Assembly (NCBI GenBank): GCA_035540895.1 | Contig: DATLFR010000024.1 | Location: 1-36,701, forward strand | Length of the DNA stretch: 36,701 nt | Source of the DNA: Actinomycetota bacterium | Lineage (GTDB): Bacteria > Actinomycetota > JAICYB01 | Direction: 5' to 3' | Part shown: piece after piece, positions 1-36,701 of the stretch | Layout: each line of letters starts with the position of its first letter | Numbering within the stretch: position 1 is the stretch's first letter | Program-made: the position numbers and the translations under genes | Notes under the pieces: model-generated | Told to the model about the DNA's origin: nothing | Seen by the model: only the letters and a program-made list of their open reading frames with translations | Database searches by the model: none

Positions 1-1457
1 TCCCCGCGGAACGCGGCCCGCAGCAGCTTCTTGTCTCCCGGACCTATGAGCTCGCCGGGGTGGCACGCCAGGACGAGCTCAAGCAGTTCGCGGTGCATGA
101 ACGGATAGGACCTGCGCACACCGAGCGAGCTCGCCGCCTCCCAGCCCATCGAGGTGAACTCCGACACCTCCAGGTAGTGCCACAGGCTCCTCCAGGGCGC
201 GTCCTGTGAGACGACCCGGGCCAGGGCGTCCCGTCGGATATCGGTCAGCTCCTCCTGCAGCTCGGGCCGGGTGAAGGAGGGGAGGGTGCGCGGGTAGCCG
301 ATCCGATGAGACGACCTGAGTCGCCGGCGCCGCACGAGCCAGCGGAGGACGTCCCGGTCCCGTCCGGGGAGGCTCTCTCGGTGGCGCAGCAGCTCGATCA
401 GCCCCGTCTCGGCCAGCCAGTCGGAGGTCGTGGAGCCCAGCGACCCCGTCGTCTCGTCGCCCATCTCCCCACCGGTCAGCACACGCACGTCCCCGGAGGC
501 CGTGACGCGGGGCAGGTAGCAGAGGACCGGGTGGGGGACGTGGTACGCGACGGGGGGTGCTTCGTCCAGCACCCGCAGGCGGGCGGAGAGGTCGCCCTCG
601 AACTCGTACCCGGGCTCGATACCTTCCTCGTCGCGCAGCCGCCGCAGCCTGGCCACCTCCTCCTCATAGGACGGCGAGGAGACGGACGGGAGCACCGAGA
701 GGCTCCCGAGATGAGCACCGAGGATCCGTCGCGCTATGAGGGCGAGGAGCGACGAGTCGACACCGCCGCTGAGCGACAGGACGTTCCCCTGTGGGGCGAG
801 ATCCCGTTCGAGCGCGGTGATCAGGCACGTCCGCAGCTGCGACGCGTGCGCCGCGGCGGTCTGGGGATCCGGGCGGGAGACCGACGGGGGCCGCGGATCC
901 CAGTACCGGCGGCGCTCGGCGCTGCGTCCACGCAGCCGGACGAACTCGCCTCGTCGCACGACCGACACCCCGGACAGGAACGTCCGGCCCTCGATCGAAG
1001 CGGGGTGTCCGGTCAGCCACACCGCGTTCTGGAGAGGGTCGAGCCGAGGGTCCGGAAGGTACCGGGCGAAGTAGGTCAGCCTCGTCCCGACCGCCCATCC
1101 GTCCGGGGTCGCCGCCCAGTACGCGGGGACGAGCCCGCCGCACGACCTGACCGCTATCGCGTCGTCCTCTCCGGGAGCCAGCTTCAGGACCCCCACGTCC
1201 CGGTGCCCGCGGGAGCCGAGGACCGTCGGGTCGAGCGGGCCGCCGGACGGGAGCGAGGGCTCGTCGGACTCGAAGACGATCGTGTCCGTGCTCTCGGGTG
1301 GACCGCTCTCGTCGAGCGGTGCCACGGCGACCAGCCAGCCGGCGGGCCCGTCAGAGACCGACGTGACCCCTTCAAGCTGGCGCAGCTTCCGCCGGGCCGG
1401 CTCGCGACGGGCCGGATCGGCTACCTGCACCGCGAAGACGTTGAGCAGGTTCCTCAC
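1..1457 (-). CDS. Lasso peptide cyclase (C protein, asparagine-synthetase-like), 3' end cut by the window
   Basis: It would close the isopeptide (macrolactam) ring of the lasso peptide by adenylating the Asp side chain of the core. In the 485 codons present, residues about 1-200 are a degenerate N-terminal glutaminase-like half without the N-terminal Cys nucleophile, followed by a YWDP motif. The asparagine-synthase half has the ATP pyrophosphatase loop LSLSGGVDSS at about 227-236 and GGEMGDE at about 329-335. The start is GTG, sharing GTGA with the stop of the kinase gene. I see no stop before base 1, so the C-terminal part is missing. Asparagine-synthase enzymes act in other pathways too, but the precursor, B1 and B2 upstream make the lasso role the best reading. 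Confidence 0.88.
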   Translation of the reverse strand, partial: MRNLLNVFAVQVADPARREPARRKLRQLEGVTSVSDGPAGWLVAVAPLDESGPPESTDTIVFESDEPSLPSGGPLDPTVLGSRGHRDVGVLKLAPGEDDAIAVRSCGGLVPAYWAATPDGWAVGTRLTYFARYLPDPRLDPLQNAVWLTGHPASIEGRTFLSGVSVVRRGEFVRLRGRSAERRRYWDPRPPSVSRPDPQTAAAHASQLRTCLITALERDLAPQGNVLSLSGGVDSSLLALIARRILGAHLGSLSVLPSVSSPSYEEEVARLRRLRDEEGIEPGYEFEGDLSARLRVLDEAPPVAYHVPHPVLCYLPRVTASGDVRVLTGGEMGDETTGSLGSTTSDWLAETGLIELLRHRESLPGRDRDVLRWLVRRRRLRSSHRIGYPRTLPSFTRPELQEELTDIRRDALARVVSQDAPWRSLWHYLEVSEFTSMGWEAASSLGVRRSYPFMHRELLELVLACHPGELIGPGDKKLLRAAFRG

Positions 1458-2386
1458 TGCGATCCGTGGAAGCCGTCCTCGACGAGGGCGGCCAGCTCGT
1501 CGAGGTGGTCGTCCCGGTGAAGATCCCCCCACGGCAGGGTGACCTCGTACATGGGCGTGGCGTCGCAGACGGCGGCCAACTGGTCGAGCTGTGAAGTCAG
1601 CATGCCCGGGTCCCGGATGCCCAGGACGCGGGGGATGCGCAGCAGGGTCACCACCGCGTCGGCCGGGGACAGGGGCCGGTATCGCAGGCCCTCGGTCTCC
1701 CGTGAGAGTCGCAGGTAGACGATCGTATCCAGCGGGACCGGCTCCGCGACGGGGGAGCGGCGGTAGCTGACCCTGCCGTCGGCGGTCGACGGAGCGCTGT
1801 CCGCCGAGAGCGCCGGCAGGTATCGGAGCGCGTTCGGCCGGAGCCTGATCTCGGCCGGTCCGGGGTGGCACAACACCTGTGCCCCCCCCACCGAGACCCG
1901 CAGGACGTCGTCGGTCACGAGCTCGGCTCCCCTCTCGCAGAGGGCGGCCGCCGTCGTCGACTTCCCGCCCCCCGACGAGGCCACGAGCGCGACGGTCCTC
2001 CCTCTCACTCGGACGGCGCTCGCGTGGAGCACCGGGTCGTGCTGGGCCAGCATGAAGGACATCACCGTCCCCGTGAAGAGGACCGCGGCCAACCCCTCGG
2101 ACGTCCCCTCCGGGAGATACGCGGTGACGTCGTCGTCACGCCCTACGTGGAACCCTGCGACGTCCGAGAACCGGATGAAGTGGTCGCCGTCCTGCCGGGA
2201 GACCGAGAAGGCGGCCGGCGAGCCGACCTCCGCGATCACCGTCCCGTTGCGGTCCTCGTCGTGCCGGTGAGGTCGGCAAGAGAGCTTGATCCGCCTGTCT
2301 CCCGTCCAGCCGGGCTCGGCGTGGGGCGCCACGAGAGGCAGCGCGGACCGGACGAGGCATCCGTACAGCCTGTAGCTGCCCGTCAT
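1454..2386 (-). CDS. HPr-kinase-like kinase of the lasso cluster (predicted precursor Ser kinase)
   Basis: The 310-aa protein resembles HprK-type kinases found in some lasso clusters, such as paeninodin's, where the enzyme phosphorylates the C-terminal Ser of the precursor. Visible motifs are LHASAV at about 120-125, a Walker A loop SSGGGKST at about 137-144, and LVTDDV at about 157-161, the usual kinase order. The start is ATG at 2386, overlapping the B2 stop as ATGA, and the end overlaps the cyclase start as GTGA, so it is translated in the operon. The precursor in this cluster ends in Ser, which fits. Substrate and phosphorylation are inferred from family and context. Confidence 0.82.
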   Translation of the reverse strand: MTGSYRLYGCLVRSALPLVAPHAEPGWTGDRRIKLSCRPHRHDEDRNGTVIAEVGSPAAFSVSRQDGDHFIRFSDVAGFHVGRDDDVTAYLPEGTSEGLAAVLFTGTVMSFMLAQHDPVLHASAVRVRGRTVALVASSGGGKSTTAAALCERGAELVTDDVLRVSVGGAQVLCHPGPAEIRLRPNALRYLPALSADSAPSTADGRVSYRRSPVAEPVPLDTIVYLRLSRETEGLRYRPLSPADAVVTLLRIPRVLGIRDPGMLTSQLDQLAAVCDATPMYEVTLPWGDLHRDDHLDELAALVEDGFHGSQ

Positions 2387-2832
2387 CCTCCGCTTGCGGC
2401 GTGCGTGAGGAGCCTGAAACCCGAGGTGTCGGCCCGAGAGGCGTCCAGGACGTGTCCGTCGATCTCGAGCCACGCGTGCGCGCGGACCCCGTCGGCGCCG
2501 GGAGCCACGCCGATCCTCAGGATCGGGGCGCGGTCGCGGAGCAGATGGCCGAGCACGAGGGACGTGCGCAGGCACTGCGGTCGGCCGCTCAGCCCGAGGA
2601 CCCTCCGTGTCGCCCGGACGCGGCGCCGCTCGGCCTCGTCGAGGTGCGGCCGCTCGCCGGTCTCAGAACCCTCCGGACCGTCACCGAGCCGGAACCCGAG
2701 CCCCTCGACGACGAGGGGCAGGGGGCGCCTGCGCAGTGCGCACTCGACGCGCGCGACCGTGAGGGCCGCTCGGACGGTCGCGCGGCGCTCGGCGCGCGGG
2801 AGCCTTCGGAAGGCTCGGAGGCTCCGTATCAA
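2383..2832 (-). CDS. Lasso peptide B2 protein, transglutaminase-like leader peptidase
   Basis: The 149-aa cysteine protease would cut the leader off the precursor. The pattern is that of the lasso B2 family: Cys87 in the context PQCLRTSL, His119 in RAHAW and an acidic residue at about Asp130 in GHVLD form the expected Cys-His-Asp triad. I place the start at TTG (2832), because TTGA overlaps the B1 stop and no ATG or GTG fits before the conserved region. The length is normal for split B2 proteins that work with a separate B1. It overlaps the kinase start by four bases. Confidence 0.88.
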   Translation of the reverse strand: MIRSLRAFRRLPRAERRATVRAALTVARVECALRRRPLPLVVEGLGFRLGDGPEGSETGERPHLDEAERRRVRATRRVLGLSGRPQCLRTSLVLGHLLRDRAPILRIGVAPGADGVRAHAWLEIDGHVLDASRADTSGFRLLTHAASGG

Positions 2833-3086
2833 GCGGACTCCTCGACCAGCCCGTGGATGAGCAGCTGCTGCCAGGCGACGTCGAGATCGGCCGCCGCGCG
2901 CAGCTCGGTGACGTCGAACTCGGAGACGATCGAGGCGAGGACAGAGGATCGGCTCTCGCCCGCTGCGGCCAGCTGCCAGATGCGGGTGGCCACCCGATTC
3001 AGGGTGAAGTACGTCCCCGACGCGAGGTCGAGGGCGACGGCTTCGGAGCCGACCACCTGATGGGTCACGTGCTCTGGGATCTTCAA
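2829..3086 (-). CDS. Lasso peptide B1 protein, PqqD-like RiPP recognition element
   Basis: The 85-aa PqqD-fold protein should bind the precursor leader and deliver it to B2 and C. It shows the family pattern: a start like MKIPEHV, then VALDLASGTYFTLN, ATRIWQLAA and a C-terminal helix ending HGLVEESA. I chose TTG at 3086 because a perfect AGGAGG (3092-3097) lies five bases upstream. A GTG at 3104 overlapping the RTX stop (GTGA) is in frame and would add six residues. Either way its translation is tied to the RTX gene upstream. It ends in a TTGA overlap with B2. Confidence 0.87.
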   Translation of the reverse strand: MKIPEHVTHQVVGSEAVALDLASGTYFTLNRVATRIWQLAAAGESRSSVLASIVSEFDVTELRAAADLDVAWQQLLIHGLVEESA

Positions 3087-3100
3087 GGGGTCCTCCTGGG

Positions 3101-5839
3101 TCACGGGCAGTTCGTGAGGGCGTTCGTGCCGGCTCCCCCGTCGCACACGTTGGTGCCGGGGCGCCCTCCGTCGAGGTCGTCGTCGCCGTCCCCGCCGAAG
3201 AGCGAGTCGTCTCCGGCGTCCCCACGCAGGACGTCGTTGCCGTCGTAGCCGTGGAGGATGTCGTTCCCGGCGCCACCGTGCAGGACGTTCGCCACGTTCG
3301 TGGCGTGGAGCGTGTCGTTGAAAGCGGAGCCCGACAGGTTCTCAACGCCCGAGAGGTTGTCGGTACCGGCGCCAACCGTCGCCTGAGGACCGACGATGCG
3401 CAGGTCGACGAGGACGCCCGCGGCGGCATGGAAGTAGCTGACCGTGTCGTTCCCGTCGCCGCCCGTCAGCGTGTCGTCGCTCGATCCTCCGTAGAGCACA
3501 TCGTCCCCGCCCTGACCATCGAGGGTGTTGATGCCCTCGTGGCCGAACAGGGTGTCGTTGCCGCCTCCACCGAGGAGCGTGTCGTTGCCTCCCTTGCCTC
3601 GCAGGTTGTTGCTCCCGCCGTCGCCCTTGAGGGTGTCCGCGTGGTCCGATCCGGTGAGGTTCTCGATGCCGCTGAGCTGGTCGGACCCGTCCCCGCCGGT
3701 GTTCTGCGCCGAGGCCACCGCCAGGTCGACGGTCACGCCGCCGGCCGCCTGCGAGTAGCTCGCCGAGTCGATGCCCGCGCCGCCGGTCAGGACGTCGTTG
3801 CCGGGTCCGCCCTGCAGGCCGTCGTTGCCTCCGGCCCCGTCGATCGTGTCGTTGCCGGGTCCGCCCCTGAGCACGTCGTTCCCGGACCCCCCGGTGAGGG
3901 TGTCGTCGTACCGGGAGCCGGTGAGCTGCTCGAAGCCGGACAGCGTGTCCGTGCCGTCCCCGACCGTGTTCTGCGCGCCTCCCACGCCGAGGTTGACGGT
4001 CACTCCCGTCTCGGAGGGCTCGTAGCTGACGTTGTCCACGCCTAGGCCGGCGTCCAGGACGTCGTCTCCCGGCCCGCCCGAGATGGTGTCGTCACCGTCG
4101 GCGCCGCTGATCTGGTCGTTGCCGCCCCGGCCCCACAGGTGGTTCGCGGCCCCGTTGCCGGTGATCGTGTCGTTGCCCTCGCTGCCCGATGCGTGATCGA
4201 TCCCCAGCAGGACGTCGGCCCCCTCGCCCGAGGCGGTGCCGGTAGCGAGGTTCACCGTGACCGGGCCCGTACGACCACGGTGGGTCACGATGTCCTGGCC
4301 GGCGCCGCCGTCCAGGCGGTTGTCCAGGGCGTTCCCGGAGAGGACGTCGTTGAACGCGGTGCCGGTGAGGTTCTCGAAGTTGAGGATCGTGTCGTTGCCG
4401 TCACGGGTGTCCTGCGCGGTGTTCAGCGAGAGGTTGACCCGCACCCCGTTCGGGCGGCCGGCGAAGCTGACCGTGTCGGTCCCCGCCGCGCCGTCGAGCA
4501 CGTTGTTCAGAGCGCTCCCCATGATCGTGTCGTTCCCGGGCGTCGCGATGACGTTCTCCAGGTTCAGGAAGGTCTTGTTGCTGCCTGCGCCGACCGTGTT
4601 CTGGGGGCCGGTCGCGGCCAGGTCCACCGTCACGCCGGACCCCGCGCAGAACGAGAGCGTGTCCGCACCGGGAGCGCCGTCGATCCGGTTGTTGCTCTCT
4701 GTGCCGGTGGCGATGGTGTCGGGTCCGTCCGACCCGATCAGGTTGAGGATCCCGGTGAAGGTGTCGGAGCCGTCCCCCGTGGCCGTCTGGGTGCAGAGGT
4801 TCGCGCTGACGGGCCCCGGACGCTCGGCGTAGGAGACGATGTTGACGGCGCCGGACCCCCCGGCCGTGAAGACGTCGTTGCCGGGCCCGCTCTGGAACAC
4901 GTTCGTGATGCCGGCTCCCGACTGACCGATGATGTCGGCTCCTCCCGGTCCGCCCTGGAAGCCGTTGCAGCTCGCCTTCACCGCGTCGTTGCCCTCCTCG
5001 GTGGCATTCACCGAGTAGTCCGTCCCCAGGTTCGCCTGGAAGCGGTTGTTCAGGTGACCGAAGATCGCCACGTCGTTCCCGGTGCCGCAGTCGAGGGTGT
5101 CGTTGCCCTGTCCCCCCCACAGCTTGTCGTCACCCGCGCCTCCGAGGAGCGTCATGTTCCGGGTCGTCCCCACGCGCGTCGCGGTCCCGGAGGCGGGAGC
5201 GGTCGCGGTGAAACCGCCCTCGCCCCCGATGATGTGATCGTTGCCGGCCCCCCCCTGGACGGTGAACTTGGCCTGGGTACCGCCGAGGTTGTGGATGGCC
5301 ATGTCGGATGCGCCGTCGTTGTCTCGGTCCACCACCGTGTAGGTGATGGCGCCGCCGGCGGCCATGCCCAGGCGCGTCTTGCGGGTCTCCGGTGTTGAGT
5401 AGGTCCTGAACGTGAACTCGTCGTTGCCCGACCCTCCGTTCACGTTCACCGCTATCAGCTGGTTCGTGGAGCTGTTGCGGAGAGGGTGGGTCGACTCGCT
5501 TATGTCGAGGTACTGGGTCGAGTTCTCGCCCTGCACGTTGATCGTGGTCGTGTTCGCCAGGGTCGCGGTCCCGCACTGCTGGAACGTCGTGGGGGGCGTC
5601 CAGTTGTTGCCGCTCTTCCCCCAGATGCCGAACTGGATCACCGACCCGTCCGTCTGGACCGTGACGCCCTCGTTCCCCGCGTTCAGGGATACCGTGACCG
5701 TTGAGCCGGCGATGCCGCAGGTGACGGCGGCCGAGACGGGGATCGACGGAAGAGACGACGCGAGCATGAACACGAGGCTCATCCCCGCCAGGAGTGCTGC
5801 CTTCTGGACGCGCGTGACGCTAGAGGATCTGCCAGACAT
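3101..5839 (-). CDS. Secreted RTX-type calcium-binding repeat protein inside the lasso operon
   Basis: The 912-aa exported protein has a signal peptide at about 1-37 (hydrophobic stretch, then VSA/A). From about 135 to the end it carries many glycine/aspartate nonapeptides of the RTX type (GGxGxDxLx) that normally fold as a calcium-loaded beta-roll. They are interleaved with about six longer modules of the form GVTVDLA...AQNTVGDGTD...LSGxENLTGS, near 402, 465, 526, 612, 701 and 808. The end is Cys-containing (CDGGAG...NCP). It lies 38 bases after the precursor gene and overlaps the B1 start region, so it belongs to the lasso transcript. RTX proteins are not a standard lasso component; a role in binding, export or storage is only inference. 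Confidence 0.9.
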   Translation of the reverse strand: MSGRSSSVTRVQKAALLAGMSLVFMLASSLPSIPVSAAVTCGIAGSTVTVSLNAGNEGVTVQTDGSVIQFGIWGKSGNNWTPPTTFQQCGTATLANTTTINVQGENSTQYLDISESTHPLRNSSTNQLIAVNVNGGSGNDEFTFRTYSTPETRKTRLGMAAGGAITYTVVDRDNDGASDMAIHNLGGTQAKFTVQGGAGNDHIIGGEGGFTATAPASGTATRVGTTRNMTLLGGAGDDKLWGGQGNDTLDCGTGNDVAIFGHLNNRFQANLGTDYSVNATEEGNDAVKASCNGFQGGPGGADIIGQSGAGITNVFQSGPGNDVFTAGGSGAVNIVSYAERPGPVSANLCTQTATGDGSDTFTGILNLIGSDGPDTIATGTESNNRIDGAPGADTLSFCAGSGVTVDLAATGPQNTVGAGSNKTFLNLENVIATPGNDTIMGSALNNVLDGAAGTDTVSFAGRPNGVRVNLSLNTAQDTRDGNDTILNFENLTGTAFNDVLSGNALDNRLDGGAGQDIVTHRGRTGPVTVNLATGTASGEGADVLLGIDHASGSEGNDTITGNGAANHLWGRGGNDQISGADGDDTISGGPGDDVLDAGLGVDNVSYEPSETGVTVNLGVGGAQNTVGDGTDTLSGFEQLTGSRYDDTLTGGSGNDVLRGGPGNDTIDGAGGNDGLQGGPGNDVLTGGAGIDSASYSQAAGGVTVDLAVASAQNTGGDGSDQLSGIENLTGSDHADTLKGDGGSNNLRGKGGNDTLLGGGGNDTLFGHEGINTLDGQGGDDVLYGGSSDDTLTGGDGNDTVSYFHAAAGVLVDLRIVGPQATVGAGTDNLSGVENLSGSAFNDTLHATNVANVLHGGAGNDILHGYDGNDVLRGDAGDDSLFGGDGDDDLDGGRPGTNVCDGGAGTNALTNCP

Positions 5840-5877
5840 CGGACCTGCCCTTCGCTCTGTGGCCGTCGAGGGATGCT

Positions 5878-6072
5878 TCAGCTGATGCCCATCGGGAGGA
5901 TGCCGCCGCCTTGAGCGTCGGACCCGAGGACGTCGTCGCCGCCCCTGGTGATCTCGATCAGGCTCCCGAGGACGGTCACGGCCGGAGCCTCGTAAGGCAG
6001 TTTCTGGCTCGATGCGACGGGGGTCGCGTCGGTCCCGGCGCGCGCGAGCGCGCCGTCACTGGCGTCGTGCAT
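5878..6072 (-). CDS. Lasso peptide precursor (A), 64 aa
   Basis: The leader (1-43) carries the lasso recognition signature YxxPxVxxxGxxxxxT: Tyr27, Pro30, Val32, Gly36 and Thr42. Thr42 is the usual penultimate leader residue, so the core is residues 44-64 (21 aa). The core begins with Gly and has Asp at core position 9, giving a nine-residue ring GGDDVLGSD. The tail ends LPMGIS with a C-terminal Ser, the residue a cluster kinase would modify. There is no Cys, so it would be a class II lasso peptide. The start ATG at 6072 has a modest GGGTGG upstream; longer in-frame starts give an arginine-rich extension unlike a leader. It is the first gene of the operon. Confidence 0.9.
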   Translation of the reverse strand: MHDASDGALARAGTDATPVASSQKLPYEAPAVTVLGSLIEITRGGDDVLGSDAQGGGILPMGIS

Positions 6073-6374
6073 CAGTACCACCCTTCTGCTCGTTGCCCGC
6101 GTCGCTGGTCGCCCGGTGACCGCGCGCGGTGATGGGGGAATGTTTCGGCGTCCCCTGCACGTCCCCTGCCAGGGCGATCTGGGCATTCCGCCCCCCCGTC
6201 GGGGGATGCAGCGACCAGTTCGGGGGATATCGGACCGGGAAGGAGGGATCGGTGGCCCGGCGGAGAACTAGCCCGCAGTGGCCTAGGACTGGGGGAAGCA
6301 AGGGGCCACGCCGGGATGCTGGGCAAACTCCCGGTTGTCGTCGTTGACGTCGATCCACGAGCTGGGGGTTCTAC
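6073..6374. other. Divergent intergenic region between the lasso operon and the 6375 gene
   Basis: I see no gene here. It should hold the lasso operon promoter (leftward) and the promoter of the gene at 6375 (rightward). Visible structure is a tandem 11-base repeat CGTCCCCTGC(A/C) at 6149-6159 and 6160-6170, and five G5 tracts at 6134, 6201, 6222, 6291 and 6364. I could not assign a convincing -35/-10 pair. Confidence 0.5.
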
Positions 6375-7043
6375 ATGAAGAAGGCACTCGTCGTCGTTGC
6401 GCTCGCCGTCGTGGCGACCGCGCTGGGGGCTGGCGCGGCCTCCGCTCAGTACCCCCCGAAGAGGTGTCAGGTCGGCTACGTCGACGCGAAGGCGAACGTG
6501 GCAGGCCAGAACTTGTCGGTCATTGTCTGCCTCTACGGCGATGACGGCCCGAAGGTGTCCGGAGAGCCTGAGCAGGGATCCCAGCAGGCTGCGAGTGCCG
6601 GCGGGATCGGTTCCCTCCCACAGGAGCTCGTCGAGCACGCCCGCGGGAAGGTGCTGAAGCTCGAGCTCGTCGGGACCGGCGTCTTGACCGAGATCCAGGT
6701 CACCGAGGCCGTCCTGCAGATGAGCCTCCCCATCCCCGCCGAGCTCGCCACCGGGACGTACGAGGTCGTGGCCACGCTCGAGGGCGTGCAGCAGCCGCTG
6801 TTCACCGAGAGCCTTGAGATCTACGCGAAGGACCACCCGAAGGCGAAGCAGATCCTGGCCGCGAAGCAGGGCGTGCAGATCGACACCTCGACGGTGCCGG
6901 CCGCGGCCGAGAAGGCACGCATGGCCGTCGCTTCCGGAGCGGACGCCCTGAGGATCGGCGGCATGGCACTGCTGGCTCTCCTGGCCGCCATCTCCGTCAG
7001 CGCGGTCAGCTACTGGGCGATCGCGCGTCGCAGCTACCTCTAG
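6375..7043 (+). CDS. Exported protein with C-terminal membrane anchor, unknown function
   Basis: The 222-aa protein has a clear signal peptide (1-24, MKKALVVVAL... ending ASA/Q) and a hydrophobic segment from about 195 followed by a short basic end ARRSYL, so it should be anchored outside the cell by its C-terminus. The mature part starts with two Cys (31 and 52) that could pair, then a beta-rich stretch resembling an immunoglobulin-like ligand domain (VLKLELVGTGVL...GTYEVVATLEG). I do not recognise a family. It starts divergently from the lasso operon and is followed by a strong terminator, so it is monocistronic. Confidence 0.8.
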   Translation: MKKALVVVALAVVATALGAGAASAQYPPKRCQVGYVDAKANVAGQNLSVIVCLYGDDGPKVSGEPEQGSQQAASAGGIGSLPQELVEHARGKVLKLELVGTGVLTEIQVTEAVLQMSLPIPAELATGTYEVVATLEGVQQPLFTESLEIYAKDHPKAKQILAAKQGVQIDTSTVPAAAEKARMAVASGADALRIGGMALLALLAAISVSAVSYWAIARRSYL

Positions 7044-7066
7044 GCTCACGACCCCCCAGCTCTTCG

Positions 7067-7092
7067 GGGCGCCGGGCTTCGGCCCGGCGCCC
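7067..7092 (+). terminator. Intrinsic terminator-like hairpin after the 6375 gene
   Basis: A perfect 11-bp stem (GGGCGCCGGGC with GCCCGGCGCCC) closes a TTCG tetraloop and is followed by a short pyrimidine run TCTCGTTC. It sits 23 bases after the stop of the upstream gene and between convergent genes, so it may serve both directions, though the U-rich side favours the plus strand. Confidence 0.8.
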
Positions 7093-7111
7093 TCTCGTTC
7101 CTGCCTCCCCT

Positions 7112-7876
7112 TCAGCCGCTCTCGGACGTGTGCAGCCGCTCGACCCGTTCGAGGACGGCCCCCAGGAGCGCGCCCGCCTCGCCGTGCACGACCAGGTCCG
7201 CGATGTCGTCGTACGGCGTCGGATCCCGGTTGACGATGACGACCCGCGCCCCCGCGCGTTGGGCGAGCGCGGGCATCGCGGCGGCCGGGTAGACGACGAG
7301 GGGCGAACCGACCACGAGGAGGAGGTCCGCCTCCCGGACCCACTCCTCGGCCCGCCGGACGACCTCCGGTTGGAGGGACTGTCCGAACGAGACCGTGGCG
7401 GCCTTCAGGATGCCGCCGCAGCCCGGGCAGTCCGGGTCCGGCTCGCCGGCGTCGACGCGGGCGAGCGCGTCCGTCATGGAGCAGGTGTAGGGGCAGGAGA
7501 GGCAGACGACCCGGCGCATCGTCCCGTGGACCTCCACGGTCGTCGATCCAGCCTCGGCGTGGAGTCCGTCGACGTTCTGCGTAACGACCCCGCGGAACAG
7601 CCCCAGCTCCTCGAACCTGGCGAGGGCGCGGTGGCCCGTGTTGGGTTGGGCCTGCAAGGCCACGACCTCCCTGCGCATCAGCCAGTTCTTGCGGCGAACC
7701 TCGGGGTCGGCCACGTAGCGCTGGAAGGTGAACTCCCTGGGGTCGTAGCGGGTCCAGACGCCGCCTGGGGAGCGGAAGTCGGGTATGCCCGACTCGGTGG
7801 AGATGCCGGCTCCCGTGAACCCCACCCCGGCGCGGGCCCCAGCCACCCACCCGGCGATCCGGTCGATGACGTCCAT
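7112..7876 (-). CDS. cobB: Sir2-family NAD-dependent protein deacylase (sirtuin)
   Basis: The 254-aa protein removes acyl groups from lysines with NAD as co-substrate. Motifs are in sirtuin order: the NAD-binding GAGISTESGIPDFRS at about 22-36, the catalytic TQNVDGLH, and a zinc site from CLSCPYTC and CPGCGG. The length is normal for bacterial CobB. There is no Shine-Dalgarno; TATCCT at 7884-7889 lies seven bases before ATG, so it may be leaderless or expressed with the small gene just upstream (22-base gap). Confidence 0.93.
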   Translation of the reverse strand: MDVIDRIAGWVAGARAGVGFTGAGISTESGIPDFRSPGGVWTRYDPREFTFQRYVADPEVRRKNWLMRREVVALQAQPNTGHRALARFEELGLFRGVVTQNVDGLHAEAGSTTVEVHGTMRRVVCLSCPYTCSMTDALARVDAGEPDPDCPGCGGILKAATVSFGQSLQPEVVRRAEEWVREADLLLVVGSPLVVYPAAAMPALAQRAGARVVIVNRDPTPYDDIADLVVHGEAGALLGAVLERVERLHTSESG

Positions 7877-7898
7877 CGCCGGGAGGATACAGAGGCCG

Positions 7899-8177
7899 TC
7901 AGGCCCTCATGACGAGTTCGGCGCCGTCCTCCGTGGACTGGGCGTCCAGGACGGCCTCCGCGAGGACCTCCTCGAGCTCGCTCTCGACGCACACGGTGAC
8001 GCCGGACCGTTCCAACCGGGCGTCCCACGGGGATGGCTCCTCCGTGAACGCGAGGGCCAGGGCTACCTCCCCCTCCGCCGTGTGCGTGCGCTGGATGCGC
8101 AGGGCGGCGTCACGCGGCGCGCCGACCTGCTCACGGATCGAGACTATGACCGCGGCAGCGGCCTCGGTGACCTGCAT
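7899..8177 (-). CDS. Small HesB/IscA-like protein lacking the cluster-binding cysteines
   Basis: The 92-aa protein resembles the actinobacterial HesB-like group of the A-type carrier fold: an N-terminal helix starting VTEAAAAVI, a central LRIQRTHT...VALALAF strand region and a C-terminal V(L)DAQSTEDGAELV strand. The CxC end used by IscA/SufA to hold Fe-S clusters is missing; the only Cys is in VTVCVE. The function is unknown. It has a good ribosome site (AGGAGG). It sits back to back with sufB, which hints at an iron-sulfur link, but that is inference. Confidence 0.65.
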   Translation of the reverse strand: MQVTEAAAAVIVSIREQVGAPRDAALRIQRTHTAEGEVALALAFTEEPSPWDARLERSGVTVCVESELEEVLAEAVLDAQSTEDGAELVMRA

Positions 8178-8242
8178 GGCTCCTCCTTCTCGCGCCCGAT
8201 GTCCCCTTACACGGCGCAGAGGGGTCTCAAACGTTCCCGGTG

Positions 8243-8257
8243 TCCACAGCCTGTGGA
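8243..8257. repeat. Short perfect inverted repeat upstream of sufB
   Basis: TCCACAG, one base, CTGTGGA: a 7-bp perfect palindrome 26 bases before the sufB -35 box. It may be an operator or a small hairpin; no known protein site is matched. Confidence 0.45.
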
Positions 8258-8262
8258 GACTT

Positions 8263-8278
8263 TGTGAACGATTTCACA
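8263..8278. promoter_or_regulatory. CRP/FNR-type palindrome upstream of sufB
   Basis: TGTGA-N6-TCACA matches the CRP consensus exactly. It lies directly upstream of the sufB -35 box, with its centre about 47 bases before the expected start of transcription, a position where such regulators often act. A weaker copy (TGTGA-N6-GCACG) sits at the same place before sufD. Confidence 0.65.
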
Positions 8279-8282
8279 GGCA

Positions 8283-8311
8283 TGGACGGATTTAGCCAAC
8301 GCCGATAGGAT
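8283..8311 (+). promoter_or_regulatory. sufB promoter with conserved spacer element
   Basis: The -35 box TGGACG (8283-8288) and -10 box TAGGAT (8306-8311) are 17 bases apart. The spacer contains GATTTAGCCAAC. The block from 8283 to 8314 matches the sufD promoter region at 29 of 32 bases, so the spacer is probably an operator and not random filler. Confidence 0.7.
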
Positions 8312-8345
8312 TTACTAGGACACGGCAAGAGAGGACACGGCTCCC

Positions 8346-9758
8346 ATGGCGAAGACCCCCCTTGAGATAGACCCCCAGGGCTCCTACGAGCAGCGTTGGG
8401 GCTGGCACGACCCAGAGAACTACGTCTTCAAGCCCTCGAAGGGGATCGACCAGACGAAGGTCGAGGAGATCTCCTTCATGAAGTCCGAGCCGAAGTGGAT
8501 GCGCGACTTCAGGCTGAAGTCCTTCGAGCGATACGTCCGTCGGCCGATGCCGAACTGGGGAGCCGATCTGTCCGGCATCGACTTCGACGACATCTACTAC
8601 TTCCTCCGCGCGACCGACAAGCCCGGCCGCACGTGGGACGAGGTGCCGGCCGATATCAAGAACACGTTCGACCGCCTGGGGATCCCCGAAGCCGAGCGCG
8701 AGTACCTGGCCGGTGTCTCGGCCCAGTACGAGAGCGAGAGCGTCTACCACTCCGTGCAGGAGTCGCTGACGAAGCAGGGCGTCATCTTCATGGACATGGA
8801 CTCGGCCATCCGCGAGGTGCCGGAGCTCGTCCAGAGGTACTGGGCCACGGTGATCCCTCCGAACGACAACAAGCTCGCCGCCCTCAACTCGGCCGTGTGG
8901 TCCGGCGGCTCCTTCATCTACGTCCCCCCGGGCGTGAAGGTCGACGTGCCGCTGCAGGCCTACTTCCGCATCAACGCGGAGAACATGGGCCAGTTCGAGC
9001 GCACGCTGATCATCGCCGACGAGGGCTCGTACGTTCACTACGTGGAGGGATGCACGGCGCCTGCCTACACGTCCGCGTCGCTGCACTCGGCCGTGGTCGA
9101 GCTGATCGCGCTGCCCCACTCCCGGATCCGCTACACCACGATCCAGAACTGGGCGGGTAGCGTCTACAACCTGGTCACGAAGCGCGCGGTCGCCCACGAG
9201 AACGCCGTCGTGGAGTGGGTCGACGGCAACATCGGGTCCAAGGTCACGATGAAGTACCCCGCCGTGGTGCTCGCCGGACGGAAGGCGCACGGAGAGGTGC
9301 TGTCCCTCGCGATGGCCAACCGCGGCCAGCACCAGGACACGGGAGCCAAGATGACCCACGCGGCTCCCGAGACGTCGTCCACGATCATCTCGAAGTCCAT
9401 CTCGAAGGACGGGGGCCGGACGTCGTACCGCGGCCTCGTGAAGGTCGAGGAGGGCGCCTACAAGAGCCGGTCGAACGTGGTCTGCGACGCGCTCCTGATC
9501 GACGACGAATCGATCTCGGACACCTACCCCTACATGGACATCCGCGAGGAGGACGTCTCCATCGGCCACGAGGCCACCGTGGCCCGCATCGGCGACGACC
9601 AGATGTTCTACCTGCAGAGCCGCGGGATCCCCGAGGCCGAGGCGGCCGCGATGATCGTGCGCGGGTTCATCGAGCCGATCGCCAAGTCGCTCCCTATGGA
9701 GTACGCGGTCGAGTTGAACCGGTTGATCGAGCTCGAGATGGAAGGCTCGGTCGGCTAG
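8346..9758 (+). CDS. sufB: Fe-S cluster assembly scaffold SufB
   Basis: The 470-aa protein is the scaffold subunit of the SufBCD complex, on which sulfur from SufS/SufU and iron are assembled into clusters in the cytoplasm. It is recognised along its whole length: the early [12 protein letters not shown] region, [22 protein letters not shown] in the middle, and the C-terminal [24 protein letters not shown] block. The length is normal and no intein is seen. It stands alone, about 14 kb from sufD, with its own regulated promoter and a terminator behind it. Most actinobacteria keep sufB next to sufD. Confidence 0.97.
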
Positions 9759-9783
9759 CACCCGACGGTTCCCGATCACCCCC

Positions 9784-9807
9784 AGGACCGGCCTTCGGGC
9801 CGGTCCT
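9784..9807 (+). terminator. Terminator-like hairpin after sufB
   Basis: A 10-bp perfect stem (AGGACCGGCC with GGCCGGTCCT) around a TTCG loop, followed by TCCTCATCC. It lies 26 bases after the sufB stop and makes sufB a single-gene transcript. Confidence 0.8.
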
Positions 9808-9858
9808 TCCTCATCCGACTCCTCCTCGGGTAGGAGGCGGGTCCCGCCGGACGGCTGA

Positions 9859-9886
9859 TGGAACCCGGCGTTCGTCTCCCTACGGT
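9859..9886 (+). promoter_or_regulatory. Candidate promoter of the ABC transporter / two-component operon
   Basis: TGGAAC (9859-9864) and TACGGT (9881-9886) with a 16-base spacer lie 27 bases before the ATG at 9914. The match is modest. Confidence 0.4.
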
Positions 9887-9913
9887 GACCTCACGGACAC
9901 GCAAGGAGGTGCC

Positions 9914-10642
9914 ATGGAGACGAAGCAGGGGACGCGGATACCGATCAGCGTCCGGGGACTGACGAAGCGCTACGGCAGCCGGATCGTGGTGGACGACCTC
10001 TCCTTCGACGTGGAGGCGGGGACCGTGACCGGGTTCCTCGGCCCGAACGGCGCGGGGAAGTCGACCACGATGCGCGCGGTGGTGGGCCTGGTGGAGCCCG
10101 ATGGAGGCGAGGCGAGGGTCCTAGGTCAGCGATACGTCGACCTCCGCGAGCCCGCACGGGTATTGGGGACGCTCCTGGACGCGGCGTACTCCGACCCCCG
10201 CCGGACCGGCCGGCAGCACCTTCGGCTGCTCGCGCGGGCCATCGATGTGGACCTGGCCAAGGCAGACCAGGTCCTGCGCCTGACCGACCTGACCGACGCG
10301 GCGGACCGGCGGATCAGCGGGTACTCGCTGGGCATGCGTCAGAGGCTGGCCCTGGCCGGAGCGCTCCTCGGCTCCCCCAAGGTGCTGATGCTGGACGAGC
10401 CCGCCAACGGACTCGACCCGGCCGGCATCAGGTGGCTGCGCCGGTCGCTGAAGACGTTCGCGGCGCACGGCGGGACCGCGTTCGTGTCCAGCCATGTGCT
10501 GTCCGAGGTCTCGCAGCTCGCCGACCACCTGATCGTCATCGATCGAGGACGGCTCGTCGCGCGGGGTGCGACGGAGGAGCTCACCCGGGGCGAGACGGAT
10601 CTGGAGCGGGTCTTCTTCGACCTGCTGGCGAAGGGAGCGTGA
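9914..10642 (+). CDS. ABC transporter ATP-binding protein (ABC-2 type)
   Basis: The 242-aa nucleotide-binding subunit energises the permease that follows. It has Walker A GPNGAGKST, the signature SGYSLGMRQRLALAGALL, Walker B VLMLDEPANGLDP and a switch His in VSSHVL. The start ATG has an AGGAGG four bases upstream. It is most like drug or bacteriocin-type ABC-2 exporters (BcrA class), but the substrate is unknown. It overlaps the permease start by GTGA, and the two-component genes that follow probably sense the stress the pump answers. Confidence 0.93.
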   Translation: METKQGTRIPISVRGLTKRYGSRIVVDDLSFDVEAGTVTGFLGPNGAGKSTTMRAVVGLVEPDGGEARVLGQRYVDLREPARVLGTLLDAAYSDPRRTGRQHLRLLARAIDVDLAKADQVLRLTDLTDAADRRISGYSLGMRQRLALAGALLGSPKVLMLDEPANGLDPAGIRWLRRSLKTFAAHGGTAFVSSHVLSEVSQLADHLIVIDRGRLVARGATEELTRGETDLERVFFDLLAKGA

Positions 10643-11355
10643 ACGTGATGATGAGGCTGATGGGAGTGGAGCTCCGCAAGCTGGTGACCACGAGGAGCAC
10701 CTGGGGGATCGCGGCCGGGATGATCCTCGTGGTCGTGATGGGTGCCCTTCAGACCTCGGGTCACCCGAGCGAGGTGGGGCAGGCGCTCACGGAGCGACAG
10801 TTCTGGTTCCTGGCGGTGATCAACGGCTCGATCTTCCTGGCCATCCTCGGCGTCAAGTTCGTGACCGACGAGTTCAGGTACCAGACGATCGTGCCGACGC
10901 TGCTCGTGACCCCCCGGCGGGGGTCGGTGGTGGCCGCGAAGCTGGCGGTGATAGCCGCCTCGGGCGGTGCACTCGCCGTCCTGGCCATGGGAGCGGCGGT
11001 GTCGGCGGCCCTACCGGACGTGGGCCGGGCTCCCACGGGAGCCGAGCTGCGGTCGCTGCTGCTGTTCGGGGTCGGAGGCGCCCTATGGACGGCGATCGCA
11101 GGGGGAGTGGGGTTCATCGTCAAGCACCAGACCGGCGCGGTCGTCGGAGCGATCGTCTGGGTGCTCCTGGGCGAGCAGCTCATCGGCTCCACGACCGAGG
11201 GGCTCGGTGATGCTTTGCCGGTCGGGGCGCTCGGGACCTTCGCGGTGACGACGCAACCGGGTCCCGCCCTGGCGGCCGCGTCCATACTGTTGGCGTACAC
11301 CGCCGCGGCGGTTGCTGCGGCCACCGTGATCATGCGTCGTCGCGATGTGGTCTGA
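10639..11355 (+). CDS. ABC-2 type permease
   Basis: This membrane partner of the preceding ATPase has 238 aa and about six hydrophobic segments, first at about 23-42 and last near the end before RRRDVV. The N-terminus VELRKLVTTRSTW is typical of ABC-2 permeases. The start is taken as GTG at 10639, overlapping the ATPase stop; ATG at 10648 or 10651 is also possible. The end overlaps the histidine-kinase gene by 11 bases. Confidence 0.85.
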   Translation: MNVMMRLMGVELRKLVTTRSTWGIAAGMILVVVMGALQTSGHPSEVGQALTERQFWFLAVINGSIFLAILGVKFVTDEFRYQTIVPTLLVTPRRGSVVAAKLAVIAASGGALAVLAMGAAVSAALPDVGRAPTGAELRSLLLFGVGGALWTAIAGGVGFIVKHQTGAVVGAIVWVLLGEQLIGSTTEGLGDALPVGALGTFAVTTQPGPALAAASILLAYTAAAVAAATVIMRRRDVV

Positions 11356-12517
11356 CCGGATCGAGGAACGGGAGCTTCCCGACAACGCTCGCAGACGGAC
11401 GATAGCGGCCGACCTCGCGTTGGTCGCTATCGTTCTGTTCGTCGAGGCTGGGCCCGTCGTAGGAGGGCTTCCCCCGTGGGGTCCGGGGGCGCTCGATGCG
11501 ATGGCGGTGATCGCCGTGGCGGCGACATCGCTCCCCCTCCTCGCCCGCCGCAGATCCCCCGCCGTCGTCCTGGCCGTGGTGATCGCATCCGTGACGGTCG
11601 CACCGCTGCAGGGTTTCGGGGTCCTCGTTGCCTTCTACAGCGTGGGTGCTTGGACGCGCAGCTCCCGGCGCTCCGCGGTGGTCGCGGCGGTCGGTGCCCT
11701 GGCCACGGTCGTGGCGGGCGTGCTCACCCGCGATGTGGGGGTTCCCTTCGAGGCCGCGGTGGGGCTGGCCATCTTCGCTGTGGCCTGGTACCTGGGGGTG
11801 CTCTCCCACGTCCGGCGCAGGTACACGATGGTGCTCGAGGAGCGTGCCCGCAGCCTCGAGGCGGAGCGTGAGGCGGACCGGCGCCGCGCCGCGGTAGAGG
11901 AGCGGACGCGGATCGCGCGGGAGCTCCACGACATCGTCGCTCACCGCGTGAGCCTGATGACGGTCCAGGCGGGAGCGGCGGGTGCCGTGATGGACACGGA
12001 CCCCCGAGCGGCGCGTGAGGCCATCGGAGCCGTGGAGACGGCCGGACGTGATGCCCTCGCCGAGCTCCGCCAGCTCGTCTCGGTCCTGCGGACGGACGAC
12101 GAGGCGGACGACCCCCTCACGCCGGACCGTGGCTTGTCGGACGTGCCGCAGCTCGCCGCGGACATGCGCGAGGCGGGCCTGGAGGTAGAGGTGAGGGTCG
12201 AGGGTGAGCCTCAGGGTGTCGGCGAGTGCCTCGACTCCTGCTCCTACCGGATCGTCCAGGAGGCCCTGACGAACGTCCTGAAGCATGCGGGACCACACGC
12301 GGAGGCGTCGGTCACAATCCGCTACCGCCCGCAGGACCTGCAGATCGAGGTCGTCGACACGGGCGACGCGGCGCCGGCGGGTGAGGCGCCGGGGTACGGC
12401 ATCATCGGGATGTCCGAGCGGGCGGCGGCCTTCGGAGGGAGCGTCCACGCCGGCCCGCGTCCGCAGGGTGGGTTCGAGGTCCGGGCGCAGATCCCGCTCG
12501 ACGGGAGCCAGCCCTGA
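11345..12517 (+). CDS. Sensor histidine kinase, NarL/DesK type
   Basis: The 390-aa membrane sensor has about five transmembrane segments in residues 20-160, then a coiled stretch, then the HisKA_3 dimer/phosphorylation motif RIARELHDIVAHRVSLM with the phospho-acceptor His, an N box ALTNVLKHA and a C-terminal ATPase with GYGIIGMSERA. It has no separate extracellular sensor domain, so it may sense within the membrane or through the transporter. It overlaps the permease gene by 11 bases and the regulator gene by four, so all four genes form one operon. Confidence 0.92.
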   Translation: MWSDRIEERELPDNARRRTIAADLALVAIVLFVEAGPVVGGLPPWGPGALDAMAVIAVAATSLPLLARRRSPAVVLAVVIASVTVAPLQGFGVLVAFYSVGAWTRSSRRSAVVAAVGALATVVAGVLTRDVGVPFEAAVGLAIFAVAWYLGVLSHVRRRYTMVLEERARSLEAEREADRRRAAVEERTRIARELHDIVAHRVSLMTVQAGAAGAVMDTDPRAAREAIGAVETAGRDALAELRQLVSVLRTDDEADDPLTPDRGLSDVPQLAADMREAGLEVEVRVEGEPQGVGECLDSCSYRIVQEALTNVLKHAGPHAEASVTIRYRPQDLQIEVVDTGDAAPAGEAPGYGIIGMSERAAAFGGSVHAGPRPQGGFEVRAQIPLDGSQP

Positions 12518-13191
12518 TCCGCGTCGTGGTCGTCGACGACCAGGAGCTCGTCCGGGCCGGGTTCCGGATGATCCTCGGAGCGTCCGCAGACATCGACGTC
12601 GTCGACGAGTGCGGGGACGGCCGCGCGGCGATCGAGGCCGTCCGGCGGTGGCGCCCGGACGTCGTGCTCATGGACATCCGCATGCCGGAGCTCGACGGAC
12701 TCGCCGCCACCGAGATCATCATGCGCGAGATGGACCCCCCGCCTCGGGTCCTGATCCTCACCACCTTCGATGCCGACGAGTACGTGTACCGGGCTCTGCG
12801 GGCAGGTGCGTCCGGGTTCGTCCTGAAGGACATCCCACCCCCCGAGCTAGTGGCCGCGATCCGGACCATCGCATCGGGGGACGCGCTGCTCGCGCCCGCC
12901 ATCACCAGTCGCCTCGTCGCGCGGTTCGCGCACCAGCTCCAGATCGAGTCCCAGCGTCCTCCCGAGCTCGAGCTGCTCACCGAGCGTGAGCTCGAGGTGC
13001 TCCGCGCGGTGGCGGACGGCAGCACGAACAGCGAGATCGCCGACCGGCTGCACGTGAGCCCCACGACCGTGAAGACCCACGTCTCGAGCGTGCTCGCGAA
13101 GCTCGGGTTGCGGGACCGGGTGCAGGCCGTCGTCTACGCCTACGAACACGGGGTGGTCACGCCGGGAGGTCAGCGCGGCTCGAGCACGTAG
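12514..13191 (+). CDS. NarL/FixJ-family response regulator, probable CTG start
   Basis: The 225-aa partner of the kinase has a receiver domain with the acidic pocket VVVDDQ and phospho-acceptor Asp54 in VLMDIRMPELDG, and a LuxR-type DNA-binding domain (LTERELEVLRAVADGSTNSEIADRL). I place the start at CTG 12514, because it gives the usual MIRVVVVDD beginning and a CTGA overlap with the kinase stop; GTG at 12526 would cut into the first strand. It probably controls its own operon. The tail overlaps the convergent nitroreductase gene by 22 bases. Confidence 0.9.
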   Translation: MIRVVVVDDQELVRAGFRMILGASADIDVVDECGDGRAAIEAVRRWRPDVVLMDIRMPELDGLAATEIIMREMDPPPRVLILTTFDADEYVYRALRAGASGFVLKDIPPPELVAAIRTIASGDALLAPAITSRLVARFAHQLQIESQRPPELELLTERELEVLRAVADGSTNSEIADRLHVSPTTVKTHVSSVLAKLGLRDRVQAVVYAYEHGVVTPGGQRGSST

Positions 13192-13640
13192 ATCGGTATG
13201 TCGCGACCCGCCCGCCCCAGGTAGGTGTTCATCGCGGGCCACGCCCGGACCAGGTCCGGCCATATCGTCTCCCGCTCCTCGGACGTGGCCGGCCGCGCCC
13301 GCACGGAGACGGTCCGACCTCGGACGACGACCTGGGCGTCGGGGTTGGCGGAGAGGTTGAGCACCCAGGCCGGATGGTGCGTCTGTCCGAAGTTGGTCCC
13401 CGCCACCGCCCAGCCGCCCCCCCGGACCGATACGTAGAGCAACGGGGTCCGGTACCGCTGTCCGGACCGACGGCCCACGTGCTCGAGCATCAGCGTCGGG
13501 ACGAGGAGATCGGCCACGTGCACGCGTCCGCCCGTCAGGCGGTGCAGGAGGCGGTCGAGTGGAGGCGCGATGCGCTTCATCAGGTTCGCGAACCACACCC
13601 GATGACCGGCCGACCTCAGTGCGCGCACCAACAGCGGCAT
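13170..13640 (-). CDS. Deazaflavin (F420)-dependent nitroreductase family protein (Ddn-like)
   Basis: The 156-aa protein has the split-barrel Ddn pattern: VPTLMLEHVGRRSGQRYRTPLLY, then WAVAGTNFGQTHHPAWVLNLSANPDAQVVV and the C-terminal MNTYLGRAGRDIPIYVLEP. Such enzymes use reduced F420, and the family is typical of actinobacteria. TACCCT at 13647-13652 lies six bases before the ATG with no ribosome site, so the message is probably leaderless. It is divergent from the HxlR-type regulator, which may control it. Confidence 0.9.
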   Translation of the reverse strand: MPLLVRALRSAGHRVWFANLMKRIAPPLDRLLHRLTGGRVHVADLLVPTLMLEHVGRRSGQRYRTPLLYVSVRGGGWAVAGTNFGQTHHPAWVLNLSANPDAQVVVRGRTVSVRARPATSEERETIWPDLVRAWPAMNTYLGRAGRDIPIYVLEPR

Positions 13641-13646
13641 CCGCGA

Positions 13647-13673
13647 AGGGTACCGCCTCCCGGTCGCTATGCT
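13647..13673. promoter_or_regulatory. Back-to-back leaderless promoters
   Basis: TACCCT (13647-13652, leftward) lies six bases before the nitroreductase ATG, and TATGCT (13668-13673, rightward) lies six bases before the regulator GTG. Only 15 bases separate the two -10 boxes, so each -35 region must lie within or beyond the other promoter and the two cannot easily fire at once. Confidence 0.6.
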
Positions 13674-13679
13674 CGACGC

Positions 13680-14369
13680 GTGACGAAGCGGTCCTACGGG
13701 CAGTTCTGCGGCCTCGCGAAGGCACTCGACATCGTGGGTGAGCGGTGGACGATGCTGATCGTCAGGGACCTGGCCCTCGGCCCCCAGCGGTACACCGACC
13801 TGCTCGCGGGGCTCCCGGGCATCGGGACCGGGCTGCTCGCCCAGCGGCTCCACGCCCTCGAGGAGGCGGGCCTCGCCCGTCGCGGCGAGCTCCCGGCGCC
13901 GGCGAGCGTTCCGGTGTGGGAGCTGACCGACGAGGGACGTGAGCTGGCCGACGCCCTGCTGCCCCTCTCGGTGTGGGGGGCGAAGCGCCTGGGGCGGCGT
14001 CGCCGCGGGGAGCTCTTCCGGGGAGACTGGCTGCTGCGCACCCTGTGGGCGAACTTCTCCCCGGACGCGGCGCGCGGGGTACGCGACGTCTACGAGTTCC
14101 GCGTGGAGGGGGAGACGGTCCACGTGGTGGTGGACGACGCCACGATGGACGTCCGACGAGGTCCGGCTCCCGTACCGCCGGACCTCGTCGTGACGACCGA
14201 TATCGCCACCCTCCTCGACGTGGGCGTCGGACGGCTCGACCCCCGGGAGGCGCGCGCCTCCGGCCGGACCATCGTCGACGGCCCGCCGGAGGTCCTTCGT
14301 CGCTGCATGGAGATCCTCGGCCCCCGGAGGACGGAGGTCGCGGGGAGCCGGCCTCAGCGCGGGCGGTAG
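13680..14369 (+). CDS. HxlR-family regulator fused to an SCP2-like domain
   Basis: The 229-aa protein begins with a winged helix of the HxlR type (CGLAKALDIVGERWTMLIVRDL... RYTDLLAGLPGI... LLAQRLHALEEAGLARR) covering about 1-95. The C-terminal half (about 125-220) looks like a sterol-carrier/SCP2-type domain (VHVVVDD...VVTTDIATLLDVGVGRLDPREA), which could bind a hydrophobic ligand. The start is GTG with TATGCT six bases upstream. The next gene, convergent, also ends in an SCP2-like domain. The tail overlaps it by 16 bases. Confidence 0.85.
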   Translation: MTKRSYGQFCGLAKALDIVGERWTMLIVRDLALGPQRYTDLLAGLPGIGTGLLAQRLHALEEAGLARRGELPAPASVPVWELTDEGRELADALLPLSVWGAKRLGRRRRGELFRGDWLLRTLWANFSPDAARGVRDVYEFRVEGETVHVVVDDATMDVRRGPAPVPPDLVVTTDIATLLDVGVGRLDPREARASGRTIVDGPPEVLRRCMEILGPRRTEVAGSRPQRGR

Positions 14370-15022
14370 ACGTTCACGGTCTCGTCGAGAGCGAGGACCG
14401 ACGGGTCGCCTCGCCCGGTGGCGGCGAGCACGAAGGCCAGCGGGTCGCCTTCCACGCGCCGCCCCCCGCCGTTGATCGTCACCTCGTCGAGACCGTCGAG
14501 CGCGAGCGTGGCCGGACCCCAGCCCTCGCCGGCGAGGATGTCCGAGACGTGGACGACCGACGCCTTCAACCCGTCGTCCAGCCGCTCCGGCATCCCGAGG
14601 GCGTGACGGATGTCCAGCTCGTGGACGAACGCGTCGTACCAGAGGGCCTCGACGCCTACGCCGATCGAAGAGGCGACGCCGCCGGGGGCGGGGGCCGCCC
14701 AGGTGCGGTCGTCCAGGCTCTGCATCATCGGGCGGGCGATGTCCCGGGCCTTGGCGAGCTCGTCCGCGACCTCCTGCGGCGAGCGGTCGCGGCGGGCCGC
14801 GACGAGGCGGTCGATCGCGTCGGGGGCGGCGAGGTCCCCGGCCCGGCCCTCGACCACCTCGGTCATCGTGCCGGCGACGTGGGAGGCGATATCGCGGATC
14901 GTCCACCCGTCGCACCGGGTGGGCGTCTCCCACTGCTCGTCGCTCAGGGACCTGACGAGCGACTCGAACTCTCCGAGCTGGGCGTCGAGGCCGGCTACGA
15001 CCTCCTCGCGCGGAAGCGGCAT
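14354..15022 (-). CDS. Maleylpyruvate isomerase/DinB-like, mycothiol-type MDMPI-SCP2 protein
   Basis: The 222-aa protein has an MDMPI N-terminal four-helix metal-binding domain (CDGWTIRDIASHVAGTM, later FVHELDIRHAL supplying His residues) followed by an SCP2-like C-terminal domain. Members include mycothiol-dependent isomerases and many uncharacterised thiol-related enzymes; the substrate is not predictable. The start ATG has AGGAGG upstream. An inverted repeat at 15048-15067 in its promoter may be an operator. Confidence 0.87.
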   Translation of the reverse strand: MPLPREEVVAGLDAQLGEFESLVRSLSDEQWETPTRCDGWTIRDIASHVAGTMTEVVEGRAGDLAAPDAIDRLVAARRDRSPQEVADELAKARDIARPMMQSLDDRTWAAPAPGGVASSIGVGVEALWYDAFVHELDIRHALGMPERLDDGLKASVVHVSDILAGEGWGPATLALDGLDEVTINGGGRRVEGDPLAFVLAATGRGDPSVLALDETVNVYRPR

Positions 15023-15047
15023 CGCATCCTCCTGGGTCGGTGGCTTC

Positions 15048-15067
15048 TACTTCCTGATTCTGAAGTA
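15048..15067. promoter_or_regulatory. Inverted-repeat operator candidate upstream of the MDMPI gene
   Basis: TACTTC-N8-GAAGTA is a perfect inverted repeat, and a third copy of the half-site (GAAGTA) follows at 15079-15084. The TAC...GTA ends recall HxlR-family sites, and an HxlR-type regulator is encoded next door at 13680. The link is inference. Confidence 0.5.
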
Positions 15068-15092
15068 TCGACAACCGGGAAGTAAAGCCCTG

Positions 15093-15677
15093 CTAGCCGC
15101 GGTGCTCCGGGAGGAGGCAGGCCCCGCCCTCCGAGAACCCCTGAGCCCCCACGCCGAGCCCCCGGTTGAACCGGGACAGGAGGTTCTCGGTGGCGATCGT
15201 CGCGGTCAGCTCGACCAGCTGGCGTTCGTCGAGTTGCGCCCGGAGCTCCGCGAACAGATCGTCGGGCACGTCAGCGGGCGACCGGCTGAGGGCTTCCGCG
15301 TAGCGGAGCACGGCCCGCTCGAGGGGGGAGAAGGCCTCGCTCGCCGGATCCCCCACGGCGAGCAGCTTCTCCTCACTGAGGCCGGTCGCCCTGACCAGGG
15401 CGGAACCGAAATCCAGTCACCAGGGGCATCCCACGATCGTGGACACCTTCGCCCGGGCGAGCTCGCGCAGGTCGAACGGGACGGACCGCGATCTCAGGAG
15501 CGCGCGTTCCAGCAGGCCGTACGCCTGCATGACCGACGGAGAGTGGGCGAGGAGCTTGTAGGGCTCCAGCACCTCGTCGCGTCCCATCAGCTTGCGGGTG
15601 ACGCGCCGCCCGATCAGGTACGTGGCCTTCACGAGCAGCGGGGCTCCCTTGGGCTCGACGCCTCTGATCCTGGCCAT
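15093..15677 (-). CDS. Carboxymuconolactone-decarboxylase/AhpD-like protein, candidate selenoprotein with CPWU
   Basis: Read through one in-frame TGA (15417-15419), this frame gives a 194-aa protein of the CMD/AhpD-like family. The TGA is codon 87 in GCPW-U-LDFGSA, where Cys-containing relatives have a second Cys (pattern CPxC-[IL]D-GSA), so it replaces the redox or resolving cysteine. The frame continues another 108 codons with conserved family text: FSPLERAVLRYAEALSR, LDERQLVELTATIA and NLLSRFNRGLGVGAQGFSEG. The start ATG at 15677 has GGAGGAG upstream. A hairpin at 15383-15408 meets SECIS rules. AhpD-like proteins act on peroxides or use a CxxC redox pair. The alternative is a nonsense mutation; the exact position of TGA argues against it. 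Confidence 0.8.
15383..15408 (-). promoter_or_regulatory. Predicted bacterial SECIS hairpin
   Basis: Downstream of the TGA, bases +16 to +20 (GCCCU) pair with +25 to +29 (AGGGC) around a GGUC loop whose first base, G, is +21. A lower stem CGGU (+9 to +12) pairs with ACCG (+31 to +34) across a small internal loop. Bacterial SECIS elements have a short upper stem with a G among the first two loop bases, 16-37 bases after the UGA. The E. coli fdhF loop also contains GGUC. Confidence 0.7.
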
Positions 15678-15744
15678 GGTCTCCTCCCGGACCCAGCGTA
15701 GCTCGCCCCGTTTGGCTCGAGCCACGCCTGGGCACACGTCACCC

Positions 15745-16755
15745 ATGCCCGACGCCGGCGCGCCCCCGGAGCAGAGCCCCGACCGTACCCCCGGCATCGG
15801 GAGCACCGACGACCCTCCGGTCCCGCCGGCCACCGCGTCCTCGCCGCTCGAGCTGTCCGGTCCGGACTGGAGGCAGACCCTCAAGCGGACCGTCCAGCAG
15901 ATCGTGGAGGACAGGGTCACGATCGTGGCGGCCGGGATGGCCTTCTACTGGTTCTTGGCCGTCTTCCCCGCGATGCTCGCGCTCGTCGGGCTGTCGGGCC
16001 TGGTGGGAGCCGCCCGGGGGACCGCCTCGTTCGTCGACGAGTCGCTGCGGGCGGTGCTCCCGGGGGACGCGGCCGAGGTCCTGACGGGAGCCCTGGGCGA
16101 CCCTTCCGAGGACACCGGGAAGGCGTCCGCTCTCGCCGTCGCCATCGGACTCGTGGTCGCGTTGTGGTCGGCCTCCACCGGGATGGTCGCGATGCAGCTC
16201 GGCCTGGACATCGCCTACGACGTGCCGTTGAGCCGGACCTTCCTGGGGAAGAGGGTCCGGGCACTCGCCCTCATGGTCGCCACGCTCGTCCTGGGCGGTA
16301 TCGCGACCGCGCTCATGGTGTTCGGACAGCCGCTGAGCGACTGGTTGTGGGAGCGGGTCGCGTTCGGACCCGTGATCGGCATCGCCTGGCACGTCTTCCG
16401 CTGGGTGGCTGCGATCGGGGCGGTGACGTTGCTGTTCGCCGTCTTCTACTACGTCGCTCCGAACCGTCCCTCCCCGAGGTGGCAGTGGGTGAGCCCGGGC
16501 GGGGTCATCGCCACGCTCGTGTGGGTCGCGGCGTCCGCCACCTTCTCGCTGTACGTCCGCAACTTCGCGAGCTACGCGCAGACGTACGGGTCGCTCGCGG
16601 GGGTGGTCGTCCTGATCCTCTGGCTGTTCATCACGGCGCTGGCCGTGCTCGTGGGCGGGGAGATCAACGCGGAGCTGGAGCGCCAGAGCGCGATCAGGTC
16701 CGGCGAGACCAGCGATCCCGCGGCGGACGCGAGCGACGCTCAGCCGGCCTCCTGA
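15745..16755 (+). CDS. YihY/virulence factor BrkB family membrane protein
   Basis: The 336-aa inner-membrane protein has a Pro/Ser-rich cytosolic start (1-35) and about six transmembrane segments from about 65 to 310. The YihY pattern is visible: VTIVAAGMAFYWFLAVFPAMLALVG, an intermediate LVVALWSASTGMVAM, FAVFYYVAPNRPSPRWQWVSPG and YAQTYGSLAGVVVLILWLFITALAVLVGGEINAELE. The function of the family is not settled. It is divergent from the selenoprotein candidate (67-base gap) and no ribosome site is visible before the ATG, so the start is uncertain. Confidence 0.9.
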   Translation: MPDAGAPPEQSPDRTPGIGSTDDPPVPPATASSPLELSGPDWRQTLKRTVQQIVEDRVTIVAAGMAFYWFLAVFPAMLALVGLSGLVGAARGTASFVDESLRAVLPGDAAEVLTGALGDPSEDTGKASALAVAIGLVVALWSASTGMVAMQLGLDIAYDVPLSRTFLGKRVRALALMVATLVLGGIATALMVFGQPLSDWLWERVAFGPVIGIAWHVFRWVAAIGAVTLLFAVFYYVAPNRPSPRWQWVSPGGVIATLVWVAASATFSLYVRNFASYAQTYGSLAGVVVLILWLFITALAVLVGGEINAELERQSAIRSGETSDPAADASDAQPAS

Positions 16756-16955
16756 TCCTCCACCACCTCTACGGCCCCGTCCGGCGCCGGATCCTCCTGC
16801 TCCTCGACCTCGTCGGGGCGTCCGGTGACCGCGTCCTCCTCCCGGCCGAGGTCGGCCGACCGCTCGATGCGGTCGACCACGTTGTCCATCGACGTGCCGG
16901 CGGCCTCCTCCACCTGCTCCCCGCGCTCGCTCAGGTCGTCACCCCTCCTCGCCAT
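16740..16955 (-). CDS. Small acidic hydrophilic protein, unknown
   Basis: 71 aa, very rich in Glu and Asp, with no Cys or membrane segment (MARRGDDLSERGEQVEEAAG..., DNVVDRIERSAD). The start ATG at 16955 has GGGAGG upstream. The gene overlaps the end of the small gene before it by 17 bases and the convergent YihY gene by 16 bases. Composition resembles disordered or stress-associated proteins, but I cannot name a family. Confidence 0.55.
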   Translation of the reverse strand: MARRGDDLSERGEQVEEAAGTSMDNVVDRIERSADLGREEDAVTGRPDEVEEQEDPAPDGAVEVVEDQEAG

Positions 16956-17160
16956 CGGGACCTCCCTGGTCCTGCACCGCGGTGACCCCGCGCCCGTCCC
17001 CACCCTCGGCAACCTGCCCGTCGGCCGGCATCTCGTGGCTGCGCTCGATCGTGTCCGGCGTGCCGCCGTCCTGCTGCATCTGCTCGTCGACCGCGTCGGA
17101 CGCCTCGTCGAGCTTGGCGTCCAGCTCCTCGGCGGCCGGGCTCTCGTTCCCTCTCTCCAT
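16939..17160 (-). CDS. Small acidic hydrophilic protein, unknown
   Basis: 73 aa, acidic and probably disordered (MERGNESPAAEELDAKLDEA..., EQMQQDGGTPDTIERSHEMP). The start ATG at 17160 has GGAGGT at a good distance. Its end overlaps the next small gene by 17 bases, so the two are co-translated. Both proteins contain an Ile-Glu-Arg-Ser tetrapeptide, which may hint at common origin. No function can be assigned. Confidence 0.55.
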   Translation of the reverse strand: MERGNESPAAEELDAKLDEASDAVDEQMQQDGGTPDTIERSHEMPADGQVAEGGDGRGVTAVQDQGGPDGEEG

Positions 17161-17221
17161 CTGACACCTCCGTGGTCTCGCGGGAGCCATACCCCGTCTC
17201 CGTGCGCGACGATCCTCCCGG

Positions 17222-18181
17222 GTGTTCACTTGGACGATGCTCCGGCTCGTCGGCCTGCTCACCGCCCTGGTCATCACGGCATGCACTCAGGCCCGAACCC
17301 CGTCGCGCCCGACCGCGAACCCCTCTCCCACGGTCGTGGCCGGTCCGGCCACCACGGCCCCCGAGCCGTCGGTGGCCCCGGAGCCGACCCCTCGCCGGAC
17401 CATCGCCCCCGACCGCTTGACCTTCGCGGTGATCGGCGACTTCGGGACCGGCGACGACCCGCAGCTGCGGATCGCGTCGGCTCTGCGCGCACGGAGGTCC
17501 GGGCTCGACGCGCTCGTGACCACGGGGGACAACATCTACCCCGACGGGCACCCAAGGAGGTTCGAACGGGCGTGGCACGGTCCGTACGGATGGGTGGAGG
17601 AGGCCGGGCTCGAGGTGGTCGCATCGCTCGGCAACCACGATGTCCAGACGGACGGCGGCCGCCCGGTGATGCAGCTGATGGGGATGCCCGCCCGGTGGTA
17701 CGAGCGCGAGCTCGGACCCGTCCGGTTCTTGGTCCTGGACGCGAACCGCCCGCACGACCCCGAGCAGCTGCGCCACCTGCGCGCGGCGCTCGCCGCGCCG
17801 TCAGCCGCCTGGACCGTCCTCGTCTTCCACCAGCCGGTTCACAGCTGCGGACGCCACGGGAGCACGCCGGCCCTGCGCGCTGCGTGGGAGCCCGTGATAC
17901 GGGAGGGCGGGGCGGACCTGGTCCTGAACGGGCACGACCACAACTACCAGCGTTTCGCGCCGATCGACGGTGTGCCCTACGTGGTGACCGGGGGCGGCGG
18001 AGCCGGCCTCTACCCGGTCGGCGGGTGTCCCGAGGGAACCCCGGCCCCGGAGGCCGCAGCCGTGACCCACCACTACCTGTGGGTGACGGCGACGCCCGGG
18101 TCGCTGGAGCTGGAGGCGGTCGACGCGAGCGGGTCCGTCTTCGACAGCTGGACCCGCTCGCGTGAACGCGCGGCCGCCTGA
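17222..18181 (+). CDS. Lipoprotein metallophosphoesterase (purple acid phosphatase-like)
   Basis: The exported phosphatase has a lipoprotein signal ending at LVITAC (Cys is about residue 21), then a Pro/Thr-rich linker (to about 60), then a calcineurin-like domain. Metal-binding motifs are in order: GDFGTG, GDNIYPDG, GNHD, an HQPVHS and GHDHNYQR. It would sit on the outer face of the cytoplasmic membrane and hydrolyse phosphate esters. The start is GTG 17222 or ATG 17237; both give a valid signal. It is convergent with the FG-GAP gene, two bases apart. Confidence 0.9.
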   Translation: MFTWTMLRLVGLLTALVITACTQARTPSRPTANPSPTVVAGPATTAPEPSVAPEPTPRRTIAPDRLTFAVIGDFGTGDDPQLRIASALRARRSGLDALVTTGDNIYPDGHPRRFERAWHGPYGWVEEAGLEVVASLGNHDVQTDGGRPVMQLMGMPARWYERELGPVRFLVLDANRPHDPEQLRHLRAALAAPSAAWTVLVFHQPVHSCGRHGSTPALRAAWEPVIREGGADLVLNGHDHNYQRFAPIDGVPYVVTGGGGAGLYPVGGCPEGTPAPEAAAVTHHYLWVTATPGSLELEAVDASGSVFDSWTRSRERAAA

Positions 18182-18183
18182 CG

Positions 18184-19884
18184 TCAGGGAGCCGACCAGA
18201 TCAGGGTGCCGGGCCGGTACGCGGCCGCGGAGCCCTGGAACCATTCCTCGACGAGCTCGAGCCGCGCCGCGACGATCTCGGCCGACCCGTCGCCCGTCAG
18301 GTCGTCCCCGTAGAAACCTAGGACCATCTTGCCGGGCTCCCGCGGCGCTTCCCACAGCGGGGTGAAATCCGTGCCGCGGCGGATGCTGATCCCATCCGCC
18401 GTCGTGAGTCCCGCGTCCTCCGTGCCGTCCCCGTCGGCGTCCGCGCCTATCGGAACGGGGAGACCGTCGCCCGGCGCGAGCTGGTGGGTCCATAGCGGCA
18501 GGCCGCCCCGGCCGTTGAGCATCCGCACGAGCACGTCCGCTCCTTCTTCGGTGAAGACCACGTCCGCCACGAGCGGATCCCAGATCCCGTCGCCGGTCAC
18601 GTCGTGCACGCAGACGCAGAACATGACCCAGGCTCCCTCGGAGGCCACGTAGTGGACCGGCCCCCAGATCGTCTCCCCGGTCGCCCCGGACCACGCCGTC
18701 AGGACCGAGCCGCCCTCGGGCGTGTTCACCTGGATCAGGTCCGTCCCGCCGTCGCCGTCGATGTCGCCGGCGAGGTCGATGTAACCCACGTCCGGACGCG
18801 ACCACAGCTCGGCTCCCGTGCGCCCGTCGTACGCGATCCGCGATGGACCCCCGTCGTGGAAGGTCTGGAGGGCGATGTCGGGGGAGCCGTCGCCGGTGAG
18901 GTCGCCGACGGACGAGTAGACCTGCCCGCTGGGGATCCGCCTCGCCCACCACGGGGTGCCGGCGACCGAGACGGCGGCCAGGGCCCCCGTGTCCCAGGAT
19001 CGACCCGACATCGTGAACACATCGGCGAGTCCGTCTCCCGACACATCCCCGGCCGGGACGGCCCAGGGCAGCGCGTCCACCCCGGCCGCCGCGACGCGGC
19101 CGACCTCGAGCCCGGTCGACCCCTCGAGTGTCCGGCCCACGAACAGGTCGGAGTCGGTCACCAGCGTGGAGCTGTCGATGAAGGCGCCGTTCATGGTCCC
19201 GACCCACACGTCCGGACGGCCGTCCCCGGTGGCGTCCGGCATGACGCGGAGGCTGGCCACGAACTGGACGTCGCTGCCCACTCCACCCAGGTCCGACCAG
19301 GACCGCAGGTCGGCTCCACCGAGCGTGGTAGTCCACCGCGCCGCGCCGTCCGACCCGTCCAAGAGCGAGACCCGCTGCACGAGCGCGCGCGGCCCGTCGG
19401 CGACGGGCGTCCATTCGTAGGACACGGCCAGCACCTCAGCCTCACCGTCGTCATCGAGGTCGACCGCGGTCGCGAACGGGGCCCCTGCCTTCGCCCACAA
19501 CGTGGCGCCATCGGTCCCGCGGAGGGCGACGAGCCTGGGCGAATCGCCTCGCCATTCGAAGGCCAGGGCGTCGTTCGCGCCGTCCCCGTCGAGGTCCCCC
19601 GCGCGGTACGGGAAGACGAAGTCCGGCGAGGGGAGCCCGGCGTCGGCGGCCAGCACCCGCGCCTGGAGGCGGACGAGCTCCGCCCGGCTCGAGATCCGTC
19701 CGCGGGACGCCGCGAGCTCGGCCAGCGCGGGGCTAGCGGTGTCCCGCCACTGCGGGGAGGCCACGGACGGCATGGAGCGCCCATCCGGTAGAGGTGGGGC
19801 GACGAAGGACCGAGCCGGCGCAGGCGTCCCGACCGCCAGCGCCATCCCGAGCAGGAGCGGAACGAACCTACGCAGCGACGGCAT
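18184..19884 (-). CDS. Exported FG-GAP/VCBS repeat protein (beta-propeller)
   Basis: The 566-aa protein has a signal peptide (about 1-25, MPSLRRFVPLLLGMALAVG... ending APARS). Nine calcium-binding FG-GAP type turns follow across the body, e.g. DLDGDGANDALA, DLDDDGEAEVLA, DATGDGRPDVWVG, DVSGDGLADVFT, DLTGDGSPDIAL, DIDGDGGTDLIQ, DVTGDGIWDP, DADGDGTEDAG and DLTGDGSAEIVA. This number of blades suggests a propeller like integrin alpha heads. The partner is unknown; such proteins often bind surfaces or sugars. A ribosome site-like GGGGTGG precedes the ATG. Confidence 0.88.
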   Translation of the reverse strand: MPSLRRFVPLLLGMALAVGTPAPARSFVAPPLPDGRSMPSVASPQWRDTASPALAELAASRGRISSRAELVRLQARVLAADAGLPSPDFVFPYRAGDLDGDGANDALAFEWRGDSPRLVALRGTDGATLWAKAGAPFATAVDLDDDGEAEVLAVSYEWTPVADGPRALVQRVSLLDGSDGAARWTTTLGGADLRSWSDLGGVGSDVQFVASLRVMPDATGDGRPDVWVGTMNGAFIDSSTLVTDSDLFVGRTLEGSTGLEVGRVAAAGVDALPWAVPAGDVSGDGLADVFTMSGRSWDTGALAAVSVAGTPWWARRIPSGQVYSSVGDLTGDGSPDIALQTFHDGGPSRIAYDGRTGAELWSRPDVGYIDLAGDIDGDGGTDLIQVNTPEGGSVLTAWSGATGETIWGPVHYVASEGAWVMFCVCVHDVTGDGIWDPLVADVVFTEEGADVLVRMLNGRGGLPLWTHQLAPGDGLPVPIGADADGDGTEDAGLTTADGISIRRGTDFTPLWEAPREPGKMVLGFYGDDLTGDGSAEIVAARLELVEEWFQGSAAAYRPGTLIWSAP

Positions 19885-19962
19885 ATGCCACCCCTTTCGA
19901 CGGTCGCGATAACCCCCGGTTGGAGGGTTCTGCGGCGTGGGTTGTCCCCCTCCCCACCTGCG

Positions 19963-19978
19963 TGACAAGTTAGTGTCA
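19963..19978. promoter_or_regulatory. Inverted repeat between the FG-GAP gene and the TrmB-type regulator
   Basis: TGACA-N6-TGTCA (centre AGTTAG) is perfect and lies 29 bases before the regulator ATG and 79 bases upstream of the FG-GAP gene. It is placed well for autoregulation or for control of both genes. Confidence 0.5.
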
Positions 19979-20006
19979 TGAGACGAAGCCACCAGAGGGG
20001 CGAGCG

Positions 20007-20984
20007 ATGGGTGTGTTCGAGGCCGTCGGTCTGAGCGAGCTGGAGGAGCAGGTGTACGCCGCGATGGTCGAGAGGCCCCGGACGACCCTGCGTGAGCTCG
20101 CCAAGGCTTCGGGGCTCCCGACCGGACAGCTCCAGCGTGCCCTGCTGCAGCTGCGCGACAAGGGGTTCGTGACCGAGACCGCTACCAGGCCGCCGGAGTA
20201 CGTCGCCGCGCCTCCCGAGTCGGCGGTCGAGGTACTCGTACATCGAAGAGAGGAAGAGCTGCACCGGGCGAGGGTGGCCGCGGCCGAGCTCGCTCAGCGG
20301 CACCGCGCCGCCTTCGAGCGCGCCCGGACCGGCGACCTGCTCGAGATCCTCACCGGACCGGAGGCCAGCGCGCAGCGGTTCCGGCAGTTCCACGCGGCGG
20401 CCCGGGAGGAGGTCCTGGTGATCGACCGCCCGCCGTACGCGGTGCATCCTCGACCGTCGGACGAGGGGGCGTCGGACCGCGACCTAGTGGAGCGGGGGGT
20501 GAGGCTGCGTGCGATCTACTCGCGGGAGGCGGTCGAGATGCCCGGCCGGCTCCCGGTCATCCTCGCCGGCGTGGCCGCGGGAGCGGAGGCACGGGTCCTG
20601 GCCGACGTCGCCACGAAGCTGGTGATCGTGGACCGCCGGGTCGGGCTCATCCCGCTCAACCTGCAGACCCTCGGTGTGGAGGACGCCGTCGTCGTCCATG
20701 CGTCGTTCCTCCTCCACGCCCTGGTGATGCTGTTCGAGTCGCTCTGGGAGAAGGCGGTCCCCCTGTCGGCGCCGTCGGGTCCGCCCGGTCCGGACGGCGA
20801 CCGGTCCGGCGACGAGGTCCTCCGCCTCCTCGCGGCCGGGCTGAAGGACGAGAGCATCGCTCGTGCCCTGGGGATGTCCCGGAGCACGGTGGCTCGCCGG
20901 GTGCGGGAGCTGATGGACGAGCTGGGAGCCAAGACCCGGTTCCAGGCCGGCTCGCTGGCCCAGCAGCAGGGGAGGCTCGGCTAG
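20007..20984 (+). CDS. TrmB-type transcriptional regulator with C-terminal LuxR-like helix-turn-helix
   Basis: The 325-aa protein starts with a TrmB-like winged helix (LSELEEQVYAAMVERPRTTLRELAKASGLPTGQLQRALLQL) and a coiled linker. A central phospholipase-D-like effector domain follows (about 110-260, with EEVLVIDRPPYAV and ATKLVIVDRRVGLIPLN). A second DNA-binding motif lies at the end (DEVLRLLAAGLKDESIARALGMSRSTVARRVRELMDEL). Two DNA-binding ends in one chain is a layout known in actinobacteria. The ligand is unknown. It ends two bases before the NYN gene, convergent. Confidence 0.85.
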   Translation: MGVFEAVGLSELEEQVYAAMVERPRTTLRELAKASGLPTGQLQRALLQLRDKGFVTETATRPPEYVAAPPESAVEVLVHRREEELHRARVAAAELAQRHRAAFERARTGDLLEILTGPEASAQRFRQFHAAAREEVLVIDRPPYAVHPRPSDEGASDRDLVERGVRLRAIYSREAVEMPGRLPVILAGVAAGAEARVLADVATKLVIVDRRVGLIPLNLQTLGVEDAVVVHASFLLHALVMLFESLWEKAVPLSAPSGPPGPDGDRSGDEVLRLLAAGLKDESIARALGMSRSTVARRVRELMDELGAKTRFQAGSLAQQQGRLG

Positions 20985-20985
20985 C

Positions 20986-22131
20986 TCACCGCTTGCGCGT
21001 GCGCGGGCCCCGTCGCGACGAGGACCCCGCCCGCCGCTTGCGTCCCTGGGCCGCCTGGCCTTCGGGCGCGGGCTCGTCCGCTGCGGCCTTGGGGGTGGCG
21101 GCGCGGACGAGGTAATCGCCCGTCTCCTCGTCCCACGTCATCTCGACCAGCCCCCGGGTCTGCGCGGCCTTCACGAACTGCAGGAAACCTCCGTACCCGA
21201 ACCGCTTCTCGCTGAAGCGGGGCTTGCGCTTGCGCATCTCGTTCTTGAGCCCGGCCAGCGGCGGGGGGGCGGACCCGTTCGCGGCGATCTCGGAGACCAC
21301 CTCCCGCAGGAGATCGAACGACTCCTGCTCGGCGGGCGTCGTCCGGGCCAGGTCGACCTGGGGGTCGCCCTTCGCCGGTCCGTCGGTCACCTGGAGCACC
21401 TTGCGCTCGGCTAGGTCCTGCAGGAGCTCGCCGAAGCTGCGGAACCCGTACTCCGACTCGTCGAAGGTCGGGTCCTTACGCAGGAGCGTCCGCTTCAGGT
21501 GGGAGCCGAGGACCGTGTCCGACGATCGCTTCAGCCCGGCCAGGGTCCGCGTTATCCGGACATCGAGGTCCTCCGGCTCCATCCTCTTGGCCGGCTGCTC
21601 GTCCGGTTCCGCTTTCGCCGCCTTCTCGGGCTGCCGGCCGCGGTGACGGCGCCTCGGCTGGACGCCCGCGAGGCGGTCGTAGAACAGGAACTCATCGCAC
21701 GCGGGCGGGAGCAGGTTCGAGGTGGAGCCCTCTATCCCGATCCCGAGCACCTTGCGGTTGTGCTCGCGAAGCTTGTGGACGAGCGGCGTGAAGTCACTGT
21801 CCCCCGTGCAGATCACGAACGTCGAGATGTACGCGCGTTCGCTGGACAGCTCCATCGCGTCCACGGCCAGCTTGATGTCGGCCGCGTTCTTCCGGGCCAT
21901 CCCCATCTTCTGCGGGATCTCGATCAGCTCGATGTGGTGTCGGGTCAGGTCGCGCCGGTCGTCGGAGAAGTAGGACCAGTCGGCGTAGGCGCGCCGCACG
22001 ACGACCCGCCCCCGCTCGGCGAGGGCGTCCGCGATGGGACCGAAGTCGAACGTCTGCTGCCCGAGGTGCTCCCGGGCGCCGATGGCGAGGTTCTCGTAGT
22101 CGATGAATAGAGCGATGCGTTCTTCGTCCAT
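20986..22131 (-). CDS. NYN-domain protein with two OST-HTH/LOTUS domains
   Basis: The 381-aa protein has an N-terminal NYN (PIN-like) nuclease fold (1-150) with acidic residues in LFIDYENLA, ADIKLAVDAM and CTGDSDFTPLV. Two LOTUS-type helix-turn-helix domains follow (about 190-255 and about 275-350, FGYGGFLQFVKAAQTRGLV). The tail is very basic (RKRRAGSSSRRGPRTRKR). Proteins of this layout are thought to bind and cut RNA, and the basic tail fits nucleic-acid binding. The ATG is six bases after TAGCGT, so the message is likely leaderless. Confidence 0.9.
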   Translation of the reverse strand: MDEERIALFIDYENLAIGAREHLGQQTFDFGPIADALAERGRVVVRRAYADWSYFSDDRRDLTRHHIELIEIPQKMGMARKNAADIKLAVDAMELSSERAYISTFVICTGDSDFTPLVHKLREHNRKVLGIGIEGSTSNLLPPACDEFLFYDRLAGVQPRRRHRGRQPEKAAKAEPDEQPAKRMEPEDLDVRITRTLAGLKRSSDTVLGSHLKRTLLRKDPTFDESEYGFRSFGELLQDLAERKVLQVTDGPAKGDPQVDLARTTPAEQESFDLLREVVSEIAANGSAPPPLAGLKNEMRKRKPRFSEKRFGYGGFLQFVKAAQTRGLVEMTWDEETGDYLVRAATPKAAADEPAPEGQAAQGRKRRAGSSSRRGPRTRKR

Positions 22132-22137
22132 CCCGAC

Positions 22138-22143
22138 ACGCTA
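22138..22143 (-). promoter_or_regulatory. -10 box of the leaderless NYN gene
   Basis: TAGCGT read leftward, with six bases to the ATG at 22131 and no ribosome site. Confidence 0.5.
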
Positions 22144-22195
22144 CCCGTTGCCGCTACCGCGACGACACGCCCTGGACCGCCTCCCGGCGTGGGCG

Positions 22196-22201
22196 TACGC
22201 T
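22196..22201 (+). promoter_or_regulatory. -10 box of the leaderless 22208 gene
   Basis: TACGCT, then six bases, then GTG at 22208; no ribosome site is seen. Confidence 0.5.
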
Positions 22202-22207
22202 TCGGCC

Positions 22208-23506
22208 GTGAGCGTGCGCGGTCGGGTGGGCGTGGTCGCGGGGTTGGGTGCGGTCCTCTTCGTCGTCTCGATGGTCGGGGGTGCCGTGAACGCCGGCGGG
22301 CCCCCTCACGGCTCCACCGCGGCGTGGAACGGATGGGGCGAGGTCGCCACCTGGTCGGCCTACATGGTCGTCGCGCTCCTCGTCGGGCTCCTCGTGATGG
22401 TGCGCCACCCCGGCAACGCCACCGGACCCGTGGCCGCCGCGGGCGGCGTCGCCGGGCTCCTGGCTCTGGCGGCGGACCAGTGGGCCGGGTACGCCCTGGT
22501 CGTCGCGCCGGGAGCGGTCCCCGGAGGGCTCGCCGCCCGCCTGGTCTCGCACCTGGCATTCGTCGGCTGCTGGGGGTTGCTCGCGGTGGTCCTCCCGGCC
22601 GTGTTCCCCACTGGGAGGCTGCTGTCGCGGCGTTGGGCGGTTCCGATATGGGTCGGCGTCGCGGGATGCTTCGCGTTCGGGCTCCTCGTCCTGCAGTCGG
22701 ACGCCTTCACCGATGACGGCCTCCTGGGAAACCTCCCAGGGATGCGGAACCCGCTCGCGCCGCCTTCCATCCGGGGGTTGGTCGCCGCCCTGACTGGGTT
22801 CGGCATCTTCGCGATCTTCGGTGGGATGCTCGCCTCGGTCGCCTCCCTCTTGATGCGGGCGACGCGGGGGTCCTCGCGTGAGCGGGCACAGGTGCGCGTC
22901 GTCGCCTTCGCCGCTGCCTTGGCGGCGTTCGGAGGGATCGCGCTCGCCAACCTCATGAACGCACTCGACCCGGGATCCCTACCCCACGGGATCGTCTCGG
23001 CCTCTTCAGCGGCGCTGGGTCTGGTGGTCCCCGCCTCGCTCGGTGTGGCGATCCTCAGGAGACGCGTCTACGACATCGACCGGCTTATCAGCCGCACGGT
23101 GCTGTACGCGCTGCTCTCGTCCGGGCTCGCGGGAGCCTACGCGCTCGTCGTGTTCTCGGTCACGGCGATCGTCGGGGTCGGGGGTAGCGAGAGCGACCTG
23201 GGGGTGGCGGTGGGCACCCTCGTGGTCGCGGCGCTGTTCCGGCCCGTCCGGGCCCGCCTCCAGTCGTTCGTCGACCGTCGCTTCAACCGGAGCCGGTACG
23301 ACGCCGCCCGGACGATCGAGTCGTTCGGCGCCCGACTGCGCGAGGACGCCGACGTGGAGGTGGTGCGGGCCGCGCTCCTCGACACCGTCACCCGGACGAT
23401 GCAGCCTGCGATCGCCTCCCTCTGGCTCCCGGCTCCCGACGCGGAGCGGCACGGACGGGCCTCGGCGATCGCCCCGGGGACGGGCACCGGCGGCGCGGAC
23501 CGCTAA
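22208..23506 (+). CDS. Sensor-kinase-like membrane protein without a kinase domain
   Basis: The 432-aa protein has about eight hydrophobic segments (about 5-360). A cytoplasmic region follows with the text LRRRVYDIDRLISRTVLYALLSSGL and RFNRSRYDAARTIESFGARLRED, typical of the front part of a family of actinobacterial histidine kinases. It then stops soon after MQPAIASLWLP, and no His box or ATPase follows. It may be a receptor or partner subunit, or a shortened kinase; I see no remnant downstream. The start is GTG with TACGCT six bases upstream. Confidence 0.7.
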   Translation: MSVRGRVGVVAGLGAVLFVVSMVGGAVNAGGPPHGSTAAWNGWGEVATWSAYMVVALLVGLLVMVRHPGNATGPVAAAGGVAGLLALAADQWAGYALVVAPGAVPGGLAARLVSHLAFVGCWGLLAVVLPAVFPTGRLLSRRWAVPIWVGVAGCFAFGLLVLQSDAFTDDGLLGNLPGMRNPLAPPSIRGLVAALTGFGIFAIFGGMLASVASLLMRATRGSSRERAQVRVVAFAAALAAFGGIALANLMNALDPGSLPHGIVSASSAALGLVVPASLGVAILRRRVYDIDRLISRTVLYALLSSGLAGAYALVVFSVTAIVGVGGSESDLGVAVGTLVVAALFRPVRARLQSFVDRRFNRSRYDAARTIESFGARLREDADVEVVRAALLDTVTRTMQPAIASLWLPAPDAERHGRASAIAPGTGTGGADR

Positions 23507-23847
23507 CGCCTGCGGACGGACCGGCCCGCGTGGCGCGCTCCGCCGGACCGCCGGCTGTGAACCCCCCGGCCCGCGTCTGCGCCGGCGCACCGGGCCACAT
23601 GTGGCCGCTTCCGCCGGACCACGCTCGACCCACGGCCCTCCTCGCGCGTGCGCCGGCGCGTCCGGCCGCAGCCGCCCCCGATCCCCCGTCCGGGCGTGAC
23701 GCCGTCGCCGGCTCCCGGCTCCCGCTTGTGAACGGATGCACGACCTGGACGGATTTGGCCAACCTCGATAGGATTTAGAAGCGACCGGGAGCCGCCCACG
23801 GCGTGACCGGGCGGCGGCGCCGGCTCCCCTACCACCACCGAGGTGCC
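23507..23847. other. Intergenic region upstream of sufD
   Basis: Apart from the regulatory block at 23727-23774 described separately, I see no gene or RNA in this stretch. Its first 200 bases are G+C-rich, and the frames there read as Pro/Ala/Arg-rich shadow text. Confidence 0.55.
23727..23774 (+). promoter_or_regulatory. sufD operon promoter block matching the sufB promoter
   Basis: TGTGA at 23727-23731 begins a degenerate CRP-like site (TGTGA-N6-GCACG). It is followed by -35 TGGACG (23746-23751) and -10 TAGGAT (23769-23774), 17 bases apart. The spacer contains GATTTGGCCAAC, in which TTGGCCAA is palindromic. From the -35 box on, 29 of 32 bases equal the sufB promoter. Confidence 0.7.
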
Positions 23848-25128
23848 ATGACCGCGACGACCACCTACACCGATCCGCAGTGGGTCTCCGACCTGCGGCG
23901 ACGAGCCGCCGAGGCCCGGGACCAGGCCGTCTACCCGTCCGGGCGGGAGGAACACTGGCGTTTCACCGACGTGTCCTTGCTCCGCCCGGAGCTCTACGAC
24001 GCGACGCCCGCCGAGAGCGACCGCACCACGACCCCAGGGAAGGCGACCTCCGCGCTCGAGCTGTCCGGGCTCCAGTCGGCGGGTCGCGCGATCCACACCG
24101 ACGCGTCGCTCGCCGAGCTCACGCTCTCAGACGAGGCGATGTCCAAGGGCGTCGTCTTCAAGCCGCTCGGCGAGGCCGTCCAGACGCATGCCGACGTCCT
24201 CGAGCCGCGGCTCGGCTCCCTGGTCGGCGCCAGCGACACCTTCACGTCCTGGTCGCTCGCCGACTGGCGCGGCGGGATGTTCCTGTACGTCCCCCGCGGG
24301 GTCTCGCTCACGGACCCGATCCAGGCCCTGCACTGGATCGACGCGGCGGGCACGGTGGTCCAGCCCCGGACCGTCGTCGTCGTGGAGGAGGACGCTCGCG
24401 TCGTCTTCAACGACCTATACGCCTCCAACGACCTGGACCGTCCCACGCTCGCCATGCCCACCGTCGAGCTGTTCGTGGGGCGGGGGGCCAACGTCGGCTG
24501 GGTCACCTGGCAGGACTGGGGATCGGGCGTCCGGCACCTGGCGCACGTGAAGGCGCAGCTCGACCGGGACGCGACCCTCAACACGCTGCTCGTGACGCTC
24601 GGCGGCGACTTCAGCCGGACGACGAAGGAGTGCGTCCTGGCCGGCGAGGGAGCCGAGAGCTACATGTACGGTCTGTACTTCCCGCACGGCGAGCAGCGCT
24701 TCGAGCACTGGACGGTCCAGGACCACGCGAGTCCCAACACGACGTCCGACCTGCTGTACAAGGGCGCGCTGACCGACACCTCGCAGGCCGTCTACTACGG
24801 GACGATCGTCGTCCGGCCGGGCTCGGCCAAGACGAACGCCTACCAGGCCAACCGGAACCTGACCCTGTCTCCGAGGGCGCGCGCGCTCACGAACCCGCAG
24901 CTCGAGATCCAGAACAACGACGTCCGGTGCACGCACGGCGCCACCGTCGGACAGATCGACGAGGACCACCTCTTCTACATCCAGAGCCGCGGCGTCCCCC
25001 GCGACGAGGCGGAGCGACTCGTCGTGTTCGGGTTCTTCAACGAGGTGCTCGAGCGCGTCACGTGGTCGGGCATGCACGAGCGGCTCGCCGAGGCGATCCG
25101 TCACAAGATGCTGGGAGCCGACCTGTGA
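23848..25128 (+). CDS. sufD: Fe-S cluster assembly protein SufD
   Basis: The 426-aa partner of SufB in the SufBC2D complex is needed for iron entry and cluster formation. Its C-terminal block NDVRCTHGATVGQIDEDHLFYIQSRGVP is the family hallmark. The beginning EEHWRFTDVSLLRPELYDA is also typical of SufD and not of SufB. The start ATG has GAGG close upstream. It is the first gene of the operon and shares a GTGA overlap with the Rieske gene. SufB itself is encoded 14 kb away. Confidence 0.96.
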   Translation: MTATTTYTDPQWVSDLRRRAAEARDQAVYPSGREEHWRFTDVSLLRPELYDATPAESDRTTTPGKATSALELSGLQSAGRAIHTDASLAELTLSDEAMSKGVVFKPLGEAVQTHADVLEPRLGSLVGASDTFTSWSLADWRGGMFLYVPRGVSLTDPIQALHWIDAAGTVVQPRTVVVVEEDARVVFNDLYASNDLDRPTLAMPTVELFVGRGANVGWVTWQDWGSGVRHLAHVKAQLDRDATLNTLLVTLGGDFSRTTKECVLAGEGAESYMYGLYFPHGEQRFEHWTVQDHASPNTTSDLLYKGALTDTSQAVYYGTIVVRPGSAKTNAYQANRNLTLSPRARALTNPQLEIQNNDVRCTHGATVGQIDEDHLFYIQSRGVPRDEAERLVVFGFFNEVLERVTWSGMHERLAEAIRHKMLGADL

Positions 25129-25445
25129 GCGAGTGGGTGCGTGTCGCCTCGGTCCAAGACATCCCGGACGACGAGGCCTTCCAGGTGAAGGCGGGCGGCG
25201 ACCTGATCGCGCTCGTCCGCTACGAGGGCGAGCTCTACGCCGTCTCGGACATCTGCACGCACGAGTACACGCACCTGTCCGACGGGTTCATCGACGGACC
25301 GTGCATCGAGTGCCCGTTGCACGGGGCGATGTTCGACGTCCGGACCGGCGAGGTGAAGGCGCTGCCCGCCACGAAGCCCCTCCGGACGTTCCCGGCCAAG
25401 ATCGACGGCGACGACGTCTACATCCAGATAGGAGACCCCGCATGA
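25125..25445 (+). CDS. Rieske [2Fe-2S] ferredoxin of the SUF operon
   Basis: The 106-aa protein has the Rieske cluster ligands CTH (context DICTHEYTHL) and CPLH (context IECPLHGAMF), two Cys and two His. The length is that of non-heme oxygenase ferredoxins. It sits between sufD and sufC with four-base overlaps at both ends, a placement known in several actinobacteria. A role as electron donor to cluster assembly or repair is likely but inferred. The start is GTG. Confidence 0.93.
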   Translation: MSEWVRVASVQDIPDDEAFQVKAGGDLIALVRYEGELYAVSDICTHEYTHLSDGFIDGPCIECPLHGAMFDVRTGEVKALPATKPLRTFPAKIDGDDVYIQIGDPA

Positions 25446-26224
25446 GCCTTCTCGAGATCCATGACCTGCACGTGACCGTCGAGGACAAGCCCATCCTCCG
25501 CGGCGTCGACCTCGTGGTGGACGAGGGCAAGGTCCACGCGTTGATGGGTCCGAACGGGTCGGGGAAGTCGACGCTGGCGAGCGTCCTGATGGGCCATCCC
25601 GCCTTCGAGATCACGGGCGGACGGATCGTCTTCAAGGGTGAGGACATCACCGAGGACTCCCCGGAGGACCGCGCTGCCAAGGGGGTCTTCCTGGCCTTCC
25701 AGTACCCGGTCGAGGTCCCGGGGGTGTCGGTCTCGAACTTCCTACGCACCTCGATCAACGCCGTGCGCGGCACCGACGTCCCCATACGGGAGTTCATGCA
25801 GCAGCTGCGTGAGGCCATGGAGCTGCTCGGCATGGACCCCGACTTCGCGAAGCGCAGCATCAACGAGGGGTTCTCCGGGGGAGAGAAGAAGCGCAACGAG
25901 ATCCTGCAGCTGGCGCTGCTCCGCCCCGCCCTCGCGATCCTGGACGAGACCGACTCCGGTCTGGACATCGACGCGCTGCGGATCGTGTCCGAGGCCGTGA
26001 ACAAGGTGAAGGGTCCGGACATGGGGATCCTGATCATCACCCACTACACCCGGATCCTGAACTACATCACCCCCGACGTCGTGCACATCCTGCTCGGCGG
26101 TCGGGTGGTGCGGACGGGAGGTCCGGAGCTCGCCCACCACCTCGAGGAGGCCGGGTACGAGGCGATCCGCGCGGAGTACGGTATCGACACGGACGAAGCG
26201 GTGACGGAGAAGGCACAGGGATGA
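25442..26224 (+). CDS. sufC: Fe-S cluster assembly ATPase SufC
   Basis: The 260-aa ABC-type ATPase works in the soluble SufBC2D complex, with no transport role. Walker A is GPNGSGKST, the SufC-specific AFQYPVEVPGVSVSNFLR follows, then the signature FSGGEKKRNEILQLALL, Walker B AILDETDSGLDIDAL and the switch ITHYTRIL. It overlaps both neighbours by ATGA. Confidence 0.97.
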   Translation: MSLLEIHDLHVTVEDKPILRGVDLVVDEGKVHALMGPNGSGKSTLASVLMGHPAFEITGGRIVFKGEDITEDSPEDRAAKGVFLAFQYPVEVPGVSVSNFLRTSINAVRGTDVPIREFMQQLREAMELLGMDPDFAKRSINEGFSGGEKKRNEILQLALLRPALAILDETDSGLDIDALRIVSEAVNKVKGPDMGILIITHYTRILNYITPDVVHILLGGRVVRTGGPELAHHLEEAGYEAIRAEYGIDTDEAVTEKAQG

Positions 26225-27468
26225 CCCTGGACGTGGCGAGGGTCCGCTCAGACTTCCCGGTCCTCGGCCGGGAGGTCAACGGGCGTCCGCTCGTCTACCT
26301 CGACTCGGCCGCGACCTCTCAGAAGCCGCGGTCGGTCATCGACGCGATGACCGAGTACTACGAGCGGTACAACTCCAACGCCCACCGGGGCCTGCACGCG
26401 CTGGCCGCGGAGGCCACCGTCGCCTACGAGGCCGCCCGGGACAAGATCGCCCGGTTCGTCGGGGCTCCCGACGCGCGCGGGGTCGTCTTCACACGGAACA
26501 CGACCGAGGCCATCAACCTCGTGTCCTACGCGTGGGCCCGGCGCCGGCTCGGCCCGGGCGACGAGATCCTCGCCTCGGTGATGGAGCACCACTCCAACCT
26601 CGTCCCGTGGCAGCTCGCCGCGGCCGATACCGGGGCGACGGTGCGCTACATCCCCGTCACCGACGGCGGCGAGCTCGACCTGTCCGACCTCGGGAGCCTG
26701 GTGACCGATCGCACGAAGTTGGTCGCGGTGAGCGGTATGTCCAACGTCTTGGGCACGATCAACGACCTGGGCCCCCTGGTCGAGGCGGCGCGCGCGGTCG
26801 GGGCGCTCGTCCTCGTCGACGGGGCGCAGCTCGTCATGCACACCCCTGTCGCGTTCACGGAGCTCGGCGCCGACCTACTCGCCTTCTCGGCCCACAAGAT
26901 GCTCGGCCCCACGGGGATCGGGTGCCTCGTGGCCCGTCCGGAGCTCCTGGAGAGCATGGACCCGTTCCTGGGCGGCGGCGAGATGATCTCCGACGTGACG
27001 CTCGAGGGTTCGACGTGGGCGGACATCCCGTTCAAGTTCGAGGCGGGGACCCAGGCGATAGCCGAGGCCGTCGGGTTCGGCGCAGCGGTCGACTACCTGA
27101 CCCAGCTCGGCATGGAGGCGGTCCGCGACCACGAGGTCGAGCTGTCCCGGTACGCGCTGAAGGAGCTCGGCTCGGTCGAGGGCGTCGTCGTGTACGGACC
27201 GCGGGAATCGGAGCGACGGGGCGCCGTGTTCTCATTCAACGTGTACGACGACCGCGGAGAGCTGATCCACCCCCACGACGTGGCCACGATGCTCGACCAG
27301 GACGGGATAGCGGTGCGGGCCGGACATCACTGCGCCCGGCCGCTCATGCGGCGTCTGGACGTGCCGGCCACGAACCGCGCGTCGTGCTACGTCTACAACT
27401 CGGAGAGCGACATAGACGCGCTCGTCGAGTCCATCGAGCGCACGAAGCGCTTCTTCATCGGAGGTTGA
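26221..27468 (+). CDS. sufS: Cysteine desulfurase SufS
   Basis: The 415-aa PLP enzyme takes sulfur from cysteine and passes it to SufU. Visible features are YLDSAATSQKP near the start, NAHRGLHALA, VDGAQ for cofactor binding, the PLP lysine in AFSAHKMLGPTG, and the active-site Cys in RAGHHCARPLMRRL. The length is normal. It overlaps sufC by ATGA; sufU follows one base after its stop. Confidence 0.97.
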   Translation: MTLDVARVRSDFPVLGREVNGRPLVYLDSAATSQKPRSVIDAMTEYYERYNSNAHRGLHALAAEATVAYEAARDKIARFVGAPDARGVVFTRNTTEAINLVSYAWARRRLGPGDEILASVMEHHSNLVPWQLAAADTGATVRYIPVTDGGELDLSDLGSLVTDRTKLVAVSGMSNVLGTINDLGPLVEAARAVGALVLVDGAQLVMHTPVAFTELGADLLAFSAHKMLGPTGIGCLVARPELLESMDPFLGGGEMISDVTLEGSTWADIPFKFEAGTQAIAEAVGFGAAVDYLTQLGMEAVRDHEVELSRYALKELGSVEGVVVYGPRESERRGAVFSFNVYDDRGELIHPHDVATMLDQDGIAVRAGHHCARPLMRRLDVPATNRASCYVYNSESDIDALVESIERTKRFFIGG

Positions 27469-27469
27469 G

Positions 27470-27907
27470 GTGTCGGCCGAGGACCTGTACCGAGAGATCA
27501 TCCTGGACCACTACCGGTCGCCGAGGAACAAGCGGCGAGGGGTGGAGGGCGCCATCGACGTGAAGCACGACAACCCGCTGTGCGGCGACGAGCTGCACCT
27601 GGCCGTGGACGTGCGCAACGGCGAGCTGTCCGACGTCGCCTTCGACGGCCGGGGGTGCTCCATCTCCCAGGCCTCGGCGTCGATGATGACGGAGGCCGTC
27701 CGCGGGAGGTCCGTCTCCGACGCCCTGGGCATCGCGGAGACGGTTCGGCTCATGATGCACGGCGAGTCGCCCTCCGACGACCTCGGCGACCTGATGGCGC
27801 TCGAGGGCGTGGCCCGGTTCCCGGTTCGCGTGAAGTGCGCCCTGCTCGCGTGGATGGCGCTGAAGGACGCGCTTGGACGCGTCGACGGACGGGGGGCCCC
27901 CGCATGA
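27470..27907 (+). CDS. sufU: Sulfur-relay protein SufU
   Basis: The 145-aa zinc-containing protein accepts sulfur from SufS. It shows the SufU ligands: Cys and Asp in NPLCGD, Cys in GRGCSISQAS and Cys in VKCALLAW, and the N-terminal LYREIILDHYRSPRNKR. The start is GTG, one base after sufS. The end overlaps sufT by ATGA. Confidence 0.95.
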   Translation: MSAEDLYREIILDHYRSPRNKRRGVEGAIDVKHDNPLCGDELHLAVDVRNGELSDVAFDGRGCSISQASASMMTEAVRGRSVSDALGIAETVRLMMHGESPSDDLGDLMALEGVARFPVRVKCALLAWMALKDALGRVDGRGAPA

Positions 27908-28224
27908 GCGAGGTGCAGATCCGAGAGGAAGAGGTCTGGGAGGCGCTGACCGCCGTCACCGACCCAGAGATCGGAGTCGACCTCGTGAACCTCGGCCTGA
28001 TCTACGGCGTCGAGTCGGACGGCTCCCACGTGAAGGTGCGGATGACGCTCACCTCGATGGGTTGCCCGGCCACGGGGCTGCTGGAGTTCCAGGTGAAGGA
28101 GGCGGTGGGGACGGTCGACGGGGTCGAGAACGTCACCGTCGAGTTCACGTTCGAGCCCGCCTGGACCCCCGACCGGATGACGGAGGAAGGCCGGGACATG
28201 ATGGCCGCGATGGGCTTCTGGTGA
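27904..28224 (+). CDS. sufT: SufT-like MIP18/DUF59 protein
   Basis: The 106-aa DUF59 protein has the family start VWEALTAVTDPEIGVDLVNLGLIYGV and the Cys in TSMGCPATG. In other bacteria SufT helps mature Fe-S proteins. It is the last gene of the suf operon (ATGA overlap with sufU). PaaD, a relative in phenylacetate degradation, is excluded by context. Confidence 0.9.
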   Translation: MSEVQIREEEVWEALTAVTDPEIGVDLVNLGLIYGVESDGSHVKVRMTLTSMGCPATGLLEFQVKEAVGTVDGVENVTVEFTFEPAWTPDRMTEEGRDMMAAMGFW

Positions 28225-28231
28225 GCCCGTC

Positions 28232-28660
28232 GTGCGCGCCCTCCTCGTCCTGACGCTCGTCGCCCTGCTCCCCGCGTGCGGGGCCGACGGGTGCGAGATC
28301 CCGGTCCTGGTCGTCGAGCCGTCCGAGGTGCGGACGGGCGAAGAGGTGGAGGTCCGTCCGGACGGGTCCCTCTCCCCCTGCCACGACGAGCGGACGGACA
28401 CGCTCTTCCGCCCGGTCCCGGCGGACACGTTCGAGCTGCACGTGATGCTCGTCCCCGTCCGGACCCGGACCGACGGCACGACGCTGCGCGAGGGGGAGCC
28501 GGTCACCTGGGGGACGGTCGGCTACGACGAGGAGATCGGCGACTTCACGTTCAAGCGGCCGCTACCGAACGGGCTCCCCCCGGGCGACTACAACGTGTAC
28601 CTGCACGAGCAGCCGGAGTCGAGCGGGAAGCTGCGGATACCGCTCTCGGGCCCGGGTTAG
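28232..28660 (+). CDS. Small lipoprotein, unknown function
   Basis: 142 aa with a short lipoprotein signal (VRALLVLTLVALLPAC, Cys at about 16). The rest is a single beta-rich domain (VLVVEPSEVRTGEEVEVRPDG..., GDFTFKRPLPNGLPPGDYNVYLHE), like an immunoglobulin-type fold. The start is GTG seven bases after sufT, so it may be transcribed with suf, but a functional link is not shown. Its tail overlaps the convergent DUF3105 gene by four bases. Confidence 0.75.
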   Translation: MRALLVLTLVALLPACGADGCEIPVLVVEPSEVRTGEEVEVRPDGSLSPCHDERTDTLFRPVPADTFELHVMLVPVRTRTDGTTLREGEPVTWGTVGYDEEIGDFTFKRPLPNGLPPGDYNVYLHEQPESSGKLRIPLSGPG

Positions 28661-29454
28661 CCGGCGAACCGCTCGGGCGCCTTGGGCGACTCCCGGAACC
28701 GTTCGACGAACCGCTCGGCGGCGTCGAGGGAGTCCTCGTCGACCACGCGGCACGTCTGCAGGCGGCCCCATGCCGTCAACGCGAGCTGGACGCCGCGCTC
28801 CAGCTCGGGGTACGGGGCGACGACCACCTTGTCCTCGTCGCCGAACCGGTCGTCCAGCGCCTCGGCCCTGTCCTCGGGGAGGTCCGGTCGGTACCAGATC
28901 ACGATGTACCCGTGCTCCAGGGAGTGGACGGCTTGCACGACGGTCTGCGGTCCGGAGTAGTTCGCCTGAGGGGGCACGGTCTTCGGGAAGGGCTCGGTGT
29001 AGAAGCCGGCCGGTGTCCAGGCGGCCCAGTGGGGGCCGTGCGTCGGCGGCGAGGTCTCGTACTCGGGGTAGGCGGCCCCCGCGCTGAGGTGCTTGCGGTC
29101 GTCCTGCGTGGTTCGGAACTCCCGCAGGTCCGTGCATCCCGCCGCGGCCGCCAGCCGGTTGAACTCCTGCATCGCCCGACGGCTGTTGATCGAGCGCCAC
29201 GCGAAGAGGCCGACGAGCACGAGCACGACCAGCGACGCGATCCCATACAGCTTCATCCGGCGCCGGCGCTCCGCCTTGCGGCGGCGCTCCTGCTGCGCCT
29301 GTCGGCGGTTCCGCCTCTCGGCGGACGCCGAGCTCTCCGCGGGCGGGGACGGCGCGTCGTCGGACGGGGGGGCGGCCACGGCCGGACGGTGCCCGGACGG
29401 CGGCCGCGCGGGCGGCCGCTTGCGCTTCCCCTTGCCCTTCTTCTTCTTGGCCAT
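28657..29454 (-). CDS. DUF3105 membrane-anchored protein
   Basis: The 265-aa protein has a Lys/Arg-rich N-terminal region (1-72, MAKKKKGKGKRKR... then QAQQERRRKAERRRRMK), one transmembrane segment (about 73-92, LYGIASLVVLVLVGLFAW) and an extracytoplasmic DUF3105 domain with SPPTHGPHW, GFYTEP, VVQAVHSLEHGYIVIWY and YPELERGVQLALTAWGR. The function of DUF3105 is unknown. It is divergent from lnt and the ATG is nine bases after TATCCT, with no ribosome site. Confidence 0.88.
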   Translation of the reverse strand: MAKKKKGKGKRKRPPARPPSGHRPAVAAPPSDDAPSPPAESSASAERRNRRQAQQERRRKAERRRRMKLYGIASLVVLVLVGLFAWRSINSRRAMQEFNRLAAAAGCTDLREFRTTQDDRKHLSAGAAYPEYETSPPTHGPHWAAWTPAGFYTEPFPKTVPPQANYSGPQTVVQAVHSLEHGYIVIWYRPDLPEDRAEALDDRFGDEDKVVVAPYPELERGVQLALTAWGRLQTCRVVDEDSLDAAERFVERFRESPKAPERFAG

Positions 29455-29463
29455 CGAGGGACC

Positions 29464-29491
29464 AGGATACGCAAACGGGCGTCGATACACT
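29464..29491. promoter_or_regulatory. Divergent -10 boxes of the DUF3105 and lnt genes
   Basis: TATCCT (read leftward, 29464-29469) and TACACT (rightward, 29486-29491) lie nine bases before ATG 29454 and GTG 29501. Both messages would be leaderless or nearly so. Confidence 0.5.
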
Positions 29492-29500
29492 CGACTCAAC

Positions 29501-31042
29501 GTGACGAGATCGTGGCGCCCCTGGGCGGTCCTCCTTTCCATCAGCTCGGGTCTGCTGCTGGCCGCGGCCGGCGACCCCCTGGGGTTGGCGCCCGTCGCCT
29601 GGGTGGCCCTGGCCCCGCTGTACGTGGCGATCATGAAGGAGCGTCGCCGCAGGTGGAGCGCGCTCTACGGCTTCGTAGCCGGGGTGGCGTACTTCTCCAT
29701 CCATCTCAGCTGGATCTTCCTGTTCGGCTGGATGGCGTTCGTGGCCCTCGTGGCGGTGATGTCCTCCTGGTGGGCGCTCGCCGGTGTCCTGACGGGGGTG
29801 GTGCGGCGGCTCCCGCTCGCGCCGGTCCTGGCCGCGGGGATCTTCTCAACCGCCGAGCTGCTGCGCGACCGCGTCCCCTGGGGAGGGTTCGGGTGGGGGA
29901 CCCCCGGCCTCTCGCAGGTCGCGGTGCCGGTCGTGCGTGGCCTGGCCCCGGCGGTCGGGGCCACCGGGCTCACCTTCCTGGTCGCGTTCGCGGGGGCGGT
30001 CCTCGCCGACCGCCTCCTCACCCGTCACCTGCCCTGGGCCAGCCTCATGCTCGTCTCGGCCGTGCTGGTGCTCTTCATAGGCGTCGACGCGCTGCGGTAC
30101 GGATCGCCGGATGCGGGGGAGCCCGTCCGGGTGGCCGTCGTCCAGGGCAACGTGCCGCGTCCCGTTCTGCCGTCCTGGTCCGAACAGAGGGAGGCGGTGG
30201 TCCGCGGGCACGAGGAGCTGACCCGGACGCTCGTCGGACGCGCCGACGTCGACCTCGTGGTTTGGGGCGAGGACGCCATCGGCGAGGTCGTGACCGACGG
30301 GCTGGACCGTGCCTCCGCGCTGGCCCGGACCCTCGGCACGCCGATGGTGGTGGGGCGGTCCGAGGTCGTGCCCGAACGCAACGGCTTCTACAACGTCATG
30401 GATCACATCGACGCCTCCGGCCGCGTGGTGGACACCTACGCCAAGCGGCACCCGGTCCCGTTCGGCGAGTTCGTCCCGCTCGGGTTCCTGCGGCGGTTCG
30501 TGACCACGCTCGACCAGGTCCCCTACGACATGCTGCGCGGCGAGGAGTGGGTCGTGTTCGACGTGCGGACGCGATCGGGGAGAGTCGGCGTCGCCACCCC
30601 GATCTGCTTCGAGTCGGTCTTCGCCCGCGACGTGCGGGCTCTCGCTCGGAGGGGGGCCGAGGTGATGGTGTACTCGACGAACGACTCCTCGTTCGAGCGC
30701 ACCTTCGCCTCTGAGCAGCACCTGACGCATGTCCGGATGCGGGCGGCGGAGCTGAGGCAGTGGGGTGTGCAGGCCGCCATCTCGGGGCATAGCGCGCTGG
30801 TCGACCCCAACGGTGTGGTGATCGAGCGGTCCCCCCTCTTCGTCCCGACCGTGGTCGAGGGCGTCGTGCAGGCGCGCGCGGCGTCCTCGCTGTACGCGCG
30901 GGTGGGAGACCTGTTCGCGTGGGGGTGGACGGCCGGGTCGGGGCTCGCGCTCGCCCTGTACGCGCTGGTCCTGGCTCGGGGGCGACGGCCCGTCGAGCAG
31001 GTCGAGGACCGCACCCAGCCGATGGCGCCGGTCGAGGGATAG
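29501..31042 (+). CDS. lnt: Apolipoprotein N-acyltransferase
   Basis: The 513-aa membrane enzyme adds the third acyl chain to lipoproteins. It has about six transmembrane segments (to about 200), then a nitrilase-type domain with the expected triad: Glu in VVWGEDAIGEV, Lys in DTYAKRHPVPFGEF and Cys in ATPICFESVF, and a final transmembrane segment. The YSTNDSSF element and the H-rich EQHLTHVRMRAAELRQW are also present. Several lipoproteins in this window could be its substrates. The start is GTG. Confidence 0.94.
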   Translation: MTRSWRPWAVLLSISSGLLLAAAGDPLGLAPVAWVALAPLYVAIMKERRRRWSALYGFVAGVAYFSIHLSWIFLFGWMAFVALVAVMSSWWALAGVLTGVVRRLPLAPVLAAGIFSTAELLRDRVPWGGFGWGTPGLSQVAVPVVRGLAPAVGATGLTFLVAFAGAVLADRLLTRHLPWASLMLVSAVLVLFIGVDALRYGSPDAGEPVRVAVVQGNVPRPVLPSWSEQREAVVRGHEELTRTLVGRADVDLVVWGEDAIGEVVTDGLDRASALARTLGTPMVVGRSEVVPERNGFYNVMDHIDASGRVVDTYAKRHPVPFGEFVPLGFLRRFVTTLDQVPYDMLRGEEWVVFDVRTRSGRVGVATPICFESVFARDVRALARRGAEVMVYSTNDSSFERTFASEQHLTHVRMRAAELRQWGVQAAISGHSALVDPNGVVIERSPLFVPTVVEGVVQARAASSLYARVGDLFAWGWTAGSGLALALYALVLARGRRPVEQVEDRTQPMAPVEG

Positions 31043-31050
31043 CCCTGCGA

Positions 31051-31056
31051 TAGATT
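31051..31056 (+). promoter_or_regulatory. -10 box of the rpiB-like operon
   Basis: TAGATT six bases before the ATG at 31063, with no ribosome site: a leaderless start. Confidence 0.5.
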
Positions 31057-31062
31057 CGGCTC

Positions 31063-31506
31063 ATGCGCGTCGCCATAGGTTCGGACGAACGGACCCCGAC
31101 CACGGATGCCGTGATCGAGGCGCTGCGGGAGCGTGGCCTGGAGCTCGAGCTCCACGGACCGATCGCTCCGGGCGACGACAGGCAGTGGGCGGAGGTATCG
31201 GAGACCGTCGCGCGGGCGGTGTCCGAGGGCCGGGCCGAGCAGGGCATCCTGTTCTGCTGGACGGGCACGGGGTGCTCGATCGCGGCCAACAAGGTCCCAG
31301 GGGTGAGGGCGGCGCTGTGCACCGACGCGGAGACCGCGCGCGGGGCCCGCCGCTGGAACGACGCGAACGTGCTCGCCATGAGTCTCCGGCTCGCGACCCC
31401 CATCCTCGCCCGGGAGATCGTCGATGCGTGGCTCCAGACCCGGGAGGTCGACCCCGATGAGGTCCCCAACATCGACCGGGTCCGACGGCTGGAGGAGGGA
31501 GCGTGA
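31063..31506 (+). CDS. RpiB/LacAB-family sugar-phosphate isomerase
   Basis: The 147-aa protein follows the RpiB fold: MRVAIGSDE at the start, FCWTGTGCSIAANKVPGVRAALC in the middle and RRWNDANVLAMSL near the end. The Cys of the loop matches the Cys of the CGTG loop in E. coli RpiB, but the usual Gly after it is Trp, and the early Asp-His pair is Asp-Glu. So the substrate may not be ribose 5-phosphate. The end overlaps the next gene by GTGA. Confidence 0.85.
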   Translation: MRVAIGSDERTPTTDAVIEALRERGLELELHGPIAPGDDRQWAEVSETVARAVSEGRAEQGILFCWTGTGCSIAANKVPGVRAALCTDAETARGARRWNDANVLAMSLRLATPILAREIVDAWLQTREVDPDEVPNIDRVRRLEEGA

Positions 31507-31826
31507 GCCAGCAGGCGGTCGACGCCGGGTTCAACGCCGTCCAGCAGAGGCGCGACGGCGCGGTCGTCTGGTCGAAGCGCGAGCACCGCTACCTCATCTT
31601 CTGGCTCACGGTCCACCCGAACGGCGTGGCCGAGTTGACGTGGGAGCTGGCGCTGGGGGAGTACTTCGTCGAGAAGGGGTTCACCTTCTCGGCCCAGGAC
31701 GAGCTGTCCCTCTTCGTCTTCCCCACGACGGAGATCACGGGGACGATGGACGACGGGTGGCTCCAGAGGAGCATGGACCAGGTGACGGACCGGCTGCGCG
31801 GGATCGACCTGGCGCGCGGCGTGTAG
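31503..31826 (+). CDS. Conserved-looking hypothetical protein
   Basis: 107 aa, soluble and acidic, with alternating beta-type text (WSKREHRYLIFWLTVHPNGVAELTWELALGEYFVEKG). I do not recognise a family. It starts at GTG overlapping the isomerase stop and is followed 15 bases later by the DUF1918 gene, so it belongs to this operon. Confidence 0.75.
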   Translation: MSQQAVDAGFNAVQQRRDGAVVWSKREHRYLIFWLTVHPNGVAELTWELALGEYFVEKGFTFSAQDELSLFVFPTTEITGTMDDGWLQRSMDQVTDRLRGIDLARGV

Positions 31827-31841
31827 AGGACAGGAGGGACG

Positions 31842-32165
31842 ATGGCTGAGATCAAGGTCGGAGACCGCGTTTCGATCGATCCCCGCAAGGTGGGACAGGT
31901 GCGCCGGATCGGGACGGTGACGACGATCTCCCAGGGGATCTCAGGGGCCCGGTACACGGTGGCGTGGGACGCCGGGGGCTCATCGGTGTTCGCCCCGGGA
32001 GGAGGCAACCTGACCGTGGAGAGGTCGGGCTCCCGCAAGAGGTCGGCGGCGCCGAAGACGGCCGCGAAGAGGACGGGAGCCGCCAAGCAGACCACGAAGA
32101 CGAAGACGACGAAGACGACGAAGACGACGAAGACGACGAACAAGAAGAAGGCCTCCAAGCGTTGA
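31842..32165 (+). CDS. DUF1918-type protein with a Lys/Thr repeat tail
   Basis: The 107-aa protein starts with a DUF1918-like domain (1-62, IKVGDRVSI..., TVTTISQGISGARYTVAWDAGGSSVFAPGG). The last 45 residues are a basic tail with KTT repeats and end in KKKASKR. Such tails bind nucleic acids, as in histone-like proteins. It has a good ribosome site (AGGAGGG) and overlaps the next gene by TTGA. Confidence 0.82.
   Translation: MAEIKVGDRVSIDPRKVGQVRRIGTVTTISQGISGARYTVAWDAGGSSVFAPGGGNLTVERSGSRKRSAAPKTAAKRTGAAKQTTKTKTTKTTKTTKTTNKKKASKR
32103..32138 (+). repeat. In-frame 9-base tandem repeat
   Basis: Four perfect copies of AAGACGACG encode KTT repeated in the DUF1918 protein tail. This is a likely site of copy-number change. 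Confidence 0.8.
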
Positions 32166-32617
32166 TCCGCGTCGTCGCGTTCGCGCTGGCGCTCGTGCTC
32201 GCCGGTTGCTCGACCGACGAGCCGGCCCCGACCCCCCGAACGAGCGGCCAGCCGGGGCCGACCGAGGAGGTCTCTGAGCCCTCCCCCCCGGGGGAGCGGC
32301 CCGCTCCCCGGCTCGTCATCGGCTCGCCGGCCGAAGGCGAGGAGGTGACCCTGCCGATGCTGGTCGCCTACTCCGTCGAAGGCTTCGACGTCGGTCCGGG
32401 TGCTGGGTACCTCTCGGTCCGGCCGGGGCGGGGCGATCCCGTCCGGGTCGAGCTCGACGGACCCTCGGGCGAGGTGTCCATCGAGGATCTCCCGGAGGGG
32501 TCGTACGACCTGTCCTTCGCGCTCGCCCGCCGCGACGGCGTCGAGGTCGCCCACGCGGTCGTCCGGAGGGTGACGGTGGTTCAGCGGGGAGCGGGCGGCG
32601 GCGGGATAGGGTACTGA
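32162..32617 (+). CDS. Lipoprotein, unknown function
   Basis: 151 aa with a clear lipoprotein signal (LIRVVAFALALVLAGC, Cys at about 16), a Pro/Ser/Thr-rich linker, and a beta-sandwich-like domain (LVIGSPAEGEEVTLPMLVAYSVEGFDV...). The start is TTG in a TTGA overlap with the DUF1918 gene. I cannot name a partner. Confidence 0.8.
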   Translation: MIRVVAFALALVLAGCSTDEPAPTPRTSGQPGPTEEVSEPSPPGERPAPRLVIGSPAEGEEVTLPMLVAYSVEGFDVGPGAGYLSVRPGRGDPVRVELDGPSGEVSIEDLPEGSYDLSFALARRDGVEVAHAVVRRVTVVQRGAGGGGIGY

Positions 32618-32619
32618 CG

Positions 32620-32886
32620 ATGGAGGCGACGCTGGCCGCGGCCACGCAGCTGCGCGTACTGGTGCGGTCCTCGGGGGTGGAGGGTGTCCCCGGGGTGCGC
32701 GTCCGACGGGCACAGGCGCGCGGTCCGGACGATCTCGAGCTGGTGGTCGAGGATCGCCGGGAGCCGGGCGACGAGGTCCTCGAGTCGCGGGGGATCCGGT
32801 TCTACATGGACGCCGCGACGGCCGCCGAGCTGCGGAACACGACGCTGGACCTGTCCGGGCGCGCCTTCGTGTTCACAGAGGCCTAG
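32620..32886 (+). CDS. Small HesB-like protein without cysteines
   Basis: 88 aa. The end (GDEVLESRGIRFYMDAATAAELRNTTLDL) has the A-type (IscA/HesB) layout, but no Cys is present, so it cannot hold a cluster in the usual way. The start ATG is seven bases after TAGGGT. It overlaps the convergent PLDc_N gene by four bases. The assignment rests on a weak pattern match. Confidence 0.6.
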   Translation: MEATLAAATQLRVLVRSSGVEGVPGVRVRRAQARGPDDLELVVEDRREPGDEVLESRGIRFYMDAATAAELRNTTLDLSGRAFVFTEA

Positions 32887-33281
32887 GCCCCGGGTCCCCC
32901 CTCCAACTCGGGGGGGTCGTCGCCCTCGAGCTCCTTGCGGCGCCGCTTCTCCTCCTCCCAGCGGCGCAGCGCCTCCTGCCGGCGGAGCTCGTAGACCTCG
33001 GCGTCGACGCTGCGCAGGAAGTCCGGGTCGGTGTCGGGTGCGCGCATCGGCGGGGCCGACGGATGCGCGCGCGGGAGGTTCGGGTCGGAGAAGGAGGCGT
33101 TCTCGGGCCGCCCGAGCAGCAGCCACGCGATCGGCCCGATGGGGGGGAACAGGAGGACGAGCAGGAGCCAGACGAGCTTGGGCAGCTCCCGGACCGCCGG
33201 GTCCGGTGATCGGATCACGTCGAACACGCAGTAGGCGGACAGCGCCACGAGCAGCAACCCGCCGAGCCTGAACATCAACAT
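32883..33281 (-). CDS. PLDc_N-type membrane protein
   Basis: The 132-aa protein has two transmembrane segments (about 5-22 and about 33-57) and the PLDc_N signature ELPKLVWLLLVLLFPPIGPIAWLLLGRP. The cytosolic tail is charged (ALRRWEEEKRRRKELEG). The ATG at 33281 has GGAGGTCGACC upstream and overlaps the HAD gene end by seven bases. Confidence 0.85.
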   Translation of the reverse strand: MLMFRLGGLLLVALSAYCVFDVIRSPDPAVRELPKLVWLLLVLLFPPIGPIAWLLLGRPENASFSDPNLPRAHPSAPPMRAPDTDPDFLRSVDAEVYELRRQEALRRWEEEKRRRKELEGDDPPELEGGPGA

Positions 33282-33961
33282 GGTCGACCTCCGCTCCGAT
33301 CGTACCGCCTCATCCGCTCGACGAGGTCGGGCAGGGGGAGCTCGGCGAGGGACGTGACCACCAGGTCGGCCCGGTCGAGAGGGAGGTCGCGCGTGAGGGC
33401 GTGCGGGACCGCCACGCAGAACATGCCGGCGTCCTTCGCCGCCCTGATGCCGTTAGGCGAGTCCTCGACGGCGACCGCCTCCGCCGGGTCCACGCCCAGC
33501 CCCTCCGCCGCCGAGAGGTACAGGGCGGGGTCGGGCTTCACCACATCGACGTCCTCACGGCACCGCACCAGCGCGAAGCGGTCCTCGATCGCCAGGCGAC
33601 GGAGGAACCCTTCCACCCACTCCCTCGGCGACGACGACGCGATCGCGACCGGGATGCCCAGGGAGTCGGCGTCGTCGAGCCACGCGCGGACCCCGTCCAG
33701 GATCTCGAGCCTCGCGATCAGCTCGTCCTGGCGTCGGCGTCTCATCCGGTCGATCGGCTCCCACTCGAGCGGACGACCGAGCGCCTGCTCGAGGTAGGAC
33801 CGCTCGTCGAACGCGCCGTGCGTCCCGATGTTCTGCGTCCACGCGTCGAGCGGTAGCTCCACGCCGTGCTCGGAGTACACGTGCGACCACGACCGGAGGA
33901 CCACGTCCTCGGTGTCCACCACGACCCCGTCGAAGTCGAATACGACCGCTCGAACCGCCAT
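33275..33961 (-). CDS. HAD-superfamily hydrolase, beta-phosphoglucomutase-like
   Basis: The 228-aa phosphatase or mutase has motif I DFDGVVVDTE with the nucleophile Asp, motif II IASSS, Lys in VVKPDPALYL and motif IV VEDSPNG. A helical cap lies between. The substrate is unknown. It is followed by the PLDc_N gene on the same strand with a short overlap and is divergent from gpsA (24-base gap). Confidence 0.9.
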   Translation of the reverse strand: MAVRAVVFDFDGVVVDTEDVVLRSWSHVYSEHGVELPLDAWTQNIGTHGAFDERSYLEQALGRPLEWEPIDRMRRRRQDELIARLEILDGVRAWLDDADSLGIPVAIASSSPREWVEGFLRRLAIEDRFALVRCREDVDVVKPDPALYLSAAEGLGVDPAEAVAVEDSPNGIRAAKDAGMFCVAVPHALTRDLPLDRADLVVTSLAELPLPDLVERMRRYDRSGGRPC

Positions 33962-33985
33962 GTGCCATCCTGACACGGGGAGAAG

Positions 33986-35005
33986 ATGACGAAGGTCGCG
34001 TGCATAGGGGCGGGTTCGTGGGGGACGACGGTCGCCGGGCTGATCGTGTCCAACGGCGTCGATGCGCTCCTGTGGTGCCGCCGACCCGAGCTGGCCGAGC
34101 AGATCAACTCGCTGCACATCAACGAGGACTACCTGCCCGGGCTGCGGCTCCCGGACGGCCTGCGCGCCTCGGCCGATATAGAGGAGGTCGCGAGCGGCGC
34201 CGACGTCATCGTGATGGGGGTGCCCTCTCACGGGTGGAGGACGACCCTCGCTCAGATCCGCCCCCACCTCCGGGGGGTCGACGCGGTGGTCAGCTTGACG
34301 AAGGGTCTCGAGGAGGACCGCAACGTCCGGATGAGCCAGGTGCTCGCCGAGGAGTGCCCGGACCTCCCGCCCGACCGGTACGCGATCCTGTCCGGACCGA
34401 ACATCGCCCGGGAGATCGCGCGCCGGGAGCCGGCGGCGGCGGTCCTGGCATGCGCCGACCAGGACCGCGCCGAGCGCCTCCAGCGCATCTTCCATCAGCC
34501 CTACTTCCGGACGTACACCAACACCGACGTGGTCGGGTCGGAGCTGGGGGGCGCGATCAAGAACATCGTCGCGATCGCCGCCGGCATGGTCGACACGATG
34601 GGGTTCGGGGACAACGCCCGGGCCGCGCTGATGACGCGGGGTCTAGCCGAGCTGACCCGGCTGGGGGTGAAGCTCGGCGGGCAGCCCCTCACCTTCTCCG
34701 GCCTCGCCGGCGTGGGGGACATGATCGTGACGTGCATCTCGAAGTACTCCCGCAACCGCCGGGTCGGCAAGGAGCTCGGCAAGGGACGCAAGATCGCCGA
34801 TATCACCGCCGAGATGAAGATGGTGGCGGAGGGGGTGAAGACGTCTCGCCCGATCCTGGAGCTGGGACGTCAGGTCGACGCGTGGATGCCGATCACCGAG
34901 GGCGTGGTGTCGGTGCTCTACGAAGGGGTCACGCCGCAGCAGATGGTCGTGGACATGCTCTCCCGGCCCCCCATCCCCGAGACGTTCGGCATCGACGGCG
35001 CCTAG
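33986..35005 (+). CDS. gpsA: Glycerol-3-phosphate dehydrogenase [NAD(P)+]
   Basis: The 339-aa enzyme makes glycerol 3-phosphate for phospholipids. The NAD-binding GAGSWGTTVAG is at the start, SLTKGLE and SGPNIAREIA in the middle, and the catalytic Lys in GGAIKNIVAIAAG. The RNRRVGKELGKG loop follows. GGGGAG precedes the ATG. The tail overlaps the convergent methyltransferase by four bases. Confidence 0.96.
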   Translation: MTKVACIGAGSWGTTVAGLIVSNGVDALLWCRRPELAEQINSLHINEDYLPGLRLPDGLRASADIEEVASGADVIVMGVPSHGWRTTLAQIRPHLRGVDAVVSLTKGLEEDRNVRMSQVLAEECPDLPPDRYAILSGPNIAREIARREPAAAVLACADQDRAERLQRIFHQPYFRTYTNTDVVGSELGGAIKNIVAIAAGMVDTMGFGDNARAALMTRGLAELTRLGVKLGGQPLTFSGLAGVGDMIVTCISKYSRNRRVGKELGKGRKIADITAEMKMVAEGVKTSRPILELGRQVDAWMPITEGVVSVLYEGVTPQQMVVDMLSRPPIPETFGIDGA

Positions 35006-35721
35006 GCCCGGGCCACCATGTGGAGGCGCTGGGAGCCGAGCTCGAAGGGCTCCCCGTCCAGCGTCGCGTACCCGGTCCACGACGTGAACCCCGCCTCGCT
35101 GAGGAGCTCGGTCAGCTCCCGGTACGTGTAGAGCCGGATGGACAGGCGGTCCGTACGCGTGTGGCCGGCGGTGACGAACGTCCACTCGGACTCGATCCGC
35201 CCCGACGCGTGGTCCCACTCCGCCTCCTGGACGAGGAGCGTGTCGCCGGACCTATCCCATCTCCGGGGCTCGAACCGCGGCAGCAGGGACTCGACGACGT
35301 GCGTGTCGATCAGCATCCGACCCCCGTCTCGCAGGGCCCGTCGGACCGCGGCTAGGAACGCGAAGTTCCCGTCGTCATCGAAGTAGCCGAACGACCCCCA
35401 GAAGCAGACGGCCGCGTCGAAGGCGTCCGTCCACGGGAGGTCTCGCATGTCGCGTCTCTCCCAGGTGACCTCGGACGGATGCGCCCTCGCCAGGGAGAGG
35501 AATCGCTCGGACCGGTCCACCCCGGTCACGCGGTGTCCGCGGGTGGCGAGCTCGACCGAGTGTCGCCCCGTCCCGCACGGGACATCCAGGACGTCGGCGG
35601 GGGCGTCCAGCTCGCACAGCCTCTCGATCGCGTCGACCTGGCTCCGCGTCTGCTCGGGCGTCCACATCTGGGGCTGCACGTCGCGCCAGGCCCCGTCGAA
35701 GAACGACTCGTACCAGTCCAT
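35002..35721 (-). CDS. Class I SAM-dependent methyltransferase
   Basis: The 239-aa protein has motif I LDVPCGTGRHSVELA and the acidic VTGVDRSERFL, followed by DMRDLPW and FDAAVCFWGSFGYFDD. The substrate is not predictable. The start ATG is six bases after TACCCT (35728-35733) with no ribosome site. It is divergent from the M20 peptidase. Confidence 0.9.
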   Translation of the reverse strand: MDWYESFFDGAWRDVQPQMWTPEQTRSQVDAIERLCELDAPADVLDVPCGTGRHSVELATRGHRVTGVDRSERFLSLARAHPSEVTWERRDMRDLPWTDAFDAAVCFWGSFGYFDDDGNFAFLAAVRRALRDGGRMLIDTHVVESLLPRFEPRRWDRSGDTLLVQEAEWDHASGRIESEWTFVTAGHTRTDRLSIRLYTYRELTELLSEAGFTSWTGYATLDGEPFELGSQRLHMVARA

Positions 35722-35727
35722 CCGGTC

Positions 35728-35733
35728 AGGGTA
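35728..35733 (-). promoter_or_regulatory. -10 box of the leaderless methyltransferase gene
   Basis: TACCCT (read leftward), six bases before the ATG at 35721. Confidence 0.5.
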
Positions 35734-35774
35734 GATCGCGGCGCCGGGGAGCGGCGTTCTGGCACGATGTCGGC

Positions 35775-36701
35775 ATGCCACGGACCGAGGCGCTGCGCGA
35801 CGCGCTCGCTCGCATGCGCCCACGCCACCTCGAGGACCTGAGGCGCCTCATCTCGGTCCCGAGCGTCTCGGCCCAGGGGACCGGCATCGACGAAGCGGTC
35901 GAGGTGGTGGTGGACCTGCTGCGGGAGCGAGGTCTCACGGCGGAGGTTCACCCCACGCCCGGGTTCCCGATCGTCACGGCGCACGGGGGAGCCGCCGACG
36001 CGCCGACGCTGCTGTTCTACGAGCACTACGACGTCCAGCCGCCCGAGCCCATCGACGCCTGGACGTCCCCGCCCTTCGAGCTCACGGAGCGCGACGGCAA
36101 GCTCTTCGGCCGCGGGGTGGCCGATACGAAGGGGCACCTGGTCTGCCGGCTCGCCGCGATCGACGCCGCCCGGGAGATCCATGGCGACGACCGGATCGGG
36201 TACAGGTTCGTGGTCGAGGGCGAGGAGGAGATCGGGAGCCCCAACCTCGACGCCTTCATCGAGGCGAACGCGGACCGGCTGCGGGCCGACGGGTGCATCT
36301 GGGAGTTCGGCGGCGTCGACCACGACGGGAGCCCGGTGATCTCTCTCGGTCTGAAGGGCATCGTATCCCTGGAGCTGCACGCCACCGGCCCCTCGTACGA
36401 CGCGCACTCGTCGCTCGGGGCCGTGATCGACAACCCGCTCTACCGGATCAGCGCGGCGATCGCCTCCCTGCGCGACCAGACCGGGCGCGTCACCGTGGAC
36501 GGCTTCTACGACGACGTGGTCCCGTTGACCGACCTCGAGCGCGCCGTGCTCGAGCGGTCCCCGGACCAGGCAGCCCTCATCAGCTCCATGTACGGCGTAG
36601 ACGGGCTGCTGGGGTCCACGTCGGGCCCCGACCTCGTCCGTCGGCTGGAGGCTGCACCGTGCCTCAACGTGAACGGCATCTGGGGCGGGTACACGGGGAG
36701 G
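35775..36701 (+). CDS. M20-family metallopeptidase, 3' end cut by the window
   Basis: 309 codons are present. Zinc-binding residues are in FYEHYDVQPPEP (His), GRGVADTKGHL (Asp) and VEGEEEIGSPN (Glu), the order of dipeptidases such as carnosinase-like M20 enzymes. The dimerisation region begins after about residue 190 and the remainder is beyond base 36701. The start ATG follows a weak CACGAT, six bases upstream. The substrate is likely a small peptide. Confidence 0.9.
   Translation, partial: MPRTEALRDALARMRPRHLEDLRRLISVPSVSAQGTGIDEAVEVVVDLLRERGLTAEVHPTPGFPIVTAHGGAADAPTLLFYEHYDVQPPEPIDAWTSPPFELTERDGKLFGRGVADTKGHLVCRLAAIDAAREIHGDDRIGYRFVVEGEEEIGSPNLDAFIEANADRLRADGCIWEFGGVDHDGSPVISLGLKGIVSLELHATGPSYDAHSSLGAVIDNPLYRISAAIASLRDQTGRVTVDGFYDDVVPLTDLERAVLERSPDQAALISSMYGVDGLLGSTSGPDLVRRLEAAPCLNVNGIWGGYTGR

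Follow-up and report, generated by a model that had tools for sequence, protein, structure and literature searches.

The window, by which we mean the whole 36,701-nucleotide stretch analyzed here, carries the suf genes of an actinobacterium in two parts (Table 1). sufB stands apart, and a second cluster begins with sufD, with which the genes for a Rieske-type ferredoxin, SufC, SufS, SufU and a SufT-like protein are probably cotranscribed, as judged from their spacing. For comparison, the window's class was represented by three genomes belonging to three genera, namely that of the window (G000), G001 and G002. The minus strand of the window carries genes resembling a lasso-peptide cluster at 1454-6186, of which PqqD was the only member confirmed by its Pfam score, a 912-residue open reading frame at 3101-5839 with 12 stretches of RTX-type calcium-binding repeats (Pfam HemolysinCabind), and, divergent from sufB at 7899-8177, a 92-residue open reading frame with no Pfam match, which, from its size and position, may encode a small accessory protein.

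Table 1. Coordinates of the suf genes, promoter blocks, proposed operators and other features
Feature	Position	Strand	Details
HPr-kinase-like gene	1454-2575	-	Lasso-like region
Transglutaminase-like ORF	~2383-2860	-	Lasso-like region
PqqD	2829-3146	-	Lasso-like region; over its Pfam cut-off
Precursor-like ORF	5878-6186	-	Lasso-like region
Block at sufB	8283..8314	+	-35 TGGACG 8283-8288, -10 TAGGAT 8306-8311; kept in G001 and G002
Proposed operator at sufB	8290..8314	+	Half-sites ATTTAGCCAAC 8290-8300 and GATAGGATTTA 8304-8314; imperfect dyad
sufB	8346..9758	+	ORF, ATG at 8346; product 86% identical to SufB of G001
Metallophosphoesterase gene	17222..18181	+	Pfam Metallophos
Block at sufD	23746..23777	+	-35 TGGACG 23746-23751, -10 TAGGAT 23769-23774
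Proposed operator at sufD	23753..23777	+	Half-sites ATTTGGCCAAC 23753-23763 and GATAGGATTTA 23767-23777
sufD	23848..25128	+	ORF, ATG at 23848; product 63-65% identical to SufD of G001 and G002
Rieske-type ferredoxin, sufC, sufS, sufU, sufT-like	25131..28224	+	ORFs, tblastn synteny with relatives; names from homology
sufC	~25442-26224	+	
sufS	26221-27468	+	
sufU	27470-27907	+	
sufT-like	27904-28224	+	
SufR-like gene, window's genome	G000:C65:254-949	-	Not linked to suf
Block-like site at SufR-like gene, G000	C65:1005-1034	-	TCTAGTGACAACCGGAATCGGCTTTACAGG
Block-like site at SufR-like gene, G001			TCTAGAGCCAACGCAGCTGAGCTTTACAGT; best matrix place of locus
Block-like site at SufR-like gene, G002			TCTAGACCCAAGGATCGTTTGATTTACAGC; best matrix place of locus

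The initial annotation had reported 29 identical bases out of 32 between the promoters of sufB and sufD, from the -35 through the -10 element, and direct comparison of the sufB block TGGACGGATTTAGCCAACGCCGATAGGATTTA with the sufD block TGGACGGATTTGGCCAACCTCGATAGGATTTA confirmed this. Both promoters have the same layout, in which the two elements are separated by a 17-nt spacer, and their common sequence is TGGACGGATTTRGCCAACNYCGATAGGATTTA. Under an independent-base model, about 9e-9 such matches would be expected for a pair of promoters and 9e-4 over the window as a whole, and sequence identity drops at the block edges. The core GATTTRGCCAAC has two matches in the entire 2.64-Mb genome, at sufB and sufD only, and the reversed control has none, so that the genome-wide search proposed in the initial annotation found the motif not to be abundant elsewhere. 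The feature had originally been taken to start at 8263. The block itself was borne out at 8283-8314, but the segment at 8263-8278 is a separate palindrome, TGTGAACGATTTCACA, which is not part of the 32-base block because only TTGTGAACG is found again at sufD, shifted by one base. This palindrome fits the CRP/GlxR consensus TGTGA-N6-TCACA. Another palindrome, TCCACAGCCTGTGGA, is found at 8243-8257, just upstream of the sufB block, and sufD has TTGTGAACGGATGCACG at nearly the same distance; none of these was seen in G001 or G002.

The block was present at all six suf promoters of the class (sufB and sufD in three genomes), and the relatives G001 and G002 thus both have it at both genes. When one mismatch was allowed, the consensus CCAAYNNCGRTAGKATTTA gave exactly two matches in each class genome, always before sufB and sufD, with none for the reversed control, and a genome-wide search for further targets with a model of the six suf sites returned only those six at E<=10. 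All six sites keep the -10 element, CAA and parts of the spacer, whereas the -35 element varies; the best-kept part is TAGKAT, and the spacer motif CCAAY..CGR is also kept. The class block is a poor palindrome, and the frame of the proposed operator was set by the conserved columns of the six sites, with the Acidimicrobiia dyad described below falling in the same frame. The closest named SufB (79%; L024 of G047) is filed under Candidatus Glassbacteria, a name that is probably wrong because this SufB groups with the window's class; in that genome sufB adjoins sufD, the block is missing, and a SufR-like protein was not detected. SufB of G002 (L017:5903-8443, G002:C87) lies in an 851-residue open frame with an extra stretch inside SufB, which fits an intein and is not present in SufB of the window or of G001.

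The distance between sufB and sufD, which the initial annotation had suggested comparing among relatives, is 14.1 kb in the window, 2.1 kb in G001 and 2.9 kb in G002. As all three genomes have the block at both genes despite these differing gaps, the two copies are older than the 14-kb gap. In both the window and G001 a metallophosphoesterase gene (L016:4795-5781 in G001; 49% identity) sits between sufB and sufD, and hence the interval has probably expanded, with each promoter retaining its copy, rather than sufB being relocated. The earlier proposal that sufB was separated from sufD together with its regulatory copy therefore has to be corrected, while the regulatory part of that reading is well supported.

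We scanned 80 sufB loci with a matrix of the six class sites. About 20 Acidimicrobiia carry a palindromic element upstream of sufB, TTGTTACTAT-N4-RTAGGAGAAA, which is related to the class block and forms a perfect palindrome in one locus (L038), AATTACCACTAT-N4-ATAGTGGTAATT. With at most one mismatch, each genome has close to a single match to this dyad, which is then the one at sufB; extra matches occur in G009 and G025, one between DNA glycosylase-like genes and one inside a reading frame. The class matrix alone placed its best site upstream of sufB in 17 of the 22 dyad loci versus 1 of 20 others, a comparison that serves as support and not as an independent test, some loci having first been spotted with the same matrix. 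The dyad also precedes sufD in 6 of the 12 loci tested, where it was the first or second best site of the locus each time. G004 provides another, separate example of a divided suf system in which every part has an element: its only two genome-wide dyads are at sufB and directly before sufC, 20 kb apart. A variant with a 2-base instead of a 4-base center, TTACTAT-CC-ATAGTAA, precedes sufB in Acidimicrobiaceae RS349 (L070, 5840-6000), which also has a dyad before sufD (8304); a search for a SufR-like protein there found none.

Mycobacterial SufR, used as a query, brought out a protein group whose members are about 240 residues long and have an N-terminal ArsR-type winged helix (PF12840 HTH_20 over its cut-off) and three C-terminal cysteines, candidate ligands of a [4Fe-4S] cluster, that are invariant in all 39 aligned rows, mycobacterial SufR included. 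The cysteine pattern is not exclusive to the group, as it also occurs in paralogues whose role was not assigned. In most genomes examined, the gene stands apart from suf; in L025, a member is divergent from sufB on the same contig. With the group profile, every one of the three class genomes yielded a single strong copy, and a strong copy was also found in 20 of 23 dyad genomes versus 3 of 22 others (Fisher p 8e-7). No strong copy was found by this search in the dyad genomes G005 (a single-cell genome), G012 and G013. The three regulator-bearing "others" turned out to have dyad-like sites, a clear one in L093 (31 bits, beyond the first cut-off) and variants in L103 and L025, but as these were noticed afterwards, the counts above were left as first made. 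Of 6 independent pairs on the SufB tree, 5.0 have regulator and dyad going together and 0.1 have them going against each other, with a median p of 0.06 that is limited by the number of such pairs.

We rejected the possibility that these proteins are orthologues of known SufR. They are about 25-34% identical to it, their best scores against TIGR02702 (SufR_cyano) were 11.8 and 27.2 bits versus a cut-off of 178.8, none in the class genomes exceeding it (mycobacterial SufR itself was not scored), and in a tree without cyanobacterial SufR they fall in a different starred clade from mycobacterial SufR. Their operator is also not the CAAC-N6-GTTG element, for in the block the sequence six bases after CAAC is AGGA. 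The protein probably works like SufR, by analogy, and is better named a SufR-like sister group.

Sites resembling the block also precede the regulator gene. Within the 8-9 kb locus, the suf matrix scores best just before this gene in each of the three class genomes, and 11 of 22 Acidimicrobiia loci have a dyad upstream of it, the other 11 being without a clear one. The promoters of the regulator genes in the class read TTTACA-N17-TAGGCT, TAGGCT and TAGACT. The likeness to the suf block is not due to a common -10 element, because the site overlaps the -35 element of the regulator promoter. Scores this high are expected 3e-5 to 1.4e-4 times per 100 bases; the class sites are nevertheless weak, do not stand out genome-wide but only within their own loci, and, being orthologous, count as about one event. 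As far as sequence goes, an operator is thus found both at suf and at the regulator's own gene, and the regulator seems to control itself as well.

The most likely explanation is that a dedicated suf regulator has the block as its operator, placed over the -10 half of two sigma-70-type promoters, and that this regulator is the unlinked SufR-like winged-helix protein, which would control its own gene and repress when it carries a cluster. Binding, cluster and direction of regulation are modeled here on known SufR (PMC8593673, PMC6034842, PMC11995493). A SufR-like dimer would hold an Fe-S cluster by its three cysteines and bind the block, covering the -10 regions ahead of sufB and the sufD-C-S-U cluster, both of which it would thereby repress; at its own gene it would cover the site overlapping the -35 element, resulting in autorepression. 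If Fe-S clusters became scarce or were damaged, the apo protein would release the DNA and all three would be derepressed, inducing both halves of the split SUF system together. The initial proposal of an operator for an Fe-S-type regulator is well supported in that the block is suf-specific genome-wide, kept in relatives and related to the Acidimicrobiia palindrome, and in that a three-cysteine SufR-like protein, with the element before its own gene, is linked to it.

Another transcription factor, one that simply happens to be retained alongside the SufR-like protein, could use the block instead. We consider this rather unlikely: it would account for the dyads of G005, G012 and G013 and the dyad-like sites of L070, where no SufR-like protein was detected, and binding of the block by the SufR-like protein is itself a prediction from sequence, but the element lies before the SufR-like gene in many genomes, which is the usual mark of autoregulation, and for G005 and G012 either the assembly is incomplete or close relatives possess the gene. 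A conserved promoter without an operator, perhaps for a special sigma factor, would agree with a block that spans -35 to -10 and has TAGKAT as its best-kept part. It is quite improbable, however, given that the spacer motif CCAAY..CGR is conserved and the -35 element is not, that no other promoter in the class genomes has the block, that the related element of Acidimicrobiia is a palindrome, and a perfect one in L038, and that the CCAAC part is kept next to a different promoter at the class regulator genes.

Binding by an Rrf2-family regulator, similar to IscR or RisR, was our first candidate, as such proteins control suf elsewhere (PMC9973013) and each class genome has one. It was rejected and we now hold it to be very unlikely. 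Dyad-bearing G005, G007, G008 and G009 have no Rrf2 match, which largely refutes it for Acidimicrobiia; the class orthologue has one cysteine or none rather than three cluster cysteines, no block is found near its gene, and the RisR motif GGAC-N7-GTCC is unlike the block (PMC9973013). The two window copies are more alike than either is to those of the other genera, as would be expected if one gene had recently received the promoter of the other by duplication or gene conversion, with no significance for regulation. This appears largely refuted by G001 and G002 and is extremely improbable, since both sites exist in three genera with different gaps, identity falls at the block edges and related sites occur in relatives outside the class.

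Returning to the SufR-like protein as the regulator, we find it fairly probable, with some reserve, that suf in Acidimicrobiia and in the deep actinobacterial class of the window is regulated by a SufR-like subfamily that is distinct from known SufR and has an operator of its own, and that this operator accompanied sufB, sufD, sufC and the gene for the regulator during the break-up of the cluster. If true, this would answer part of how these deep-branching actinobacteria control their Fe-S pathway, and would be a case where regulatory DNA may keep a broken-up pathway coordinated. As suf control in Gram-positive bacteria without SufR is listed as unknown in a review (PMC8593673), the candidate deserves a test, and two large, mostly uncultured actinobacterial groups now have a candidate for the regulator, together with an operator and a set of defined DNA fragments. 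A limited literature search found no paper on this regulator-operator pair, so that priority is not certain.

Among known systems, the SufR proteins of Synechocystis, Mycobacterium tuberculosis (Rv1460), Streptomyces avermitilis and Corynebacterium glutamicum have the same type of ArsR/DeoR winged helix (PMC6034842, PMC8593673, PMC11995493), and the C-terminal cysteines of the SufR-like proteins align with C203, C216 and C244 of Rv1460. Control of suf, autoregulation and an operator over the -10 region are features of known SufR (PMC6034842, PMC8593673, PMC11995493) that the SufR-like proteins would share, as predicted, but they differ from it in their low identity and TIGR02702 scores, their separate clade, a gene that is mostly unlinked to suf and another operator. 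RisR of Myxococcus xanthus and IscR, both of the Rrf2 family, offer a parallel in Fe-S-sensing suf control with operators over -35 and -10 (PMC9973013), whereas they belong to a different protein family, which is missing from several dyad-bearing genomes, and use a different motif.

Follow-up and report, generated by a model that had tools for sequence, protein, structure and literature searches.

A candidate selenocysteine-containing AhpD-like protein encoded across an in-frame TGA in an actinobacterial genome

We describe a gene of the CMD/AhpD-like family with a stop codon in frame which, as judged from sequence comparison, almost certainly encodes selenocysteine (Sec). It lies within a stretch of 36,701 nucleotides, referred to as the window throughout. 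Our best explanation, with a probability of about 0.95, is that the gene encodes a Sec-containing AhpD-like thiol/selenol peroxidase, or a peroxidase-reducing partner, of the CMD superfamily, by SelB-dependent decoding of UGA at residue 87. Our computations show a reading frame that is conserved across the TGA, an alignment column occupied by Cys or Sec, the Sec machinery in the genome, a SECIS-like hairpin, and an AhpD-like fold. CxxU selenoproteins of the AhpD/CMD type have been known since 2005, and the gene is a well-supported new example rather than a new type.

Gene, reading frame and SECIS-like hairpin

The following features, all on the minus strand, were delimited:

15093..15677, minus strand: predicted selenoprotein gene for a 194-aa CMD/AhpD-like protein with motif C84-P-W-U87 (from translation with TGA as Sec, PF02627, homologues and an AlphaFold2 model)
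15417..15419, minus strand: in-frame TGA, predicted Sec at residue 87, second position of the CxxC motif (from the Cys/TGA alignment column)
15382..15409, minus strand: SECIS-like hairpin with a lower stem, a 2-nt bulge, a 6-bp upper stem and a GGUC apical loop starting 21 nt after the UGA (from folding)
15681..15688, minus strand: Shine-Dalgarno-like GGGAGGAG, separated from the ATG by 3 nt (from the upstream sequence)

The gene starts with ATG at 15677-15675, with GGGAGGAG just upstream, and ends with TAG at 15095-15093, which amounts to 194 residues counting Sec. A single TGA occurs in frame (15419-15417, residue 87, within CPWU), and with this codon translated as U the protein reads MARIRGVEPK...STIVGCPWULDFGSALVRATG...LPEHRG. 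The initial annotation had reported a frame at 15093-15677 that is complete except for one TGA; frame and coordinates are correct, while the strand, which is minus, had not been given. A plus-strand reading of the same interval was rejected, as it gives no family-like protein. Downstream of the TGA we count 107 sense codons, and not 108 as stated before.

At 70% GC, the open stretch after the TGA is unremarkable when taken alone (chance about 0.16, from base composition). The conservation of family sequence in the codons behind it is beyond chance: the PF02627 (CMD) match at 47-129 runs across the TGA (6.8e-8, 32.8 bits, gathering cut-off 23), and alignments to dozens of homologues continue through it. 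GC3 amounts to 0.92 in the part ahead of the TGA and to 0.91 in the part behind it. The ORF list of the window cuts the gene in two at this point, as standard ORF calling does.

A search for a SECIS element had been proposed, and a SECIS-like hairpin was indeed found after the TGA, specific to the Sec copies. Using positions +7 to +36 after the column as folding window and synonymous-codon shuffles as control, we obtained a mean z of -1.68 for Sec copies and of +0.26 for Cys copies (Mann-Whitney p 5e-7). For the hairpin of the window gene by itself, the values are less marked (synonymous-codon z -1.71, p 0.044; dinucleotide-shuffle z -0.76). Since it stands only modestly above its controls, the support for a SECIS element comes from the comparison across homologues. 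Two hairpin registers are found among the Sec copies. In the commoner one, with loop GUG or GUC (13 sequences), 93% of the cells pair and double changes occur in three out of seven pairs; its covariation score was reached by none of 500 shuffles and is lost when the register is slid. The other register, with the loop GGUC located two to three bases further on, is present in the window gene and in homologue L029, and a similar arrangement seems to exist in two distant homologues, L058 and L059. When the window gene is compared with L029, one pair shows a compensatory change, C-G to U-A; the codon changes behind it, GCC to GCT for Ala and AGG to AGA for Arg, are synonymous. GGUC also occurs within the loop of E. 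coli fdhF. From the sequence, a SECIS hairpin with a G in the apical loop is predicted just after the UGA. Rfam at gathering thresholds matched nothing in the window.

The Sec/Cys column and the Sec machinery

A search of the phylum gave matches in 64 of the 397 genomes searched, and a different collection contributed further homologues from an Acidobacteria MAG (TGA), Actinotalea (Cys) and a Rhodobacteraceae MAG (Cys). In the alignment of 43 homologues, the TGA column holds TGA in 22 and Cys in 21 cases (18 TGC, 3 TGT) and no other residue. This confirms the assignment of the TGA to the second Cys of a CxxC-type motif and settles the alignment check against Cys homologues that the initial annotation had suggested. 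With Sec scored as Cys, the column is the sole invariant one of a 39-row alignment. Among the matches listed there is no in-frame TAA or TAG, and the sole internal stop is the single TGA. One homologue (L057, genome G149) carries SxxU, i.e., Ser replaces the first Cys and Sec is kept. This suggests that the resolving Cys may be dispensable or located elsewhere, and it would be consistent with the second position being the essential one. L058 and L059 (genomes G076 and G163) are TIGR01926-like Sec members with the motif UQSHG; L058 scores 78.1 against a TIGR01926 cut-off of 81.8.

Presence of the TGA copy goes along with the Sec machinery. SelA is encoded by 18 of the 20 genomes that carry a TGA copy versus 18 of 34 with Cys copies only (Fisher p 0.007, relatedness ignored; the homologues are mutually related, so the statistics overstate independence). 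The two TGA-copy genomes lacking SelA are 60% and 68% complete. SelB scores above its curated cut-off in 16 out of 20 TGA-copy genomes; of the genomes with Cys copies only, five were sampled, and SelB passes in none. The four TGA-copy genomes without a passing SelB are G242 (68% complete), G394 (60% complete, truncated hit), G354 (77%) and G184, where the hit is a fragment at a contig edge.

The genome to which the window belongs is a draft of 2.64 Mb in 245 contigs, 97.7% complete. It had been expected to hold SelA, SelB, SelC and SelD, and all of them are present. SelA (contig C138) reaches 430.9 bits, and 525 bits against TIGR00474. SelB is encoded near selA on the same strand (308.6 bits, TIGR00475 cut-off 242; 355.9 bits in a second search), a tRNA-Sec gene with anticodon TCA was found, and SelD scores 380.6 bits. 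The selD gene (L014, G000:C144:5853-6776) itself has an in-frame TGA, HGAG-U-ACKL, followed by a hairpin. A PrxQ-like peroxiredoxin (L060, G000:C103:9024-9389) carries TGA at the peroxidatic position (LADTPGUTVEA, TPGU). The genome thus appears to decode Sec in at least three selenoproteins (AhpD-like, PrxQ-like and SelD), within an actinobacterial class that is sampled here by three genomes. No TGA was found within the C-terminal domain searched of its molybdopterin oxidoreductases. At 6190-7377 (plus) of L012, selB and selA are separated by an ORF of opposite orientation that starts like a lipoprotein and contains a thioredoxin-like stretch, FATPRFCASQTCGP. WhiB occurs five times in the genome; within the control set, matches were obtained in Corynebacterium only. 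To our knowledge, WhiB is limited to Actinomycetota and their phages, and the genome is thus most likely that of an actinobacterium.

These observations bear on three other ways of accounting for the stop codon. The gene could be a pseudogene in which a true nonsense mutation has replaced the Cys codon by TGA. TGC and TGT are one base away from TGA, and the two nearest of the genomes compared, which belong to the same family, lack the gene, so that TGA conservation among close species is not seen. We consider this reading highly improbable, as 22 sequences from many genera have TGA at one and the same column, without TAA, TAG or a second stop, GC3 hardly differs on both sides, a Sec-specific hairpin follows, and the genome decodes Sec. 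An error of sequencing or assembly that turned TGC or TGT into TGA is conceivable in a draft of this many contigs. It is just as improbable, since it would have had to strike the sole invariant column, where 21 other sequences have TGA as well; moreover, this genome has the complete Sec machinery, and the codon stands in front of a GGUC hairpin that is absent from the Cys homologues. Finally, UGA might be read as another amino acid, e.g., by reassignment to Trp or Gly or by a suppressor, and reassignments of UGA do occur in some bacterial lineages. This is the least probable of the three: the column shows Cys or UGA and never Trp or Gly, and tRNA-Sec(UCA) is present together with SelA, SelB and SelD.

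Fold, active site and known relatives

An AlphaFold2 model, computed with C in place of U, has a pLDDT of 94.1 and a pTM of 0.89. In a fold search with this model, AhpD-like PA0269 and 2PRR are the best PDB matches (AhpD-like E 5e-7 to 1e-5); by sequence, PA0269/AhpD-like is likewise first among the solved relatives, followed by the debrominase Bmp8. The model contains the CxxC-type helix hairpin, where C84-x-x-U87 opens helix 85-97 after helix 68-82.

PA0269 of Pseudomonas aeruginosa (2O4D/2IJC) is 32% identical and shares the fold (TM 0.88-0.89, normalised by target length) with the CxxC helix hairpin. It has a Glu located 12 residues ahead of the first Cys, a position held by Glu72 in the window protein. 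It differs in having Cys instead of Sec. Its proton relay consists of Glu36 and His55 (PMC3141380). Glu72 is spaced like Glu36 and is not conserved in relatives, while the position of His55 is taken by Gly91. The mechanism is therefore probably not identical to that of AhpD from M. tuberculosis. Rv2159c of M. tuberculosis, likened here by its published description, shares the CMD domain and the motif Cys-Pro-Trp-Cys, whose cysteines are residues 81 and 84 (PMC5073100, which prints 'Try', read by us as Trp), but is a Cys form without Sec. In this protein C84S abolishes the alkylhydroperoxidase activity and C81S does not (PMC5073100). Since Sec87 is located at the position equivalent to the second Cys of Rv2159c, it is likely, by analogy, the attacking residue.

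In the mechanism that we propose, SelB-dependent decoding of the in-frame UGA would insert Sec at residue 87, and Sec87 would attack and reduce hydroperoxides. Alternatively, it might serve as electron donor for a peroxiredoxin, in the way that AhpD serves AhpC. Once oxidised, the selenol would be resolved by Cys84 and then be re-reduced by a thiol donor. We infer the peroxidase activity by analogy to these relatives. The window protein falls below the cut-offs of two related models: the TIGR01926 peroxidase-related enzyme (38.7 bits, cut-off 81.8) and NF041238 AhpD_rel_CFYUT, the Sargasso hypothetical protein 1 (19.8 bits, cut-off 175).

A selenoprotein that is not a peroxidase, but a reductive dehalogenase of the Bmp8 kind or some other redox enzyme of the CMD type, is a less likely option that we still keep in mind. 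Bmp8 (6OHI/6OHJ, the latter being the C82A mutant) has the AhpD-like CMD fold and a redox-active CxxC; both the sequence search and the fold search list it with the solved relatives, and the His of AhpD is replaced by Gly91 in our protein. The identity of Bmp8 to the window protein is 21-22%; it acts on a different substrate and is a Cys form. PA0269 ranks above it in both searches, and Rv2159c, in which the matching motif Cys-Pro-Trp-Cys has been studied by experiment, is an alkylhydroperoxidase (PMC5073100), which is in favour of the peroxidase reading.

Gene context gives no functional clue, because there are no conserved neighbours: the window gene is flanked by genes for mycothiol-isomerase-like, BrkB, HxlR and F420-reductase proteins, and a search of the short flanks of the homologues found none matching these.

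The initial annotation was right in recalling AhpD-like CxxU predictions from marine metagenomes. The Sargasso Sea survey of 2005 listed AhpD-like and CMD CxxU selenoproteins with 27 and 4 sequences (PMC1088965), the GOS survey of 2008 AhpD-like 2, PF02627, with 70 sequences (PMC2398784), and a review of 2026 includes such proteins in its tables (PMC13188914). Going by the published descriptions, these selenoproteins, which stem from marine and other metagenome reads, resemble the window protein in having CxxU in a PF02627/AhpD-like domain, a predicted SECIS and widespread Cys homologues. The layout can therefore not be called new, as had been supposed, the more so since NCBIfam has a curated model, NF053654 (GroundWater_YciW, 'YciW-related (seleno)protein'), whose cut-off is exceeded by L050, a homologue of this phylum (321.5 bits). 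The window protein shares full-length homology (1-180), the CMD fold and CxxU with this family, but with 84.4 bits against a cut-off of 310 it lies outside the equivalog, which is a sister family. With the window protein, the AhpD/CMD proteins that contain Sec gain a further subgroup, well supported and uncurated.

Sec/Cys changes and further observations in the window

In the tree, the window protein is placed beside Cys sequences with moderate support (84/80), and at least three Sec/Cys changes are required, on the starred branches. A single Sec clade is rejected by the AU test (p 0.009), but not when the most distant pair, L058/L059, is left out (p 0.076). No second copy was found in the window's own order and class, which are covered by three genomes. 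It is a published pattern that Sec evolves from redox-active Cys, with the loss of selenoproteins as a counterweight (PMC1794560). We may speculate that a separate Cys-to-Sec conversion took place within a branch of Cys-containing CMD proteins, in a class of actinobacteria with few genomes, and that the product works with the Sec-peroxiredoxin (TPGU) of the genome as an all-selenium analogue of AhpC/AhpD; we regard this as doubtful. The mixed Sec/Cys distribution, together with a Cys form whose catalytic residue has been mapped, makes the family a usable test case for what Sec gains over Cys at a single, known position.

Elsewhere in the window, SufB is encoded about 14 kb from sufD, Rieske, sufC, sufS and sufU (8346-9758 and 23803-28224, plus strand), as read from ORF translations alone. 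A lasso-peptide cluster occupies 3-6186 on the minus strand, with an asparagine-synthase-like protein (PF00733), an HPr-kinase-like ATPase, a PqqD-like protein and a lasso B2 protein (NF033537, 51.7 bits, cut-off 33). The leader motif of its precursor matches NF033521 with 19.6 against a cut-off of 19, and the precursor ends in ...YEAPAVTVLGSLIEITRGGDDVLGSDAQGGGILPMGIS. Between the precursor and PqqD lies an unusual-looking RTX-repeat protein of 912 aa (3101-5839).

What the first reader, a model, noticed from the sequence alone, without database searches (positions are those of the whole stretch)
15383..15408. Hairpin after the TGA has the bacterial SECIS layout
A 5-bp upper stem with a GGUC loop, G first, begins 16 bases after the UGA, with an additional 4-bp lower stem. 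Loop content and distance meet the published rules for SelB-recognised elements. The sequence is also constrained to encode the conserved LDFGSALVRATG, so the coincidence is notable.
Basis: partly seen in the sequence, partly recalled or inferred. Interest (0 to 1): 0.8.

Follow-up and report, generated by a model that had tools for sequence, protein, structure and literature searches.

The report
SECIS hairpin in an AhpD-like selenoprotein gene
The hairpin is very probably the ordinary bacterial signal that tells the ribosome to insert selenocysteine at a UGA codon, here in the active site of a small AhpD-like redox protein, a selenoprotein type already known since 2005.

Summary
The hairpin is real and lies where reported, on the minus strand: a 6-bp upper stem (not 5) with a GGUC loop starting 20 nt after the UGA, a UC bulge and a 4-bp lower stem. 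On its own it proves little: in this G+C-rich DNA, 92% of synonymous recodings of the same peptide also satisfy the minimal bSECIS rules and 17% are as stable.

The comparative evidence is strong. Eighteen homologous genes, the window's included and some from another phylum, have TGA at exactly this codon; 35 have Cys there. Stem pairs covary among homologues. The genome carries selA, selB, tRNA-Sec and a UGA-containing selD.

The gene (15094-15677, 194 codons) encodes a carboxymuconolactone decarboxylase/AhpD-fold protein with a CPWU (CxxU) motif. CxxU AhpD-like and CMD-domain selenoproteins have been published since 2005, so this is a new member of a known kind. Sec insertion and SelB binding are inferred, not shown.

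The parts
15094..15677 (-). Selenoprotein gene, CMD/AhpD-like, 194 codons with in-frame TGA at codon 87, TAG stop at 15096-15094
   Evidence: Read-through translation; Pfam PF02627 across the TGA, E 6.8e-8, over the cut-off; AhpD-fold model, pLDDT 91
15417..15419 (-). UGA codon read as selenocysteine (second position of the CxxU motif GCPWU)
   Evidence: 18 homologous genes have TGA and 35 have TGC/TGT at this aligned codon, none anything else
15383..15408 (-). SECIS hairpin, 26 nt: lower stem 15408-15405 with 15386-15383, bulge UC 15404-15403, upper stem and loop
   Evidence: RNAfold -13.8 kcal/mol; present in TGA and absent in Cys homologues
15387..15402 (-). Upper stem, 6 bp: CGCCCU (15402-15397) with AGGGCG (15392-15387)
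   Evidence: compensatory C-G to U-A change in L039, both sides synonymous
15393..15396 (-). Apical loop GGUC, first base 20 nt after the UGA
   Evidence: Same loop in L039 and in E. coli fdhF, where it starts 18 nt after the UGA
15681..15687 (-). Probable ribosome binding site GGAGGAG before ATG 15677
   Evidence: Read directly from the sequence

Best explanation
The hairpin is a bacterial SECIS element. In the mRNA of this CMD/AhpD-like gene the organism's SelB, carrying GTP and Sec-tRNA-Sec, binds the stem-loop through its C-terminal domain and delivers selenocysteine at the UGA that ends 20 nt before the loop, so that translation goes on for 107 more codons. The product is a 194-residue AhpD-fold protein with a CxxU motif that probably does thiol/selenol redox chemistry (peroxide or disulfide reduction, or a related reductive reaction). 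Shown here from sequence: the gene, the UGA position, the hairpin, its link to UGA rather than Cys across homologues, pair covariation among homologues, and the complete Sec machinery in the genome. Inferred: SelB binding, Sec insertion itself, and the enzyme reaction.
For: TGA at the same codon in 18 homologous genes including Acidobacteria, Cys in 35. Stem of -7 kcal/mol or better with loop 16-22 nt away in 17/18 TGA and 0/35 Cys genes. Covariation in 14 TGA genes of one register: 4 of 7 pairs changed on both sides, 94.9% of cells paired against 40-50% in slid controls. selB and selA, tRNA-Sec with anticodon TCA, selD with its own UGA followed by a GGU-containing loop. All limits of the published bSECIS model met (model in PMC13188914; values).
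Against: The hairpin is no more stable than shuffled sequence and rule-meeting stems are common here. The window's own GGUC register has only one other member, L039, so covariation for exactly this register is not significant. L044 has TGA without an uninterrupted stem. selA was not found in two TGA genomes, which are 60% and 68% complete. No protein evidence.
Confidence: 0.96

Rival explanations
1. Chance hairpin: G+C-rich coding sequence folds easily, and the UGA is a sequencing error or a pseudogene stop.
For: 92% of synonymous recodings meet the minimal rules and 17% are as stable; z = -0.76.
Against: TGA at the same codon in 17 further genes from other genomes, the stem at that place tied to TGA (17/18) and not to Cys (0/35); coding similarity goes on for about 100 residues after the TGA.
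Confidence: 0.02
2. The UGA is decoded as Sec, but the signal is not this hairpin as drawn: another or larger structure around the UGA is what SelB recognises.
For: The register differs between homologues (GGUC at +20 in the window and L039, GUG type at +18 in most others), L044 has an interrupted stem, and L055 has more than one possible pairing.
Against: 17 of 18 elements lie within the published range with G in the first two loop positions; stem pairs covary; the window loop equals that of E. coli fdhF.
Confidence: 0.02
3. UGA is read as another residue (Trp, Gly or Cys) by a changed genetic code or a suppressor tRNA, without SECIS.
For: An in-frame UGA in a conserved gene would look the same.
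Against: tRNA-Sec, selA, selB and selD are present; homologues have only TGA, TGC or TGT at this codon; neighbouring genes in the window are open without read-through.
Confidence: 0.005

Closest known systems
Bacterial SECIS element (bSECIS consensus model, PMC13188914 Fig. 2; E. coli fdhF as type case)
   Same: Position after the UGA, stem and loop sizes, G in the first two loop positions, energy; the GGUC loop is the one found in fdhF
   Different: Upper stem 6 bp with a 2-nt UC bulge below it; fdhF has a 4-bp upper stem below the loop and a different lower part
AhpD-like (COG2128 YciW / TIGR01926) and CMD-domain (PF02627) CxxU selenoproteins, Zhang et al. 2005 PMC1088965
   Same: CMD/AhpD domain, CxxU motif with Sec in the second position, SECIS right after the UGA
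   Different: Below the TIGR01926 cut-off (38.7 against 81.8 bits); it comes from a little-sampled class, not a marine set
NCBIfam NF053654 YciW-related (seleno)protein (GroundWater_YciW)
   Same: Best NCBIfam match, nearly full length (residues 1-180, E 7.7e-24), and the model itself allows Sec or Cys
   Different: 84.4 bits against a cut-off of 310, so a relative and not a member
Solved AhpD-fold proteins PA0269 (2ijc, 2o4d), 2prr, Bmp8 debrominase (6ohi)
   Same: Same fold; sequence match to PA0269 and Bmp8 spans the UGA
   Different: 20-33% identity in the fold alignments; their motif residues and reactions were not compared here

Membership tests
Bacterial SECIS element | Apical loop of 3-9 nt and upper stem of 4-16 bp | tested here: met
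   Loop 4 nt, stem 6 bp
Bacterial SECIS element | G in the first two loop positions | tested here: met
   GGUC
Bacterial SECIS element | 16-37 nt between UGA and apical loop | tested here: met
   20 nt
Bacterial SECIS element | Minimum free energy at or below -7.5 kcal/mol | tested here: met
   -13.8 for the 26-nt element; not discriminating, since 99.7% of recodings meet it over 40 nt
Bacterial SECIS element | Structure kept in Sec genes, not needed in Cys genes | tested here: met
   17/18 against 0/35; covariation in homologues
Bacterial SECIS element | Binds SelB and directs Sec insertion | not testable with these tools
   Needs an experiment
Bacterial selenoprotein gene | Genome encodes SelA, SelB, SelD and tRNA-Sec | tested here: met
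Bacterial selenoprotein gene | Cys homologues at the UGA position | tested here: met
   35 Cys homologues; column invariant
CMD domain family PF02627 | Score over the curated cut-off | tested here: met
   32.8 against 23 bits
NCBIfam NF053654 YciW-related (seleno)protein | Score over the curated cut-off | tested here: not met
   84.4 against 310 bits
TIGR01926 peroxidase-related enzyme (AhpD-like selenoprotein family of the published tables) | Score over the curated cut-off | tested here: not met
   38.7 against 81.8 bits

The most novel reading that the evidence does not exclude
Within this one protein family the UGA and its SECIS arose, or were rebuilt, more than once: the window's GGUC loop at +20 and the GUG-type loop at +18 would be separate inventions in the same codons, each shaping the encoded residues (SALVRA against SAVGRE). 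The tree forces at least 3 Sec/Cys changes, but one origin with register shifts and losses is not excluded.
Probability: 0.3. Interest if true: 0.4.

Novelty: new member of a known kind. Interest (0 to 1): 0.24.

Why it matters
It matters mainly for annotation: a caller that takes UGA as stop would end this gene at codon 86. It adds a Sec-containing CMD/AhpD subgroup that falls below the existing NCBIfam cut-offs, in a class with only three held genomes, and gives a clear natural set of Sec and Cys versions in which the hairpin comes and goes with the UGA.

Tried and rejected
Folding stability as proof: rejected, z = -0.76 and 92% of synonymous recodings meet the rules. Rfam: no SECIS family match at this place, and nothing at gathering threshold in the window. 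Formate dehydrogenase alpha in the own genome as a second UGA control: matches below cut-off and without internal stops. Closer relatives: the two other genomes of the class lack the gene at the threshold used, and in the order of G241 only G241 and G134 have it. One search used a mistyped structure string and is superseded. selA presence against Sec/Cys state is only weakly informative (8/8 against 17/28 in genomes at least 90% complete, P = 0.036), because many Cys-only genomes keep selA. Covariation for the two-sequence GGUC set cannot reach significance.

Full report
What is there. On the minus strand an open frame runs from ATG at 15677 to TAG at 15094, interrupted once by TGA at 15419-15417 (codon 87 of 194). 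Read through, the product matches Pfam CMD (PF02627, E 6.8e-8, over the curated cut-off), and the match spans the TGA (residues 47-129). The TGA stands in the second Cys position of the motif: GCPW-U-LDFG. In a 22-protein alignment that position and the first Cys are both invariant. An AlphaFold model (pLDDT 91) matches solved AhpD-fold proteins such as PA0269, 2prr and the debrominase Bmp8 (by sequence).

The hairpin. After the UGA the RNA reads CUGGAUUU-CGGU-UC-CGCCCU-GGUC-AGGGCG-ACCG. The 26-nt element folds to ((((..((((((....)))))))))) at -13.8 kcal/mol. The upper stem is 6 bp and not 5, and the loop begins after 20 nt. All limits of the published bSECIS model (PMC13188914, Fig. 2 legend) are met.

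Chance. The layout alone is not remarkable. The 43-nt stretch from the UGA is no more stable than shuffles (z -0.76). Of 20,000 synonymous recodings of the same 20 residues with the window's codon usage, 92% contain a stem that meets the minimal rules, 17% are as stable as the real one, and 4.7% are as stable with the loop at 17-20 nt. Of 5,262 codons in 16 other window genes, 74% are followed by a rule-meeting stem.

Comparison. Homologues were collected from whole genomes and from GTDB contigs. At the aligned codon 18 genes (the window's included) have TGA and 35 have TGC or TGT; no other codon occurs. A stem of -7 kcal/mol or better with its loop 16-22 nt after the codon is present in 17 of 18 TGA genes and 0 of 35 Cys genes. 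Relatedness makes the formal P (6e-13) too small, but the contrast is nearly complete. The single exception, L044, has the stem interrupted.

Covariation. In 14 TGA genes that share one register (CUCUGCC-GUG-GGCAGAG type), 4 of 7 pairs have changes on both sides and 94.9% of cells pair, against 40-50% in slid controls. The window belongs to a second register (GGUC loop at +20) together with L039 (49% protein identity). The two differ at one stem pair, C-G against U-A, made by two synonymous third-base changes, GCC/GCT and AGG/AGA. With two sequences this is suggestive only.

Machinery. The genome (2.64 Mb, 97.7% complete) has selB and selA about 1 kb apart on one contig and tRNA-Sec with anticodon TCA. 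It has selD, which carries its own in-frame UGA followed by GAGGACCU-AGGUG-AGGUCCUC. That second element shares GGU in the loop with the window's GGUC. E. coli fdhF, read from MG1655 as a yardstick, has GGUC 18 nt after its UGA. selA was found in 13 of 15 TGA genomes examined, and the two without it are 60% and 68% complete. Many Cys-only genomes also keep selA, so this co-occurrence is weakly informative.

Evolution. On a maximum-likelihood tree Sec and Cys versions are mixed; well-supported branches force at least 3 changes. This is the familiar exchange of Sec and Cys. The two hairpin registers raise the possibility of separate SECIS origins, which is not settled.

How it works. From established knowledge of SelB (PMC5311926): SelB with GTP and Sec-tRNA-Sec binds the SECIS through domain 4, keeps RF2 away from the A site and delivers Sec at the UGA. 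The sequence evidence fits this. Binding, insertion and the enzyme reaction are inferred.

Placement. CxxU AhpD-like (27 sequences) and CMD-domain (4 sequences) selenoproteins were reported from the Sargasso Sea in 2005 (PMC1088965) and stand in current tables (PMC9312934 and PMC13188914). The window protein is below the cut-offs of NF053654 and TIGR01926, so it is a neighbouring subgroup of the same kind: a new member of a known kind.

Noticed in passing
L010 (own genome contig C144, 5853-6776, minus): selD of the same genome has its own in-frame TGA near the N-terminus (HGAG-U-ACK), followed by a strong 8-bp stem with an AGGUG loop: a second SECIS in the genome.
   Followed up: partly
window 15100-15125, minus strand: A C-terminal Cys (GGACLLPE) is kept in most Sec and Cys homologues that reach that far; it could be a further redox residue.
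   Followed up: no
window 1-3146, minus strand, perhaps with 5878-6186: Asparagine-synthase-like, HPr-kinase-like, transglutaminase-like (lasso B2 type) and PqqD-like genes lie side by side, the make-up of a lasso-peptide cluster; the small frame 5878-6186 without a Pfam match might be the precursor.
   Followed up: no
window 3101-5839, minus strand: A 912-residue frame rich in GGxGND-type repeats, RTX-like by eye, overlaps the lasso-like genes' end.
   Followed up: no
window 8346-9758 and 23803-27907, plus strand: Two SufBD genes lie 14 kb apart, the second with what look like SufC, SufS and SufU after it; the sufB gene is separated from the rest of the cluster.
   Followed up: no
G470 (L077 and L080): One genome reached through the Acidobacteria search carries two different TGA-containing copies of this gene (37% identity each to the window protein), both with the hairpin.
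   Followed up: no
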